A stretch of DNA of 64,000 nucleotides from Pseudarthrobacter sp. GA104 (GTDB taxonomy: Bacteria; Actinomycetota; Actinomycetes; Actinomycetales; Micrococcaceae), in NCBI RefSeq assembly GCF_009741265.1, contig NZ_WOWL01000001.1:2914001-2978000 (forward strand), in the 5' to 3' direction. The position numbers and the translations under genes are program-made. The stretch's first letter is position 1; each line of letters opens with the position of its first letter. Below the pieces are notes generated by a model, which had not been told where the DNA came from, made no database searches, and saw only the letters and a program-made list of their open reading frames with translations. This document shows, one piece after another, positions 1 through 64,000 of the stretch.

Positions 1-421
1 CATCGTCAGCGCCGTCATCGGCCTGGTCATCCTGCCCTGGAACCTCTACAACAACCCGCTGGTGATCGTGTACTTCCTCGGGGGCCTCGGCGCCCTGCTT
101 GGCCCGCTGTTCGGCGTCGTGATGGCTGACTACTGGCTGATCCGCCGCGGCAAGGTCAACGTTCCCGAGCTGTACACCGCATCTGCTGCCGGCGCCTACT
201 ACTACAAGAACGGCGTCAACCCCAGGGCCATCATCGCCATGGTGCCGGCCGCCGTCCTGGCGCTCCTCATCGCCTTCATCCCGGCGCTGGCGGCGGCAGC
301 ACCGTTCGCCTGGTTCTTCGCCGCCGGCATCGCAGCCGTTGTGTACTTCTTCATCGCGGACCGCTCGCAGCGGCTCGAAGACCGCGACGGCGAGGCCATC
401 GCCGTCGCCAGCAAACACTAA
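1..421 (+). CDS. NCS1-family nucleobase/hydantoin permease, C-terminal part
   Basis: Partial gene: the reading frame is already open at base 2 and stops with TAA at 419-421, so only the last ~139 residues are present. They contain at least three hydrophobic segments and the loop G-V-V-M-A-D-Y-W-L-I-R-R-G, typical of the C-terminal half of NCS1 symporters for cytosine, allantoin, hydantoin or uracil (family knowledge). The protein would be an inner-membrane importer. The next gene starts 10 bases downstream on the same strand and belongs to the Asp/Glu/hydantoin racemase family, so an allantoin- or hydantoin-type substrate is a reasonable inference. Substrate residues in the N-terminal half lie outside the window. 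Confidence 0.8.
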   Translation, partial: IVSAVIGLVILPWNLYNNPLVIVYFLGGLGALLGPLFGVVMADYWLIRRGKVNVPELYTASAAGAYYYKNGVNPRAIIAMVPAAVLALLIAFIPALAAAAPFAWFFAAGIAAVVYFFIADRSQRLEDRDGEAIAVASKH

Positions 422-431
422 GGATCCCCTG

Positions 432-1199
432 ATGCGCATACTCGTTGCGAACGTCAACACCACCCAGTCCATGACGGATTCCATTGCGGCCCAGGCCCGC
501 AGCATCGCGGCACCGGGCACGGAGATCGTTGGCATCACGCCGCGGTTCGGGGCGGACTCCTGCGAAGGCAACTTCGAGAGCTACCTGGCAGCCATCGCTG
601 TGATGGACGCCGTGACTTCCTACCCGGAACCGTTCGACGCCGTCGTCCAGGCAGGCTACGGCGAGCACGGACGGGAGGGGCTGCAGGAGCTGCTGGACGT
701 CCCGGTGGTGGACATCACCGAAGCCGCAGCCAGCACGGCGATGTTCCTGGGCCACAAGTACTCCGTGGTCACCACCCTGGACCGTACCGTTCCGCTCATT
801 GAAGACCGGCTCAAGCTGGCGGGGCTGGATGCCAGGTGCGCCTCGGTGCGGGCCAGCGGCATGGCGGTCCTGGAACTTGAGGAGGAACCGGAACGGGCCG
901 TGGAAGCCATCATCAGCCAGGCCATGCAGGCCGTCACGCAGGACAAGGCCGAAGTGATTGTCCTCGGCTGCGGCGGCATGGCCGGCCTGGACGAGCAGAT
1001 CCGGCAGCGGGCGGGAGTGCCCGTGGTGGACGGTGTCGCGTCGGCCGTGGCCATCGCTGAATCCCTGGTCCGCATGCGGCTGTCCACTTCCAAGGTGCGG
1101 ACCTACGCTGCGCCCCGGCCCAAGACCGTCATAGGCTGGCCGCTGAACAGCGCGGGAGTCGCGGCACCTCTCGAGGCTGCAGCGTCCACCGACGCGTAG
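432..1199 (+). CDS. Asp/Glu/hydantoin racemase-family protein with one catalytic Cys missing
   Basis: 255 residues, ATG 10 bases after the permease stop. The start M-R-I-L-V-A-N-V-N-T-T and the later V-L-G-C-G-G-M (Cys180) are hallmarks of the Asp/Glu/hydantoin racemase superfamily. These two-base racemases use two cysteines. The first normally lies in a motif like A-C-F-G-D-P-G, but here the aligned segment reads A-G-Y-G-E-H-G, with Gly75 at the Cys position. A Gly plus a single distal Cys is the arrangement of arylmalonate decarboxylase, so classical racemase activity is doubtful. Co-directional with an NCS1 permease and an SDR, suggesting a small catabolic operon for a cyclic ureide or related compound. 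Family assignment is firm; the reaction is not. Confidence 0.8.
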   Translation: MRILVANVNTTQSMTDSIAAQARSIAAPGTEIVGITPRFGADSCEGNFESYLAAIAVMDAVTSYPEPFDAVVQAGYGEHGREGLQELLDVPVVDITEAAASTAMFLGHKYSVVTTLDRTVPLIEDRLKLAGLDARCASVRASGMAVLELEEEPERAVEAIISQAMQAVTQDKAEVIVLGCGGMAGLDEQIRQRAGVPVVDGVASAVAIAESLVRMRLSTSKVRTYAAPRPKTVIGWPLNSAGVAAPLEAAASTDA

Positions 1200-1223
1200 C
1201 GACCGGCAGTACAGGAGAAGACT

Positions 1224-1985
1224 TTGAACCAGTTCCAGCAACCGGGGCGCGTAGCAGTCGTCACCGGAGCGGGTTCCGGAATTGGCCGTGCAGTGGCGCG
1301 CCTTCTCCTGGCCGACGGCTACGCCGTCGCCCTCGCCGGGCGGCGGGAACAACAGCTTGCCGAGACGGCGGACGGCCATCCGAACGCCCTGCCGGTCACC
1401 TGTGACGTCACCCGGCCCCACGACGTCGAGAATCTTTTCGAGGCCACCCGCCAAAAGTGGGGCCGGGTGGACGTTCTGTTCAACAATGCCGGGGTGTTCG
1501 GCCCGGCGGCCAGCGTGGACGAAATCTCGCTGGAGGACTGGAACGCCACCCTGGCAGTGAACCTCACAGGCTCCATGCTGTGCGCCGCAGCCGCTGTGAG
1601 GGCCATGAAGGCGCAGGATCCGCAGGGCGGGCGGATCATCAACAACGGCTCCATCTCCGCGCACTCGCCACGGCCCAAAACGGTAGCCTACGCCGTCACC
1701 AAGCATGCCATGACAGGGTTGACCAAGAGCATCGAGCTGGACGGGCGGGGCTTCGGGATCACGTGCGGGCAGATCGACATCGGCAACACGGCCACGGAGA
1801 TCATGGACACCATCGGCGTGGGTGCCGGGGCGCTCCAGGCTGACGGCAGCCGGCGGGTTGAACCCACCTTCCCCGTGGAGGACGCCGCCCGTGCCGTCCT
1901 GATGATGGCCAACATGCCGCCCACAGCCAATGTGGGGTCCGTGGTGGTCACCGCTGCCGGCATGCCGTTCATCGGCCGCGGCTGA
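1224..1985 (+). CDS. SDR-family NAD(P)-dependent oxidoreductase
   Basis: 253 residues. The start is TTG at 1224, preceded by AGGAG at 1213-1217; no ATG gives a full Rossmann N-terminus. Classical short-chain dehydrogenase: cofactor motif T-G-A-G-S-G-I-G near residue 15, N-N-A-G, catalytic Ser in N-N-G-S-I-S-A-H and the Y-A-V-T-K pair (Tyr-x3-Lys). Probably oxidises or reduces an alcohol/ketone intermediate in the pathway served by the two upstream genes, 24 bases away. Substrate cannot be read from the sequence. Confidence 0.85.
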
Positions 1986-1991
1986 GCCCGG

Positions 1992-2369
1992 CTACAGCGG
2001 GAGCAGTGCCGAGAGGTCAGCCCGGAGTCCGGAGGCAGCAACCTTGTGCGCGGCCACCGCATCCGCCCAGCCCAACCGGCCTGTAACCATCGCAAGCCAG
2101 GTGGCGGCGTCGCACTCTATGACGTTGGGCGGCGTGCCGCGCGTATGCCGCGGACCTTCCACGCACTGGGTGACGCCGAACGGCGGCACCCGCACCTCCA
2201 CGGAATTGCCCGGTGCCCGCGCTGTGACCTCCTCAAGCGTGTAGCGCACCGCAGTGGCCAGGATGCTTCGCGGGACAGGAACGTCCGACGACGGGCCGGC
2301 GGCTTCCTGCCAGGCGGCGAGGGCGGCGGCGCCTTCCTCCGGGTCGATACGACGGCGGGCAACAGCCAT
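1992..2369 (-). CDS. Sterol-carrier-like small protein
   Basis: 125 residues. ATG at 2369 was chosen over a longer open frame (to 2549) because GGAAG precedes it at good spacing and the longer frame would overlap the asparaginase gene. The sequence (start M-A-V-A-R-R-R-I-D-P-E-E-G, centre V-R-V-P-P-F-G-V-T-Q-C) resembles the actinobacterial sterol carrier family proteins, SCP-2-like folds thought to bind hydrophobic ligands. No signal peptide or membrane segment. It follows the asparaginase gene on the same strand with a 58-base gap. Function is inferred from family resemblance only. Confidence 0.6.
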   Translation of the reverse strand: MAVARRRIDPEEGAAALAAWQEAAGPSSDVPVPRSILATAVRYTLEEVTARAPGNSVEVRVPPFGVTQCVEGPRHTRGTPPNVIECDAATWLAMVTGRLGWADAVAAHKVAASGLRADLSALLPL

Positions 2370-2427
2370 GGATCCGGCTTCCTTCACGTTGGGGTTGGCG
2401 ATAAGGAGAACTTCGAGCGGCAGGAGC

Positions 2428-3444
2428 CTAGTCCAGCAGCGCCGACACTGCGGGACCCAGCCGAATTTTGCCAACAGGTTTTCCGCCGCCCAGCACAGGG
2501 TCAACCACTTTTTCCAACACGCTGGCAACCCCGGGAATCTCCACTGCACCGGCCGCGGCCAGGAGGGTCAAGGCCACCAGCGAGGTGGCACGGACGTTCC
2601 CGTCCAGGATCTTCACGGCTACGGAAACACCCTGTGGGGTGGCCATGGCCAGGACGCCTTCCGCACCGATCTTCGCGATGATCTCCAGCTCGTCCATGAC
2701 CAGTGTGTTGGCCTCGCCCCGTCCCTGGACCGCCCAGGGGTAGTCCAGCATGGACGTTGCAATGGTGGCAGCCCGGGCGCTGAAGCTCTGGTCGCCCGGG
2801 GCTTTCGCCAGCAGCGAGTACCCCCTGGCCAGTCCCTTGAGGGAAACTGCCGCCACCGGAGCGCCGCAGCCATCGATGCCCAGGTGGGCGATCTTCTCGC
2901 CCGTGTATTCCTCGATGACGGTGCGCACCCGCTGCTGCAGCGGGTGGTTGGGCTCAAGGTAGCTGTGGGTATCCCAGCCGTTTTCGGTGCATGCCCAGAG
3001 GAAGGCCGCGTGCTTGCCGGAACAGTTGCAGGCAAGCCTGGATTTTCCCCGCTCTGACCGCACCAGCCAGTTGCGGGCCGTCTCGTCCTGGGGCCAGGCC
3101 TCCGGGCATTGGAGCTGGTCCTCGCGGACCCCGGCTGCCTTGAGCATTCCTTCCACGACATCCATGTGGTCCAGGGAACCGGTATGGCTGCCACAGGCCA
3201 CCGCCACCTGCGCGCCCCGCAGCGGGACGCCGGACTGCATGGATGCCAGGGCCTGGAACGGCTTCAGCGTGGACCTGGCGAAAATCGGGGTGTTGATGTC
3301 GCCCAGCTCAGTAACCACGGACCCGTCCGCAGCCAGGAGCACGGCAGAACCGATGTGCCGCGACTCCACAAAACCGCTCCGTTCGATCACGGCCAGTTCC
3401 ACTGCGGAGTCCACGGTAAAGGTGGCATGCGGGTTGTGCGGCAT
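2428..3444 (-). CDS. Asparaginase (type II/thermolabile family, PF06089)
   Basis: 338 residues, predicted to hydrolyse L-asparagine to aspartate and ammonia in the cytosol. Family signatures visible: A-C-G-S-H-T-G near residue 90, N-C-S-G-K-H-A-A-F near residue 140 and G-I-D-G-C-G-A-P-V near residue 190. There is no signal peptide, so this is not a periplasmic AnsB-type enzyme. ATG at 3442-3444. The sterol-carrier-like gene is downstream on the same strand and a molybdopterin oxidoreductase is upstream (stop at 3491), leaving 46 bases. Confidence 0.88.
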   Translation of the reverse strand: MPHNPHATFTVDSAVELAVIERSGFVESRHIGSAVLLAADGSVVTELGDINTPIFARSTLKPFQALASMQSGVPLRGAQVAVACGSHTGSLDHMDVVEGMLKAAGVREDQLQCPEAWPQDETARNWLVRSERGKSRLACNCSGKHAAFLWACTENGWDTHSYLEPNHPLQQRVRTVIEEYTGEKIAHLGIDGCGAPVAAVSLKGLARGYSLLAKAPGDQSFSARAATIATSMLDYPWAVQGRGEANTLVMDELEIIAKIGAEGVLAMATPQGVSVAVKILDGNVRATSLVALTLLAAAGAVEIPGVASVLEKVVDPVLGGGKPVGKIRLGPAVSALLD

Positions 3445-3490
3445 GGTGCCAGTCTAGGGGCCGCCTGATGGAATGCGGCGGAAGGCCGCC

Positions 3491-5065
3491 CTACTCGACC
3501 GTGACCATCACGGACTGCCAGCCGGACGCGCCGTCGGGAACGGGGTCCGCGCGCCGGTCCGTCTGCACTTCGCCGGACCCGTCGGTGGCACGGACTTTGA
3601 TGTAGTGCGGGCCGGGGGTCGCGTCCCACTGGTAGGACCACTGGCGCCAGGTAACCAGGGAAGCCTCTGCGGAAAGATCCGCGGCCGCCCAATCGCCGTC
3701 GTCCACCTGGATTTCCACTTTGGTGATGCCGCGCGTCTGGGCCCAGGCGGTGCCGCCCACGGCCACTCTTCCTGCGGGGACCTTGGCGAAGGACTTGGGG
3801 ACGTCCACGCGGGCCATGGTCTTGATGGGGCCGCGTTCGGACCAGCCTCGCTCGGTCCAGTAGGCCTTGCTGTCGGCGAACCGGGTCACTTCGAGGTCCA
3901 CCACCCACTTGGTGGCGGAGACAAAGCCGTACAGGCCCGGAACCACCATCCGCACGGGATAGCCGTGCTCCAGCGGCAGGGGCTCGCCATTCATGCCGAT
4001 GGCCAGCATCGCGTCCCGGTCGTCCTGCAGCACCTCCAGCGGCGTGGAGGCGCTGAAGCCGTCAACGGACGTGGACAGCACCATGTCTGCGCCGTCCTTG
4101 GGCCTTGCCCGCTTCAGGACCTCCCGCAGCGGCAGGCCCAGCCATTTCGCGTTGCCGGCCAGGTTTCCGCCCACGGGATTGGACACGCAGGTGAGGGTGA
4201 CGTGGGACTCGATCAGGTCGGCGTCGAGCAGGTCCTGGAAGGTGAGGCGGACCTCCTCCTCCACCAGGCCGTGGACCCGGAGCTCCCAGCTGTCCACGTC
4301 GATTTCGGGGATGCTCAGCGCTGTATCAATGCGGTAAAACTCCCCGTTGGGCGTCAGCCACGGCGCAACTCCGGCTACCGGTGACTGGACGCCGGCGGGA
4401 ACGGCCGGCGCCGCCTTGGCCGGGGCGGGCAGCTTCAGGGCGTCCCGTGCCTGGAGGATGTTGCTGCGGGCCGCGCCCAGCAGCCGGCCTCCGGTGGCGG
4501 CCAAACCGGCAGCAGCCGCGGTGATCCCGGCTGCCGCGAAGAACCGCCGACGGCTGGTCCCCGGGTGTCCGTCAGGCTCAGCGGCCTTCGCGGGGGCTTC
4601 GGGCCACGCCGCCTGCCGCGGCATGCGGTTCATCAGCAGCCGCAGGGCGGCCAGGCCGGCAAAGGTGCCCGCTACCGAGGGAAGGGCATCAGCCGGCGCG
4701 ACGCCTGCCCGGGTCACCACGCTGGCGACGATGACCGCTCCCATGGCCAGGACCCCCAGCACGCCCAATGCCCAGCGCCGGTAGGCCACCACGCCCAGGA
4801 CGCATGCCAGCACGGCAATGGTCAGGCCCATGCCCGCGAACAGTGCAGCTTTGTCATTGGTGCCGAAAGTAGCGATGGCGAAGTCCTTCAGCCAGGGCGG
4901 CGTGAAGTCGATGAAGGTCGATCCCAGGGCGATCAGCGGTGTGGCGCGGGCGGTGAAGAACGCGCCGAGCAGTTCGGCCACGGCGAGGACGACGGCGGCT
5001 GCCACCGCGCCTGCCAGCGCGGCCATGGCAGTGGGTCCTTTGGGCGAGTTCCTCAGCTTCTTCAT
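3491..5065 (-). CDS. Membrane-anchored molybdopterin-dependent oxidoreductase (sulfite-oxidase family)
   Basis: 524 residues. The first ~160 contain four predicted membrane helices. A linker with R-R-R-F-F followed by an Ala/Gly-rich hydrophobic stretch (about 169-195) looks like an internal Tat-like anchor. The soluble part (about 230-420) is the sulfite-oxidase-type molybdopterin domain, with the metal-ligand cysteine in T-L-T-C-V-S-N-P-V-G-G-N; the last ~100 residues match the Mo-co dimerisation domain. Expected to act outside the membrane on a small oxyanion or sulfoxide-type substrate; the physiological substrate of these actinobacterial proteins is not known to me. Divergent from purD across 125 bases. 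Confidence 0.85.
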   Translation of the reverse strand: MKKLRNSPKGPTAMAALAGAVAAAVVLAVAELLGAFFTARATPLIALGSTFIDFTPPWLKDFAIATFGTNDKAALFAGMGLTIAVLACVLGVVAYRRWALGVLGVLAMGAVIVASVVTRAGVAPADALPSVAGTFAGLAALRLLMNRMPRQAAWPEAPAKAAEPDGHPGTSRRRFFAAAGITAAAAGLAATGGRLLGAARSNILQARDALKLPAPAKAAPAVPAGVQSPVAGVAPWLTPNGEFYRIDTALSIPEIDVDSWELRVHGLVEEEVRLTFQDLLDADLIESHVTLTCVSNPVGGNLAGNAKWLGLPLREVLKRARPKDGADMVLSTSVDGFSASTPLEVLQDDRDAMLAIGMNGEPLPLEHGYPVRMVVPGLYGFVSATKWVVDLEVTRFADSKAYWTERGWSERGPIKTMARVDVPKSFAKVPAGRVAVGGTAWAQTRGITKVEIQVDDGDWAAADLSAEASLVTWRQWSYQWDATPGPHYIKVRATDGSGEVQTDRRADPVPDGASGWQSVMVTVE

Positions 5066-5190
5066 GATGAGGATTCGGAGCGGCGCGGGCCGCGGATTGT
5101 CGCGGCGGCCCTCTACCGGAAAGAACCGCCGAATTGATCCGCCGACACAGCTTAGGAACGGGCAGGGTGCACGAAGTACCCTTGGAGACT

Positions 5191-6507
5191 GTGAAGGTAC
5201 TCGTCATCGGCCCCGGAGGCCGCGAACACGCCATTGTCCGCTCCCTGCTCGCCGATCCCAACGTGTCCGAGGTCCACTCAGCTCCCGGCAACGCCGGCAT
5301 CAGCAAGCTGGTCCCGACCCACAGCATCAACGCCAACGATCCCGACGCCGTCGCCGCCCTGGCCACCAAGCTCGCCGTGGACCTGGTGGTGGTGGGTCCC
5401 GAGGCGCCGCTCGCAGCAGGTGTGTCCGATGCTGTCCGCGAGGCCGGGATCCCCGTGTTCGGCCCCAGCAAGGCGGCCGCACAGCTTGAGGCCTCCAAGG
5501 CTTTCGCCAAGGAAATCATGGCGGAAGCCGGAGTGCCCACGGCCATGGCCATGGTGGCCACCAACGCGGAGGAAGCCGCCTCGGCCCTGGACACCTTCGG
5601 CGCCCCCTACGTGGTGAAGGATGACGGCCTGGCCGCGGGCAAGGGCGTGGTTGTCACCACGAACCGCGAGGAAGCCCTGGCTCACGCGCAGTCCTGCTTC
5701 GAAGCCGGCGGCTCGGTTGTCATCGAGGAGTTCCTGGACGGGCCCGAGGTGTCCCTGTTCGTTCTTTGCGACGGACACAACACCGTGGCACTTTCCCCGG
5801 CACAGGACTTCAAGCGGATCTTCGACAACGACGAAGGCCCCAACACCGGGGGCATGGGCGCGTACACTCCGCTGGAATGGGCGCCCGAGGGCCTGGTCCA
5901 GGAGGTTCTCGACCGCGTTGCCCAGCCCACCGTCAACGAAATGGCCAGCCGCGGCACCCCGTTTGTCGGCGTACTGTTCGTGGGGCTGGCCCTCACCTCG
6001 CGCGGCACCCGCGTCATCGAATTCAACGTCCGTTTCGGCGACCCGGAGACCCAGGCCGTCCTGGCCCGGCTGAAGACGCCCCTTGGCGCCCTGCTGCTGG
6101 CAGCCGCCAAGGGCGAACTGGACAAGGCAGAAGAGCTGCGGTGGGCGAAGGAAACTGCCGTCGCCGTCGTCATTGCGTCCGAAAACTACCCGGACACTCC
6201 GCGCACCGGGGACCGAATCCGCGGGCTCAAGAAGGCGGAGGAACTGGAAGGCGTACACATCATCCACGCCGGCACCTCCTTCGACGAGGACGGTAAAGTG
6301 GTGTCCGCCGGCGGACGCGTGCTCGCCGTCGTCGCGCTGGGCAGCGACCTGGTGGAGGCGCGTGAAAGAGCGTACGACGGCGTGGAACTGATTCAGCTCG
6401 ATGGCGCGCAGTTCCGTACGGACATCGGCGGCAAGGCCGCCCGCGGGGAAGTGAAGGTCCCCTTTAATGCCAGTGCATCCCTCCACAGGACCGAGACGAA
6501 GGCCTAG
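5191..6507 (+). CDS. purD: Phosphoribosylamine-glycine ligase
   Basis: 438 residues, GAR synthetase of de novo purine synthesis (phosphoribosylamine + glycine + ATP to GAR). GTG at 5191 was chosen because GGAG lies just upstream and the protein then begins V-K-V-L-V-I-G-P-G-G-R-E-H-A, the usual PurD start; the open frame extends further upstream but without conserved sequence. ATP-grasp features: D-G-L-A-A-G-K-G-V near residue 145 and F-N-V-R-F-G-D-P-E-T-Q near 280. The purC start lies one base after this stop, so the two genes are almost certainly co-transcribed and translationally coupled. Confidence 0.97.
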   Translation: MKVLVIGPGGREHAIVRSLLADPNVSEVHSAPGNAGISKLVPTHSINANDPDAVAALATKLAVDLVVVGPEAPLAAGVSDAVREAGIPVFGPSKAAAQLEASKAFAKEIMAEAGVPTAMAMVATNAEEAASALDTFGAPYVVKDDGLAAGKGVVVTTNREEALAHAQSCFEAGGSVVIEEFLDGPEVSLFVLCDGHNTVALSPAQDFKRIFDNDEGPNTGGMGAYTPLEWAPEGLVQEVLDRVAQPTVNEMASRGTPFVGVLFVGLALTSRGTRVIEFNVRFGDPETQAVLARLKTPLGALLLAAAKGELDKAEELRWAKETAVAVVIASENYPDTPRTGDRIRGLKKAEELEGVHIIHAGTSFDEDGKVVSAGGRVLAVVALGSDLVEARERAYDGVELIQLDGAQFRTDIGGKAARGEVKVPFNASASLHRTETKA

Positions 6508-6508
6508 C

Positions 6509-7447
6509 ATGAGCAACGTTCCAGCATCCCGCGGTTTCAGCACCACGGCCCCCGAACTGCCCGGATGGACCCATGTCTACTCGGGGAAAGTCAGGGACCT
6601 GTACGAGCCGGCGGACGAGTCCATCCTGCAGCGCGTCGGCCAGGACTGTGTGCTGGTGGTGGCCAGCGACCGGATCAGCGCGTTTGACCATGTCCTGTCC
6701 AGCGGGATTCCGGACAAGGGGCGCATCCTCACCCAGTTGAGCCTGTGGTGGTTTGACCAGTTGGACGTGGAACACCACGTACTGGGATCCACCGTGGAGG
6801 ACGGCGTCCCCGCCGCGGTGGAGGGCCGGGCCATGATCTGCAAGAAGCTGGACATGTTTCCGGTGGAATGCATCGCCCGCGGCTATCTCACCGGCTCCGG
6901 CCTGGAGGAATACAAAGCTTCGGGGACCGTGTGCAGCATTCCGCTGCCGGAGGGACTGGTGGACGGTTCGCGCCTGGACCACGCCATCTTCACACCCTCG
7001 GCCAAGGCGGAGGTGGGGAAGCACGACGAGAACATCACCTACGACGCCGTGGTGGCCATGGTGGGCGACGACATCGCTGGACGCCTGAGCGAGCTCACCT
7101 TGAAGATCTACTCCACGGCCGAAAAGATCGCCCGGGAGCGTGGCATCATCCTGGCAGACACCAAAGTGGAATTCGGCTACGACGCCGTTTCGGGGTCGAT
7201 CACGCTTGGCGACGAGGTCCTGACACCGGATTCCTCACGGTTCTGGGACGCCGCAACATACCAGCCGGGCAGTGCGCAGCCTTCCTTTGACAAGCAGTAC
7301 GTCCGGGATTGGCTCACATCGGACGAATCGGGCTGGGACAGGTCCTCGGACACCCCTCCGCCGGCCCTGCCGGCCGAGGTCATCGAGCGCACCCGCAGCC
7401 GCTACGTTGAGGCGTACGAGAAACTCACGGGGAAAACCTTCGCCTGA
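6509..7447 (+). CDS. purC: Phosphoribosylaminoimidazole-succinocarboxamide synthase
   Basis: 312 residues, SAICAR synthase (CAIR + aspartate + ATP). Diagnostic motifs in order: S-G-K-V-R-D-L-Y-E (about 25), S-D-R-I-S-A-F-D (about 53), R-G-Y-L-T-G-S-G (about 125), L-A-D-T-K-V-E-F-G (about 215) and T-P-D-S-S-R-F-W-D (about 240). The ATG follows the purD TAG by a single base. Convergent with the XRE-TPR regulator, 36 bases away; a short GC hairpin (GGAGCC-5 nt-GGCTCC, 7449-7465) sits between them and may help end transcription. Confidence 0.97.
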   Translation: MSNVPASRGFSTTAPELPGWTHVYSGKVRDLYEPADESILQRVGQDCVLVVASDRISAFDHVLSSGIPDKGRILTQLSLWWFDQLDVEHHVLGSTVEDGVPAAVEGRAMICKKLDMFPVECIARGYLTGSGLEEYKASGTVCSIPLPEGLVDGSRLDHAIFTPSAKAEVGKHDENITYDAVVAMVGDDIAGRLSELTLKIYSTAEKIARERGIILADTKVEFGYDAVSGSITLGDEVLTPDSSRFWDAATYQPGSAQPSFDKQYVRDWLTSDESGWDRSSDTPPPALPAEVIERTRSRYVEAYEKLTGKTFA

Positions 7448-7483
7448 CGGAGCCCCAGCGGCTCCCGGCGAACGGCGTGCCGG

Positions 7484-8749
7484 CTAGCTTGCCTTGGCAG
7501 CGGCCGCGGCGCGCCGCTGGGCCAGCTTTATTTCCAGGACCGCGTCCATTGCCTGCTGGACGCGGTCAGCGGCTCCGGCGGCGCTGAAGGCTTTCTGCGC
7601 TTCTTCGAGGTGGACCAGGGCTTCTTCTGCTTCGCCCGCGGCCTTAAGGGACTTCCCCAGCAGCAAAGACACTTCCCCGGCGGTGTGCTTCGCAAGGTTG
7701 TCCCGCTCGGCATGGATTTCCCGGAGCTTCTCGACGGCGGCAACGATGTCCCCGGTCAGGTACAGCCACCGGGCGCGGATGAAGGCAACTTCCAGCTCAT
7801 CACTCTTGGTGCCGCTGACGATTGAAAAAGCAAGCTCGGCCCGCTCAATGGATGACAGCGTTTCAGGCTCCACAATTCCGGAGGACAGCCGTACCGCGGC
7901 GGACGCTTTATTGAAACGGGCCCACAGCTCGATGTCATTTGCCGGTGACAGCAGTTTCGCTGCCCGTTCGTGGTGTTTGACGCCCTCCACATAGTCGTGG
8001 CGCATAAACGCCACATTGCCGATGACCCAGGCCACCTCGCCGGCCAGCTGGGACATCGCGTGCTCATCCACCTGGGCGAGCAATTCCTGGCAGTACTTCC
8101 ACGCCTCATTGAGGCGGCCGCTTTCGGCCAACGCACCAATCAGTGCCCGGAGCGCGCCGATGGTGATCACTGAGCCCCTGGGCAACTGCTCCGCGAAGGC
8201 CACTGCCTCCGTTGCATGCTCCACGGCAGCCGTCAGCTGGCCCTGGCGCTGGCACACAACCGCGAGCATCTGCCGGGCGCGCGCGCCCAGCCCCACGGAT
8301 TCCCTGGCCATCGGGTGCTCGAGCAGCCTTTCCACAAGCTCCCTGCACTCCAGCAGGTCGCCATGCTTCAGCAGGCACTCGGCCTGCATGTAGCTCATGT
8401 TCCACCAGGCGCTGGTGTTTCGTCCGTCCAGGGCTATCTGCGCTGCTGAAGCCGCATGGCTGGCGGCGAGGGGATAGTCCCTCAGGTCCCAGGCCTGGCG
8501 GGCGTAGAGCCCTGCAAGGACGTACTCGGCGTCACTGACCGAGATGGGCTGGCTCCATGCCTCCAAGGCCTTCGGTGCAAGCTCCAGCCTGCGTGCCAGT
8601 TCTTCAATGACCTCCGCAGTTGGTTCCCTGCGGCCTGTTTCGAGTAGGGAAATGTAGCTGGGTGAATACAGGTCCTTGCCCAGTTCCGCCTGTGTCAGCC
8701 CCCGATCGAGCCTCTCCGCCCGGAGCTTCTCCCCGAATCCGTTGCCCAC
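7484..8749 (-). CDS. XRE-type HTH regulator with C-terminal TPR domain (RRNPP-like)
   Basis: 421 residues from GTG at 8749, preceded by a strong GGAGGAG. The frame stays open further upstream across the divergent peptide gene, but that extension is a shadow. Residues about 5-60 form an HTH_3/XRE DNA-binding domain (L-T-Q-A-E-L-G-K...Y-I-S-L-L-E-T-G-R-R-E-P). Residues about 80-400 are all-helical TPR-like repeats with alternating A/G/W/Y spacing, and an Ala-rich tail ends the protein. HTH plus TPR, no membrane segment and ~420 residues is the layout of NprR and related RRNPP peptide receptors. It is divergent from an exported small peptide with a duplicated motif, 128 bases away. I infer that it binds the re-imported peptide and regulates the shared intergenic region. 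A ligand-independent or housekeeping XRE-TPR regulator is the alternative. Confidence 0.85.
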   Translation of the reverse strand: MGNGFGEKLRAERLDRGLTQAELGKDLYSPSYISLLETGRREPTAEVIEELARRLELAPKALEAWSQPISVSDAEYVLAGLYARQAWDLRDYPLAASHAASAAQIALDGRNTSAWWNMSYMQAECLLKHGDLLECRELVERLLEHPMARESVGLGARARQMLAVVCQRQGQLTAAVEHATEAVAFAEQLPRGSVITIGALRALIGALAESGRLNEAWKYCQELLAQVDEHAMSQLAGEVAWVIGNVAFMRHDYVEGVKHHERAAKLLSPANDIELWARFNKASAAVRLSSGIVEPETLSSIERAELAFSIVSGTKSDELEVAFIRARWLYLTGDIVAAVEKLREIHAERDNLAKHTAGEVSLLLGKSLKAAGEAEEALVHLEEAQKAFSAAGAADRVQQAMDAVLEIKLAQRRAAAAAKAS

Positions 8750-8786
8750 AGGACTCCTCCTTTCTCCACAGGTTTCCCATTGGCGC

Positions 8787-8826
8787 TTGACAGCCGCTGT
8801 GGAAAACATTTTACAATGTATGTCAA
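8787..8826. promoter_or_regulatory. Promoter and inverted-repeat cluster between regulator and peptide genes
   Basis: TTGACA (8787-8792) and TACAAT (8812-8817) form a candidate sigma-A promoter for the peptide gene, with a long 19-bp spacer. The same stretch holds inverted repeats: TTGACA/TGTCAA (8787-8792 and 8821-8826) and ACATT-TTAC-AATGT (8806-8819), which covers the -10 box. Just outside, TCCACAG (8765-8771) pairs with CTGTGGA (8797-8803). Such symmetry over a promoter suggests operator sites for a dimeric regulator, most simply the divergent XRE-TPR protein. No convincing -10 is seen for the regulator gene itself. Confidence 0.5.
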
Positions 8827-8877
8827 CAAGGACAGTGCTGGCTTTGTAACGAATCCGACTCGTATTGAGGAACTTAT

Positions 8878-9105
8878 ATGTTGAAGAAGATTGCAGCTGC
8901 AGCCGCCTTGGCTGGGGCCTTAGCGTTTTCTGCGGCGGCTCCGGCTGTCCTGTCTGCAGGTTCCATTGCCGACACCGAACGAGTGGCTGTAGCCGGAACC
9001 GGAAACTGGCCGGATCCCGTCTCCACGGAGACCAAGGGCAAGAAGGCCAACAGCACCGAAACCAGCTACACCACCTACACGGGCAACTGGCCTGACCCGG
9101 TGTAA
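8878..9105 (+). CDS. Exported 75-residue pro-peptide with duplicated TGNWPDPV motif (putative signalling peptide)
   Basis: ATG at 8878, GAGG seven bases upstream, TAA at 9103-9105. Residues 1-27 are a clear signal peptide: M-L-K-K, an Ala/Leu hydrophobic core, and A-V-L-S-A before Gly28. The mature part is short, hydrophilic and unstructured. The octapeptide T-G-N-W-P-D-P-V occurs at 41-48 and again at 68-75, where it is the exact C-terminus. The linker is Ser/Thr-rich with a basic G-K-K patch at 54-56, and S-T-E-T also occurs twice (49-52, 59-62). Six of the eight codons differ between the two octapeptide copies, all synonymously. A strong terminator follows at once, so the gene is monocistronic. 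I know no named family. The organisation matches pro-pheromones of RRNPP systems; a small secreted structural peptide is the alternative. Confidence 0.8.
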   Translation: MLKKIAAAAALAGALAFSAAAPAVLSAGSIADTERVAVAGTGNWPDPVSTETKGKKANSTETSYTTYTGNWPDPV

Positions 9106-9132
9106 ACAGCTTCCTCACAACAGGAGGCGAGG

Positions 9133-9162
9133 AAAGCCCCGGAGCATCCGCTCCGGGGCTTT
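9133..9162 (+). terminator. Rho-independent terminator of the small-peptide gene
   Basis: A 12-bp perfect stem (AAAGCCCCGGAG at 9133-9144 against CTCCGGGGCTTT at 9151-9162) with a 6-base loop, followed by more T. It lies 28 bases after the peptide stop codon. Confidence 0.9.
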
Positions 9163-9204
9163 TCCTTTACCAAAAAGTTACCGATGCGCCGGATTCCAGG
9201 CAAC

Positions 9205-9236
9205 AAAAAAGAGGGCCTCCGTAAGGAGACCCTCTT
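9205..9236 (-). terminator. Rho-independent terminator of tRNA-Pro
   Basis: Read on the minus strand: AAGAGGGTCTCC, loop TTAC, GGAGGCCCTCTT, then a run of T. The stem has one mismatch. It lies 6 bases beyond the CCA end of the tRNA gene and fits as its terminator. Confidence 0.85.
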
Positions 9237-9242
9237 CAGTTG

Positions 9243-9319
<77 letters not shown>

Positions 9320-9423
9320 ATCCGCTGCAAAAGCAACTTTACAAGGATAGCCGATGCCGGGTCCCGATGCGAAATCCTCAGCCCGGACAGGAAGGCCGGC
9401 CGGGCAGGGGCAGGGGACCGGGA

Positions 9424-11250
9424 TCAGACCAGTGAGTCCTTCCACGCTCCATGCAGGTCCGCAAAGCGTCCGCCGCCGCCAATGAGATCGGCCGGGCTGC
9501 CGTCCTCCACGATGCGGCCGTCCTGCACCACCAGCACCCTGTCCGCGGTTTCCACTGTGGACAGGCGGTGGGCGATGATCAGGGCCGTCCGGCGGGCCGC
9601 CTCCGTGCCCGCGAGGAGGCGGGCCAGGCCCTGCTGCACCAGCCGTTCGGAGGGGATGTCCAGCGAGGAGGTCGCCTCGTCCAGGATCAGTACTGCCGGG
9701 CGGGCCAGGAAAGCCCTGGCAAAGCTGATGAGCTGCCGCTGGCCGGATGACACCCGCCCGCCGCGCTTGTTGACATCGGTGTCATAGCCCTCGGGAAGTT
9801 CCCTGATGAAGTCGTGGGCGCCCACTGCCTTGGCTGCTTCCTCGATCTCGGAGCGGGAGGCTTCCGGGCGGCCCAATGCGATGTTGTCCGCCACCGAGCC
9901 GCTGAACAGGAACGACTCTTGGGTGACCATGACAATGTTGCGGCGCAGGTCGGTGGTGCCGAGGCTCCGGAGGTCGATGCCGTCGAGCGTGATCGAACCC
10001 GACGTGACGTCGTAGAAACGGGCTATCAGCTTGGCCAGGGTGGATTTCCCTGCTCCCGTCTGGCCCACCAAGGCTACGGCTTGCCCCGCAGGGATGCGCA
10101 GGTTCAGGTTGGGGACGATGACAGGACCGTCTCCGTACCGGAATTCGACGTCCGTGAAGTCAATTGCACCCTTGGCGTCCTTCAGTGCGACGGGATTCTT
10201 CGGCGGCCGGACAGTAGGCACCTCCTCGAGGAGCCCCGAGACCTTTTCGAGCGCGGCCTGGGCACTCTGGAACGAGTTGTAGAACATGGCCATCTGGTCC
10301 ACCGGCTGGAAGAACCGTTTGGTGGAGAGGATGAGTGCCAGGAGAACCCCGACTTCCAGGTCCCCGCCGAGGACGCGGAAGCCTCCGAAGAGCAGGACCA
10401 CTGCCACGCACACGTTGCCGATCAGCACCAGCCCGGGCTGGAAGATGCCGTTCAGGTTGATGGAGCGCACGGTGACCCGCCGGTATTCCTCGGCGAGCCG
10501 GCTGTAAAGCCCGGAGTTTTCCTGCTCCTTCCGGAAGGCCTTGACTGCGCGGATGCCTGTCATGGTTTCCACGAAATGCACAATCAGCCGGGCGGAGACC
10601 ACCCGCGATTCCCGGAAGACGATCTGGGAGTGTTTCTGGTACCAGCGTGCCAGGAGGAACATGGGAACGCCCGCGGCCAGCACCAGCAGCCCGCTCCGCC
10701 AGTCCAGTGCGAACACGGTGGCTGCAGTAAAAACCATGAACAGCACGCCTGAGGCGAGCGAACTGACCCCCGAGTCCAGGAGCTCCCGGAGGGCCTCCAG
10801 GTCCGACGTCTGCCGGGCTATGATCCGGCCGGAGGTGTACTTCTCGTGGAACTCCAGGCTCAGCCGCTGGGTGTGGCGGAACACCCGGAGGCGCAGGTCC
10901 AGCAGCATGGCCTGGCTCAGCCTGGCGGTGGACGTGACATACAAGGCCGTGAGCCCCGCCGTCGCCATGGCCGCGAGGAGGTAGGCGACGCCGGTGAGCA
11001 CCAGGGGCGCGTTGTCCCCGGCCTGGAGGGCGGGCAGTGCGCGGTCGATGCCGTAGGCGATCAGCGCCGGGCCCGCCACGCGTGCCGCCTGGGACAGGAC
11101 CACCATGGCGATGGTCAGCCAGAAGCGCAGGCGCACCGGCCGGATCAGTGACCGCAGCAGCGCCAGCGAGCGCCGTCGTACCGCCCTGCTGTCGCTCTTG
11201 CTGAGGTGGGCGTTGTCTTCGTTGGCGGTGCCGAATGTCGTGGCGCTCAT
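9424..11250 (-). CDS. ABC exporter half-transporter, subunit with intact catalytic Glu
   Basis: 608 residues: six-helix exporter membrane domain (about 35-330) fused to a nucleotide-binding domain. Walker [10 protein letters not shown] (Lys402), Q-loop Gln444, Walker B L-I-L-D-E with catalytic Glu525, and the switch His in I-I-A-H-R. The signature is V-S-S-G-Q (500-504) instead of L-S-G-G-Q. Its ATG overlaps the stop of the upstream ABC gene by four bases (ATGA), and that partner has the complementary defects, so the pair should form a heterodimer with one working and one degenerate ATP site, as in TM287/288 or BmrCD. Likely exports drugs, lipids or peptides; the substrate is not readable. 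Confidence 0.92.
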
Positions 11251-13067
11251 CGGGTGGCCTCGGCTTCCTGGATATCGGCATCTTCCTCGAGGTCCGACAA
11301 TTCCGAATCCAGGTCCCGGGGGTCCTGGTCCAGGCTGGCGATGACGTAACGGTAATGGTCGTTGCCTGCCAGCAGTTCCGTATGCGTTCCGACGGCGGCG
11401 ATCCTGCCTTGTTCGAGCAGGGCCACCCGGTCCGCGAGGGCAACAGTGGATGGCCGGTGCGCGACGATCAGCGTGGTGGTGTCCTTCAGGACGGTCCGGA
11501 GCCGGTTCTCCACCAGCTCCTCCGTGTGGACGTCCAAGGCGGACAGCGGGTCATCCAGTACCAGCACCCGCGGCCGGGCGGCAATGGCGCGGGCCAGCGC
11601 AATCCGTTGGCGCTGCCCGCCGGACAGGCTGAGGCCCTCCTCGCCGATCAGCGTGTCCACGCCGTCCGGGAGGGAGTACGCGAAGTGGGCCTGCGCCACG
11701 TCCAGCGCCTCGTCCAGGGCCTCGTCGGTGCGCTCCGGTGCGCCGAGGAGAACGTTGTCGCGGACGGAGTTGGAGAACAGGGTGGTGTCCTCGAAGGCTA
11801 CGCCCACGATGCGGCGGAGCTCCTCCACGTCGAAGTCGCGCAGGTCCACGCCGTCGATGCTGATGGAACCGCCGGTGACATCGTAGAGGCGGGGCACCAG
11901 CTGGATCAGGGCGCTCTTGCCGCTTCCTGTGATGCCCACCAGGGCCATGGTCTCACCGGGCCGGAGTTCCAGGTTGACGTCCTTGAGGATGGGCTTGTCC
12001 GGGGCGTCCTCGAAGGCGAAAGTGGCGTTGTTGAAACGGAGCGCGCCCGCGGGCTGGCGCGGGCTCCGCGGTTCCGGGGGACTGGTAATGCTGTTGGCAG
12101 TATCCATCACTTCGTAGTGGCGGTCGACGGCGGTCTTGGCGGTAAGTGCCATGGCCAGCAGCATGCCGGAAAATTCAACGGGTGTGGCAATGACCGCCGC
12201 GGTGGCGAAGAAGGCCACCAACGCGCCGATGCTCAGCTGCCCGGTGGAGCACAGCAGGATACCCGCCACCAGGCCGGCGCCCAGGGCGAGTTCCGGCAGG
12301 AGCGTGACCACCAAGGTGAACGTGGCCTGGTGGCGCGCCTTGGCGATTTCCGTCTGGCGGAGCTCTTCGGCCTGTAACTCGAAGGTTTCGAGTGCTTCCC
12401 GGCTGCGGCCAAATGCCTTGAGCACGCGGATGCCGTGGACGGATTCCTCCACCGTGGTGGCCAGGTCGCCTGCCTGGTCCTGGCTGAGGCGTGCCACTTT
12501 GCTGAAGCGGGTCCGGAACCGGAAGCTGTACGCCATGATGGGCACGGCCGCGGCCAGGAAGATCAGGGCAAGCTGCCAGCTCATGGCGAACATGACGGCA
12601 ATACCGATGATCACGGTGAGGGTGGTGACCACCAGCATGATGGCGCCGAACGCCATCCAGCGGCGCAGGAAGTTCAGGTCGGTCATGGCGCGGGACAGGA
12701 GCTGGCCGGAGCCCCAGCGGTCATGGAAGGAGACCGTCAGTTCCTGGAGATGGTCATAAAGGGAGACGCGCATCCGGGTCTCCACAGTGGTGGCCGGGTT
12801 GATGACGAACTGCCGGCGGAGCGCAACCAGGCCCGCTTCAGCGATGCCCAGAACCAGGATGATGCCGGCCGACATCCAGATCGCCTCAGTGTTGCCGCCC
12901 GGCTGCAGTGATTCGTTGACCAGGACCCTCAGGACCTGGGGGATGGCCAGGGCTACAACGCTGGCAAACAGCGCGCAGAGGAGTCCCAGCACGAGCCGCG
13001 GGATAATGGGCCGGACATGGGGGTAGAGACGACTGATCGACCGAAAAAATGGAGTTTGCCTGGCCAT
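11247..13067 (-). CDS. ABC exporter half-transporter, subunit with degenerate catalytic site
   Basis: 606 residues, first gene of the exporter pair. Membrane domain about 15-320, then NBD: Walker A G-I-T-G-S-G-K-S (Lys384), canonical signature L-S-G-G-Q (481-485) and Walker B V-L-V-L-D-D in which Asp506 replaces the catalytic Glu. The Q-loop position also looks changed (A-F-E-D where V-x-Q-D/E is usual). These are hallmarks of the non-hydrolysing site in heterodimeric ABC exporters, and the altered signature of the partner falls in the same composite site. ATG at 13067. A GTAGTT/AACTAC inverted repeat lies 28 bases upstream. Confidence 0.92.
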
Positions 13068-13094
13068 GCCCGCTTCTCAAGCTCTAAAACGAAT

Positions 13095-13115
13095 GTAGTT
13101 TCCCGTAGCAACTAC
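13095..13115. promoter_or_regulatory. Inverted repeat GTAGTT-N9-AACTAC upstream of the ABC exporter
   Basis: Perfect 6-bp arms separated by 9 bases, 28 to 48 bases upstream of the exporter start codon. Size and place fit an operator for a dimeric (for example MarR- or TetR-type) repressor, but no such regulator gene is adjacent. Confidence 0.4.
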
Positions 13116-13206
13116 CCTATGCCATGGCGTGAGCCGATTCACAGGGTCGTGGTTCCGGAAAGAGCCTGGCCGGTTGTTACGAACGGCAATAGGCGCGCGT
13201 ACCCGG

Positions 13207-14154
13207 TCAGGCGGGCGAAGTCAGGGTCAGCAGGACAGCTTCCGGACGGCAGGCGATCCTTACCGGGGCGAAGCGCGAGGTGCCGATGCCGCCCGACACG
13301 TTGACCGGCGTCGTGCGTCCATTGCTGCTCCAGTCATGCAGGCCTTTTGCCCGCCAGGTGGGAAGGTCGCAGTTGGCCACGAGGGCGCCGTAGCCCGGGA
13401 TGCAAAGCTGCCCGCCATGGGTGTGGCCGGCGAGCAGGAGATCCGCGCCGTCCTCCGTGAAGTGGTCCAGCACCCGCTGGTAGGGCGCGTGGATGACGGC
13501 CACTTTGAGGTGGTCTGCGGCGTCCTGGTTCACGGTCCCGCGCGGCCATCCGGCGTACCGTTCGCGTTGCAGGTGGGGATCGTCCACTCCGGAGAAGTCG
13601 AAGCGCATGCCGTTCATGACCAGGGACTGGTGGCGGTTGGTCAGGTCCACCCAGCCGCCCATCCCGAAGCCTGAACGCAGCCGCGGCCAGTCAAGCGCCG
13701 TCGGCTTGGGCTTGGCCTTGGACGGTCCCAGCAGGTAGGAGGCGGGATTCTTCAGGCTCGGGGCGAAGTAGTCATTGGAGCCGGGGACAAAGACGCCGGG
13801 GAATTCCAGCAGCGGACGGAGCGCGGCCAGGAGGGGATCCACCGCTTTGGCGTGGCTGAGGTTGTCGCCGGTGTTCACTACCAGGTCCGGTTTGAGTTCG
13901 GCCAGTGACTGCAGCCACGCAGCCTTCTTTTTCTGGCCGGGAACGAAGTGGATGTCGCTCAGGTGCAGGATGCGGAAGGGGTTTTTCCCCGGGGGCAGGA
14001 TGGCCAGGGTCTCTTCACGGAGGACAAACTGGTTTTTCTCCCACAGGCCGTACCCGAAGGCGGCCATCCCGGCGGCAGCCCCGGTTCCGGCGGTGACGGC
14101 AAAGCCGCGCCCGATGGTCCGGGCGCGGCTGGCCAACTCGCTGGATGAAATCAT
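13207..14154 (-). CDS. Calcineurin-like metallophosphoesterase
   Basis: 315 residues. Metal-binding motifs in order: H-L-S-D-I-H-F (about 64), N-T-G-D-N (about 95), G-S-N-D-Y-F (about 125, in place of GNHD/E), and A-G-H-T-H-G-G-Q near residue 255. A weakly hydrophobic N-terminal stretch (about 17-37) may anchor it to the membrane, as in YkuE-like enzymes. It starts 6 bases after the stop of the upstream penicillin-binding protein, so the two are probably co-transcribed, suggesting a cell-envelope role. Substrate unknown. Confidence 0.87.
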   Translation of the reverse strand: MISSSELASRARTIGRGFAVTAGTGAAAGMAAFGYGLWEKNQFVLREETLAILPPGKNPFRILHLSDIHFVPGQKKKAAWLQSLAELKPDLVVNTGDNLSHAKAVDPLLAALRPLLEFPGVFVPGSNDYFAPSLKNPASYLLGPSKAKPKPTALDWPRLRSGFGMGGWVDLTNRHQSLVMNGMRFDFSGVDDPHLQRERYAGWPRGTVNQDAADHLKVAVIHAPYQRVLDHFTEDGADLLLAGHTHGGQLCIPGYGALVANCDLPTWRAKGLHDWSSNGRTTPVNVSGGIGTSRFAPVRIACRPEAVLLTLTSPA

Positions 14155-14160
14155 CGGCGG

Positions 14161-16446
14161 CTAGTTCTTCTTGTCGCTGTTGCCCGGCGCGGGTGCGGGG
14201 GCGGGCTGGGTGGCGGGTGCCGGGGCCGGTGCCTGGGTTGCCTGCGGTGCCGTCGTGGCGGGCGTGCGGGTGTTCGTGCCGCCGTTCAGGAGGTTGCTGG
14301 GCGGGGCCGGGAACGGATTGGTGCCGTAGGCCGGCGCGATCCGGGACATGAAGTTCGAGAACATCGGGCCGGCAATCATGTAACCGTCGATGCCGGGGTA
14401 GAACTTTCCGTTGACCGTGATGTTCTGGCCGGACCGGTCCTGGGCGCCGAGTGCGTCACCGAACCAGGCAGCCGTGGCCAGGCCGGTGGTGTGGCCCACC
14501 ACCCACGTGGATCCGTTGTTGTTGGACGTACCGGTCTTGGCGCCGATCGGGAAGCTGGTGCGCGTTGAAATCCGGGGCTGGATCAGTGAGCCGGAGCCGC
14601 GGTTCAGGACTTCCTGGAGGGCGTAGTTCACGCCACGGGCAACGTCCGGCTTGATCGCGTCCCGGCAGCTGCTGGACTGTGCCGGGAGGGTGGCCCCGGT
14701 CTGGTCGGTCACCGCAGTGATGGCGATGGGTTCGCAATACTTGCCGTCGTTGGCGAACGTGGCGAAGGCGCTGGCCATGGTCAGCGGTGCCGTCTGGGTG
14801 GAACCGAGCAGGTTGCCCAGCGTGGACATGTTGATCTTCGGGTTAGGGTCTCCCTCCGCAGGGAGGCCGCCGTGAAGACCGGTGGCGTCCACGATCTTTT
14901 GGATTCCGCAGAAGTCAAGCTGCGCGGCCGACGCGAAGGTCACGGTGTTGATGGAGTTGTACAGGCCTTCGAGGACCGAGAGGGGCCGGTACCACTGCGG
15001 TTCGGCGTTCTGCAGGTCGTCGGCAGCGCCGAGCGACTTCTCGGCAGTGTTGTAGGCGCCCGCGACCTTGCCGCAGGTGTTGCGCCACGGGAAGTTCAGC
15101 GGGTAGCGGCGCTGTGCTGCGTTGACCACGGTGTTCATGGACTTGCCCTCGTTGAGCCACTCCGCGAAGGTGAACGGCTTCATGGTGGAGCCGGGCTGGG
15201 CACCGCCAAGGCCATTGAGGTCGTTGCCGTCCTTGTCCAGCTTGTCCACGTTGAAGTTCACCTGGGAATCGAAGGCGCCTTCCGCGGGCAGGAAGGAGGT
15301 GTTCTGGGCCATCGAGACGATCTTGCCCGAGTTGGGCTGCACCGAGACCATGGCCGCACCCCACTTGTCCGGGTTGGCGCCGGCGGAGGCGTTGACCTGC
15401 TCCTGCGCGACTGCCTGGGCGTTCGGGTCCAGCGTGGTGGTGATGGTCAGGCCGCCACCGTAGATGAGGCGCAGGCGCTCTTCGCGGTCCGCACCGTACG
15501 CCGGGTTGTTCTCCAGCAGGTGCAGCACGTAGTCGCAGAAGTAGGGAGCGGTGGACGCGTAGGCGCAGCCCTGCTTCGGCTGCGTGACCTTGGTCTCCAC
15601 GGGGGTGGCCACCGCGGCGTCGTGCTCGGCCTGGGTGATCTTGCCCTGGTTCAGCATCAGGCCCAGTACCAGGTCGCGGCGCTGCTTGGCGTTCTCCGGG
15701 TTGTTGATGGGGTCAAACGCGGACGGGCTGTTGACGAGTCCGGCCAGCAACGCCGCCTGAGGGAGCGTGAGGTCCTTGGCGCTGGTGCTGAAGAAGAAGC
15801 GGGACGCGGCCTCGATGCCGTATGCGTCGCGGTTGAAGAAGACGATGTTTAGGTAGCCCTCAAGGATCTGCTCCTTGCTGAACTCCTTTTCCAGGGCGAT
15901 GGCAAGCTTCATCTCGCGGAGCTTGTCGCCCACGCCCTTGTTGACACCGTTGAGCTTGATCTGGTCCTCGTTGCCCTCGGCGGCGAGGTTGGCGTTGAGG
16001 ACGTTGTTTACGTACTGCTGCGTGATGGTGGACGCGCCCTGCTTGTTGCCGCGGGCGGTGCTGACCAGCGCGCGGAGGATGCCTGTGGTGTCCACGCCCC
16101 CGTGGTCATAGAAACGGCTGTCCTCGACGGCGATGACAGCTTTCTTAACGAAGGGCGAGATCTGGTCCAAGGCGACTTTGGTGCGGTTCTCGGTGTAGAC
16201 GCTGGCGATCTCGCTTCCGTCCGCAGCCAGGATCCTGGTGGTCTGGTTGGGCGGGTCAACCTTCAGCTCGGCCGGAAGGGTGTCGAAGAACTCGATGGAA
16301 CCGCTCGCTGCGCTGCCTGAAACGGCCGCTGCGGGAACCAGCAGGCCTGCTACCAGGACACCGCAAATAGCACTCACGCCAAGGAAAACGAGGATCTTAC
16401 CGAGGGTGGTGGCAGTGTCGAATAATGGGTTCGTACGAGTCGCCAT
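14161..16446 (-). CDS. Bifunctional class A penicillin-binding protein
   Basis: 761 residues from ATG at 16446 (the longer open frame lacks conserved sequence). One N-terminal membrane anchor (about 17-43). GT51 transglycosylase domain with catalytic Glu in V-E-D-S-R-F-Y-D-H-G (Glu109) and the Q-G-A-S-T-I-T-Q-Q motif (about 136-144). Transpeptidase domain with S-T-M-K (nucleophile Ser420), S-I-N (498-500) and K-T-G (637-639). The tail is Pro/Ala/Thr-rich. Polymerises and cross-links peptidoglycan outside the membrane. The neighbourhood (DUF4177, RidA, NUDIX, Crp, MarP) matches the mycobacterial ponA2 region. Confidence 0.95.
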   Translation of the reverse strand: MATRTNPLFDTATTLGKILVFLGVSAICGVLVAGLLVPAAAVSGSAASGSIEFFDTLPAELKVDPPNQTTRILAADGSEIASVYTENRTKVALDQISPFVKKAVIAVEDSRFYDHGGVDTTGILRALVSTARGNKQGASTITQQYVNNVLNANLAAEGNEDQIKLNGVNKGVGDKLREMKLAIALEKEFSKEQILEGYLNIVFFNRDAYGIEAASRFFFSTSAKDLTLPQAALLAGLVNSPSAFDPINNPENAKQRRDLVLGLMLNQGKITQAEHDAAVATPVETKVTQPKQGCAYASTAPYFCDYVLHLLENNPAYGADREERLRLIYGGGLTITTTLDPNAQAVAQEQVNASAGANPDKWGAAMVSVQPNSGKIVSMAQNTSFLPAEGAFDSQVNFNVDKLDKDGNDLNGLGGAQPGSTMKPFTFAEWLNEGKSMNTVVNAAQRRYPLNFPWRNTCGKVAGAYNTAEKSLGAADDLQNAEPQWYRPLSVLEGLYNSINTVTFASAAQLDFCGIQKIVDATGLHGGLPAEGDPNPKINMSTLGNLLGSTQTAPLTMASAFATFANDGKYCEPIAITAVTDQTGATLPAQSSSCRDAIKPDVARGVNYALQEVLNRGSGSLIQPRISTRTSFPIGAKTGTSNNNGSTWVVGHTTGLATAAWFGDALGAQDRSGQNITVNGKFYPGIDGYMIAGPMFSNFMSRIAPAYGTNPFPAPPSNLLNGGTNTRTPATTAPQATQAPAPAPATQPAPAPAPGNSDKKN

Positions 16447-16483
16447 GTTTTCCACTTTACCGGCAAGGACTAGTCTTTCTCTC

Positions 16484-16639
16484 ATGACCAAATGGGAGTA
16501 CGCGACGATTCCGCTCATTATTCACGCCACCAAGCAGATCCTGGACCAGTGGGGAGACGACGGCTGGGAGCTGGTGCAGGTGGTCCCCGGACCGGACGGA
16601 AACGGCCTGGTGGCCTACCTCAAGAGGGAGAAGCAGTAG
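16484..16639 (+). CDS. Small DUF4177-type protein
   Basis: 51 residues starting M-T-K-W-E-Y-A-T-I-P and ending L-K-R-E-K-Q. The core D-D-G-W-E-L-V-Q-V is typical of the DUF4177 family. ATG was chosen because the longer frame overlaps the divergent PBP gene. RidA follows one base after its stop, so the two are translationally coupled; the same pair occurs next to ponA2 in mycobacteria (recalled synteny). Molecular role unknown. Confidence 0.8.
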   Translation: MTKWEYATIPLIIHATKQILDQWGDDGWELVQVVPGPDGNGLVAYLKREKQ

Positions 16640-16640
16640 C

Positions 16641-17174
16641 ATGGGCACCTCCGCAGAGGCCAAGCCCGGCGCAGCAGCGGCGCCTGTTTCGGCTGTTGAG
16701 CAGCGGCTCGCAGACCTTGGGCTCACCCTTCCCGAGGTCGCTCCGCCTGTGGCCGCCTATGTCCCCGCCGTGATTTCCGGCAGCCACGTGTACACCTCGG
16801 GACAGCTGCCGTTCATTAACGGCAAACTCCCGGCAACCGGCAAAGTGTCGGCCGGAACCGAAGGCTACGCTGACGAGCCCACGGTGTCCCCCGAAGACGC
16901 CCAGCGGTTCGCGGCCATCTGCGCCGTCAACGCCCTGGCAGCCGTCAAGAGCGTCATTGGTGACCTTGACCGGATCACCCGCATCGTCAAGGTTGTGGGC
17001 TTCGTCTCGTCCGATCCGTCCTTCACAGGACAGCCTGGTGTCATCAACGGCGCGTCGGAACTGCTGGGGCGCGTCCTCGGTGACGCGGGCCAGCACGCCC
17101 GTTCCGCCGTCGGCGTCTCCGTGCTGCCGCTCGATTCTCCTGTTGAGGTCGAACTCATAGCGGAATTCAGCTAG
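16641..17174 (+). CDS. RidA-family protein (enamine/imine deaminase-like)
   Basis: 177 residues, longer than the ~130-residue canonical RidA because of an N-terminal extension of ~20 residues and internal loops. Family features: Y-T-S-G-Q-L-P near residue 51 and the C-terminal A-R-S-A-V-G-V, whose Arg154 aligns with the substrate-binding arginine of RidA. Members hydrolyse reactive 2-aminoacrylate-type enamines, or act as uncharacterised Rid subgroups. Cytosolic. Its ATG is one base after the DUF4177 stop. Confidence 0.85.
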   Translation: MGTSAEAKPGAAAAPVSAVEQRLADLGLTLPEVAPPVAAYVPAVISGSHVYTSGQLPFINGKLPATGKVSAGTEGYADEPTVSPEDAQRFAAICAVNALAAVKSVIGDLDRITRIVKVVGFVSSDPSFTGQPGVINGASELLGRVLGDAGQHARSAVGVSVLPLDSPVEVELIAEFS

Positions 17175-17190
17175 GACCGGTAGGTTTCCC

Positions 17191-18102
17191 TTGCCTCAGC
17201 TAGCTCGACGGCTCTTTGCTCTTCCCCAGGACCTTGAAGGGGCCGCCCAGAGCTGGCTCGAACACGGCGAACGGACGCCCCGCGCGGCGCGCCTTGCGTC
17301 CTCGGTGGTCCTCCTGCGCGATTCCCCCACAGGCCTGGAAACCTGGCTGGCCTACCGGCCGGGGTCCTCGCCGTTGGGCGTCCTCGCTTTCCCCGGCGGA
17401 TCGCTGGACGCCGCCGACGACGATCCCGTGGGCTGGCTCGGCCCCCCGCCCCAGCATTGGGCTGAGCAGATGGGAACGGACGACGTCGGGCTGGCGCGGC
17501 GCCACGTGCTGGGCGCCATCCGCGAACTCTTCGAGGAAACCGGCGTGCTGCTGGCCGGCCCGGACATGGCCAGTACGGTGGAAGCGACGTCGACCCCGGA
17601 GTGGATGCGCGCCCGCATTGCCGTGGCTGAGCAGGAGAAGACCTTCCCGGAGATCCTGGCAAAGCGGGGACTGTCCGTCCGGGCGGACCTGCTGAAGTCA
17701 CTGGTCAACTGGCGCAGCCCGGACTTCGCGCACCGTCGGTTCGACACCCGCTACTTCGCCGCCACCGTGCCCCTGAACCAGCAGCCCACCCTGCTGGACG
17801 GGAAGGGCGTCTGGGGGCGCTGGGTCAATGCTGCCGACGTGATCGCCGAGCGCGATACCACCGCCCTGGGCGACGAGGTTGGCCAGGAGAATACAGTGGG
17901 CCGAACCTTGGGTGAGCTCCTGGTCCCCGGCTCTGAAATCATGCTCGAAAAGATGGCCATGGCCAACGGCTGCATCGCCTACCTGAGCTACAAGCGCAAG
18001 GCCCACGTGTACCAGCCGGTCCTGGTTGAAGAGGACGGCAGGCTCATGCTCGAGGTCGAGGCCGCCAAGACGACCCCGGACGATCCCCAGCGCGAACGGT
18101 AG
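17191..18102 (+). CDS. NUDIX hydrolase with an insertion in the Nudix box (NUDT19-like)
   Basis: 303 residues from a TTG start at 17191 (GGTAGG upstream). The Nudix box is split: F-P-G-G at 67-70 and R-E-L-F-E-E-T-G-V at 111-119 are separated by about 27 more residues than the canonical G-x5-E-x7-R-E-U-x-E-E-x-G-U spacing. Long box insertions are known in NUDT19-type CoA diphosphatases, so a CoA or nucleotide-sugar diphosphate substrate is possible. Downstream of RidA, probably in the same transcript; in mycobacteria a metallo-beta-lactamase occupies this place instead (recalled). Confidence 0.85.
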   Translation: MPQLARRLFALPQDLEGAAQSWLEHGERTPRAARLASSVVLLRDSPTGLETWLAYRPGSSPLGVLAFPGGSLDAADDDPVGWLGPPPQHWAEQMGTDDVGLARRHVLGAIRELFEETGVLLAGPDMASTVEATSTPEWMRARIAVAEQEKTFPEILAKRGLSVRADLLKSLVNWRSPDFAHRRFDTRYFAATVPLNQQPTLLDGKGVWGRWVNAADVIAERDTTALGDEVGQENTVGRTLGELLVPGSEIMLEKMAMANGCIAYLSYKRKAHVYQPVLVEEDGRLMLEVEAAKTTPDDPQRER

Positions 18103-18148
18103 GTCCGCGGCGGGTTTCGGTCCGGTTGGCGGGCTGCCGCCCACATGA

Positions 18149-18251
18149 AACGCTCTCTCACTTGATGTTGCTTTTCCACCGACGCTCTCTCGCTTTCCTT
18201 AGGAAAGTGAGAGAGCGTCGGCCGTTTTAGCGCATCAAGTGAGAGAGCGTT
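18149..18251. repeat. Nested palindromic intergenic repeat (ACGCTCTCTCACTT family)
   Basis: Between the convergent NUDIX and Crp genes. Outer arms are 19-bp perfect inverted repeats (18149-18167 and 18233-18251). Inner arms are 20 bp with one mismatch (18180-18199 and 18201-18220) around a single T. All four arms contain ACGCTCTCTC(A/G)CTT or its complement, so the unit occurs four times, two in each orientation. No T-tract follows, so this is not a simple terminator. It looks like a mobile or REP-like intergenic element, or a very strong bidirectional hairpin. Confidence 0.85.
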
Positions 18252-18291
18252 CGCGGGGAAACAGGGGCCCGGGGCCGGAGGCGGCGGGTTG

Positions 18292-18969
18292 CTAGCGGGA
18301 GCGCTGGCGGAGGCGCTGCATGTCCAAAATGACGACGGCGCGGGCTTCCAGCCGGAGCCAGCCGCGCTGGACGAATTCGGCGAGGGCCTTGTTGACGGTT
18401 TCGCGGGATGCGCCGACGAGCTGGGCGAGCTCTTCCTGGGTGAGCTCGTGGGCTACCAGGACACCGTCCGTCGCCGGCCGCCCGAAACGGTCTGCCAGGT
18501 CAAGCAGCGCCTTGGCAACGCGGCCCGGAACGTCGGAGAACACCAGGTCGGACAGCGAATCATTGGTGCGGCGCAGGCGGCGGGCCAGGGCCTGCAGCAG
18601 CTGCGCGGAGACCTCGGGACGGGTGCGGAGCAGTGTGTTCAAGCTCTCGTTCCGGAGGCCGGCAAGCCGGGTCTCGGAGACGGCGGTTGCCGTCGCGGTC
18701 CGCGGGCTGGGATCGAAGAGGGCCATTTCGCCGAAGAGTTCACCCGGGCCCAGGATGGCCAGGAGGGATTCACGGCCATCGGGAGAGGTCCGGCCGAGCT
18801 TCACCTTGCCGGAGACGATGAAGTACAGCTGGTCGCCTTGGTCGCCTTCACGGAACACCGAAGCGCCGCGGGACAGGTCCACCTCGGTGAGCTCGTCCGT
18901 CAGCAGACGGAATGCGTCGTCGTCGAGCGTGGCGAAAAGGGGTGCTCGGCGCAGTACCTCGATGTCCAT
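18292..18969 (-). CDS. Crp/Fnr-family transcriptional regulator (GlxR-like)
   Basis: 225 residues. ATG at 18969 with AGGAG upstream; a longer frame exists but is not conserved-looking. N-terminal cyclic-nucleotide domain with the phosphate cassette G-E-M-A-L-F-D-P-S-P-R-T-A-T (about 95-108), dimer helix, then a winged helix (T-Q-E-E-L-A-Q-L-V-G-A-S-R-E-T-V, about 172-187). Equivalent to corynebacterial GlxR and mycobacterial Crp (Rv3676), global regulators of carbon metabolism that bind TGTGA-N6-TCACA. A matching site lies upstream of acs (38757-38772). Divergent from marP with 251 bases between, in which I see no clear promoter. Confidence 0.92.
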   Translation of the reverse strand: MDIEVLRRAPLFATLDDDAFRLLTDELTEVDLSRGASVFREGDQGDQLYFIVSGKVKLGRTSPDGRESLLAILGPGELFGEMALFDPSPRTATATAVSETRLAGLRNESLNTLLRTRPEVSAQLLQALARRLRRTNDSLSDLVFSDVPGRVAKALLDLADRFGRPATDGVLVAHELTQEELAQLVGASRETVNKALAEFVQRGWLRLEARAVVILDMQRLRQRSR

Positions 18970-19220
18970 GAAATCTCCTGAATAAAAGTGTCGGCTGTGG
19001 CGCTTGTGCCATTGTTTCAGAATTTTCAAGGTTCTGTGACGAACTTGGCAGGCAAAACGCCCCGATGCAGGGCTCCAACGGCCGGTCGGGACCTATTTCG
19101 GGCGGCCGTGAAGGCGGCGGGCAGCGGGACTCCACACGGCCCGCAGGGCGGGGAGCTGTCCAGAATATTGTCAGCATCCAACATTAGAATGAAGGTTCAA
19201 CTGCTTAATAAGGAGCCTCA

Positions 19221-20405
19221 TTGGTCGGCTTGACTGTCTTGGACCTGGTCCTGATCCTGGCGCTGCTGTCCTATCTGGTTTACGGCCTGCGCAATGGTTT
19301 CCTGGTGACAGTCGGCGGCATTGCGGGATTCGCTGCCGGAGCAGTGGCAGCCTTTTTTGCAGTCCCCCTGGTGAGCGGCTTTGTCCAGGACTCCGGATGG
19401 AGGCTGACCGCCATCGTGGCAGCCGCCGTCGTCCTGGTGGTCCTGGGGCACGGCCTGGGGACGATGGCAGGCCGGCAAATCCGCGGCGCCGTGCGGATCC
19501 GGCCCTTGCGTGCGGTGGACCGGCTGGTGGGCGGGGCCGTGAACGTGGTGGTATCCGCGCTGGTGATGTCCATGCTGGCCTTCAGCATCGGCTCCCTGGG
19601 CGTGCCGCTTGTGTCCCAGCAGCTGGCCGAATCCAAGGTCATCCGCTTTATCGACGGCCTGACCCCGGACCCCGTCAAAGCAACCATGGCGCAGCTTCGC
19701 TCCACGGTGATCGGCAACGGCATCCCTACCCTGCTCGAGGGACTGGAGCAGGGCCCGGCAGTGCCGGTACCGAACGCCAGCACCGATACGCCGGCCCTGA
19801 ACCGTGCCGCCGATTCCGTGCTCAGGATCGCGGGGACCGCCTACCAGTGCGGCCAGAACCAGACAGGCACCGGGTTCGTGGTCTCTGCGGACCGTGTGAT
19901 CACCAACGCGCATGTCGTGGCGGGCGTGTCGGAGCCGGTGGTGGAACTGCCTGACGGCGGGGCGATGCCCGGGCGCGTCGTCTACTTCGACACCAAGCAC
20001 GACCTCGCGGTGCTGGCCGTGGACAACCTCCCCGCTGATGCGCTGGCGCTTAGCCCCGACCTGCCCAACGGCAGCCCCGCCGCTTTTGCCGGCTACCCCC
20101 ACGGCGGACCGTTCCAGTCCAAGCCGGCCACGGTCCAGGACATCACCACCGTGATGGTGCCGGACATCTACGGCAACAATGCCTCCCCCGAGGAGATCTA
20201 CCGCCTGGCCGGCGACGTGCAGCCCGGGAACTCCGGCGGGCCGCTGCTGACCATGGAGGGGGATGTGGCAGGGGTGATTTTCGCCAAGGCGACCGCAGAC
20301 ACGGAAATGGGATTCGCCATCACCATGGATGACCTCAACCCGGTGGCCTCTCAGGCGGCGTCGTTGAGCGCTCCGGTTTCCTCCGGGCAGTGCATCCAGA
20401 AGTAG
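19221..20405 (+). CDS. MarP-type membrane serine protease
   Basis: 394 residues from a TTG start with AAGGAG upstream. Residues 1-130 hold four membrane helices (CvpA-like), followed by a periplasmic chymotrypsin-fold protease: His231 in T-N-A-H-V-V, Asp261 in K-H-D-L-A-V-L, Ser338 in P-G-N-S-G-G. Cys210 and Cys391 sit where mycobacterial MarP has its Cys214-Cys395 disulfide. MarP is required for acid and oxidative stress resistance in M. tuberculosis, where it acts on envelope hydrolases. Convergent with aroQ, 3 bases apart. Confidence 0.92.
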   Translation: MVGLTVLDLVLILALLSYLVYGLRNGFLVTVGGIAGFAAGAVAAFFAVPLVSGFVQDSGWRLTAIVAAAVVLVVLGHGLGTMAGRQIRGAVRIRPLRAVDRLVGGAVNVVVSALVMSMLAFSIGSLGVPLVSQQLAESKVIRFIDGLTPDPVKATMAQLRSTVIGNGIPTLLEGLEQGPAVPVPNASTDTPALNRAADSVLRIAGTAYQCGQNQTGTGFVVSADRVITNAHVVAGVSEPVVELPDGGAMPGRVVYFDTKHDLAVLAVDNLPADALALSPDLPNGSPAAFAGYPHGGPFQSKPATVQDITTVMVPDIYGNNASPEEIYRLAGDVQPGNSGGPLLTMEGDVAGVIFAKATADTEMGFAITMDDLNPVASQAASLSAPVSSGQCIQK

Positions 20406-20408
20406 CGG

Positions 20409-20870
20409 TTAGAGGACCTCTGCGAGGTAGTCAATCGCCAGCCGGTACCCCACAACGCCTGCGCCCACGATGACCGCCGAGCAGACGGGGGACAGGAACG
20501 AGTGGTGCCGGAACTCTTCCCGCTGGTGCACATTGGTGATGTGGACCTCGACGGCGGGCAGCTGCACGGCAGCGAGGGCGTCACGGAGAGCCACTGAGGT
20601 GTGGGTGAACGCCCCCGCGTTGATGACGATGCCCGCGGCGTTGCTCCGGGCGGCGTGGATGACGTCGAGCAGGACGCCTTCGTGGTTGGACTGGACGCAT
20701 TCGACCGTAAAACCGTGGGCCTCGGCGGCTGCGGCCGCCAGCTGCTCTACATCCGCCAGGGTGGACGTGCCATACTTTTCCGGCTCCCGGGTTCCCAGCA
20801 GGTTCAGGTTGGGCCCGTTGATTACCAGGATGGTACGGCGGGCGGCAGGGTCGGTGGAGGCTTCAGTCAT
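20409..20870 (-). CDS. aroQ: Type II 3-dehydroquinate dehydratase
   Basis: 153 residues; dehydrates 3-dehydroquinate to 3-dehydroshikimate in the shikimate pathway. Motifs: [10 protein letters not shown] (18-27), catalytic Tyr33 in E-K-Y-G, N-A-G-A-F-T-H (84-90) and [13 protein letters not shown] with catalytic His110. ATG at 20870. It follows the alpha-galactosidase gene on the same strand, but a 121-base gap with a large palindrome separates them, so it probably has its own transcript. Confidence 0.95.
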
Positions 20871-20928
20871 GAATGACAATCTATCGGCTGGCTTCGGGTG
20901 CCGTGCATTCTTACGCCGGCACCCCCAT

Positions 20929-20984
20929 CGATCGCTCCGTAAATGCCGTTTTGAAGCGTGAAAACGACGTTTACGGAGCAATCG
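20929..20984. repeat. Intergenic inverted repeat (GCTCCGTAAA family)
   Basis: Arms of 24 bases (20929-20952 and 20961-20984) match at 21 positions around an 8-base loop and contain GCTCCGTAAA and its complement. It fills most of the gap between the alpha-galactosidase and aroQ genes. No T-run follows, so it is a repeat element or stable hairpin rather than a typical terminator. Different in sequence from the 18.2-kb palindrome. Confidence 0.75.
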
Positions 20985-20991
20985 ACGGTCA

Positions 20992-23184
20992 TTAGAGTGC
21001 GGTGAACCGCACGAGCAGCCCGTGCTCGGGGTTGAGGTTGGGCATGGGCAGGCCCACCTCGGCGAAGAAGCGTCCGGTTGCCTCCGCCCCGTCCGCCAGC
21101 CAGGCCGGCGGCTGCACCTGGGTGTAGGTGTGGCCGTAGTCGGAGTCATCCGGAGTGGGGAAGATTGCCTCCGCGCGGTAGCTGCGCTCAGGGTCCAGCC
21201 CCGGGATGCCCAGCCGGCCCGGTACCTCGGCGGCGGAGGTGCGCGTGCTCACCAGGGCGAACAGGGCCGCCGTCGTGCCTTCAGCCGCAGGGGCCCCGGT
21301 GACGACGCCGTGCAGCAGCAGGGCATCGCCGGCAACGTCCGCGTGGACGCGGCGGCCGCTGTGGATCAGCGCGCGGTGTTCCTTGAACAGGGCGATGAAG
21401 CGCTTGAGCTCCTCACGCTCAGCCCCGGTGACCTGCCGGACATCCCACTCCATGCCGAAGTGGCCGAACAGCGCGGAAATGGCCCGGAAGGAGAGATCGT
21501 GCGTGCGGGCGGTGGTGTGCGAGGTGGTGGGGCCGATGTGGCTGCCCACCAGTTCCGGCGGGACCACCGCGCCCGTCCAGCGCTGGATGGTCTGCCGCTC
21601 CAGCGCATCGTTGCAGTCGGACCCCCAGATCCGGTCCGTCCGCTCCAGGATGCCCAGGTCCACGCGTGCCCCGCCGGAGGAGCAGGATTCAATTTCGACG
21701 CCGGGGTGCGCCTTCCGGAGCTCGTCGAACAGCCGGTAGGCGGCCAGGGTCTGCTCGTGGACGGAGGAGCGGCCGGCATGGCCGTGCTCCGTGAGGTCCC
21801 GGTTCTGGTCCCACTTCAGGTAGCTGATGTTGTTCTCGCGCAGGAGAGCATCGATGCGGCTGAAGATGTACTGCCAGGCTTCAGGATTCACCAGGTCGAT
21901 GATGTGCTGGTTGCGCCATTCCAGGGGAAGCCGTCCGCCGTCCTTGTGCTGGACGGCGGACGGGCCAACGATCCAGTCAGGATGTGCCCGGGCGATGTCT
22001 GAATCGAGGTTGACCATTTCCGGCTCCACCCACAGCCCGAATTCCATGCCGCGGGAGGTGGCCGCCTCAATGAGCGGCGTCAGCCCCTGGGGCCACAGGC
22101 TTTCATCCACGTACCAGTCGCCGAGGCCGGCGTGGTCGTCGCGGCGGCCGCGGAACCAGCCGTCGTCGAGTACGAAGCGCTCCACGCCAAGATCGGCCGC
22201 GGACTCGGCCAGCTCAATCAGCGTGTCCAGGTTGTGGTCAAAGTAGACGGCCTCCCAGGTGTTGAGCACCACCGGGCGCGGCTTGCCGGCGGGCCGGCCT
22301 GTGGAAGCGGCGGGCAGCACGTGGTGCGGACGGGACCGGAACCAGCTGTAGAAGGCTTCGGTGATCCCGTCCAGTCCCTTGTCCGAATAGGCGGCGAACA
22401 GCGCGGGCGTTGTGTAGCTGCCGCCGGCTTCAAGGATGACTTCGGCAGGTCCCAGGAGCTCTGAACCGCCGATCATGGTGCGGCCATCACCGATGGTGTC
22501 GGCGAACTGCTCGTGGTTGCCGCTCCAGGCCAGGTGCGTGGCCCAGACTTTCCCGTGCCGGTTGCCGAAACCGGCGGTGCCGGCGGCGAACAGCAGGGAG
22601 GAATCATGGCCGGTGCGGCCGTGCCGGCCCGTCCGGACCCAGGTCCCCTGCTGGATGGCCCGGCGCTGCGGGTGGCGCTCGCGGCACCAGCGGCCGGTGA
22701 GGTCGAGGAGCTCGACGGCGTCAGGCGCCACGGGGAGGACGGTCGCCAGTTCGTCGAGCTGGTAGGGGGTAGTGCCGTCATTGGTGACGGTGTGCCGCAG
22801 TTCCAGCAGGCCGCCGTCGTGCAGGGCCAGGGTGGATTCCACCGTGAGGCCGGCATCCGGGTCCGACTGGACGATGACGGCAGAACCGCCGTTGGCGCTG
22901 GCTGTGGCAACGCGGAGGCGGGCCGAGAAATCCAACCCGGAGACGCCGTCGGCCATTCGGGAACCGCGCAGGGCGGCCCTGCCGCGCCACGACGACGAAG
23001 CCTGGGGGAGGAGGCCCGCCGGAACGCGCGCATCGATGGCGGAGTGCGGGACCGGGGCGGTGAGGATGGCGAGGTCCGGCAAGGTGGTGCCCAGGTCCGC
23101 GCCCCAATGGATGACCTCGGCCTCTCCGCTGTCGAAGCTGATCACCAGGCTGGTGCCGGCGGAACGGAGGTGGAGGGGGTCCAT
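20992..23184 (-). CDS. Alpha-galactosidase, GH36
   Basis: 730 residues, cytosolic (no signal peptide). N-terminal beta-sandwich domain, then a TIM barrel with F-V-L-D-D-G-W-F (337-344), nucleophile Asp459 in [17 protein letters not shown] (499-507) and acid/base Asp523 in W-G-S-D. These define GH36 retaining alpha-galactosidases acting on melibiose/raffinose-type sugars. Last gene of a permease-permease-binding protein-hydrolase operon, so imported alpha-galactosides are split inside the cell. A 12-bp hairpin lies between it and the binding-protein gene. Confidence 0.94.
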
Positions 23185-23227
23185 AGAGATCTCTTTCGGT
23201 TTTGTGGGGTGATGCTAAGCAGGGTGG

Positions 23228-23265
23228 TGGATGCCGCCGCCGCGAGGAGGGGACGGCGGCATCCA
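23228..23265 (-). repeat. Intercistronic hairpin between binding-protein and alpha-galactosidase genes
   Basis: A perfect 12-bp stem (TGGATGCCGCCG at 23228-23239 against 23254-23265) with a 14-base loop, no T-run. Its position just after the substrate-binding-protein stop resembles hairpins that protect the upstream mRNA and reduce read-through into the next gene. Confidence 0.6.
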
Positions 23266-23324
23266 GCCGGGTGGCTGCGACCACATACGCAGCCACGAAT
23301 TGGGGGCGTTGCCGAAGCAGGGGC

Positions 23325-24665
23325 CTACTTGAAGAGGGCGTTGACCTGTTCGTTGGCCTGGGTGAGGGAGCTCGCCGGCGCCTTGCCGGAAACCACCGCG
23401 TCCATGGCGGGTTCCATGATGCCCTTGACCTTGGCAGTGTTGTCCGTGATCGGGTACAGGAAGGTGGTCTTGTTCCTGACGTGCTCGGTGAAGGCGGTGA
23501 CGTCCACGCCCTTGGCCTTGAAGGCCTCCGACGCCTTCTCGGACGAGGCCTTCAGGGCCGGGAAGACAACAGCCTTGGACGCGACGACGTCCTGGCAGTC
23601 AGCCGAGGCGAGGTACTCCACCCACTTGATGGACGCGTCCTTCTTCTTGGTACCCGCCCAGATGGAATCGGCCAGGCCGTTGAACATGGAGGCGCGCTTG
23701 CCTTCGGGGCCCACCGGGGTAGGCGCGATGCCCACCTCGACGCCCTTGTAGCCGGTGTACTGGCCGATCATCCACGAGCCGTGGGCGTTGATGGCGGACT
23801 TGCCCGCTGCGAAAGTGTCAGCCATGGCCGCACCGACGGTGGTCTCCAGCTTGGGCATGTAGCCCTTGTCGGCCAGCCCGGAGAACCAGTCCATGCTCGC
23901 CTGGAACTTGGGGTCGTCGTAGTTGTAGCGGGTGCCCCACGGGTTTTTGTCCGTGTGGGACCAGCCGGTGGTGTTGGTGAGGTAGCTCCACTCGGTCTGG
24001 CCCGAGGAGTCGCCGCCGCCGTTCAGGCCCAGCCCGTAGACCTGGACGTTGTTCTTGTCGAAACCTGGCTCGTCGCCTCGCTTCCCGCTCTTGTCCACGG
24101 TGAGGTGGGCGATGACCTTTTCATAGGTGCCGCCGTCTTCCGGGTTCCAGGTGAGGTCCTTCATCTGCTCCTCGGTGATCCCCGCGCTGGCGAGCATGGC
24201 CTTGTTGTAGAAGAGGCCGATGGTGTCCCAGTCCTTGGGCAGGCCGTAGCGCTTGCCGTCCTGGCCCACCCAGAGATCGGCGAGGCCTTCGTTGTAGGCG
24301 GTCAGGTCGATGTTGTCCTTCTTGACGGCGTCGTCGATGGCCAGCAGCTGCTTGTTTTCTGCCAGTTCGCCGTAGCGTCCCAGGTGGTTGGTGAACACGT
24401 CCGGGGCGGTGCCGCCAACAAAGCCGTTGGTGAGGGTGCTCCAGTAGTCATCCCAGCCGCGCTGGGTGATCTTAACCTTGATGTCCGGGTTGGCCTTGGT
24501 GAAGTCATCGGCGCACTGCTGGTAGGCGGGGAGCTGGTTGGCGTCCCAGAGCCAGTAGCTGATCTCGCCCTTGGCTGATTCAGCCGAGGAGGAGGATCCG
24601 CTGCAGGCGGAGAGGGAGAGCGCCACAGCGGCGGCAACGGCAACGGCGCCGAGGGATTTCTTCAT
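23325..24665 (-). CDS. Sugar ABC importer, substrate-binding lipoprotein (alpha-galactoside locus)
   Basis: 446 residues. Lipoprotein signal M-K-K-S...A-L-S-L-S-A-C with lipobox L-S-A-C (Cys21), then a Ser-rich tether and a family-1 solute-binding fold (S-Y-W-L-W-D near the N-terminus). Captures sugar outside the membrane for the two permeases encoded upstream. No ATPase gene is in the operon; such CUT1 importers usually share an MsiK-type ATPase encoded elsewhere (family knowledge). AAGGAAAG ribosome site precedes the ATG. Confidence 0.9.
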   Translation of the reverse strand: MKKSLGAVAVAAAVALSLSACSGSSSSAESAKGEISYWLWDANQLPAYQQCADDFTKANPDIKVKITQRGWDDYWSTLTNGFVGGTAPDVFTNHLGRYGELAENKQLLAIDDAVKKDNIDLTAYNEGLADLWVGQDGKRYGLPKDWDTIGLFYNKAMLASAGITEEQMKDLTWNPEDGGTYEKVIAHLTVDKSGKRGDEPGFDKNNVQVYGLGLNGGGDSSGQTEWSYLTNTTGWSHTDKNPWGTRYNYDDPKFQASMDWFSGLADKGYMPKLETTVGAAMADTFAAGKSAINAHGSWMIGQYTGYKGVEVGIAPTPVGPEGKRASMFNGLADSIWAGTKKKDASIKWVEYLASADCQDVVASKAVVFPALKASSEKASEAFKAKGVDVTAFTEHVRNKTTFLYPITDNTAKVKGIMEPAMDAVVSGKAPASSLTQANEQVNALFK

Positions 24666-24713
24666 GGTTCTACTTTCCTTTTGGGGATGGGAGGGAGGCG
24701 GTGAATGGGGTTC

Positions 24714-25640
24714 TTATTTGATGCCGGAGAAGCCGATGGAATTGACGATCTTCTTGCCGAAGACGGCGAAGAGGACCAGCACCGGCAGGGCCGAGATGAG
24801 GGTCGCCGCCATCAGGCCGGACCAGTCCGGTGCCCCCTGGGGTGACTGGGACTTGAAGACGCCGAGCCCCACCTGCAGGACGCGGACATCGTCCTGCGAC
24901 CCCACCAGCAGGGGCCAGAAGTATTCGTTCCACTGGCCGATGAAGGTGAGCAGCGCCAGGGTGGCGATCGGGGCGGCGGCGTTGGGAAGCACAATCTGGA
25001 AGAAGATGCGCAGGTGCTTGGCGCCGTCGAGCATGGCCGCCTCCTCCACCTCCCGGGACATGTTCAGGAAGAACTGCCGGAGGAAGAAGATGGCGAACGG
25101 CGTCATGAAGATGTACGGGAGGACCATGCCGAGCATGGTGTTGAGCAGGTCCAGGTTCTTGATCAGCAGGAAGTTGGGCAGTGCGGTGAAGATCGGCGGG
25201 ACCAGCATGGTCCCCAGGAAGAGGCTGAAGACCGCATTCCGGCCCTTCCAGCGCAGCCGGGCAAAGGCGTAGGCGGCCATCGCGCTGAAGAACACGGCGC
25301 CTGCCGTAGTGATGGAGGAAAAGATGATCGAGTTCCGCAGGTAGAGCCAGAAGCTGATGGCTGCACCGGAACCGCCCTCTGCGACGGCGTCGGCCGGGCT
25401 CTGCAGGCCGAAGACCCGCAGGAACGCGCCGAAGCTGAACTCAGCGGGAAGGAGGCTGGTTGCGTTGGCGGCAAGCGCGTTGTTGGTGGACAGCGCCGTG
25501 CGCAGGACCCAGAAGAACGGGAGGACGGAGACGGCGATGGCGAGGACAATGAGGGCCCAGGCGCCTGCGCGGCGGGCGTTGAACGGACGACGGCGGCGGG
25601 CTGGCGCCGGCAGCGTTGCGCGGCTGGTGGTGGTGGTCAT
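24714..25640 (-). CDS. Carbohydrate ABC importer permease, MalG type (alpha-galactoside locus)
   Basis: 308 residues, six membrane helices. Ends with the EAA loop E-E-A-A-M-L-D-G-A-K (near 200) followed by I-V-L-P, the ATPase docking motif. Pro/Arg-rich cytosolic N-terminus (P-A-R-R-R-R-P). 12 bases after the other permease stop and 48 before the binding-protein gene, on the same strand. Confidence 0.92.
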   Translation of the reverse strand: MTTTTSRATLPAPARRRRPFNARRAGAWALIVLAIAVSVLPFFWVLRTALSTNNALAANATSLLPAEFSFGAFLRVFGLQSPADAVAEGGSGAAISFWLYLRNSIIFSSITTAGAVFFSAMAAYAFARLRWKGRNAVFSLFLGTMLVPPIFTALPNFLLIKNLDLLNTMLGMVLPYIFMTPFAIFFLRQFFLNMSREVEEAAMLDGAKHLRIFFQIVLPNAAAPIATLALLTFIGQWNEYFWPLLVGSQDDVRVLQVGLGVFKSQSPQGAPDWSGLMAATLISALPVLVLFAVFGKKIVNSIGFSGIK

Positions 25641-25652
25641 GCGGGAGGCTCC

Positions 25653-26597
25653 TTAGTCCAGGTCCGACTCGTTGCCCTTGAGGAACTTCATCTGGATGAA
25701 GGCCACCAGGGCGAGGATGAGGAAGAGAATGACGGCGATGGCTGATCCGTAGCCGAAGTCCGACTCGGTGAAGGCCCGCTGGTAGATGTAGTACTGGATG
25801 ACGCGGGTGGCGTTGACCGGCCCGCCGCCGGTGGTCACTGCGACAGTGTCGAAGACCTGGAAGGAGCCGATCACCGTTACGACGAGGACGAGGACCAGGA
25901 CCGGCCGCAGCAGCGGAAGGGTGATCTTGGTGAACGTCTGGAAAGGTGAAGCGCCGTCGAGTTTGGCAACTTCATAGACGTGGCCCGGGATGGCCTGCAT
26001 GCCGGCGAAGATGAGCAGGGCGGTGTAGCCCATGTGGCGCCAGGTGTTGATCAGGGCCTGGGTGGGGATGGCCCACTCCTCGCTGCCGAAGAACGCGACG
26101 CGGGGGAGGCCGGCCCACTCGATGAACTGGTTGACCACGCCAATCTGGTAGTCCAGCATCCAGAACCACAGCAGTGCCGCGATGATGTTGGACATCATCC
26201 AGGGCAGCAGCAGGGCTCCCCGGATGAGGGTGGACTTGGCGACCCTGTTCATCAACAGTGCCAGGCCCAGGGCCAGGGCGGTCTGGAGGACGATATTGAG
26301 GAAAACGTACTGGCCTGTGACGGCCAGGGAGTTCCAGAAGAGTGGATCCTTGGCGATCGCCGTGTAATTGTCCACCCCCACCCACGTGGGGTCTCCCAGG
26401 ATGTTGTACTCCGTGAAGCTGAGGTAGACACCGCGGATGGTGGGCACCACGTAGAAGACGACGAAACCGATCATTGCCGGGGCGATGAACAGCAGTGCGA
26501 TCTTGAGATCGCCGAACCGGCGGAGGCTGCCCCGCGTCTTGGCTGCAGACACCGCTGCGCCGGTGGCGGATCTCGGGTTTTTGGCAAGGGTGGTCAT
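25653..26597 (-). CDS. Carbohydrate ABC importer permease, MalF type (alpha-galactoside locus)
   Basis: 314 residues. ATG at 26597 begins M-T-T-L-A-K; the longer open frame upstream would run through the operator region. Six membrane helices and EAA loop Y-E-V-A-K-L-D-G-A-S followed by I-T-L-P. First gene of the alpha-galactoside operon, divergent from a Gfo/Idh oxidoreductase across 207 bases that hold two LacI-type operators. Having the binding protein after the permeases is less common than the reverse. Confidence 0.92.
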   Translation of the reverse strand: MTTLAKNPRSATGAAVSAAKTRGSLRRFGDLKIALLFIAPAMIGFVVFYVVPTIRGVYLSFTEYNILGDPTWVGVDNYTAIAKDPLFWNSLAVTGQYVFLNIVLQTALALGLALLMNRVAKSTLIRGALLLPWMMSNIIAALLWFWMLDYQIGVVNQFIEWAGLPRVAFFGSEEWAIPTQALINTWRHMGYTALLIFAGMQAIPGHVYEVAKLDGASPFQTFTKITLPLLRPVLVLVLVVTVIGSFQVFDTVAVTTGGGPVNATRVIQYYIYQRAFTESDFGYGSAIAVILFLILALVAFIQMKFLKGNESDLD

Positions 26598-26641
26598 CTT
26601 CGACCCTTTCCTGACTGTGATGGGGGTAACAACTAGGGAAG

Positions 26642-26659
26642 AATCTACACGAGTAGATT
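26642..26659. promoter_or_regulatory. LacI-type operator A of the alpha-galactoside locus
   Basis: Near-perfect 18-bp palindrome AATCTACACGAGTAGATT with the central CG step typical of LacI-family operators. It lies 45 bases upstream of the permease start. A second copy is 78 bp away centre to centre. The LacI-family gene at 28012 is the obvious binder. A weak Crp-like site, TGTGA-N6-TAACA, lies beside it at 26616-26631. Confidence 0.7.
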
Positions 26660-26719
26660 TGAGTGGGCAAGGGGCTAAATTTTTCTTTTTGTCGGTAGGC
26701 ATTAATCCATTCACCGGAC

Positions 26720-26737
26720 TGTTGACTCGAGTAGATT
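26720..26737. promoter_or_regulatory. LacI-type operator B of the alpha-galactoside locus
   Basis: Core ACTCGAGT with one perfect outer half (AGTAGATT), shared with operator A at 26642-26659; the left outer half is degenerate. It lies 68 bases before the oxidoreductase start, so the pair could control both divergent units, possibly by looping. Confidence 0.6.
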
Positions 26738-26804
26738 GCAATGAAACACTGGGAATCCTCCGGAGAGCGCTTGCCGCGCCCCTGCAATCCTCGAAAGGCA
26801 GACG

Positions 26805-28010
26805 ATGACGTTTTCGATCGGCGTAGTAGGAGCCGGCCAGTTCGGCAGCCAGTTCGCGCACCTGTTCAATCTCCACCCGGGCGTCAGCAGCGTCTTCGCT
26901 GTTGACGACGTTGCCCATCGCGCAGCCGAGGCCGCCGGGCGCTACCATTTGGCCGGCACGATGGCGACTTTTGAAGACCTTCTGGCTTCCGACGTCGACG
27001 CCGTTGCCATCTTCACGCAGCGCTGGACGCATGGTCCGCTCGTGGAGCAGGCGCTCCGGGCGGGCAAGCACGTCTACTCAGCCGTTCCCATGGCGATTTC
27101 AGAAGAGGAAATAGCGCGGATCATCGAGGCCGTCCGGGAAACCGGCCTGGTGTACATGATGGGGGAGACCAGCTACTACAACCCCGCCACAGTCTTTGCC
27201 CGCAAACAGCTGGCCGAGGGTAAATTCGGTCGGATCTTCTACGCCGAAGGCGACTACGTCCACGACATGGACCTGGGCTTCTACGAGGCCTACCAGTACA
27301 GCGGCGGCGAGCGTTGGAAGGAAACCGCCAGCTACCCGCCCATGCTGTATCCCACCCACGCCGTGGGCGGCGTGCTGGGAGCAGTCCCGGCCCACGCAGT
27401 CAGCGTCAGCTGCGTGGGCGTCAGGGATGACCGCAACGACGGCGTCTTCGACAAGGACGTCAGCATGTTCGGCAATGACTTCTCCAACGCCACCGCGCTG
27501 TTCGAGCTGAACGACGGCGGCGTCATGCGCACTAACGAGATGCGCCGGGTGGGCTATCCCTCGCACATCCGCGAATCGCGGTTCCGGTTCTTCGGGACGG
27601 AGGCCAGCTTCGAGCAGCTCGCCACGGTGTCCGTCTGGCAGGACAAACAGAACGTCCACGACATCTCCGAGCAGATGGAGACCCGGCCCAGCATCCCCCT
27701 CGATGACCCTTCCCTTGCGAACGTTGCGCCGGAACTGAGGGATGCCTTCGTCTCAGGCCTGGCTCCGGTCCATGATCCCGGGCGGCTTCCGGAGGAGTTC
27801 CTGGGCGCGCCCAATGGCCACGAGGGCAGCCACCACTTCCTGGTGGACGACTTCGTGACTGCCGTGAACAACCGCACCCTGCCTCCGGTGAACGCCTGGG
27901 TGGCCGCGCGGTTCACCCTTCCGGGGATCGTTGCCCACCAGTCCGCCCTCAAGAACGGCGAACGGCTCCCCATCCGTGACTTTGGCGATGCGCCGGGTAC
28001 AGGTACCTAA
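26805..28010 (+). CDS. Gfo/Idh/MocA-family NAD(P)-dependent oxidoreductase
   Basis: 401 residues. N-terminal Rossmann fold G-V-V-G-A-G-Q-F-G (about 5-13), the K-H-V-Y-S-A-V-P motif (about 89) in place of E-K-P, and an alpha/beta C-terminal domain. Probably acts on a sugar, inositol or glycoside in the cytosol; members include redox-assisted glycosidases. Divergent from the alpha-galactoside importer and followed after one base by its LacI regulator, so a role in processing the same sugars is likely but unproven. Confidence 0.88.
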   Translation: MTFSIGVVGAGQFGSQFAHLFNLHPGVSSVFAVDDVAHRAAEAAGRYHLAGTMATFEDLLASDVDAVAIFTQRWTHGPLVEQALRAGKHVYSAVPMAISEEEIARIIEAVRETGLVYMMGETSYYNPATVFARKQLAEGKFGRIFYAEGDYVHDMDLGFYEAYQYSGGERWKETASYPPMLYPTHAVGGVLGAVPAHAVSVSCVGVRDDRNDGVFDKDVSMFGNDFSNATALFELNDGGVMRTNEMRRVGYPSHIRESRFRFFGTEASFEQLATVSVWQDKQNVHDISEQMETRPSIPLDDPSLANVAPELRDAFVSGLAPVHDPGRLPEEFLGAPNGHEGSHHFLVDDFVTAVNNRTLPPVNAWVAARFTLPGIVAHQSALKNGERLPIRDFGDAPGTGT

Positions 28011-28011
28011 T

Positions 28012-29076
28012 ATGGACAGCATGACTACTCCGGCAGTGCAGACTGCGCGCGGCGGCCCCGTGACCCGCAAGGACGTTGCACGCTACGCCGGCGTGAGCAC
28101 CGCCGTCGTCAGCTATGTGGTCAACGGCGGCCCCAAGAAAGTTGCTCCAGCCACAGAAGCGAAGGTCCAGCACGCCATCCGCGTCCTGGGGTACCGGCCC
28201 AACGCGGCGGCCCGGGCTCTCAAGCTGGGCTCCAGCGAGACGCTGGGCCTGGTGATTCCGGACATCTCCAATCCGTTCTTCGCCCAGTTCTCCCACGCCG
28301 TTGAAGACGCGGCCGCAGCCCTGGGCTACGCCCTGGTGCTGGGCAACTCGGACGGAAACCTTGCCAAGGAACGGCGCAACATCCGCAACCTCGCCGCCAG
28401 GCAGGTGGACGGCGTGCTGTTGGCCAGCGTCCTTTTTGAACCCGACCTGGAGGTCCTGGAAACCGCGGACATCCCGTCGGTGCTGCTGAACCAGGAACGC
28501 GACGCGCCGGGCTTCAACAGCATCGGCGTTGACCTCGCCGCCGGCGCCAGGATCGCCGTCGAACACCTGATTGGCCACGGCCATACAAACATCGGCCTGG
28601 CCATGGGAACCAACGTTTCCGGCAGCACTGACGGTCGCGAGGTGGGCTGGCGCCAGGCACTGCAGGAGGCAGGTTTGCCGGAGGGGCCGATTGCGTACAG
28701 CGGATTCACGTGGCCCGGCGGTTATCTCGCCGGTCAGCGCCTGGTTGCGTCAGTCAACAGGCCGACTGCCATCTTTGCCACCTCGGACACCCAGGCAGTG
28801 GGCCTGTTGCGAGCAGTGCATGAGGCAGGTCTGGCTGTGCCGGGCGAAATTGCGGTGGTGTCTTTCGACGGATCCATCGAAGCTGAGTACTCGTGGCCGC
28901 CTCTGACCACGGTGGAGCAGCCGGTGGCTGCCATGGCGGAAGCGGCGGTGGCCGCACTGGTGGGAGCCACTCGCGGGGAAACGCCACAGCATCGGATCTT
29001 CCCCACCAAACTTCACATCCGGCAGTCCTGCGGCTGCCCGTGGACGCCGTCCGCCGGGGCGCCGCAAGGCGGATAA
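28012..29076 (+). CDS. LacI-family transcriptional regulator (alpha-galactoside locus)
   Basis: 354 residues from ATG at 28012, one base after the oxidoreductase stop; an ATG at 28021 is the alternative. N-terminal HTH V-T-R-K-D-V-A-R-Y-A-G-V-S-T-A-V-V-S followed by the hinge, then a periplasmic-binding-protein-like sugar sensor (L-G-L-V-I-P-D-I-S-N-P-F-F). Likely represses the divergent importer/alpha-galactosidase and oxidoreductase units through the palindromes at 26642-26659 and 26720-26737. The tail includes a C-G-C motif. Confidence 0.92.
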   Translation: MDSMTTPAVQTARGGPVTRKDVARYAGVSTAVVSYVVNGGPKKVAPATEAKVQHAIRVLGYRPNAAARALKLGSSETLGLVIPDISNPFFAQFSHAVEDAAAALGYALVLGNSDGNLAKERRNIRNLAARQVDGVLLASVLFEPDLEVLETADIPSVLLNQERDAPGFNSIGVDLAAGARIAVEHLIGHGHTNIGLAMGTNVSGSTDGREVGWRQALQEAGLPEGPIAYSGFTWPGGYLAGQRLVASVNRPTAIFATSDTQAVGLLRAVHEAGLAVPGEIAVVSFDGSIEAEYSWPPLTTVEQPVAAMAEAAVAALVGATRGETPQHRIFPTKLHIRQSCGCPWTPSAGAPQGG

Positions 29077-29083
29077 TGCATTA

Positions 29084-29130
29084 AGGACTGGCCGCCACCT
29101 CTGCTGAAAGCGGAGGTGGCGGCCAGTCCT
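29084..29130. terminator. Bidirectional hairpin between convergent regulator and binding-protein genes
   Basis: Perfect 18-bp stem (29084-29101 against 29113-29130) with an 11-base loop and no T-run. It lies 8 bases after the LacI stop and 29 before the stop of the convergent binding-protein gene, so it can end transcription from both sides. Confidence 0.85.
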
Positions 29131-29158
29131 GCCAGAAAGCAATCCCTGGGGGTTGAGG

Positions 29159-30490
29159 CTACTCCTTCACAGGAATCGACTGTGACTTCAGGGAATCGAT
29201 AGTCTTTTTCTCGCCTGTCTTGAGCGCGTCCAAGAGGGTGCCGTCGCCTCCCGCGGCCTTGCCGAACCCGTCAGAGACGTCGGTGTACGTCTGGGTCATG
29301 GTCGGGCCCCAGGTGAAGTTGGGATCGACGTTTGATGATGCCTCGGCGAAAACTTCGTAGATCTTCTGGCCGCCGAAGTAGTCCACGCCGCCGGTGAACG
29401 CAGGGAGGTCCTTGGCCGACTTCGCAGCCGGGTAGAGCCCGCCGAGTTCATTTGCCAGTGCCAGAGCCTCAGGATCCGTGTTCAACCACAGAGCGAATTT
29501 CGATGCCTCGTAGGGGTGCTTGGAGCCCTTCAGGACTGCGGTGGAGGAACCGCCCCAGTTGCCGGCGGGCTTTCCACCGTCTTCCCACTGAGGCATCGGG
29601 GCGACAGCCCACTTGCCGGCGGTATCTGGGGCACCGCTGGCCAGCGTTGAGGCGCCCCAGACCGCGGAGACCCAGGTCCACTGCTGACCGGTATTGAACG
29701 AGGCATTCCACTCATCGGAGAAGGACGGCAGCGTGGATACCTGGTTCTTGTCCAGCAGGTCCTGCCAGTAGTTCGCCACCTTCTCGGATTCGGCGCCGGT
29801 CAGGTTGACCTCCCACTGGTCGTTGGCGCTTGAGAACCACTGCCCGCCTGCCTGCCATACGTTGCCGGCGAACCAGTTGACATCGCTGCGGGGGAAATTG
29901 GTGATGTACGAACCGCGGGCTTTGATCTGCTCGGCAGCCGCGGCGTATTCGTCCCAGGTGGTGGGAACCTTGATGCCTGCCTCCTTGAAGAGATCCGCCC
30001 GGTAGAACATCGCCATCGGTCCGCTGTCCTGCGGGATGGCATAGACGGAGCCTTCCTCGCCGAAGGTGACCTGGCCCCACGTCCAGTCAACGAACTTGTC
30101 CCGGGCGTCGGACACTCCTTCGCAGGCGGCGATGTTCTCGAGGCCGTCCTGGACGCGGAAGTTGGGCAGGGCGTCGTATTCGATCTGGCCGAGGTCCGGG
30201 GCGTTGCCGGCCTGCAGCTGGTTGAAGAAGTTCTGGTACGTGCCGGAGTTGCCGTTGGGGCCGGTCTGTACCTTGACCTGGATATTTTCGTTTTCTTTGT
30301 TCCACAGATCCACCACCTTTTCCATGCCGGGGACCCAGGTGGTAAAGGTCAGCTCGACCGGACCGGATGAGGGTTCGCAGGATCCGGCGGCCTTGGTTTC
30401 CGTGGTGCCTCCGCCGCCTGAGCAGCCGGCGAGGGCCAGCGCTGAAACAAGGGCAAAGGCTGCAGTGGCTTTTCCGTAATGCGCGCGCAT
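29159..30490 (-). CDS. Sugar ABC importer, substrate-binding lipoprotein (beta-galactoside locus)
   Basis: 443 residues. Signal peptide with lipobox L-A-G-C (Cys23), Gly-rich tether, then a family-1 binding fold (L-T-F-T-T-W-V-P-G near the N-terminus). Last gene of a hydrolase-permease-permease-binding protein unit. As in the first importer, no ATPase is encoded, so a shared one is expected. AGGA precedes the ATG. Confidence 0.9.
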   Translation of the reverse strand: MRAHYGKATAAFALVSALALAGCSGGGGTTETKAAGSCEPSSGPVELTFTTWVPGMEKVVDLWNKENENIQVKVQTGPNGNSGTYQNFFNQLQAGNAPDLGQIEYDALPNFRVQDGLENIAACEGVSDARDKFVDWTWGQVTFGEEGSVYAIPQDSGPMAMFYRADLFKEAGIKVPTTWDEYAAAAEQIKARGSYITNFPRSDVNWFAGNVWQAGGQWFSSANDQWEVNLTGAESEKVANYWQDLLDKNQVSTLPSFSDEWNASFNTGQQWTWVSAVWGASTLASGAPDTAGKWAVAPMPQWEDGGKPAGNWGGSSTAVLKGSKHPYEASKFALWLNTDPEALALANELGGLYPAAKSAKDLPAFTGGVDYFGGQKIYEVFAEASSNVDPNFTWGPTMTQTYTDVSDGFGKAAGGDGTLLDALKTGEKKTIDSLKSQSIPVKE

Positions 30491-30562
30491 TTCTATTCCT
30501 ATCAGTGGGGGTGCTGTACCGGGGCGGAAGCCGCGGGACGGTTTGCGTGGGAAGGATGGAAG

Positions 30563-31477
30563 CTATTTGACGCTTCCGGCGCCGAGCCCGCTGCTCCAGA
30601 AGCGTTGAAGCGCAAGGAACGTTCCGATAAGCGGGAGGATTGAGACAAGTGCGCCGACGATCACCAGGACGCGGAGCTCGGGAATCTGGCTGATTTGGCT
30701 GTTCCAGGCGTAGAGGCCGAGCGTGACCGGAAACAGGACCTGGTCGCGGAGCATAATCAGGGGCAGGAAGAAGTTGTTCCAGATTGCGACGAACTGGAAC
30801 AGGAAGATGGTTACCAGCGCCGGGGCCATGAGGCGCGTTGAGACCGTGAAAAACGTCCTGACTTCGGAGGACCCGTCGAGCCGCGCAGCTTCCAGGAGCT
30901 CGGTGGGCACGCTGGCCGCGGCATAGATGCGGGCAAGGTATACGCCGAAGGGGCTGACCAGGCTCGGAAGGAAGACGGCCCACAGGGTGTTGGTCAGTTT
31001 CACTTCGCTGAAAATCAGGAACAACGGAAGCGCGAGAGCCGTCGCCGGGACCAGCACCCCGCTGAGCACGATATTGAAGAGAGCTTCCCGCCCCCGGAAT
31101 TCGTATTTTGCCAGCGCGTAGCCGCACATAGCCGCGATGACGGTGCCCATGAGGGCGCCCAGTCCGGCATAGAGGGCGCTGTTGGCGAGCCAGCGGCCGA
31201 AGACACCGTCACTGTACGTGAACAGGTTGCCCAGGTTTGCCAGGAAGGTAGGGGCCGAATCCATGGTGAACCATAGCGGAGCGGTACTGGTGATCTCTCC
31301 GCCCGTCTTGGAGGAGGACACCAGAAGCCACCAAATGGGGGTGAGGAAGTAGAGCGTGAAGACGCCCATGATGAGCATCGCCGCGCTGCGCGACATCACG
31401 CTGTGACGGGGCCCGCGGGCATTGGCCGCCCCGTGGGTGGACTTGGGTCCTGCTGCCGTGACCGTTGCTGCACTCAC
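30563..31477 (-). CDS. Carbohydrate ABC importer permease, MalG type (beta-galactoside locus)
   Basis: 304 residues, GTG start overlapping the preceding permease stop (GTGA). Six membrane helices; EAA loop L-E-A-A-R-L-D-G-S-S near 205. The segment after the loop reads S-T-R-L-M-A-P rather than the usual I-x-L-P, a small deviation. Confidence 0.9.
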   Translation of the reverse strand: MSAATVTAAGPKSTHGAANARGPRHSVMSRSAAMLIMGVFTLYFLTPIWWLLVSSSKTGGEITSTAPLWFTMDSAPTFLANLGNLFTYSDGVFGRWLANSALYAGLGALMGTVIAAMCGYALAKYEFRGREALFNIVLSGVLVPATALALPLFLIFSEVKLTNTLWAVFLPSLVSPFGVYLARIYAAASVPTELLEAARLDGSSEVRTFFTVSTRLMAPALVTIFLFQFVAIWNNFFLPLIMLRDQVLFPVTLGLYAWNSQISQIPELRVLVIVGALVSILPLIGTFLALQRFWSSGLGAGSVK

Positions 31478-32409
31478 TGGGAGACCTTCCGCTGGGTTGC
31501 CTTGAGGAAGACGAAGGAAAGAACGAATGTTGCCAGCGCCAGCACCACCGAGAATGCTGCGGCGAGGTTGTAGTTGGGGACGGAAGCTGTTGTGTACACC
31601 GCGAGGTTCGGCGTGAATGTGCTGCTGATCGCCGAGCTGAAGCTCCGCAGCGTCTGTGGTTCCGCGAGCAGCTGGAGGGTGCCGATGATGGAGAACACGC
31701 CGGTGAGGATAATGGCCGGGACCACCAGCGGGATTTTGATCCGCCAGGCAATCTGCAGGTTGCTGGCGCCGTCGAGCCGGGCCGCCTCGTATATTTCAGT
31801 CGGGATGGCCAGCAGGGATGAGTAGATGATCAGCATGTTGTAGCCGACGTACACCCAGGTGACGATGTTGGCGATCGCCCACAGGACCAGTTCTGCGGAG
31901 AGGAAGTTCACCTCTGAAGTGACGGCTTCAAAGGGGGACAGCGACGGCGAGTACAGAAACCCCCACATGATGGCGGCGATGACGCCGGGAACTGCGTAAG
32001 GGGCGAAGAATGCTAGCCGGAAGAACTTCTTGCCCTTGAGGAGGGGCGAATCGAGCAGCAGGGCAAACAGCAGGGCCAGGCCCAGCATGATTGGCACCTG
32101 GACCACTCCGAAAAGGAGCACCCGTCCAACCGACTCCCAGAATTCGGTGTTCTGGAACACCTGCTGGTACTGGACGAGTCCGCCGAAGACCTGCCGGGGA
32201 GGGCCGAAGGTCCCTTTGCGTTCAACAGTCAGCAGGGACTGCACCACCGCGAAGATGATGGGTACGGCGTAGAAAGCGAGGAAGAGGACGCCGAACGGCG
32301 CAATGAACAGGAAGACGGCGCGGCGCTGGGCGCCGGTGGTTTTGGCTTTCCGGGTCTTCGGCGTCCCCAGGGCCGCTGCCGGAGCGGTGCTTGGTCTAGT
32401 CACTTTCAT
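31474..32409 (-). CDS. Carbohydrate ABC importer permease, MalF type (beta-galactoside locus)
   Basis: 311 residues from ATG at 32409 (starts M-K-V-T-R-P-S-T); ATG at 32412 and GTG at 32403 are equally possible, and AAAAGG upstream does not decide. Six membrane helices with a long Thr/Pro/Lys-rich cytosolic N-terminus; EAA loop Y-E-A-A-R-L-D-G-A-S followed by I-K-I-P. The start overlaps the end of the beta-galactosidase gene, indicating coupling. Confidence 0.9.
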   Translation of the reverse strand: MKVTRPSTAPAAALGTPKTRKAKTTGAQRRAVFLFIAPFGVLFLAFYAVPIIFAVVQSLLTVERKGTFGPPRQVFGGLVQYQQVFQNTEFWESVGRVLLFGVVQVPIMLGLALLFALLLDSPLLKGKKFFRLAFFAPYAVPGVIAAIMWGFLYSPSLSPFEAVTSEVNFLSAELVLWAIANIVTWVYVGYNMLIIYSSLLAIPTEIYEAARLDGASNLQIAWRIKIPLVVPAIILTGVFSIIGTLQLLAEPQTLRSFSSAISSTFTPNLAVYTTASVPNYNLAAAFSVVLALATFVLSFVFLKATQRKVSQ

Positions 32410-34459
32410 CATCCTTTTGGCTGGCGCTGGGGCCAGCGGTCTGTGGAACAGGATCGGAGGTGCGGACGACGCGCACGGCGCCCGCGGGAACAACGACGGC
32501 ATGGGACACGTCCTCGCCCACAATCAGTTCGTGGCCGTGGGCGGCGTACTTGTGGTCCTCGTCGGAGTGGTTGATGAGGAAGACGTAGCTATGGTCGGCG
32601 CCGGAGCGGACCACGACTTCAAGGCCGGTGGGGGAGCCCAGGACGTTGATCCCCGCCTCGCCGGCAGCCCCGGTGACGACGTCGCGCAACGAGGCAGGAT
32701 CAAGGACGGTGCCGAGGTACCAGGCGTTGCCGGCGCCATGGCGGTTGCGCGTGACGGCCGCGGTGCCGGACAGGTGCCCCTCGGTGAAGGTCAGCTGCGC
32801 CTCGGCGCCTTCGAGGCGCATCGCTTCACTCCAGAGCGAGGCGGTGGAACCGTTACTCAAAGCCAGGGTCCGTCCGGGCGGCAGGGGGTAGAACTCCTCG
32901 GAACGAATGCCAAGCATGGTCCGGAAGGCCCCCGGATAGCCGCCGGCAAGCACCTTCTCGTTTTCATCCACGATGCCGCTGAAGTAGGTCACAAGGGCAG
33001 TACCCCCGTTCGCGACGTATTCGGCCACCGCGGCGGAGTCCTTTTCCCGCACAAGGTACAGGCCGGGAACGACGGCCAGCTTGTACCTGGAAAGATCCGC
33101 GCCGGGGGCAACGACGTCAACGGTGATGCCTGCCTCCCAGAAAGCGGCGTACATGGCATGGACCTGGTCGAGGTACCCAACATCCGATGACGGGTGTGAC
33201 TCCTGGTCGTAGGCCCACCACGCTTCCCAGCTGAACACCAGGGCGGCCTCGGCCTTCACCGTGGTCCCGGCGACCTCCGCAAGCGTCTCCAAAATGCTGC
33301 CCAGTTCCAGGACCTCCCGCCAAATACGCGAGTCCGTTCCTGCATGGGGAAGCATTGCCGAATGGAACTTTTCACTGCCTTGCACTGAGGCCCGCCACTG
33401 GAAAAAGCAGAGCCCATCGGATCCCCTTGCAAGGTGGGCGAGGGAATTGCGGAGCATCTCGCCAGGGCCTTTGGCGATGTTGCGTGGCTGCCAGTTCACG
33501 GCCGAGGTGGAGTGTTCCATCAGTAGCCATGGCCGGCCCTGGGCAAGCCCCCGGGTTGCGTCGGCAGCGAAGGCCAGTTCGGTTGCGGGAGCATCAAGCC
33601 GGTGGTCCAAATAATGGTCATTGGCGATCACGTCCATATGGGGTGCCCAGGACCAGTAATCCAGGTTGCGGATGTGGGCCGTGACCATGAAGTTGGTGGT
33701 GACGGGAACGGTGCTGTGCTGCCGGAGGACTTCAGCTTCGGCCTGGTAGTAGCCAAGCAGTTCATCGGAGCTGAAGCGGTGGAAGTCGAGAACCTGGGTG
33801 GGGTTGTTCGTGGAGACGGTGGTCCTGGGCGGAAGGATCTGCTCCCAGCTCGAATACCGTTGGGACCAGAACGTGGTGCCCCAGGCTTTGTTGAGCGCAT
33901 CCAAAGTGCCGTACCGCGCCTTAAGCCAGCTACGGAAGGCGCCTGCGGAGACGTCGCAGTAGCAGAGGGCGTTATGGCAACCAAGCTCATTGGAGACATG
34001 CCACAAGCGGACAGCAGGGTGGGCGCCGTAGCGGCGGACGGTTTCGCCCACGAGCCTGAGGGCGTGTTCCCTGTACTGCGGGGAACTGGGACACCAGGCC
34101 TGGCGGCCGCCCGGCCAGGCGCGGGTCCCGGACGCGGACTGGGGAAGAATCCCGGGGTGCAGGGTGGTGAGCCAGGCCGGGGTGGATGACGTGCCTGTTC
34201 CGAGGTTGACCCCGATGTTGTTCGCATGGAGGAGGTCCAGGATCTCGTCCAGGCGTTCAAACGAGTATTCCCCCGGGAGTGATTCCAGTTCCGCCCAGCC
34301 GAAAATGTTTACTGCGACAAGGTTGACCCCCGCCTGCTTCATCAGCCGGACGTCTTCCCGCCAGATGGCGCTGTCCCACTGTTCGGGGTTGTAATCGCAG
34401 CCGTAGACAAGCTTTCCGCTGCCGGACAGTGCCTTGACGGGCGTTCTGGTGGGGCTCAA
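32396..34459 (-). CDS. Beta-galactosidase, GH42
   Basis: 687 residues, cytosolic. TTG start at 34459 with AAGGAG upstream. GH42 signatures: Y-G-C-D-Y-N-P-E-Q-W (19-28), acid/base Glu158 in H-V-S-N-E-L-G, nucleophile Glu315 in L-L-M-E-H-S-T-S-A, then trimerisation and beta-domains. Hydrolyses beta-galactosides (galacto-oligosaccharides more than lactose in many members) brought in by the importer encoded just downstream. First gene of the operon, under a pair of GAACGTTC operators. Confidence 0.93.
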   Translation of the reverse strand: MSPTRTPVKALSGSGKLVYGCDYNPEQWDSAIWREDVRLMKQAGVNLVAVNIFGWAELESLPGEYSFERLDEILDLLHANNIGVNLGTGTSSTPAWLTTLHPGILPQSASGTRAWPGGRQAWCPSSPQYREHALRLVGETVRRYGAHPAVRLWHVSNELGCHNALCYCDVSAGAFRSWLKARYGTLDALNKAWGTTFWSQRYSSWEQILPPRTTVSTNNPTQVLDFHRFSSDELLGYYQAEAEVLRQHSTVPVTTNFMVTAHIRNLDYWSWAPHMDVIANDHYLDHRLDAPATELAFAADATRGLAQGRPWLLMEHSTSAVNWQPRNIAKGPGEMLRNSLAHLARGSDGLCFFQWRASVQGSEKFHSAMLPHAGTDSRIWREVLELGSILETLAEVAGTTVKAEAALVFSWEAWWAYDQESHPSSDVGYLDQVHAMYAAFWEAGITVDVVAPGADLSRYKLAVVPGLYLVREKDSAAVAEYVANGGTALVTYFSGIVDENEKVLAGGYPGAFRTMLGIRSEEFYPLPPGRTLALSNGSTASLWSEAMRLEGAEAQLTFTEGHLSGTAAVTRNRHGAGNAWYLGTVLDPASLRDVVTGAAGEAGINVLGSPTGLEVVVRSGADHSYVFLINHSDEDHKYAAHGHELIVGEDVSHAVVVPAGAVRVVRTSDPVPQTAGPSASQKDDESD

Positions 34460-34535
34460 CCCTGCTCCTTCAACTTGCAGCAGACGTGCAAGCCGGGGAG
34501 AGACCCTGCGGCATTGGACGCTGTTGTCGAATTTC

Positions 34536-34549
34536 TGTGAACGTTCCCA
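34536..34549. promoter_or_regulatory. LacI-type operator A of the beta-galactoside locus
   Basis: TGTGAACGTTCCCA, a pseudo-palindrome around GAACGTTC with central CG. With its partner at 34582-34595 it makes a perfect 18-bp inverted repeat (34533-34550 and 34581-34598). It lies 77 bases before the beta-galactosidase start. Confidence 0.75.
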
Positions 34550-34581
34550 GGGATGCGCGCCAAAGTGTGATGCGGGTTATC

Positions 34582-34595
34582 TGGGAACGTTCACA
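34582..34595. promoter_or_regulatory. LacI-type operator B of the beta-galactoside locus
   Basis: TGGGAACGTTCACA, mirror image of the site at 34536-34549; centres are 46 bp apart. It lies 77 bases before the divergent LacI gene, equidistant with the other site from the opposite gene, which suits joint repression and autoregulation. Confidence 0.75.
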
Positions 34596-34671
34596 GAATA
34601 TCTTCGCCCTGCTGGCATGTCAACGGGCGGGCGGAAGCAGCACCGTCCGTTTGCTCCGCTACAGTACAGAT

Positions 34672-35688
34672 ATGTCCCTGACACGCACCCGTGCCCGCCG
34701 CGCCACCATCAACGATGTGGCGGACGCTGCCGGGCTCTCGAGGGGTACCGTTTCGAGGGTCGTCAACGGGGAAAAATACGTCTCTGACGAGGCCCGGCAG
34801 GCGGTGGAAGAAGCCATCGCCCGCGTGGGTTACGTCCGCAACAGTGCGGCACGGAACCTGGTCAAGCAGGAGTCCCGGGCAATAGGCCTGATCATCCACG
34901 AGCCGCATTCGCTGCTTTTTGAGGACCCGAATATCGGCTCTATCCTGCTCGGGGCCAACGAGGTGCTGTCCAAGGCTGACTATCAGCTGGTATCGCTGAT
35001 CATCGATTCAGACCGCGACAGCCGCCGGGTGGCGGATTACCTGCGCGGAGGCCTCGTTGACGGCGCGGTCATCATTTCTGCCCGCGCCTCGGACCCCATC
35101 GCGACCGCCGTCGCCGACATCGGACTGCCCGCTGCTTTTGTGGGCCATCCTGACGGTAATCCGGAGCTCCCGTACGCTGCCATCGACAATGTCGCGGCAG
35201 CGCGAAGCATCACCAGCAGGCTGCTGGCTACGGGGCGACAGCGGGTGGGCATGATTGCCAGCGCCCTGGACCGGGACTCCGGCCAGGACCGCCTTGCCGG
35301 CTTCCGTGCGGCAATGGGCGGGCGCTTCGACCCCCGGATGGTGGTGGAGTACCCGCTGTATACGTACGCAGCGGGCCTGGAAGGGATGCAGGAACTGCTC
35401 CGCCGTGCTCCCGATATCGACGGCGTCTTCGCCGCCTCGGATGCTGTGGCCGCGGGAGCGATGACGGCACTTCAGGAGGCCGGGCGCCAGGTGCCTGAAG
35501 ACGTTGGCATCGTGGGCTTCGACGACAGCAGCTGGGCCCTAAGGTGCAGGCCCCAGCTGTCGACTGTGCGCCAGCCGGCGGATCTCCTGGGAAGCGCCGC
35601 CGCCGAACTGGTGCTTGCGCAGCTCAGCGGCCAGCCCAGTCCGCCGCGGGTCCTGGAAACCGCGATTATGTGGCGCGGCTCAGCCTGA
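34672..35688 (+). CDS. LacI-family transcriptional regulator (beta-galactoside locus)
   Basis: 338 residues. ATG at 34672 chosen because it puts the HTH (A-T-I-N-D-V-A-D-A-A-G-L-S-R-G-T-V-S-R-V) at the N-terminus; the longer frame would cover the operators. Sugar-sensor domain follows (A-I-G-L-I-I-H-E-P). Divergent from the beta-galactosidase operon, which it probably represses through the two GAACGTTC sites. Confidence 0.93.
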   Translation: MSLTRTRARRATINDVADAAGLSRGTVSRVVNGEKYVSDEARQAVEEAIARVGYVRNSAARNLVKQESRAIGLIIHEPHSLLFEDPNIGSILLGANEVLSKADYQLVSLIIDSDRDSRRVADYLRGGLVDGAVIISARASDPIATAVADIGLPAAFVGHPDGNPELPYAAIDNVAAARSITSRLLATGRQRVGMIASALDRDSGQDRLAGFRAAMGGRFDPRMVVEYPLYTYAAGLEGMQELLRRAPDIDGVFAASDAVAAGAMTALQEAGRQVPEDVGIVGFDDSSWALRCRPQLSTVRQPADLLGSAAAELVLAQLSGQPSPPRVLETAIMWRGSA

Positions 35689-35695
35689 GCGCGGC

Positions 35696-36481
35696 TTAGG
35701 CCGGTACTACCCGGAGCATGGTCCTGTCACTGATGAGGCGCTGCGCTTCCGGCCCTAGCCCGGAATCGCTGATGACCTCATCCACGTCGTCCAGCGCGGC
35801 AATGGAACTGATGCCGAGCAGGCCCCACTTGGTGTGGTCCGCCAGCACCACGGTTTTGCGCGCGGCCGCCACGAAGGCACGGTCCGTCTCGGCCTCGAGC
35901 AGGTTTGGGGTGGTAAAACCGGCGTCTGCATCCATCCCGTGCACACCCAGGAACAGCACGTCCAGGTGCAGCTGTTTCAGTGCAGCGGTGGCGATGGGTC
36001 CCACCAGCGCGTCCGACGGCGTGCGCTCGCCCCCAATCAGGATCACGGTGGAGCTGTACCGGGCGGAGCCGGCCGAAGCGGCGTGATGGAAAAGGTCCGC
36101 AATGCGTACCGAGTTGGTGACCACCGTGATCTGCGGTCCGTTGACCAGTTCCCTGGCCAGGGCCCAGGTGGTGGTTCCTGCGCTGAGCCCCACGGCCATG
36201 CCTTCGTGGACCTGGGTTGCCGCCTCCACCGCGATGGCGCGCTTCTCCGCCGTCAGCTGCGTGGACTTGAGGTCGAATCCGGGCTCGTGGGTGCTGGTGT
36301 CGCCCGGGATCTTCGCGCCGCCATGGATCCGCTCCAGCCGGCCGCCCTCCTCCAGCACCTCGATGTCGCGGCGGACCGTCATCAGGGACACGCCCAGTTG
36401 CTGGGCCAGGTCTGACACCCGGACAACCCGCTCCCGCTGGAGAGCGTCCAAAATAGCCTGGTGGCGGGCGACGGCGAGCAT
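35696..36481 (-). CDS. DeoR/GlpR-family transcriptional regulator
   Basis: 261 residues from ATG at 36481. N-terminal winged HTH (V-R-V-S-D-L-A-Q-Q-L-G-V-S-L-M-T-V-R-R-D-I) and a C-terminal sugar-phosphate sensor of the ISOCOT fold (G-L-S-A-G-T-T-T, about 108-115; A-D-H-T-K-W-G, about 216-222). Regulators of this family answer to phosphorylated sugars. It has no adjacent partner in the same direction, being convergent with LacI (7 bases) and upstream-flanked by acs, so the target is unclear. Confidence 0.9.
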   Translation of the reverse strand: MLAVARHQAILDALQRERVVRVSDLAQQLGVSLMTVRRDIEVLEEGGRLERIHGGAKIPGDTSTHEPGFDLKSTQLTAEKRAIAVEAATQVHEGMAVGLSAGTTTWALARELVNGPQITVVTNSVRIADLFHHAASAGSARYSSTVILIGGERTPSDALVGPIATAALKQLHLDVLFLGVHGMDADAGFTTPNLLEAETDRAFVAAARKTVVLADHTKWGLLGISSIAALDDVDEVISDSGLGPEAQRLISDRTMLRVVPA

Positions 36482-36526
36482 CGTAGGAGATCCTTCACTA
36501 GGCGGTGGGGCTGGTCCCAGCATACG

Positions 36527-36567
36527 ACGACGGCGACGCCGGGCTGTGAGCCAGGCGCCGCCGTCGT
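36527..36567 (-). terminator. Hairpin downstream of acs
   Basis: Outer 9-bp stem ACGACGGCG/CGCCGTCGT (36527-36535 and 36559-36567), one mismatch, then inner CGCC/GGCG (36537-36540 and 36554-36557). It lies 15 bases after the acs stop in its direction of transcription. No clear T-run. Confidence 0.6.
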
Positions 36568-36582
36568 GCGTTGATGCTCTAC

Positions 36583-38607
36583 CTATTTCCTGAGGGATGC
36601 CGCGATCTGCTGCATGATGGTGGGGTCCGAGAGGGTGGTGGCGTCTCCGGGATCGCGGCCTTCGGCGACGTCCTTGAGCAGGCGCCGCATGATCTTCCCG
36701 GAGCGTGTCTTGGGCAGTTCCGGGACCACCAGGATGGCCTTCGGCTTGGCGATGGGGCCGATTTCCTTGCCCACGTGGTTCCGGAGTTCCTGGACGATGG
36801 CGTCGCCGGAATCCACGGCGTCGCCGCGGAGGATGACGAACGCGACGACGGCCTGCCCGGTGGTCTCGTCCGCAGCGCCCACGACGGCGGCCTCGGCCAC
36901 GGCCGGGTGGGACACCAGAGCGGACTCGATTTCCGTGGTGGAGAGGCGGTGCCCGGAGACGTTCATGACGTCATCCACCCGGCCCAGGAGCCAGATGTCG
37001 CCGTCCTCGTCCTTCTTTGCCCCGTCCCCGGCGAAGTACATGGTCTCGAAGCGGGACCAGTAGGTGTCCTTGAAGCGTTCCGGGTCGCCCCAGATGCCGC
37101 GGAGCATGGCCGGCCAGGGTTCGCGGATCACGAGGAACCCGCCGTGGCCGTTGGGCACGGATTCGCCCATCTCGTCCACGACGTCCACGGCGATGCCGGG
37201 CAGCGGGACCTGCGCCGATCCCGGTTTGGTGGCCGTGACCCCGGGGAGGGGTGCGATCATCTGGGCGCCGGTCTCGGTCTGCCACCAGGTGTCCACGATG
37301 GGGGCCTTGTCCCCGCCGATGACCTTCCGGTACCACATCCATGCCTCGGGGTTGATGGGTTCGCCCACGGAGCCGAGGACGCGCAGGGAGGAGAGGTCGT
37401 ACTTGTCCGGGATCTCCCGGCCCCACTTCATGAACGTGCGGATCGCGGTGGGGGCGGTGTAGAGGATGGAGACCTTGTACTTCTCCACGATCTCCCACCA
37501 GCGGCCCTGGTGCGGGGAGTCCGGGGTGCCTTCGTACATCACCTGGGTGGCGCCGTTGATGAGCGGGGCGTAGGCGACGTAGGAGTGGCCGGTGACCCAG
37601 CCGACGTCGGCCGTGCACCAGTACACGTCCGTCTCGGGGTGCAGGTCGAACACGGCACGGTGCGTGTAGGCGGTCTGGGTGAGGTACCCGCCGGTGGTGT
37701 GCAGGATGCCCTTGGGCTTTCCGGTGGTGCCGGAGGTGTACAGGATGAACAGCGGGTGCTCGGAATCATGCCCGACGGCGGTGTGCTGGTTCGAGGCGGC
37801 CCCGACGGTGTCGGCCCACCAGTGGTCCCGGCCCTCGGTCCAGTCCACGTCCTGGCCGTTGCGCTTGACCACCACCACGTTCTGCACGGTGTGGTTGTCC
37901 TTCGCGAGAGCCTCATCGACGGCGGGTTTCAGTGCGCTGGGCTTGCCGCGGCGGTAGGTGCCGTCCGCGGTGACCACGAGCTTGGCTTCGGCGTCGTCGA
38001 TCCGGGAGCGCAGGGCGTCCGCGGAGAAGCCCCCGAACACCACGGAGTGCACCGCGCCGATGCGGGCGCAGGCCAGCAGCGTGATGACGGCCTCGGGGAT
38101 CATCGGCAGGTAGACGGCAACCCGGTCGCCCTTGGCCACGCCCAGGGACTCGAAGGCGTTGGCGGCCTTTTTCACCTCTTCGGTGAGCTGGGCATAGGTG
38201 TAGGTGCTGGTGTCCCCGGGCTCGCCTTCGAAGTGGATGGCCACCCTGTCGCCCAGGCCGTTCTCAACGTGCCGGTCCAGCGCGTTGTACGCGGCATTGA
38301 CCTCCCCGCCCACAAACCACTTGGCGAACGGCGGGTTGGACCAGTCCAGGGGCTGGTCAAAGTCCTTGCTCCAGGTCAGCAGCTCACGGGCCTTCTTCGC
38401 CCAAAAAGCGGGATGGTCGTTGCCCGCTTCCTCATACTCCGCCGCGGTGACCACGGCGCCGGCAGCGAACTCCGGCGTGGGCGGAAAGGCACGGGTCTCA
38501 TGCAGCAGGTTTTCGAAGGCGTCGCCCTGCTCATCGCTCCCGTGGGGAACCTGCTGCCCTGCGCCTGCGGCAGCGGGTGCAACGGCGCTTGAAGTGTCCT
38601 GGGACAT
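36583..38607 (-). CDS. acs: Acetyl-CoA synthetase (AMP-forming)
   Basis: 674 residues from ATG at 38607, which has GAGG at good spacing; ATG at 38625 is less well placed. Activates acetate via acetyl-AMP to acetyl-CoA. Adenylate-forming motifs: [11 protein letters not shown] (about 287-297), W-W-Q-T-E-T-G near 440, and the acetylatable lysine in [11 protein letters not shown] near the C-terminus (about 637). A GlxR/Crp-type site lies 150 bases upstream, matching carbon-source control of acetate use. Confidence 0.96.
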
Positions 38608-38756
38608 GTGAACCTCATCATTCATCGATCTTTGCTGGGCGGGATGTCCGCCGACGTCCGGGCTCCGCCGCCTGCACGACGTCGGGCACCGGCTGGTCAC
38701 GGACATTCCGCAAAGAGCTGTTCCGGAATCAAGACTAATGCTTGGCCCGCCGCTGA

Positions 38757-38772
38757 TGTGTGCGGTGTCACA
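38757..38772. promoter_or_regulatory. Candidate Crp/GlxR binding site upstream of acs
   Basis: TGTGT-GCGGTG-TCACA differs from the TGTGA-N6-TCACA consensus by one base. The Crp-like regulator is encoded at 18292-18969. The site is 150 bases upstream of acs, so activation or repression cannot be decided. Confidence 0.55.
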
Positions 38773-38813
38773 CGAGAGCCCGTGAACGGCATTTATTAAG
38801 CGGTGAATGGTTT

Positions 38814-38836
38814 GCGGGCCGGCCTTTCCGGCCCGC
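38814..38836. repeat. Short GC-rich hairpin in the acs upstream region
   Basis: GCGGGCCGG (38814-38822) pairs perfectly with CCGGCCCGC (38828-38836) around CCTTT. It lies between two divergent genes, so it is not an obvious terminator for either. Confidence 0.5.
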
Positions 38837-39017
38837 CGCAGGCTGCGGCCAGCTAGTGATCAGCTGGGCTCTTGACTAGGCTGAGATGGAATTGTGACTT
38901 CACTTCGGTCCGCTTCGGCCAGGCAACGCAAGGGCCTGGCAATACCGGAACCGCTGTCAAGACGGCACGATTTCGGGACCATGCAGGCCCCGGTGCCGCC
39001 ACGCTAAGGAGAGCAGA

Positions 39018-40364
39018 ATGAACCAGCAAGGCTTCGGCCAGAAGACCGGCCCCGACACGGCAGGTTCCGGCCACAGCGCCGGAACAGCCGACGGGCCAGG
39101 GTCCCCGGCCACCGCGGGCACCGCCTCCAAGGGAGGCAAGGCTCCGAACGCCAACGAGGCAGTGCTGGGTCCGTTCACCATCCGGGACCTGGCCGTCTTC
39201 GCCGGCACGCTCATCCTTTTCGTTGCCTCCCTGCTGCCAATCTTCGGCGCACGGTACAACCTGTGGAACCTCAACAACCTGTTCTTCCTGGGGCTGGGCA
39301 TCGTCCTGCCCCTGATCGTGAGCGCGCTTTTCGCCGCGCGCAGGCTGGCTCCCGCCACGAAGCTCCGGATTGGCTCCCTGTCCATTGACCAGTTCGCGTC
39401 AGTGGTTGCCTCCTTTGCCGTGGCGTTCTTCTTCATCTCCGTGGCCGGCGCCTACGTGCCGAGCCTCCTTGTGGGCCTGATCGGCTCGCTGGTCCTGTTC
39501 GCCGCAACCGTGCTGGGCCGCTTCCTGCCCTACGTCTCCGGTGACTTCCAGGGCAGGGCCGAAGTGCCGGCCCACGTGGTGGCCCGGGATGCGGTTGTTC
39601 CCGTCCAGAAACCCCGCGCTCCCAAGAAGCCGAAGGACGAGTCCGCCGCCGGTTCGAAAGAGTCGAAGCCGGGCTCGAAGGTGTTCTCGGGCGGAGGGCT
39701 GTTCGGCGGTGCCGGTGCAGGTTCATCAGCTGTCCGGCCGGGCTCAAACGGCAAGGCCGGTTCACCGGAACAGCACGGTTCGCCGGAGCAGCCGGTGTCA
39801 GCAGGGCAGCCCGGTGCCGCCCCGCAGCCCGCGGCAGTCCATGCCCCCGCCACCGCTGCCATCCCTACCGGGGCATCGCCTGTTTCCACTGCCCCCGAGG
39901 TCTCCGAGTGGACTCCAGCAGGCGACCCGGGGCCCGCAACCCAGCCCGCCGACGTCGTCCGTCCTTCTTCCACTCCTGCTCCGGTTCACGACGGCGGCGC
40001 CCCGCCGGCTGCCCCGTCCGGCCAGGGTGCTGCCTCCCCGGTCCAGGGCGGGCAGGCGGGCTGGGAGCCGCCGGCCGCCACCGCAGTGCACCAGCAGGTC
40101 CGGATCGAGCAGCCCATCGGCGCCACGGTTGATCCGGCCAGCCGGCCCGACGAATCGGAAGAACACCCCATCCACGAGGCCTTCTGGTTTGCCGTGGCAC
40201 AGCACCGCACTGCCTATGACCCCCAAACCGGCGCGCCGGCGTTCGTTATTGAACCGGGCGGCTGGGTGCTGGCCCTTGAGGACCGCGGCCACGAGTTCCT
40301 GGTGCAGCACACTGACGGGCGCCTGGGCGTCCTGCGGGACCTCAGCAACATCGAGCGCGGCTGA
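39018..40364 (+). CDS. Four-helix membrane protein with Pro/Ala-rich linker and conserved-looking C-terminal domain
   Basis: 448 residues; AAGGAG precedes the ATG. A Gly/Thr-rich cytosolic N-terminus (1-50), four hydrophobic helices (about 57-76, 88-107, 125-146, 147-170), then about 200 residues of low-complexity Pro/Ala/Ser/Gly sequence with a Lys-rich patch near 205-225. The last ~65 residues ([14 protein letters not shown]...V-L-R-D-L-S-N-I) are well-ordered in composition and look like a small globular domain. I do not recognise the family. The nth gene follows six bases later. Confidence 0.75.
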
Positions 40365-40369
40365 CGCCT

Positions 40370-41227
40370 GTGGCCGGGCCCGGGGCCTCGAAGGCCGGCG
40401 GAATCAAGGCACTCGCCAGCCAGGCTGCCGGGATGCCGGTGGTCTCTTCCGAATCGGTGCTGGCGCTGAAACGGCGGGCACGGCGGATCAACAGGGCGTT
40501 GGCCGAGAAGTATCCATACGCCCACGCCGAGCTCGACTTCCGCAACCCGTTCGAACTGCTCGTGGCCACGGTCCTTTCCGCCCAGACCACTGACGTGACG
40601 GTCAACCAGGTCACCCGGGTGCTGTTCGCGCGCTACCCGGACGCCCGGGCCCTGGCCGAGGCGGATCCTGGCGACCTGGAAACGATCCTGAAACCCACGG
40701 GGTTCTTCCGGGCCAAGGCCAGGAACGTCATTGCGCTCTGCACCCGCCTTGTGGACGAGTACAACGGCGTTGTACCGGGGCGGCTGGAGGACCTGGTCAC
40801 CCTGCCGGGCGTGGGCCGCAAGACGGCAAACGTGGTGTTGGGGAACGGCTTCGGCATCCCCGGCATCTCGGTGGACACCCACTTCGCCCGGCTCGCCAAC
40901 CGCTTTGGCTGGACGCAGTCCGACGACCCCGTGCAGATCGAACGGGACGTGGCCGAGCTGTTCGACCGGAAGGACTGGACCATGCTGTCCCACCGGGTGA
41001 TCTTCCACGGGCGGCGGGTGTGCCACGCGCGGAAGCCGGCCTGCGGGGCCTGCCCCGTGGCCACGTGGTGCCCCAGCTTCGGGCTGGGCGAAACGGATCC
41101 CGCGAAGGCTGCGAAGCTGCTGAAGTACGAGCTCGCTCCCGGCCGCGAGGCACTGCTGGAGCAGCTTTTGGCCGAGACCCACCGCGCCGCCGAAATCCGG
41201 ATGGAATCCCAGCAGAGGACACCGTGA
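40370..41227 (+). CDS. nth: Endonuclease III
   Basis: 285 residues from GTG at 40370; an ATG at 40433 would remove 21 non-conserved residues and cannot be excluded. Base-excision-repair glycosylase/AP lyase for oxidised pyrimidines. Helix-hairpin-helix L-P-G-V-G-R-K-T-A with catalytic Lys151, catalytic Asp169 in V-D-T-H-F-A, and the 4Fe-4S loop Cys218-x6-Cys225-x2-Cys228-x5-Cys234. The NUDIX gene overlaps its stop by four bases (GTGA). Confidence 0.95.
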
Positions 41228-41901
41228 GCGCGCGCGAAGACCTCCTCGAACTGGTGCGCCGGGCGGAGTCCGGTGCCGACGCGGCGCCGGATCCCCTCTG
41301 GGCCGCCCTGACGGTGGACAAGTCGCGGGCGCGGAGGGCGGCCGTCCTGATGCTCTTCGGGGCCCTTGATGACGTCCCCGCAGCTTCCAACAAGCCACTG
41401 GCGCCGGCCGATCTTGACGTCCTCCTGCTCGAACGCGCCCATACTTTAGGGTCCCATCCCGGGCAGGTGGCGTTCCCTGGCGGCGCCCTTGACGCCAGGG
41501 AAACGCCGGTTCAGGCGGCATTGCGGGAAGCAGAGGAAGAAACCGGCCTCGACTCGGACGGCGTGGAAGTTCTGGGATCCCTTCAGGAACTGGGCCTTGC
41601 CCACAGCAATTTCCTGGTTACCCCGGTGCTGGCCTGGTGGCGTTCGCCAACGCCCGTCAGGGTGGTGGACTATGCCGAGTCAGCCCAGGTGTTCCGCGTC
41701 CCCGTCCGTGACCTGCTGGACCCGGACAACCGCGTGATGGCAACCGTCCACCGCGCCGGGCGCAGCTTCGACAGCCCCGCCTTCACAGTGAACGGCGTGG
41801 TGGTTTGGGGATTTACCGGAATTGTCCTGAACGGGCTGTTCGAACAGCTGGGTTGGGCCGTTCCGTGGGACCGGAGCCGGCTCCACCGCATGGGCGTCTA
41901 G
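41224..41901 (+). CDS. NUDIX hydrolase, CoA diphosphatase type
   Basis: 225 residues; GTG start overlaps the nth stop. Complete Nudix box: [10 protein letters not shown] then [12 protein letters not shown] (about 86-108). The [10 protein letters not shown] lead-in (about 78-87) is typical of NudL-like CoA diphosphatases, which cleave CoA to 4'-phosphopantetheine and 3',5'-ADP. nth next to a NUDIX gene is conserved in actinobacteria (Rv3674c-Rv3672c in M. tuberculosis, recalled). Convergent with the YegP-like gene, 2 bases apart. Confidence 0.9.
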
Positions 41902-41903
41902 CG

Positions 41904-42095
41904 TCAGGCCTGCTGCTGGCGGAGATCCACCACGATGCCGGTGGCGGCGTTCTCCCGGACTGCCTTGATGCCCTCAAGCAGCGAGTTGAGGGACTTGAAC
42001 TTGGGTGAGACGGCAACAGTGTTGCCCTCTGCATCAGTGAGCCGCAGTCGGTAGGACTCGTCGCCTACCCGATGAATTTCGAACCTGCCCGCCAT
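41904..42095 (-). CDS. YegP/DUF1508-family small protein
   Basis: 63 residues: M-A-G-R-F-E-I-H-R, then Y-R-L-R-L-T-D-A-E-G-N and a central S-L-N-S-L-L-E-G-I-K helix. One DUF1508 repeat (alpha/beta, single-copy form); the family's role is unknown. The 166 bases between it and the polymerase gene show no further feature. Confidence 0.85.
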   Translation of the reverse strand: MAGRFEIHRVGDESYRLRLTDAEGNTVAVSPKFKSLNSLLEGIKAVRENAATGIVVDLRQQQA

Positions 42096-42261
42096 AAGCC
42101 GGGACCTCCCCTGTGCGTCGTTGCATCAGCTTTTGACCGGTCTGCCTCAGTCGCCGCTATGAACTGTAACGCTGGTCACGGGGGCCGGTCGAGCTACCGC
42201 CGGGTAGGTTACTTTGCGGGTCGGCAGGCTGCCAAACGCCCCAATTGCCGCGGACGGGCGG

Positions 42262-43980
42262 CTATTTCGCATGGTCGTAGGAGTCAACCACTGCAACGCT
42301 GACCGGGAACTCAACGGGGATGGGACCGAACAGGAGCTCCCTCGCGGCGCTGGCCGCGTCCTCGATCGCCGCGATGCAGGCGGCCACTGCCTCCACGGGG
42401 GCGTGGACCATCACCTCGTCATGCAGGAAGAAGACAAGCTCGGCGTCAAGGTGGCGGTCCTTCCGGAGGGTGCGCAGCCGCCGTCGTAATTCCGCCAGCC
42501 AGCAGGCCGCCCAGTCAGCGGCCGAGCCCTGGACAACAAAGTTGCGGGTGAAGCGTCCCCGGGAGCGGGCGATCGATTCGGCGCGGCGCTGCTCCTCGGC
42601 GCTGGCCGACCGTTGGCTCTGGAACCATCGCCCGGACGGCGGAGGGCTGCTCCGGCCCAGCCTCGTGGTCACCGTGCCGCCGGACTCGCCCGCCCGCGCA
42701 GCCTGCTCCACAAAGTCCACGGCCCGCGGATAAGTCTTCGCCAGCTGCGGCATGAGCCGGCCGGCCTCGCCGGAGGTTGCGCCGTACATTGCGCCCAGCA
42801 GCGCCATCTTTGCCTTTGCCCGGTCCCCGCCGAATCCCTTGGCGGCGATGCCCGCGTAGAGGTCCTGGTCGCGGGCAGCCTCGGCCATGGACGAGTCCCG
42901 GGCCAGGGCCGCCAGCACGCGAGGTTCCAGCTGTGAGGCATCCGCGACGATCAGCTTGTAGCCGGGATCGGCATGGACAGCGCCGCGGATCTGGCGCGGA
43001 ATCTGGAGCGCACCGCCGCCGCGGGAGGCCCAGCGGCCGGAAACCACGCCGCCCACCACGTATTCGGGGCGGAACCTGCCGCCGGCCACCCAGGCGTCGA
43101 GCCAGGCCCATCCGTTGGCCGTGTGCAGGCGAGACAACTGCTTGTAGGCCAGCAGCGGTTCGATGGCCGGGTGGCTGGATTCCCTCAGCTCCCATTTGCG
43201 GGTGCTTTTGACCTCGATCCCGTTCCGGTGCAGGGCACGCATCAGGTCCTGCGGGGAATCGGGATTCAGCGTGGGCGAATTCAGGAGCCGGCGAAGCTCT
43301 TGGTTCAGCGCCTCAAGTTTCGCGGGGCGGTGGCCCAGGGGCGGGCGGGGGCCAAGGTGCCCGGCGAGGATCTGTTCGTGCAGGTCTTCCCGCCACGGTA
43401 CGCCGGCATGCTGCATCTCGGCGGCGATCATGGCACCGGCGGATTCTGCTGCGAGGAGGAGCTGCAGCCGGTTCCGCCGGTTCTCCTCATGGCCGACCGA
43501 GGCCAGGGCCCCCTGTTGGGCGGCGTATTCGGCCCGCAGCTCTTCTGGAGTACGGCCAGTGAGGGGCCCGGTCCCGGGATCCTCGAACAGGGCACCCTGG
43601 TCCGCCGGGGGAGGCGGCGGCTGCAACGCTTTGGGAGGCAGCAGCGGGTCCTCGACGGCGATCCTGTCCGCGTTCCGTGCGTATTCCGTGTCGGCGGTGA
43701 ACCGGGAAAAGGCCAGGATGTTCGCGCACAGGCTTAGGTCATGGCACCGCTCCAGTTCGACGCCGGCTGCCAGCAGGGCGGGGTACCAATCCTGGGTGCG
43801 GTGCCAGATCCAGCGGGGCGGCTGCCCGTTCGGCCGGCGGTGTTCCAGTTCACGTACGACGGCGGCGAGGTCGCCTGTGCTGATGAGCCTTGGTTCCGGG
43901 GTGGACGGCAGCGGGGCTCCCGCCTGCGTGAGTTCCTGCAGTGCCGCGCCGTGGGGGTGGGCGGCGAGCAGCAGGTACAT
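42262..43980 (-). CDS. DNA polymerase I-like protein (family A polymerase domain)
   Basis: 572 residues from ATG at 43980 (GGGG upstream); ATG at 43989 is the alternative. The C-terminal half is a family A polymerase: motif A with Asp347 (A-D-A-S-Q-L-E), motif B R...K...Y-G (Arg387, Lys391, Tyr399) and motif C H-D-E (520-522). The N-terminal ~200 residues correspond to the region annotated as 3'-5' exonuclease in this group, but I see no D-x-E exonuclease motif, so proofreading is doubtful. Shorter than PolA (~900 residues) and lacking the 5' nuclease, so it is an accessory repair polymerase rather than the main PolA. Confidence 0.88.
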   Translation of the reverse strand: MYLLLAAHPHGAALQELTQAGAPLPSTPEPRLISTGDLAAVVRELEHRRPNGQPPRWIWHRTQDWYPALLAAGVELERCHDLSLCANILAFSRFTADTEYARNADRIAVEDPLLPPKALQPPPPPADQGALFEDPGTGPLTGRTPEELRAEYAAQQGALASVGHEENRRNRLQLLLAAESAGAMIAAEMQHAGVPWREDLHEQILAGHLGPRPPLGHRPAKLEALNQELRRLLNSPTLNPDSPQDLMRALHRNGIEVKSTRKWELRESSHPAIEPLLAYKQLSRLHTANGWAWLDAWVAGGRFRPEYVVGGVVSGRWASRGGGALQIPRQIRGAVHADPGYKLIVADASQLEPRVLAALARDSSMAEAARDQDLYAGIAAKGFGGDRAKAKMALLGAMYGATSGEAGRLMPQLAKTYPRAVDFVEQAARAGESGGTVTTRLGRSSPPPSGRWFQSQRSASAEEQRRAESIARSRGRFTRNFVVQGSAADWAACWLAELRRRLRTLRKDRHLDAELVFFLHDEVMVHAPVEAVAACIAAIEDAASAARELLFGPIPVEFPVSVAVVDSYDHAK

Positions 43981-44111
43981 GGTCCCCATTCTGCCTTGTT
44001 TCCGGGCTTGCCGGCTCTGGGGCCGGCGCCTGCGCGCGTGGCGCGCCCTGCTTTTCCACATACGGCCCCGGCGCCCTTACCCGCCATCTTTCGGCGGTGG
44101 AAAGTGGGTCC

Positions 44112-45308
44112 ATGAGCAGGCATCAGCTGATTCCGTCCCACCCTGAACCGGGCCCCGCCGGCTTCAGCCTTGCAGCAGAGGCTGGTCAGCCATTACGGGC
44201 AGCCCTCCCGGTGCACGCCCCGGGAGGAGCCGGGGAAGCCTGGCTGCCGGACAGCGGCGGCGAGGTACTGCTGGTGACCTCGTCCGCTGTCCTCCGGGCC
44301 GAGGTGGAGCGGATCGTTGCGGCAGCCGGAGCACAGCTGCGCACGGCAGCCGATGCCGCCGGGGCGGGCAGGCATTGGGACGGGGCGGCGGCAGTCCTGG
44401 TGGGCAGCGACATCCGTGAACTGCCTCCCCGGCGACGGGCACCGGCAGTCCTGGTGGGCCTTGACGGTGAAGGCGACAGCCTGTGGCACCTGGCCGCGGT
44501 CCTGGGTGCAGAGCGGGTGGCTGTGCTGCCCGACGCCGCCGCCTGGCTTGCGGACCATCTCAGCAGGTCGCGTTCGCCGGGCCCCGGCGGCCTCATCCTG
44601 GGCGTGGCCGGCGGCTGCGGCGGCGCGGGTGCCACTACCGCAGCCATCTGGATTGCCCAGGCTGCCGCCGGGCTGGGAGCCCGGGTGCTCCTGGTGGACG
44701 GTGACCCGTGGGGCGGCGGGCTGGAGCTCGCCCTCGCCGCCGAAGAAGACCCCGGGCTGCGCTGGCCCGACCTCTCTGAGGCCAGGGGCAGCATCGATCC
44801 GGTCCAGCTTGCTGATTCCCTGCCCGTTGCAGGAGGCTTTTCGTTCCTCTCCTGGCCCGCCAGCCGTGAGCAGCCTGTGACTGTTGCCGCCGCTACCTCG
44901 GCGGGCGTCCTTGATGCCGCCCGCCGTGGGTATGAGCTGGTGGTGGTGGACATCGGCCGGGGAGCGGAGCCGATCCACACGTTCGCCTGGGACTGCGACC
45001 TCATCACCGTGGTGGTTCCGGCGCAGCTGAAGGCTGCCGTCGCGGCGGTGCGGCTGCTTCAGGAATTCCCTCCGGTGGAGGCGTCCCTCCTGGTTCGGGG
45101 CAAGCACGGTGCGGCGCTGGACGGCGCCCTTCTTGCCGAAGCCATCGGCCTTCCCGTCCAGGGGCGCGTGCCTGAACTGCGGGGCGTCCCGGCGGCCATG
45201 GAGTCGGGCCGGCTCCTTGATCTGGGCAAGCGGCGGAGCGTCAGGCAATTCGCTGCCTCCGTGCTGGATCTCCTCGGAGACGGCCTGCCTGCGGGGGATC
45301 TCGGGTGA
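44112..45308 (+). CDS. Ssd/CpaE-like protein of the Tad pilus locus
   Basis: 398 residues. An N-terminal receiver-like segment (about 50-150), then a MinD/ParA-like domain. The P-loop is unusual: G-G-C-G-G-A-G-A-T-T lacks both the signature Lys and the normal P-loop Lys. I recall this change in the actinobacterial Ssd (septum-site-determining, Rv3660c) group, but cannot check. L-L-V-D-G-D-P-W-G-G-G matches the switch-I/Walker A' region. Probably localises the Tad machine rather than acting as a strong ATPase. First gene of the Tad operon; its stop overlaps the tadA start. Confidence 0.85.
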   Translation: MSRHQLIPSHPEPGPAGFSLAAEAGQPLRAALPVHAPGGAGEAWLPDSGGEVLLVTSSAVLRAEVERIVAAAGAQLRTAADAAGAGRHWDGAAAVLVGSDIRELPPRRRAPAVLVGLDGEGDSLWHLAAVLGAERVAVLPDAAAWLADHLSRSRSPGPGGLILGVAGGCGGAGATTAAIWIAQAAAGLGARVLLVDGDPWGGGLELALAAEEDPGLRWPDLSEARGSIDPVQLADSLPVAGGFSFLSWPASREQPVTVAAATSAGVLDAARRGYELVVVDIGRGAEPIHTFAWDCDLITVVVPAQLKAAVAAVRLLQEFPPVEASLLVRGKHGAALDGALLAEAIGLPVQGRVPELRGVPAAMESGRLLDLGKRRSVRQFAASVLDLLGDGLPAGDLG

Positions 45309-46600
45309 GGCAGCCGCCAGGCTCAGGTGAACGCAGCGTCGGGGAACGAAGCATCGGGGAACGGCGCATTGCGGAACGCAGTTCCGGCGGGCATGCTTCC
45401 GGCGAGGGGCGGCGGCGCGAACGCCGTCCGGCCGTCCGGGACGCCGTGGATGTGGGGCTGCTCGAATCGGTGCGGGAGTCCATGATGGCGGACGCGGCGG
45501 CTGTGACACCCTCCCGGGTGGCGGCGGCAGTGCAGGCCACCGGCAAACTGCTGGGCACCGCCGGATCATTGGCGGCGGTGGAGCGGATCAGCGCCGAGCT
45601 CAACGGGCTGGGACCTCTCCAAAACCTTACCCGCGACCCCGCGGTGACGGATATCTTCGTGAATGCCCCGGACTCCGTCTGGGTTGACAGGGGCCGCGGG
45701 ATGGAGCGCGTAGCGGTGGCCTTCGACCATGAAGTCCAGCTGCGGGCATTGGCCTGCCGGCTGGTGGCCGCCGGCGGCCGGCGGCTGGATGACGGCTCAC
45801 CCTGCGTTGATGTGAGGCTGGCCGGCGGCTACCGCGTCCATGCCGTGCTGCCGCCCGTCTCCACGGCGGGAACGCTGCTGAGCATCAGGATCCGGCGCGA
45901 ACGGGTCTTCACCATGGATGAGCTCCGCGCCGGCGGAATGTTCAGTTCCGGACTGCAGCGTGTCCTGGAACGGGTGGTGGAGCGCAGGCTGAGCTTCCTT
46001 ATCAGCGGTGCCACCGGGTCCGGAAAGACCACCCTGCTTTCCACCCTGCTCGGGCTGTGCCCTCCCTCGGAGCGGTTGGTCCTGATCGAGGATGCATCGG
46101 AACTGAATCCGGTGCATCCGCACATCGTCTCCCTTGAATCCCGCCACGGAAACCTGGAAGGTGGCGGCGCGGTGGACCTGGGGGACCTGGTCCGGCAGGC
46201 CTTGCGCATGCGTCCGGACAGGCTGGTGGTGGGTGAATGCCGGGGCGCCGAAGTGCGGGAGCTGCTGACTGCCATGAACACCGGCCACAGCGGCGGGGGC
46301 GGAACCATCCACGCCAATACGGCCACTGCCGTTCCAGCCCGGCTCACAGCTCTCGGTGCCCTGGCGGGACTGAACCCCGACGGGGTGCGGCTCCAGGCAG
46401 CGAGCGCCCTGGACGTCATCATCCACGTCGAGCGCACGCAACAGTCCCGGAAAGTGACGTGCGTTGGCCTGGTGGGAGAGGGGCCGGACGGCCTGACGGT
46501 TCTGCCTGCCTGGGAAGGTGGTGAAGGCCCGGTGGGCACAGGCCCGGCGTGGCCGATCCTGGCCGAACGGCTGGGGCTGGGCCTGGGAGAGCTGCAATGA
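45305..46600 (+). CDS. tadA: Tad pilus assembly ATPase (CpaF/TadA)
   Basis: 431 residues; GTG start overlaps the ssd stop (GTGA). The N-terminal ~45 residues are charged and contain four five-residue repeats (G-E-R-S-V, G-E-R-S-I, G-E-R-R-I, A-E-R-S-S). Then a secretion ATPase: Walker A G-A-T-G-S-G-K-T-T (about 236-244), Asp box L-I-E-D-A-S-E-L, and Walker B region L-V-V-G-E-C-R-G-A-E. Powers pilin assembly at the cytosolic face of the membrane. Overlaps tadB by four bases. Confidence 0.93.
   Translation: MRQPPGSGERSVGERSIGERRIAERSSGGHASGEGRRRERRPAVRDAVDVGLLESVRESMMADAAAVTPSRVAAAVQATGKLLGTAGSLAAVERISAELNGLGPLQNLTRDPAVTDIFVNAPDSVWVDRGRGMERVAVAFDHEVQLRALACRLVAAGGRRLDDGSPCVDVRLAGGYRVHAVLPPVSTAGTLLSIRIRRERVFTMDELRAGGMFSSGLQRVLERVVERRLSFLISGATGSGKTTLLSTLLGLCPPSERLVLIEDASELNPVHPHIVSLESRHGNLEGGGAVDLGDLVRQALRMRPDRLVVGECRGAEVRELLTAMNTGHSGGGGTIHANTATAVPARLTALGALAGLNPDGVRLQAASALDVIIHVERTQQSRKVTCVGLVGEGPDGLTVLPAWEGGEGPVGTGPAWPILAERLGLGLGELQ
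45326..45385 (+). repeat. Four 15-base repeats in the 5' end of tadA
   Basis: Four imperfect in-frame 15-base units, consensus GGGGAACG(A/C)AGC(A/G)TC, encode G-E-R-S-(V/I). They lie in a charged, probably disordered N-terminus. Confidence 0.8.
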
Positions 46601-47403
46601 TCCCCCTTCTTGTCATGGTTTTGGGGCTGGCCGCAGTGCTGCTTGCCCGTCCGCCGCACGGCGCTGCCGCCAGGCTGCGCCGTGCAGGAAATGCCGGCCC
46701 TGCAGGAAAACCCGGTCCGGCCCCGGCATTAGGTGCCCTCAGGGCAGGGATCCTTCTGCTGAGCAGGCGCAGGGCCGGGAAGGGAGGCAAACAGTCTGCA
46801 GCGCCCATGACCGTCGTTGTGCAGCAACTTGCCGCCCTGCTCAAAGGCGGGCGGACACCGGCCCGGCTTTGGGAGGAGATCTGGTTGGTTTACGGCTCCT
46901 CGGGTTCCCGCAGCGATGGCCTCCCAAGCGATGGCCTCCCAACGGGCTCCAGCGCCATGCTGGGATCGGCACGCGCTGCGGCGGCCGGTGGAACTCCGGT
47001 CTCGGACGCCATCCGCCGGTCGCTGCCCTCCGCCTTTCCCCGGCGGGATCGGGAATCCCGCATCTGGGCGGAACTTGCCGCGTGCTTTGATGTTGCGGAA
47101 GCAAGCGGCTGTCCGCTTGCGGACGTGCTCACCAGGTTCGCCGCGCAGCTCGAAGCGGAGGACGACGCCGATGCCGCCCGGCAGACCGCCCTGGCCGGAC
47201 CCAAGGCCACCGTAAGCCTCCTCACCTGGCTGCCGCTGCTGGGGTTGGGCCTGGGAATGGCGCTGGGCGTGGATCCGCTGGCCATCCTGTTGGGAACGCC
47301 ATGGGGACTGGCAGCGCTTGCTGCCGGAATTGGCCTTACAGCTGCCGGAAGGCTGTGGTCCGCCAGGCTGGTGGCCGCGGCGGCGGGGGCTGGCGTGACA
47401 TGA
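46597..47403 (+). CDS. tadB: Tad inner-membrane platform protein (TadB-like)
   Basis: 268 residues, ATG overlapping the tadA stop (ATGA). One N-terminal hydrophobic segment (1-18), a type II secretion F domain (about 65-210) and two closely spaced C-terminal helices (about 210-260). Residues S-D-G-L-P are duplicated at about 106-115 by an exact 15-base tandem repeat. Partners with TadC to form the platform for pilin extrusion. Confidence 0.88.
   Translation: MIPLLVMVLGLAAVLLARPPHGAAARLRRAGNAGPAGKPGPAPALGALRAGILLLSRRRAGKGGKQSAAPMTVVVQQLAALLKGGRTPARLWEEIWLVYGSSGSRSDGLPSDGLPTGSSAMLGSARAAAAGGTPVSDAIRRSLPSAFPRRDRESRIWAELAACFDVAEASGCPLADVLTRFAAQLEAEDDADAARQTALAGPKATVSLLTWLPLLGLGLGMALGVDPLAILLGTPWGLAALAAGIGLTAAGRLWSARLVAAAAGAGVT
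46912..46941 (+). repeat. Exact 15-base tandem duplication in tadB
   Basis: AGCGATGGCCTCCCA occurs twice in a row without any change, adding S-D-G-L-P in frame. Identity suggests recent slippage and a possible strain-variable site. Confidence 0.9.
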
Positions 47404-48008
47404 CCTGGCCTTCCCCTTCAGCGCTCGCTCTTTTCCTCGTGCTTGCTGCGGCCGCCGCCCTGGTGTGTGCCGGGAGGGGCAGTCCGGGGAAGAGGTTGCT
47501 GGCGCTGTCCGGCAGCCCCTCGATGAGGGGCGCGCCCGCCGGCTCCGGAGGATCCCTGCCGCGCGGGGGACGGGAGGGCCTGACGGACACCGCCATGATG
47601 CTGGAGCTCGTGGCCGCCATGCTGGATGCGGGGTCGGGCATCGGCCGTGCGCTGGACCTGGTGTCGGACTCCGCTTCCGACAGGTACAGGGACGCTCTCC
47701 GGCCGGTCGTGGCTGCCTTGGCTATCGGGGCCGACTGGGAAACCGCCTGGCGCAGCAGTGCGGTCCGCCTGCCCGACGTCCTGGAACTGCGGGACGCCTT
47801 GGGGTTCGCGGCCCTGACCGGCGCGCCGTCGTCCGCGATCCTTTACGCCCAGGCTGCCCGGCTCCGCCGCGAGCGGTTCCGGGCGGCAGAAAAACGCGCG
47901 GCGTCACTGGGCGTCAAGCTGGTGGTTCCGCTCGGCGTGTGTTCCCTGCCCGCCTTCATCTGCCTGGGCGTGGTCCCGGTGCTCCTTGCGCTGGTGCCCT
48001 CGGGCTAG
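47400..48008 (+). CDS. tadC: Tad inner-membrane platform protein (TadC-like)
   Basis: 202 residues, ATG overlapping the tadB stop. N-terminal hydrophobic helix (about 6-25), then a T2SS F domain (M-L-E-L-V-A-A-M-L-D-A-G-S-G-I, about 63-77) and a C-terminal helix rich in Leu/Val/Pro. Shorter than classic TadC, as is usual in actinobacterial Tad loci. Confidence 0.85.
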   Translation: MTWPSPSALALFLVLAAAAALVCAGRGSPGKRLLALSGSPSMRGAPAGSGGSLPRGGREGLTDTAMMLELVAAMLDAGSGIGRALDLVSDSASDRYRDALRPVVAALAIGADWETAWRSSAVRLPDVLELRDALGFAALTGAPSSAILYAQAARLRRERFRAAEKRAASLGVKLVVPLGVCSLPAFICLGVVPVLLALVPSG

Positions 48009-48173
48009 GGCGCCATGTGCCTTTTCCTGCACTCTTCTCCTCCACAGCGGGGTCCACACCACGGAACCACCCGGCTTTTCCACTTAGGCGTCCGCGGGGC
48101 TTACCGCTTCCGGCACGGCCCGGAAGAGTCGAGACAGCCGGCAACACCACCGGCCCAACGGAAGGAAAACCAC

Positions 48174-48518
48174 ATGCCCACTCATCACCGCCGCCACTAC
48201 GCCGACGGGACAGCGGCGCTCGCCGCTGCCCGCTCCGCCTCCCGGGGACACCGCAGCAACAGCCACCACGCGGGCGGGGCCGGAAACGGTTCCCTGCCGG
48301 CCAACGTCGTAGAACTGTACCCGGGCGTGAAGGCGCCAACCAGCCCCAGGCGGCGTCTCCGGCTTCGGGGATCCGAGGCGGGAATGGCAACCGCCGAGTA
48401 CGCCATAGCCACTCTCGCTGCCGTGGGCTTTGCCGGGCTGCTGGTCTTCATCCTCCGCAGCGAGGAGGTCCGTGGCTTCCTGCTGACTCTGATCCGCACG
48501 GCGTTGGCCCTGCCATGA
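48174..48518 (+). CDS. Flp-type pilin (DUF4244) with a long N-terminal leader
   Basis: 114 residues; GGAAGG precedes the ATG, 165 bases after tadC. The pilin signature is G-M-A-T-A-E-Y (Gly70-Tyr76): cleavage after Gly70 would leave Glu at +5 and Tyr at +6 as in Flp pilins, followed by a single hydrophobic helix (about 76-94) and a 20-residue tail. The 70-residue leader, rich in His, Ala, Arg and Ser, is much longer than the usual 10-30. No prepilin peptidase gene is in the cluster. Confidence 0.85.
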   Translation: MPTHHRRHYADGTAALAAARSASRGHRSNSHHAGGAGNGSLPANVVELYPGVKAPTSPRRRLRLRGSEAGMATAEYAIATLAAVGFAGLLVFILRSEEVRGFLLTLIRTALALP

Positions 48519-48961
48519 CCGTCGCGCCGGCCGTGCTTCCACCCGTTCGTCCGTGCCCCACCCTGCTGCCCGGCTCCCGGCCCCAGGGGCCGGGCAGGCC
48601 CTACGTCGGTCCCGGACCGGAGGAATCGTGCGGCGCCGTGACCGCCGAGTTCGCCGTCACGCTGCCTGCGGTCCTGCTGCTGCTGGCCATGCTGCTGTCA
48701 GGTGCCTCCGCCGGGGTCACCCAGTTGCGGCTGGAGGAGGGAGCACGCGCCGGTGCCCGGGCCCTGGCCCGCGGCGAAGATTCCGCCGCTGTGGAAAGAA
48801 TCGTCCATACCCTGACGGGCGGGTCCGCGTCGGCGGCGGTTTCGGCCGACGGCGAGTGGCTGGACGTCACCGTCACCGGCCGGGTGGGCGGCCCGCTCGG
48901 TTCGGCCATTCCCTGGCTGCTTACTGCCCGGGCCTCCACCCGCGCCGAGACGGCCGGATGA
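48515..48961 (+). CDS. tadE: TadE-like pseudopilin
   Basis: 148 residues; ATG overlaps the pilin stop. The motif C-G-A-V-T-A-E-F followed by a hydrophobic helix (about 40-63) is a pseudopilin site (Gly then Glu at +5, Phe at +6). The C-terminal part is a small extracytoplasmic domain. Minor pilin/assembly factor of the Tad system. Confidence 0.87.
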   Translation: MTVAPAVLPPVRPCPTLLPGSRPQGPGRPYVGPGPEESCGAVTAEFAVTLPAVLLLLAMLLSGASAGVTQLRLEEGARAGARALARGEDSAAVERIVHTLTGGSASAAVSADGEWLDVTVTGRVGGPLGSAIPWLLTARASTRAETAG

Positions 48962-49392
48962 TGCGTGCCGGGCCCTGTGGACGGACTCGCATCGTTCAGC
49001 CGTGCCGGGCAGGTGCTGCAGACTCAGGCCGGCGCCGGCAGGCTTCCGGCTGCGGCCGGGAGCGCGGGTCCGGGACGGTCCTGGCGGCCGGCCTGGCCTT
49101 GGTGGTGATGATGGCCATGGCGCTGATGCTGCTGCTGGCACAGTCGGCCGTCCTGGCAAGCAGGGCCGCGTCCGCTGCCGACCTCGCGGCACTTGCGGCG
49201 GCCGATGCCCTCCGCGGCGTCACTGACGGGGACCCCTGCACCGTAGCGTTCCAGGTTGCGGCCCGGCAGGGGGCTGCGGTCCTTGGCTGCACCGAGGGTG
49301 CAGGGCAAACGATCGAGGTCAGGACGGAGCTGATGGAACGGACCGTGTTCGGGGCAGCAACCGGGCGTTCCCGCGCGGGGCCGCCGCCCTGA
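48958..49392 (+). CDS. Second TadE/TadG-like membrane protein (Rv3654c-like)
   Basis: 144 residues; ATG overlaps the tadE stop (ATGA). A basic N-terminus, R-G-S-G-T-V-L-A-A-G-L then a hydrophobic helix (about 39-62), A-A-S-A-A-D-L-A-A-L-A-A-A-D (63-76) typical of TadG/Rv3654c-like proteins, and two cysteines in the outer part (C-T at about 85; C-T at about 104) that may pair. It lacks the Glu of processed pilins. Last gene of the Tad unit; convergent with the helicase, 95 bases apart with no other feature. Confidence 0.8.
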   Translation: MMRAGPCGRTRIVQPCRAGAADSGRRRQASGCGRERGSGTVLAAGLALVVMMAMALMLLLAQSAVLASRAASAADLAALAAADALRGVTDGDPCTVAFQVAARQGAAVLGCTEGAGQTIEVRTELMERTVFGAATGRSRAGPPP

Positions 49393-49487
49393 ACCTCGCA
49401 CCTGCCCCGGGTGTGGCCGGCAGGCGCGGCTCCTGTGTTGGCTTCCCGAATGTCTGCCGGGCAGACCCGGACAAGCGGCCGGCACCG

Positions 49488-51863
49488 TCAGCGCTGCGCT
49501 TCCATCCTCAGGGAGCTGCCCTCGGTGGCGTCCTTGAGCAGGACGTCGAGGAGGGAGACCGCGGCAGCCTTGTCCAGGGGGTTGTTCTTGTTGCCGCATT
49601 TCGGTGACTGGACGCAGGAGGGACAGCCGGAATCGCACTCGCAGGCCTTGATGGCGTCCCGGGTGGCCGTGAGCCATACCTTCGCCTTGTCGAAACCCCG
49701 TTCGGCGAAACCCGCGCCGCCGGGATGCCCGTCGTACACGAAGATGGTGGGCACCCCGGTGTCCGCATGCAAGGCCGTGGATACCCCGCCGATGTCCCAC
49801 CGATCGCTTGATGCCACCAAGGGCAGCAGGCCAATGGCCGCATGCTCCGCGGCATGCAGGGCCCCGGGAAACTGCGCTTCGATCAGCCCCGCCCCGGTGA
49901 GGGAACGGTTGTCCACCACGAACCAGACGGCCTTGGTGAAGAGATCGCGGGCGCCCAGTTCCAACGGCTCCTCGCCAAGGATTTCGTTGGAGATCAGGGC
50001 CTTGCGCTGAAAGGACACCACTTGCGTCGTGACTTTGACATCACCGAAGTGCACCGAAACGTCACCCCACTGCACCGTGCGCTGCGTCTCCAGCACCTCG
50101 ATCTGGGTGATGTCCCGGGCGGTGGTGTAGTAATCGGGATTGGCGCGGCGCACCATCACGCAGTGGTCATCTTCATTCAGGTCCTCCACGACGTAACTGT
50201 CACCCTGATGGATGTAAACAGCGCCAGTGTGGGCCTGGTAGTGGGTCTGCGGGGAATCCATGGTTCCAAGGAGGGACCCGGTTTCGGCATCCACGATGCT
50301 CACCGGTCCGCCGCCGTCGGCCCGCAGGTTCACCATGGCTGCCGCGCTCTGCGAGTGTGTCCAGAACCAGCCCGCGGGCCTCCGGCGCAGGTACCCCTGG
50401 GCCACCAGCCGGTCCAGGAGGGACTCCGCCGTGCTGCCGAAGAGGTCGAGTTCGGCAGGACCAAGCGGAAGTTCCGCTGCCGCGGCGCACAGGTGTGGAC
50501 CCAGCACGTAGGGGTTTGAGGGGTCGAAGACAGTTGCTTCCACGGACACGTCGAAAATCGCTTCCGGATGGTTCACCAGGAAGGTGTCCAGGGGATCATC
50601 GCTGGCAACAAAGGCCGCGATGGCGTCCTGCCCGGCCCTGCCCGCCCGGCCGATCTGCTGGAACAGGGAGGCGCGCGTCCCCGGCCAGCCCGCCACCAGG
50701 ACCGCGTCCAGTCCTGAAATGTCGATCCCCAGTTCCAGGGCGGAAGTGCTCGAAACACCCAGGAGCCGCCCCGAACGGAGCGCCTTTTCCACGGCGCGGC
50801 GTTCCTCGGGAAGGTACCCGGAACGGTATGCAGCCACCCGCTGCGGCAGGCTGGGGTCCACCTCGTCCAGGAGGCGTTTGGTGATGGAGGAGATGGACTC
50901 CGCCCCGCGCCGGGATTTGATGAACGCTATGGTGCGGACCTGGGCCGATACCAGGTTCGCCAGCAGGTCTGCGGTTTCAGCCACAGCCGTCCGCCGCTCC
51001 TTGGCGCCGTTTTCGCCCCGAACGTCGGTGAGGGCGGGTTCCCAGAAAGCCACCGTGGTGGCACCGTGCGGCGAGCCGTCCCGGGAAACTGCCCTCACTG
51101 GAGCCCCGATCAGCCGGGCGAAGGAGACCTCGGGCTCCGAAGCGGTCGCGGAGGCGGCGATGAATACCGGCTCCGGGTAGGCCGTGCCCGCACCGTAGTA
51201 CGCGCAGATCCGGCGCAGCCGGCGCATCAGGTTGGCCACATGGGAACCGAATACACCTCGGTAGCTGTGGGCCTCGTCAATGACCACGTAGCGCAGGCGG
51301 CGGAAGAACCCGGCCCACCAGGCGTGGTTGGGAAGAATCCCAAAGTGCAGCATGTCCGGGTTGGCAAGGATGAAGTTGGCGTGGTCCCTGATCCAGCGGC
51401 GCGAGGCGGGGTCGGTGTCCCCGTCGTAGGTTTCCGCCCGCACGGTGGGCAGTTCCAGGCCCCTGATGGCATTGAGCTGGTCCGCGGCGAGGGCCTTCGT
51501 GGGGGACAGGTAGAGCGTCACGGCGCCGTCGTCATGGATCTTCCCGGGCTCGGCCATGACCCGCAGTTCGGAACGGTGGATGGCGTCCAGGGCGGGGAGC
51601 TGGTAGGCGAGCGACTTTCCCGATGCGGTTCCGGTGGCCACCACAACGTGTTCGCCGGCGTGGGCGATTCCGGCTGCTTCCACCTGGTGCCGGTAGGGCT
51701 CCTGGATGCCCAGGGACCCGTACGCCGCAACCAGGTCCGGATGCACCCACGCGGGCCAGGGCTCGTACTCGGCCTCACGGGCCGGGATAGTGCGGACATG
51801 ACGCAGCTGCTCCGGTTCCGGGCCGCGGCCCAGCAAGGGAATCAGGGAGTCATGGGGGTTCAC
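49488..51863 (-). CDS. DEAD/DEAH-box helicase with DUF1998 zinc-cluster domain
   Basis: 791 residues from GTG at 51863. Superfamily 2 helicase: Walker A T-G-T-A-S-G-K-S (about 77-84), V-I-D-E-A-H box (about 193-198), motif VI Q-I-G-R-A-G-R-A-G-Q near 408. The C-terminal DUF1998 carries the cluster C-E-C-D-S-G-C-P-S-C...C-G-N-K-N-N-P (about 746-768), a zinc-binding patch. Helicases of this type (MrfA/Hrq1 relatives) act in DNA repair. Its position next to a Tad locus is widely conserved in actinobacteria (helicase/secretion neighbourhood), though no functional link is known to me. Confidence 0.9.
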   Translation of the reverse strand: MNPHDSLIPLLGRGPEPEQLRHVRTIPAREAEYEPWPAWVHPDLVAAYGSLGIQEPYRHQVEAAGIAHAGEHVVVATGTASGKSLAYQLPALDAIHRSELRVMAEPGKIHDDGAVTLYLSPTKALAADQLNAIRGLELPTVRAETYDGDTDPASRRWIRDHANFILANPDMLHFGILPNHAWWAGFFRRLRYVVIDEAHSYRGVFGSHVANLMRRLRRICAYYGAGTAYPEPVFIAASATASEPEVSFARLIGAPVRAVSRDGSPHGATTVAFWEPALTDVRGENGAKERRTAVAETADLLANLVSAQVRTIAFIKSRRGAESISSITKRLLDEVDPSLPQRVAAYRSGYLPEERRAVEKALRSGRLLGVSSTSALELGIDISGLDAVLVAGWPGTRASLFQQIGRAGRAGQDAIAAFVASDDPLDTFLVNHPEAIFDVSVEATVFDPSNPYVLGPHLCAAAAELPLGPAELDLFGSTAESLLDRLVAQGYLRRRPAGWFWTHSQSAAAMVNLRADGGGPVSIVDAETGSLLGTMDSPQTHYQAHTGAVYIHQGDSYVVEDLNEDDHCVMVRRANPDYYTTARDITQIEVLETQRTVQWGDVSVHFGDVKVTTQVVSFQRKALISNEILGEEPLELGARDLFTKAVWFVVDNRSLTGAGLIEAQFPGALHAAEHAAIGLLPLVASSDRWDIGGVSTALHADTGVPTIFVYDGHPGGAGFAERGFDKAKVWLTATRDAIKACECDSGCPSCVQSPKCGNKNNPLDKAAAVSLLDVLLKDATEGSSLRMEAQR

Positions 51864-51942
51864 CCGAACATTGTTTCACCCGGCAGGGACTTGCGGGCCC
51901 CGGTTCGCCGTCGGGGTAACAGTGTGGGGGGAACGGTAAGGC

Positions 51943-52635
51943 TCAGCTGAGGGAAAGGTCTGAGCCGTCGTGCGAAGCGGACAGCATGAGTACCCGGGAC
52001 ACGGTGGTCCAGCCGAGGTGGGAGTAGAGTTTTTGGCCGTCCGCGGAGGCCAGCAGGAGCCCTTCCTGCACGTCGTGCTCGAAGGCCTTGGCTGCAAGGG
52101 CACGCATGATGAAACTGCCCAGGCCCCGGCGCTGGAAGGCCGGTTCCGTGATGATCTTGTCGAACACCGCGGTGTCGCCCACCACGTAAACCCGTCCGCT
52201 GGCGGCCAGGGTGTCGCCGGAACGGACCTCTGCGTAGTGGACGCCGTTCTGCGCGGACGTGGTCCAGGTCAGTTCGTCGTCGGAAAGCCAGGGATCCTCG
52301 GCGTCCTGGGTCTCCATGTCCACAATCATCATCGCCTGCGAGTCAGATGTGACATTCAGCCCGTGCCTTGCGGCCAAGGCCGAGTAGCGGGCTGTGTCAT
52401 TGGTCAGGATGGTGAGGACCCTGGCCGGAACTTCGGCCGTCTTGGCGGCCAGCGCCGCGAACTCATCGTCCGTGGGCTCGGACGCGAAGAATTCCCATTC
52501 GCCGCTGGTATCCGCCCGCAGCACGGCGGGAAAGCGGCCCTCGGTGGATGTCCTGTAGCCGCGGCAACCGGCCCAGCCCGCCACCCACACCTCAAGAAGG
52601 CCAGTGATGTCTTCAACCATGGTTTCCGGGGTCAT
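51943..52635 (-). CDS. GNAT-family N-acetyltransferase
   Basis: 230 residues from ATG at 52635; a TTG at 52668 would add 11 residues and has no better ribosome site. The C-terminal half holds the acetyl-CoA motif I-I-T-E-P-A-F-Q-R-R-G-L-G (about 159-171) and L-Y-S-H-L-G-W near the end. The N-terminal half may be a second, degenerate GNAT fold. Substrate unknown. Confidence 0.8.
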   Translation of the reverse strand: MTPETMVEDITGLLEVWVAGWAGCRGYRTSTEGRFPAVLRADTSGEWEFFASEPTDDEFAALAAKTAEVPARVLTILTNDTARYSALAARHGLNVTSDSQAMMIVDMETQDAEDPWLSDDELTWTTSAQNGVHYAEVRSGDTLAASGRVYVVGDTAVFDKIITEPAFQRRGLGSFIMRALAAKAFEHDVQEGLLLASADGQKLYSHLGWTTVSRVLMLSASHDGSDLSLS

Positions 52636-52787
52636 GGGATGAGAATATTCCAGCCCGATCTTAAGCAACAGGGGGTGGCAGAGAGCTTATGCAATCGTGA
52701 TGAGCCGAAAACGCCACGGACCTTCGCGGAAGCTGGAGCGGACCGGCCGGCACCGTCGCCGCGGACCGTGCCGGTACCCTTAAATAC

Positions 52788-53681
52788 GTGGCTTTGAACC
52801 GAATTGTGCTTTTTTACGGCTTTACCCCGATCGCGGACCCCGAGGCGGTACGGCTATGGCAGCGCGCGCTGTGCGAGAAGCTCGGGCTGACCGGACGCAT
52901 CCTGATCTCCAAGGACGGCATCAACGCGACTGTCGGCGGGGAGATCGGCGCGGTCAAACAGTACGTGAAGACCACCCGCGAGTACAGGGGCTTCCGCGGC
53001 ATCGACGTGAAATGGTCCGACGGCGGTGCCGAGGACTTCCCCCGGCTCAGCGTCAAGGTCCGGGACGAGATTGTCTCCTTCGGCGCGCCCGGGGAACTCA
53101 AAGTGGACGAGAACGGCGTGGTTGGCGGCGGTACGCACCTCAAGCCGGAGGAACTGCACGAGCTGGTGGACAGCAAGAAGGAAGCCGGGGAGGACGTTGT
53201 CTTCTTCGACGGCCGGAATGCCTTCGAAGCCCGGATCGGCCGCTTCAAGGACGCGATCGTCCCCGATGTCGCCACGACCCACGACTTCATCCAGGAGCTG
53301 GAGTCCGGCAAGTATGACGACCTCAAGGACAAACCCGTGGTCACCTACTGCACCGGCGGCATCCGCTGCGAGGTGCTGTCCAGCCTCATGGTGAACCGGG
53401 GTTTCAAGGAGGTGTACCAGCTGGACGGCGGCATTGTCCGCTACGGCGAAACATTCAAGGACCAGGGGCTCTGGGAAGGCTCGCTCTACGTCTTCGACAA
53501 GCGCATGCACCTGGAATTCAGCGAGGACGCCAAGACCATCGGCGAATGCACCCGCTGCTCGGCGCCCACCAGCAAGTTCGAGAACTGCTCAAACCCCAGC
53601 TGCCGGACCCTCACCCTGTACTGCGCCGACTGCGCATCCAGCCCGGAAACCCTGCGCTGCCCCGACGGGTGCGCAGCCTAG
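52788..53681 (+). CDS. trhO: tRNA uridine(34) hydroxylase (rhodanese-like)
   Basis: 297 residues from GTG at 52788. N-terminal UPF0176/acylphosphatase-like domain (1-95), rhodanese domain with active Cys188 in [10 protein letters not shown], and a C-terminal Cys-rich segment (C-T-R-C...C-S-N-P-S-C...C-A-D-C) likely to bind zinc. TrhO makes 5-hydroxyuridine at the wobble base of some tRNAs. Stop overlaps the convergent lipoprotein stop by four bases. Confidence 0.93.
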
Positions 53682-54277
53682 GGAACGGGTGGCGAGAGAA
53701 GCCGCAGCCGGTAGGCGTAGTTGGCGCCGGTCCGGGCTTCCACCCTGATGGTGAGGGCTGTCTCCGAGGAAAGATAAATAACGTTCTCCCGGTTGATCCC
53801 GCACCGGAGCCCCAGATCCACCAGCGTGAGCGACTCGCTGCGGACGGTGAACGTCACACGCCGCTGGCTGCGGCACGCCAGGGCCAGCGCGTACGTGCCG
53901 GTCCCCAGGACGGGCGTCGACTCGGCCCGGATTTCCCCGGCTGCCATGAGCCCTGCCCTGGCGTGGGCCACCGGCTGCCCTGTGTCCGGCAGCGTCCGGG
54001 TTACCCAAGCGCCAAGCTCAGCCTCGCTGACGGGGTCGTTCTGCAGCGGGTCGCGCGTGAACACCGGCCCGGGAAGCCGCGTCGGCTCTGCCTCGACGGG
54101 CCCCGGAAGGCTGCGGCCGTCGTCGTACGTATACTCGCAGCCGCCCAGCACCATCGCGGCGGCCAGCGCAGCAATGACGACGGCGGCGCCCGGCTTCCGG
54201 GCCAGCGGCACCGGCGCTGTGCGCACGCGGGGCGTCCGCACGGTACAAGGCGCGGAGGCGATCCGCACACTGGGCAT
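53678..54277 (-). CDS. Lipoprotein, paralogue of the adjacent upstream lipoprotein
   Basis: 199 residues from ATG at 54277. A 30-residue basic N-terminus, hydrophobic helix and lipobox L-G-G-C (Cys48) followed by E-Y-T-Y-D-D. The C-terminal ~80 residues (G-T-Y-A-L-A-L-A-C...L-R-C-G-I-N...Y-A-Y-R-L-R) share layout with the neighbour: two Cys, a beta-rich domain and the Y-A-Y-R-L end. Family not recognised; probably a small secreted beta-sandwich held on the membrane. Confidence 0.75.
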
Positions 54278-54327
54278 AGTCAGACTGTATGCCCGCCGCC
54301 ATCGGCGGGCCAGAGCCGAAGGTACCG

Positions 54328-54804
54328 TTATCCGGCGGGTTCCAGCCGGTACGCGTAGATGAGGGGCGCGTCCACGCTGGAAGCGCTGATTTCCAGGGTG
54401 CCGGCCTTGGGCAGGGTGATTTTGGTTGTCTCCCGGCTGCCGTTGCACGCCGCTCCTGCGTCCGCCAGCATCGCTCCATCAAGTGATACGGCGAAGAAGG
54501 CCTTGCCGCCGCCATCGCACGTTGCGGTCAGGATGTAGCGCCCTGCCGGAACATCGGCGGCTTCCTTAATAATGCGGTTCCGGTTGAGGATCTTGCCGGC
54601 GTCCTCGATGACGGCGCCCGGCGCCGGGGGCAGCGCGGTTGCCTGCCACTGGGGGACGTCCGCGTTTTCGACGGAAACCACGGGTGAGCAGCCGGCCAGG
54701 GCAAGGGCGGCCGCACCTGCCAAGGCTCCGGACCACGGCAACAGGCGGGGGCGCCCCGCCGGCTGGAGCCGGGCGCGCAGAAGGACGGCAAAACTTGAAG
54801 GCAT
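54328..54804 (-). CDS. Lipoprotein, paralogue of the adjacent downstream lipoprotein
   Basis: 158 residues. Signal segment with lipobox L-A-G-C (Cys39) and S-P-V-V-S. The C-terminal domain (G-R-Y-I-L-T-A-T-C...A-A-C-N-G-S...Y-A-Y-R-L-E) mirrors the neighbour, 50 bases downstream on the same strand, so the two arose by an old duplication. Function unknown. Confidence 0.78.
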   Translation of the reverse strand: MPSSFAVLLRARLQPAGRPRLLPWSGALAGAAALALAGCSPVVSVENADVPQWQATALPPAPGAVIEDAGKILNRNRIIKEAADVPAGRYILTATCDGGGKAFFAVSLDGAMLADAGAACNGSRETTKITLPKAGTLEISASSVDAPLIYAYRLEPAG

Positions 54805-54869
54805 GGTTCCACGCTACCGCGTCAACGCAGCCCGCAATGCCCCGCAGCCCGCCGGACTAAACTTGAGCG

Positions 54870-56537
54870 GTGCCTGAATCCCCGTACGAGTTCACCGCCG
54901 GCAACACCCCGGAGGCCCCCCGCAGCGACCAGCCGGAGCTGCTCGCCGCCCTCGCCGCGGACCTGCGCCGGCTCGACTACACGCCCGACGGTGTCGCCCG
55001 GTTCCTGGGCCCCGCCGCCTCCGCAGCGCTGGACCGGGACCAGACCATCCCGGCCCTGCTCGCCGCCGACCGCGCCGTGCGGCAGGACGAAGCAAACAAG
55101 GCGCTCGCCGCCGTCGTCCGCCTCTGGCTTCTCGCCGAGCCGCAGGCGGCGGAGACGCTCGACGCCGCCCTTCCCGGCATCCGTGCGGAAGGCCTGCTCA
55201 CGCTGGGGCTGGTTGAACCCGTTCCAGGCCCAGGGCTGCTGGCAGCGAAGGTGGACCTGCGGCCCTACGGCTGGCACGGCACCGCCGGGGACAACGCAGC
55301 CGGCGGCGGCACGGAACTCTGGGTGGCCAGCGACCTGGCGGCGCACCAGCAGGAAGGGGTGCTCCGGCACGACCACGTCCTGGGCATCGGCCATGCCTCC
55401 ACCACGCTGGTGCAGACCACCGCCCGCCGCCGCGCCGAACGCGCCCTGGACCTCGGCACGGGCTGCGGCATCCAGACGTTCCACCTGCTCCAGCACTGCC
55501 GGCACGTCACCGCCACGGACATCTCCGAACGCGCCCTGGCCTTCACCCGCTTCAACATCCTCCTCAATGCGCAGGCCCTCTCCGTTGATCCCGCGCGGCT
55601 TGCGGACCGGGTCAGCCTGCGCCTGGGCTCACTCCTGGACCCCGTCGAGGGCGAGGAGTTCGGGCTGGTGGTGTCCAACCCTCCGTTCGTGATCACGCCG
55701 CGCAGCGCAGGGGAGGACGCCGCAGGGCAGTTCACGTACCGCGACGGCGGCCTGCCGGGCGATGAGATCGTGGCGGCCCTCGTTGCCGGCTTGCCACACG
55801 TCCTGACACCCGGCGGAACAGCCCAGCTTTTAGGCAACTGGGAGGTCATTAAGGGAACGTCATGGCAGGAACGGCCGCAAAGCTGGGCCGGTCCGGGCGT
55901 TGACGCCTGGTTTATCCAGCGCGAGCAGGTGGGGCCGGAACAGTATGCGGAAACATGGCTGCGCGACGCCTCGGAGGGCCGGGACCGGCAGCACTACCGG
56001 GAGGCCTACGCCGCCTACCTCGCAGACTTCGAATCCAGGAACGTGGAGGGCATCGGTTTCGGCATGGTCTGGCTGCGCCGTCCGGTTGAACCGGGCCCTG
56101 CCCGCATCAGCCGGTTCGAGGAAATCACGTACCCCATTGAGCAGCCCATCGGACCCCACCTGGGGGCCGCCGTCGAACGCATCGACTGGCTGGCCGTGCA
56201 CGCCCTGGAGGATGCGCACCTGCTGGTGGCGGACGACGTCACGGAGGAGCGCCACCAGCGGCCGGGCGCCGAGCACCCGGGGGTCATCCTGCTGCGCCAG
56301 GGCGCCGGCCTGCGCCGTACCAACCTGCTCAGCACCGAGCTGGCCGGCTTCGTTTCAGCGTGCGACGGCGACCTGACCGCCGGCCAGATCGCCGGGGCGC
56401 TGGAGGCGCTGCTGGGCGGCGGAATGGCGGGGGAGGAGGGGTTCGACGCCGGCTCGTTCCGGACCGGGCTGCTCACCGAAGTGGCCAATCTGGTCCGCGA
56501 CGGTTTCCTGATCCCGGCCGCGGAACAGGGCGCCTAA
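54870..56537 (+). CDS. Class I SAM-dependent methyltransferase (HemK/RsmC-like domain)
   Basis: 555 residues from GTG at 54870. An N-terminal helical region (about 1-140) precedes the methyltransferase core: motif I L-D-L-G-T-G-C-G (about 193-200) and motif IV S-N-P-P-F-V (about 269-274). The N-P-P-F signature marks methylation of an amide or exocyclic amine (Gln in proteins, or bases in DNA/RNA). The C-terminal ~150 residues are an extra domain. No target-recognition domain or restriction partner is present. Found upstream of topA in other actinobacteria (recalled). Confidence 0.87.
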   Translation: MPESPYEFTAGNTPEAPRSDQPELLAALAADLRRLDYTPDGVARFLGPAASAALDRDQTIPALLAADRAVRQDEANKALAAVVRLWLLAEPQAAETLDAALPGIRAEGLLTLGLVEPVPGPGLLAAKVDLRPYGWHGTAGDNAAGGGTELWVASDLAAHQQEGVLRHDHVLGIGHASTTLVQTTARRRAERALDLGTGCGIQTFHLLQHCRHVTATDISERALAFTRFNILLNAQALSVDPARLADRVSLRLGSLLDPVEGEEFGLVVSNPPFVITPRSAGEDAAGQFTYRDGGLPGDEIVAALVAGLPHVLTPGGTAQLLGNWEVIKGTSWQERPQSWAGPGVDAWFIQREQVGPEQYAETWLRDASEGRDRQHYREAYAAYLADFESRNVEGIGFGMVWLRRPVEPGPARISRFEEITYPIEQPIGPHLGAAVERIDWLAVHALEDAHLLVADDVTEERHQRPGAEHPGVILLRQGAGLRRTNLLSTELAGFVSACDGDLTAGQIAGALEALLGGGMAGEEGFDAGSFRTGLLTEVANLVRDGFLIPAAEQGA

Positions 56538-56652
56538 GACCTGCAGGGGAACCCCCTACTTTTCCACATGGATGCGCACATTTCTGCAAAATATGGTGAA
56601 CTAGGCCAGTATGGGCGCATCTGCCCGAGCAACCTTTTTCTGTAGGAGCACC

Positions 56653-59379
<2,727 letters not shown>

Positions 59380-59422
59380 CCGGGCGTTTGCATGCCGCAC
59401 GGGATCGTGATCGGGTAGAGGG

Positions 59423-59842
59423 ATGACTGAACAGCCTGCGCACACGGATCTCCAGCCCCTGAACGACCTCGAGGAAAAGCTCGCCAAGGGCGGGCAGCCC
59501 GACGCCAGCCCGGTGGACGTCATCCTGTCCTTCCTGAACAGCGAGGTCTACATCATCAGTTCGGACGGCATCGAGGGCGAGGACTCCCAGGTGGAGCCGC
59601 TGGTCCTGGGCAATGCCGACGGCGATCCCGTGCTTGCCGTCTTCTCGCACCCCAGCCGCGTGGACCAGCAGTACCTTGACGCTGCGCCGAACGTGCTGGG
59701 CACCCAGGGCGCAGCCATCATCGCGAACATCGGCGAGGAGCTGGGCATGGTTATCAACCCGGGCGCCGCCTACGGGTTCGAGATCAACCCTGAGGGCGTG
59801 GCCAACATCAAGCGCGACTTCAAGCGGGCTGACGAGCAATAA
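59423..59842 (+). CDS. SseB-family protein
   Basis: 139 residues. The fold-defining segment V-Y-I-I-S-S-D-G then P-L-V-L-G-N-A-D-G-D-P-V-L-A-V-F-S (about 42-78) matches the SseB N-terminal domain (PF07179), which in most bacteria has no known enzymatic role. No signal peptide. Sits 43 bases after topA and 7 before the Ppx/GppA gene on the same strand. Confidence 0.8.
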   Translation: MTEQPAHTDLQPLNDLEEKLAKGGQPDASPVDVILSFLNSEVYIISSDGIEGEDSQVEPLVLGNADGDPVLAVFSHPSRVDQQYLDAAPNVLGTQGAAIIANIGEELGMVINPGAAYGFEINPEGVANIKRDFKRADEQ

Positions 59843-59849
59843 TGTCACC

Positions 59850-60839
59850 ATGCGGCTAGGCGTCCTCGATATCGGGTCCAATACTGTCCATCTCCTCCTG
59901 GTGGACGCCCACCCCGGCGCGCGCCCGGTACCTTTCGCCTCGCATAAGCGGCCGCTGTCCCTGGTCCAGTACCTGGAACCGGACGGCAGCATCAACGACG
60001 CCGGCCAGCACGAGCTCACCGAATTTGTGCTGGAAGCCTGGGAGTTTGCCGCCAGGCACAAGGCCGAGGACCTCCTGGCGTTCTGTACGTCGGCCATCCG
60101 CGAGGCCACCAACGGCCCTGAAGTCCTGGCGCGCGTAAAACACGAAACCACTGTGACGCTGCAGGAGCTCACCGGCAGCGAAGAAGCGTCGATGACCTTT
60201 TTTGCCGTCAGGCGCTGGCACGGCTGGGGCGCCGGGCCCATCCTCAACCTGGACATCGGCGGCGGCTCCTTTGAGATGGCTTTCGGCCAGGACGAACTTC
60301 CGGAGGTTGCCACCTCCGTGCCGCTGGGTGCCAGCCGGCTCACCAGGGACTGGCTATCCGAGGATCCGCCGTCAGCCAAGAGCGTCAAGGAACTGCGGCG
60401 GTACATCCAGGCCACCCTCAAGCCCGCGGTGCGGGAATTCGACGGGCTGGGCCGTGCCAACGTCGTGGCGGGAACATCCAAGACCTTCCGCTCCCTTGCA
60501 CGGATCGCCGGCGCGGCCCCGAGCGCGGCCGGCCCGTACGTCAAGCGGGAGCTCCGTGCGACGGACCTTGGAGTGTGGGCGCAGCGCATCTCGGCGATGA
60601 AGGCCGAGGACCGGCTGCACCTGCCGGGGGTTTCCGAGGCACGTGCCCATCAGCTGCTGGCCGGAGCACTCGTTGCCGAGGCCGCGCTGGAGCTCTTCAG
60701 GTTCAAGAAGCTCCGGATCTGCCCCTGGGCCCTGCGTGAAGGCCTGATCCTGCGCCGGCTGGACCAGCTGGTGTTTTCGGGGCCGCTGGAGCCTGCGCCC
60801 CACGTGGCGGCGCCGCAGGCTGTCGAAGCCCCGGCCTAG
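59850..60839 (+). CDS. Ppx/GppA-family exopolyphosphatase/pppGpp phosphohydrolase
   Basis: 329 residues. ASKHA fold motifs: V-L-D-I-G-S-N-T (5-12) and L-D-I-G-G-G-S-F-E (about 135-143). It lacks the C-terminal HD-like domain of E. coli Ppx, like the short actinobacterial forms. Expected to remove phosphate from polyphosphate or pppGpp. Start ATG at 59850 fits the short spacing after the SseB-like gene. A nested hairpin follows. Confidence 0.9.
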   Translation: MRLGVLDIGSNTVHLLLVDAHPGARPVPFASHKRPLSLVQYLEPDGSINDAGQHELTEFVLEAWEFAARHKAEDLLAFCTSAIREATNGPEVLARVKHETTVTLQELTGSEEASMTFFAVRRWHGWGAGPILNLDIGGGSFEMAFGQDELPEVATSVPLGASRLTRDWLSEDPPSAKSVKELRRYIQATLKPAVREFDGLGRANVVAGTSKTFRSLARIAGAAPSAAGPYVKRELRATDLGVWAQRISAMKAEDRLHLPGVSEARAHQLLAGALVAEAALELFRFKKLRICPWALREGLILRRLDQLVFSGPLEPAPHVAAPQAVEAPA

Positions 60840-60887
60840 GGCCCTGCCGGACGGTGCCCGCGGCACACGAGCCGGTTAAAAGCGGAA

Positions 60888-60942
60888 GCACCGGCGTCCA
60901 CAACAGGAAAATGGGGGAAAACCTGTTGCCGACCGCCGGTGC
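60888..60942. repeat. Nested hairpin downstream of ppx/gppA
   Basis: Outer arms GCACCGGCG/CGCCGGTGC (60888-60896 and 60934-60942) enclose inner arms CAACAGG/CCTGTTG (60901-60907 and 60922-60928), with a 14-base purine-rich loop. Perfect arms at both levels with an internal bulge look like a structured RNA or compound terminator, but no T-run follows. Confidence 0.65.
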
Positions 60943-61035
60943 CCTGGCAGGGATCCCCATCCCTGCCGCATCACTCGCACCCTCAATGAGGTAATAACTA
61001 CGTTAGGACCCCAAGTTGTGAGGTACCTGCGCCTT

Positions 61036-61055
61036 ACATGTGAGCCACATGTGAG
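61036..61055. repeat. Tandem ACATGTGAG repeat upstream of proC
   Basis: ACATGTGAG occurs twice, separated by CC, i.e. an 11-base period (one helical turn). This is typical of paired binding sites for a regulator; none is known for it here. Confidence 0.5.
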
Positions 61056-61145
61056 TGCATTTCAGCCGGTTCCCTGGTTACCGGGTTGTCCACCCGGTGG
61101 TCATCATTTTCGGCGCCGGCGGGGCCTAACTGTAATGATGGAGCC

Positions 61146-61979
61146 ATGAGCAACCGAATCGCCTTCCTGGGCTGTGGATCCATGAACGAAGCAATTCTGA
61201 GTGGCCTGCTGGAAGCGGGGACGGATCCCGCGGACGTCGTCGCAACGGTCCGGCGTGCGGGGCGTGCCGCGGAACTGGCCGAGCGGCACCACGGCGTGAC
61301 CGCGATTGCCGGTGAGGAGGAGCCGGACAACAACAAACAGGCAACCAAGGGCTCCGGCGTTGTCATCCTTGGCGTCAAGCCTGTTGGCATCCTTGACCTT
61401 GCGCGGGAGGTCAGCCGCTCCCTCTCACCAACCGCCGTGGTGGTCAGCGTGGCTGCCGCGGTGTCCATCGCCCAGCTCGAGGCCGCACTGCCGGCGGGGC
61501 AGCCGGTAATCCGCGCCATGCCCAATACACCGGCGAAGCTGGGCCGCGGCGTGGTGTCGGTGTCGCCGGGGACGCACTGCACCCCGGAGCAGCTTCAAAA
61601 GGTCAAGGACGTCCTGCGGGGTGCGGGAACAGTGGTGGAGGTCCCGGAGGAGCAGGTGGACGCGGTCTCGGCCATCAGCGGCTCCGGACCCGCCTACGCG
61701 TTCTACCTGGCGGAAGCAATGGCGGCAGCCGGCCGGGAACTGGGCCTGGATCCGGAACTGTCCGTTCTCCTTGCCAGGGAAACCGTGGCCGGGGCCGGCT
61801 TCATGCTGGCCGAGCCCGGGGCGGATCCAACGGCGCTGCGCAAGGCAGTGACCAGCCCGAACGGCACCACTGAACGGGCCATCGCCACCTTTGACGAGCG
61901 GGGCCTTCCCGCCATCATTGTGGCCGGTGCCCGCGCGGCTACGGAGCGGGCAGCCGAAATCACCAGGCAGCTCGGCTAG
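61146..61979 (+). CDS. proC: Pyrroline-5-carboxylate reductase
   Basis: 277 residues from ATG at 61146 (M-S-N-R-I-A-F-L-G-C-G-S-M). Last step of proline synthesis: P5C + NAD(P)H to proline. Rossmann motif F-L-G-C-G-S-M-N-E-A, M-P-N-T-P-A (about 120) and the P5CR signature I-S-G-S-G-P-A-Y (about 178-185). Convergent with the KtrA-like gene, 72 bases apart, with nothing notable between. Confidence 0.96.
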   Translation: MSNRIAFLGCGSMNEAILSGLLEAGTDPADVVATVRRAGRAAELAERHHGVTAIAGEEEPDNNKQATKGSGVVILGVKPVGILDLAREVSRSLSPTAVVVSVAAAVSIAQLEAALPAGQPVIRAMPNTPAKLGRGVVSVSPGTHCTPEQLQKVKDVLRGAGTVVEVPEEQVDAVSAISGSGPAYAFYLAEAMAAAGRELGLDPELSVLLARETVAGAGFMLAEPGADPTALRKAVTSPNGTTERAIATFDERGLPAIIVAGARAATERAAEITRQLG

Positions 61980-62051
61980 TCCCCACCCGCTCCCTAACCT
62001 CGCAAGCTCGGCCAGGGAACCCGGCGGGCGTGGGCCCAGGCGCCCGTGCAA

Positions 62052-62738
62052 TTACGGCCGGGCAGCGAACCGTTCCAGCAGGTCCACGTGGCCGGACACG
62101 ATCAGCATGTCCCGGGAGGACACCTTGGTCTCCGGGCGGGCATAGGTGAAGTCCTCGCCGGGCGACTTCACGCCCACGATCGTCACGCCGTACTTGGAAC
62201 GGACCTTTGACTCGTCCAGGGTGAACCCCACCGTTTCGCGCGGCGGGTACATTTTCACGATCGCGAAGTCGTCGTCGAACTCAATGAAGTCCAGCATCCG
62301 GCCGGACACCAGGTGGGCTGCGCGGACGCCGGCGTCGGCCTCCGGATAAATCACATGGTTGGCGCCGATCCGGGTGAGGATCTTGCCGTGGGACGGCGTA
62401 ATCGCCTTGACCCACAGGTGCTCGATGCCAAGGTCCACCAGGTTGACCGTGATCAGCACGGAGGACTCGATGGACGTGCCCACGCCCACGACGGCGGAGC
62501 TGAACTCCTGCGCGCCGAGCTGGCGGAGCGCATCGATGTTGGTGGCGTCGGCCTCCACCACGTGGGTCAGCAGCGGTGCCCACTTCTGCACCAGGGACCG
62601 GTCCCGTTCAATAGCCAGGACTTCCCGGCCCTGCTTGACCAGCTGTTCTGCCGTGGATGAACCGAAGCGGCCCAGCCCGATCACCAGCACTGGAGCGTTG
62701 TGGGCGGGGCGCCGGGGGGCGTCTGGGGAACTAGCCAA
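62052..62738 (-). CDS. KtrA/TrkA-type potassium uptake regulatory subunit (RCK)
   Basis: 228 residues from a TTG start at 62738, with GAGAGG upstream. RCK-N domain with nucleotide motif V-I-G-L-G-R-F-G (about 19-26) and a second acidic NAD/ATP site E-R-D; RCK-C domain follows. Forms the cytosolic gating ring for the membrane subunit encoded just upstream, whose gene overlaps it by 8 bases. Confidence 0.92.
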   Translation of the reverse strand: MASSPDAPRRPAHNAPVLVIGLGRFGSSTAEQLVKQGREVLAIERDRSLVQKWAPLLTHVVEADATNIDALRQLGAQEFSSAVVGVGTSIESSVLITVNLVDLGIEHLWVKAITPSHGKILTRIGANHVIYPEADAGVRAAHLVSGRMLDFIEFDDDFAIVKMYPPRETVGFTLDESKVRSKYGVTIVGVKSPGEDFTYARPETKVSSRDMLIVSGHVDLLERFAARP

Positions 62739-64000
62739 TGATCGGCCTCTCTTCGGGATAGTGGTACAACTGGCTGCGCTGGCGGAGGGCCAGGGCGGCC
62801 GCCAGGGTCACGGTGCCGACGCGGCCGGCGAACATCAGGGCGGCAAGGACGTAAACGCCCGCCGGCGGCACCTCTGCGCTGAGGTTGGTGCTGAGACCCA
62901 CGGTGGCGAAAGCCGAAATGGTCTCGAACAGCACCCGGTCCAGGGACGCCCCGCTGATGTGCAGCAGGAGGAAGGCGGACACGGACACCAGGGTGGCGCC
63001 CGCGACGATCACGGAGATGGCAACGCGCATGGTGCCCTGCGGGATGGTCCTGCCGTAGACCTGCACGTCGGTGTCGCCCCTGGCCTCCGCCACGATCGCC
63101 AGGAACATCACGGCGATGGTGGTGACCTTGATGCCGCCGGCCGTGGATGCCGAGCCGCCGCCGGCGAACATGAGCGCGTCGGTCAAGAGCATGGTGGTGG
63201 ACTCCATCTGGTTCTGGTCCACCAGGTTGAAGCCGCCGGACCGCATCATCACGGAGGCGAACAGGGCATGCGTCACCTTGTCATCGAAATCCATGGTCCC
63301 GATGGTCCGCAGGTTGTCCCACTCCATCAAAGCCCACAGGAAAGTGCCGGCAAACAGGAGGATGAAGGATACCTGGATGGTGAGCTTGGTGTGGAGGTTC
63401 CACTTCTTCCAGTTCAGCCCGTTCTGCTGGAGGACCATCACCACGGGAAACCCGAGGCTTCCCAGGAAGACGCCGAGCATCAGCGGGACCAGGATCCAAA
63501 GGTCCGTTTCGTAAGGCACGATCCCATCCGAATGCGGGGTAAAACCGGCATTGTTGAAGGACGAGATGGAGTAGAAGATCCCGTGCCACACGGACTGCCA
63601 GAACGGCTCTCCCAGGGTCAGGAACCGCGGGACAAGGGCAAGCGCCAGCATTCCTTCGATCACCACTGATGTTGTGATGACGATCCGCAGTAGGGTGCCC
63701 ACCTCGCCCAGGCGGCCTGCGTTGTTCATGGATTCCGCGGCGATGATTTTCCCCCGCACGCCCAGCCGCTTGCTGACCATCAGGGCAAGCAAGGAGGCCA
63801 GGGTCAGCGTGCCCAGGCCTCCAATGAAGACGCCCACCAGGATCACCAGCTGCCCGAAGAAGGACCAGTGGACCGCCGTCGACACCACGGTCAGGCCGGT
63901 GACGCACACGGCCGAAACTGCCGTGAACAGCGCCTGGTGGACCGGGGTGGGCGTGCCGGCGGCGGACGAGACCGGCAGCGAGAGGATGAGTGTGAAGACC
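62731..64000 (-). CDS. KtrB/TrkH-type potassium channel subunit, partial (start outside window)
   Basis: About 423 C-terminal residues; the frame is open at the window edge, so the N-terminus is missing. Repeated TrkH-type pore modules: A-L-F-T-A-V-S-A-V-C-V-T-G-L at the edge is a selectivity filter region, and S-S-F-N-N-A-G-F-T and further M-P-M repeats follow, with about eight or more hydrophobic helices. Potassium (or sodium-coupled potassium) uptake through the membrane, gated by the RCK subunit. Confidence 0.92.
   Translation of the reverse strand, partial: VFTLILSLPVSSAAGTPTPVHQALFTAVSAVCVTGLTVVSTAVHWSFFGQLVILVGVFIGGLGTLTLASLLALMVSKRLGVRGKIIAAESMNNAGRLGEVGTLLRIVITTSVVIEGMLALALVPRFLTLGEPFWQSVWHGIFYSISSFNNAGFTPHSDGIVPYETDLWILVPLMLGVFLGSLGFPVVMVLQQNGLNWKKWNLHTKLTIQVSFILLFAGTFLWALMEWDNLRTIGTMDFDDKVTHALFASVMMRSGGFNLVDQNQMESTTMLLTDALMFAGGGSASTAGGIKVTTIAVMFLAIVAEARGDTDVQVYGRTIPQGTMRVAISVIVAGATLVSVSAFLLLHISGASLDRVLFETISAFATVGLSTNLSAEVPPAGVYVLAALMFAGRVGTVTLAAALALRQRSQLYHYPEERPIIG

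Follow-up and report, generated by a model that had tools for sequence, protein, structure and literature searches.

A probable RRNPP-like peptide signal and receptor pair in Pseudarthrobacter and related Actinomycetes

Introduction

Can a regulator with an HTH and TPRs, and a short exported-type peptide encoded beside it, form a signalling pair in an actinobacterium? The question is raised by a locus of Pseudarthrobacter sp. GA104 that lies in a stretch of 64,000 nucleotides (NZ_WOWL01000001.1, positions 2,914,001 to 2,978,000; hereafter, the window). RRNPPA propeptides are exported, mostly by a Sec signal peptide. Among the criteria listed for these systems are a receptor of 250-500 aa with TPRs and the direct adjacency of propeptide and receptor genes (PMC10075063). 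Judging from the excerpts available, surveys of RRNPPA systems have not gone beyond Bacillota with their mobile elements or viruses (PMC10075063, PMC9765709, PMC12700828), and for actinobacteria the literature names small molecules as the typical signals (PMC10075063), or else butyrolactones and peptides that are cyclic or modified (PMC4748050). The available text of the open-licence PubMed Central papers, among the matches listed (subscription papers and preprints being outside this scope), holds no description of the system studied here. The kind of peptide signalling is thus known from relatives of Bacillus, and an actinobacterial case is undescribed as far as could be found.

On the basis of sequence comparison and structure prediction, we conclude that the two genes probably encode a signal peptide pheromone and a receptor that work in the manner of RRNPP systems, and that would form an autoregulatory circuit in Actinomycetes. 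The likeness to RRNPP signalling pairs, proposed in the initial annotation of the locus, is supported by the pairing of the genes among orthologues and by the covariation of peptide and receptor.

Results and discussion

Two divergent genes and a repeated octapeptide

The genes, the repeats of the precursor and its terminator are placed as follows.

7484..8749, minus strand: receptor (regulator) gene, 421 aa, HTH at residues 3-54 and TPR superhelix at 59-420 (ORF and Pfam)
8878..9105, plus strand: signal precursor gene, 75 aa, with a signal-peptide-like N-terminus, two octapeptide copies and a linker
8998..9021, plus strand: octapeptide TGNWPDPV, internal copy, precursor residues 41-48
9079..9102, plus strand: octapeptide TGNWPDPV, C-terminal copy, end of the precursor
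9131..9164, plus strand: terminator hairpin of the precursor gene, -30.5 kcal/mol, z -6.2

The ORFs and the Pfam domains agree with the annotation of a 421-residue HTH and TPR regulator divergent from a 75-residue peptide. The regulator starts at a GTG with AGGAGGA just 5' of it, and matches HTH family PF13560 (E 1.3e-11) and TPR family PF13424 (TPR_12, E 8e-8). Set against the RRNPPA criteria, it is a TPR receptor whose 421 aa fall within the expected length, and the divergent genes are adjacent, with a gap of 128 bp. The precursor begins with MLKKIAAAAALAGALAFSAAAPAVLSAG, which by eye resembles a signal peptide, having a charged n-region and a hydrophobic core, and it ends exactly in TGNWPDPV with a second, internal copy, as annotated. 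The strong terminator described after the peptide gene is the hairpin at 9131-9164; it was absent from the output of a simple terminator scan, and 0 of 200 shuffles fold as well. The locus is flanked by a SAICAR synthetase gene (PF01259) on one side and a tRNA-Pro gene (9243-9319) on the other. The genome of the window carries one receptor of this type and has the octapeptide DNA motif GGNAAYTGGCCNGAYCCN twice, at this locus only, with 0 matches of the reversed motif. Since the precursor is also kept across orthologues, the small ORF and its repeat are not a product of chance.

The octapeptide copies of the window differ in six codons, every one of them synonymously. A pattern-based count over 99 distinct orthologous precursors gave one copy in 3, two in 59, three in 10, four in 26 and five in 1, a few of the counted copies being degenerate (GNWADQL). 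The octapeptide is mostly [T/I/V/S]GNWPDP[M/V/A]. First and last octapeptides are the same in 90 of the 96 precursors with two or more strict copies, compared with a mean of 29.3 and a maximum of 45 identical pairs under 20,000 permutations of the partners. At P1 and P8, the two positions left free by the search pattern, the codon pairs between copies were identical in 120 cases, synonymous in 66 and residue-changing in 6. These counts are the fair figure, as the within-precursor dN/dS of 0.003 is partly built in by a search pattern that fixed most of the eight residues. Identical protein combined with silent differences means that the copies are no recent duplicates, at least where silent changes have accumulated, as in the window. 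Judged by these substitutions, each octapeptide copy is kept to one protein sequence by selection, and the same pattern shows that the precursor gene is genuine and under selection. The two pheromone copies per precursor initially proposed hold for the window and do not hold generally, the number ranging from 1 to 5 at receptor identities of at least 70% and reaching eight in distant members. Similarly, the placement of the putative pheromone at the C-terminus applies to the window and to the 95 of 99 distinct precursors that finish in a copy, and fails as a universal rule.

With a length of 75 aa and no Pfam family at E<=1 (DUF397 included), the small ORF might be taken for no gene at all, but for a chance reading frame in a conserved intergenic region. 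The substitution pattern already contradicts this, as the copies diverge synonymously with protein identity; moreover, the ORF is present beside all orthologous receptors examined and is followed by a hairpin terminator. We give this reading practically no credence.

Conservation of the pair

The initial annotation had proposed the co-occurrence of the two genes as a check. The divergent precursor was present at 115 of 115 orthologous loci (receptor identity at least 70%) and at 60 of 60 held-out orthologous loci, in 59 by script with the motif and in the remaining one (L299, where the precursor begins MVKK) by eye; the two sets overlap, as 20 of the 60 held-out loci carry a receptor already seen (first 405 residues compared). 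Receptors at 54-70% identity have the precursor in 10 of 10 cases. In L036 and L276 the precursor is truncated, leaving the first copy alone in frame. The receptor itself was found in all 150 genomes sampled from the genus, and the 77 named receptor loci are all from Arthrobacter, Pseudarthrobacter or Paenarthrobacter, except one labelled Micrococcaceae bacterium. Searches of plasmids and phages at E<=1e-10 and 1e-5 gave no relative of the receptor.

Peptide and receptor residues change together

We searched for receptor columns that change with the peptide on a tree of 101 training receptors and fixed three rules in writing before the 60 held-out loci were retrieved. The 20 held-out receptors identical to the training set were dropped and 39 of the other 40 were scored by script; being 88-99% identical to the closest training receptor, these are not strictly independent. 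By the first rule, Val stands at P1 if, and only if, residue 132 of the receptor is aromatic, and this is true of 140 of 140 taxa, of which 39 are held-out. The held-out loci taken alone gave 39/39 (22 and 17), and L299 is consistent by eye. Among the 296 variable receptor columns, 132 is the sole one that separates P1 = Val without error across the 140 taxa; the columns that sort it next best are 127, 165, 131, 167 and 164. P1 and residue 132 switch 6 times on the tree of all columns and 10 times on a tree omitting the region, the coincidence of their switches being already implied by the perfect sorting. The third rule, which pairs Thr or Ser at P1 with Arg or Trp at residue 168, and Ile or Val with Gly, was right in 20/21 and 119/119 cases, with one exception and with support that comes from few clades. 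The second rule, that P8 is Ala exactly when residue 202 is Ile, was near-perfect in the training set (12/12 versus 2/89) and was withdrawn, because the held-out precursors with Ala at P8 pair with Ala202 in 4/4 cases.

A sliding-window test on the 140 taxa located the changes associated with P1 in receptor residues 164-174 (p 0.004 and 0.013 on two trees) and those associated with P8 in residues 192-202 (p 0.005 and 0.0003). When the test was limited to the training set, the association of P8 had p 0.0004 and that of P1 fell short of significance (p 0.09). Three control traits, namely copy number, linker length and precursor residue 2, were associated with no receptor stretch (p 0.34 to 1). 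In the receptor model the P1 and P8 stretches fall in helices 152-169, 172-186 and 194-209, which are consecutive in the TPR stack. The variation of the peptide with the TPR domain, suggested at the outset as a second check, is thus seen both in P1 with residue 132 and in the P1 and P8 changes with 164-174 and 192-202. No other evidence points as strongly to a meeting of peptide and receptor as this covariation.

These results bear on two other readings of the pair. The precursor could be secreted as an effector, whether an antimicrobial, an adhesin or a metal-binding peptide, and the HTH-TPR protein could be a local transcription factor that senses something else; the near-invariant Trp and Pro of the peptide array would suit such a role, as would a palindrome unique to the precursor promoter in the genome of the window (see below). 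Yet stretches of the receptor change with P1 and P8 but with none of the three control traits, and receptors without an HTH keep a WP precursor in 20/20 counted loci, which the role of a mere transcription factor would leave unexplained. We therefore hold the effector reading to be very improbable. Alternatively, the receptor could monitor export by binding octapeptides in the not-yet-exported precursor, responding to a jam of Sec or the envelope, or to precursor build-up, with no return of peptide to the cell. This reading accounts equally well for the covariation, the predicted operator and the pairing, because these show only that the peptide meets the receptor, and short leaderless candidates in some distant members (L134, L138, L142-L144), as well as an unlinked leaderless three-copy ORF in G029, would agree with it. 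Arrays of up to eight repeats with linkers of varying length are, in contrast, what proteolytic release would favour and, by analogy, RRNPP precursors are described as cut by extracellular proteases (PMC11343458). An export monitor is in our view unlikely.

A palindrome at the predicted precursor promoter

The divergent region contains three predicted elements.

8762..8806, no strand: further inverted repeat, TTCTCCACAG / CTGTGGAAAA, arms 8762-8771 and 8797-8806
8787..8817, plus strand: predicted precursor promoter, TTGACA at 8787-8792, 19-bp spacer, TACAAT at 8812-8817
8810..8826, no strand: predicted operator, 17-bp palindrome TTTACAATGTATGTCAA (TTKACA-N5-TGTMAA), half-site TTKACA

Of the overlapping inverted repeats reported for the 128-bp gap, a repeat search recovered one, with arms at 8762-8771 and 8797-8806. 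The palindrome is the more informative element; its sequence in the window, TTTACANNNNNTGTCAA, overlaps the predicted -10. The -35 (TTGAC-type) and the -10 (TACAAT) are invariably 19 bp apart in the 103 distinct upstream regions where the two were found; the promoter pattern is missing from 33 other upstream regions, 26 of which adjoin receptors of <54% identity. A consensus promoter scan restricted to spacers of 16-18 bp gave no promoter at the locus.

Of 123 orthologues, 119 carry the 17-bp palindrome without a mismatch. Distant HTH loci have it at <=3 mismatches in 14/29 cases (4 or more in the other 15/29), and the loci of HTH-less receptors in 0/20, their best match having 4-5 mismatches in 20/20 (14/29 vs 0/20, Fisher p 0.0002); the palindrome counts and those of distant precursors exclude L074 and L076, where the receptor is cut by contig ends, as well as L166 and L172. 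By this measure, the palindrome is shown to be recognisable only at loci with HTH receptors, though not at all of them. The strict palindrome has a site in 9/10 genomes: seven have it in one place only, the genome of the window among them, G110 in two places and G066 in three, with none in G250. Its reversed control matched one place in the ten genomes, in G029. A regulon search of the genome of the window gave no second palindrome, so no target was found there besides its own locus. For the further inverted repeat, the motif CTGTGGAAAACATTTTACA was located at a single place in every one of 5 genomes (<=3 mismatches), and its reversed control matched once as well, in the genome of the window.

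The simplest reading of these patterns is that the HTH of the receptor would bind 8810-8826 and control its own divergent promoters; alternatively, the 17-mer could owe its conservation to a promoter function and not to that of an operator. With the palindrome lying over the -10, the DNA-bound receptor would more likely repress than activate.

Comparison with known systems

The AlphaFold model of the receptor is a TPR superhelix with a mean pLDDT of 91.6. A profile of the receptor family matches PlcR (2qfc) over residues 4-215 with E 1.8e-11, a score equalled by designed PPR proteins, and a single-sequence search reached PlcR over the HTH only (E 0.11). The solved structures most similar to the model include Rap, NprR and AimR (Z about 20-24), a match that is non-specific, as LGN, APC subunits, APPBP2 and MalT score equal or higher. 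Fold comparison was therefore rejected as a test of membership. The genome of the window encodes eight oligopeptide-binding proteins of family PF00496, which was also present in 11/14 control genomes.

The pair resembles the RRNPP(A) systems of Bacillota (PlcR-PapR, NprR-NprX, Rap-Phr, AimR-AimP) in its adjacent genes, in an HTH and TPR receptor of 250-500 aa, in a small signal-peptide-like precursor with a short candidate signal at the C-terminus, and in the existence of HTH-less receptors beside HTH ones, comparable to Rap beside NprR. It differs from them in its phylum, in the WP-type motif shared by the peptides, in lacking, beyond the HTH and general TPR, a clear sequence relation in the single-sequence search, and in having repeats as the rule (96/99 distinct orthologous precursors), with up to eight in distant members. 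Bacillota RRNPPA or Phr precursors are described with one to four pheromone copies or pseudo-copies and release by extracellular proteases (Felipe-Ruiz et al. 2024, PMC11343458). In the excerpts available, repeats are more frequent in some families than in others, being present in almost half of the Phr105 family and, among atypically large propeptides, in 5/311 for Rap and 17/17 for NprR, and copies often differ (PMC11343458; Felipe-Ruiz et al. 2022, PMC9765709). Unlike these repeated propeptides, nearly all precursors studied here are repeated, their copies are mostly identical and the arrays reach eight.

Two further systems invite comparison, as far as outlined in the sources. RopB works with leaderless communication peptides (PMC10518010), which the candidates of L142-L144 resemble in being very short and in lacking a signal sequence; these candidates differ in being inferred from ORFs alone, and they belong to distant members rather than to the pair in the window. 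The XRE-DUF397 pairs of Streptomyces consist of an XRE regulator adjoining a small protein (PMC10364602) and are likewise from Actinomycetes, whereas the peptide in the window has no DUF397, is of exported type and carries repeats, and its regulator has TPRs.

Proposed mechanism

In the signal and receptor model that we favour, the precursor would be exported by Sec and extracellular proteases would free peptides of about eight residues, which an oligopeptide permease would return to the cell. There, the TPR domain may bind the returned peptides, P1 lying close to residues 127-132 and 164-168 and P8 close to 192-202. The receptor would bind 8810-8826 and repress or gate both divergent promoters, and binding of the peptide would alter this control, closing an autoregulatory loop that depends on density or on export.

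If this is true, a linear signal peptide and the TPR receptor that covaries with it would open up the study of communication by peptides in a phylum that matters for soils and antibiotics, through a receptor that is genus-wide (150/150 sampled genomes) and has relatives across the class. The association of P1 with residue 132 would provide a directly testable specificity code, with peptides ready for synthesis, and receptors without a DNA-binding domain that still keep a peptide form a natural series.

Relatives in the family and beyond

The receptor has matches in 61/120 genomes of a family sample, some over the HTH only; 40 of these were retrieved as extra regions, leaving out the lowest-scoring ones. 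One clade consists of HTH-less receptors of about 345 aa with a divergent exported-type precursor that has WP at its end or inside, e.g., ...VGWWPH, ...VGSWPF and ...VNNWPY. All 20 counted loci of this clade have the WP-type precursor; outside these 20, L172 has one and none was found in L166. One of the HTH-less receptors is predicted to form a TPR superhelix with a mean pLDDT of 96.2.

The distant HTH receptors (<54% identity, n = 29) are more varied. A clear, repeated WP precursor of exported type, judged in relatives by a simple hydropathy scan, accompanies seven of them (L127-L130, L148, L150, L156), with up to eight copies. Another five have a short leaderless candidate (L134, L138, L142-L144) and four have doubtful matches only (L139, L140, L149, L164). 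With clear precursors in 7/29 and leaderless candidates in 5/29, homologues without the peptide exist. Homologues lacking the peptide gene, whose routine occurrence was named initially as one observation that would refute the proposal, are absent among the orthologues examined and present among distant HTH members, where no candidate peptide was found in 13/29. G029 also contains an unlinked three-copy ORF without a leader.

Receptor matches extend to 18/248 genomes of the order (at 1e-20), 32/296 of the class (at 1e-15) and 6/296 of a phylum sample (at 1e-20). The sole match outside the class, L303, has no micro-ORF with W or CC beside the receptor. At remote receptor loci, an adjoining exported-type micro-ORF whose final nine residues include W or CC, a criterion chosen post hoc after a first look, was present in 22/32 cases, compared with 2/32 in distal flanks and a mean of 0.05 in 20 shuffles. 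We find it reasonably likely that the pair in the window is one member of an undescribed peptide-pheromone superfamily spread across the class Actinomycetes, in which HTH-TPR receptors and Rap-like HTH-less ones co-diversify with adjacent exported WP or W/WP...CC precursors whose arrays reach eight near-identical copies. The core of the peptide would then be WP in Micrococcaceae and relatives and W/WP...CC in other families. Remote micro-ORFs end, for example, in ...NWPKCC, ...WPGMCC or ...GGIWCC, and they lie upstream on the same strand in L193 and L215 and downstream in L210, L212 and L221.

Precursors and micro-ORFs beside HTH-less and remote receptors

The pairing of a TPR receptor with a small exported-type ORF extends beyond receptors that carry an HTH domain. 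All 20 counted HTH-less TPR receptors (about 345 aa) have a divergent exported-type precursor of their own that ends in or contains WP. Direct DNA binding is unlikely to be the output of these receptors, and their presence beside HTH-bearing ones may be likened to that of Rap beside NprR. Across the class, 22 of 32 remote XRE-TPR homologues adjoin an exported-type micro-ORF with W or CC near its C-terminus, by a criterion chosen post hoc. The micro-ORF is divergent in most cases, lies downstream of the receptor gene at L210, L212 and L221, and shares its strand at L193 and L215.

Loci in relatives' genomes with a precursor or micro-ORF
HTH-less receptors: L141 (two), L146, L147, L151-L153, L155, L158-L160
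HTH-less receptors, continued: L162, L163, L165, L167, L169-L171, L173, L175
Remote XRE-TPR homologues: L188, L189, L191-L193, L209-L218, L220, L221, L223-L225, L227, L228

Atypical, truncated and unlinked precursors

Five HTH-TPR receptors of a single genus, g24 (L126, L131, L132, L133, L145), have no recognised adjoining peptide gene; they may be solo receptors or receptors whose signals are unlinked. Candidate precursors of 19-32 aa, devoid of a signal sequence, adjoin the HTH-TPR receptors of L142, L143, L144, L134 and L138, with VGDWPD or GDWPH at or near their end. At L036 and L276, the precursor is cut off past the first copy and the second is out of frame, through either real loss or sequencing error. 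A degenerate first copy, GNWADQL, precedes intact IGNWPDPM copies at L038, L039, L040, L045, L048 and L063.

GNWPDP motifs also occur in small ORFs outside the receptor locus, which are possibly extra unlinked signals:
L326, G029:C1:1213576-1213625, leaderless ORF of 57 aa with three motif copies
L327, ORF of 44 aa with the motif
L329, ORF of 20 aa with IGNWPDPM

No plausible ORF surrounds a fourth such match, L328.

Additional palindromes and neighbouring genes

Two relatives carry additional perfect copies of the TTKACA-N5-TGTMAA palindrome, the predicted operator:
G066:C1:597926 (L330)
G066:C1:2773318 (L339)
G110:C1:1545285 (L337)

In the window, past the tRNA-Pro gene, lie two genes side by side:
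9424-13067, receptor's strand, ABC half-transporters (PF00664+PF00005)
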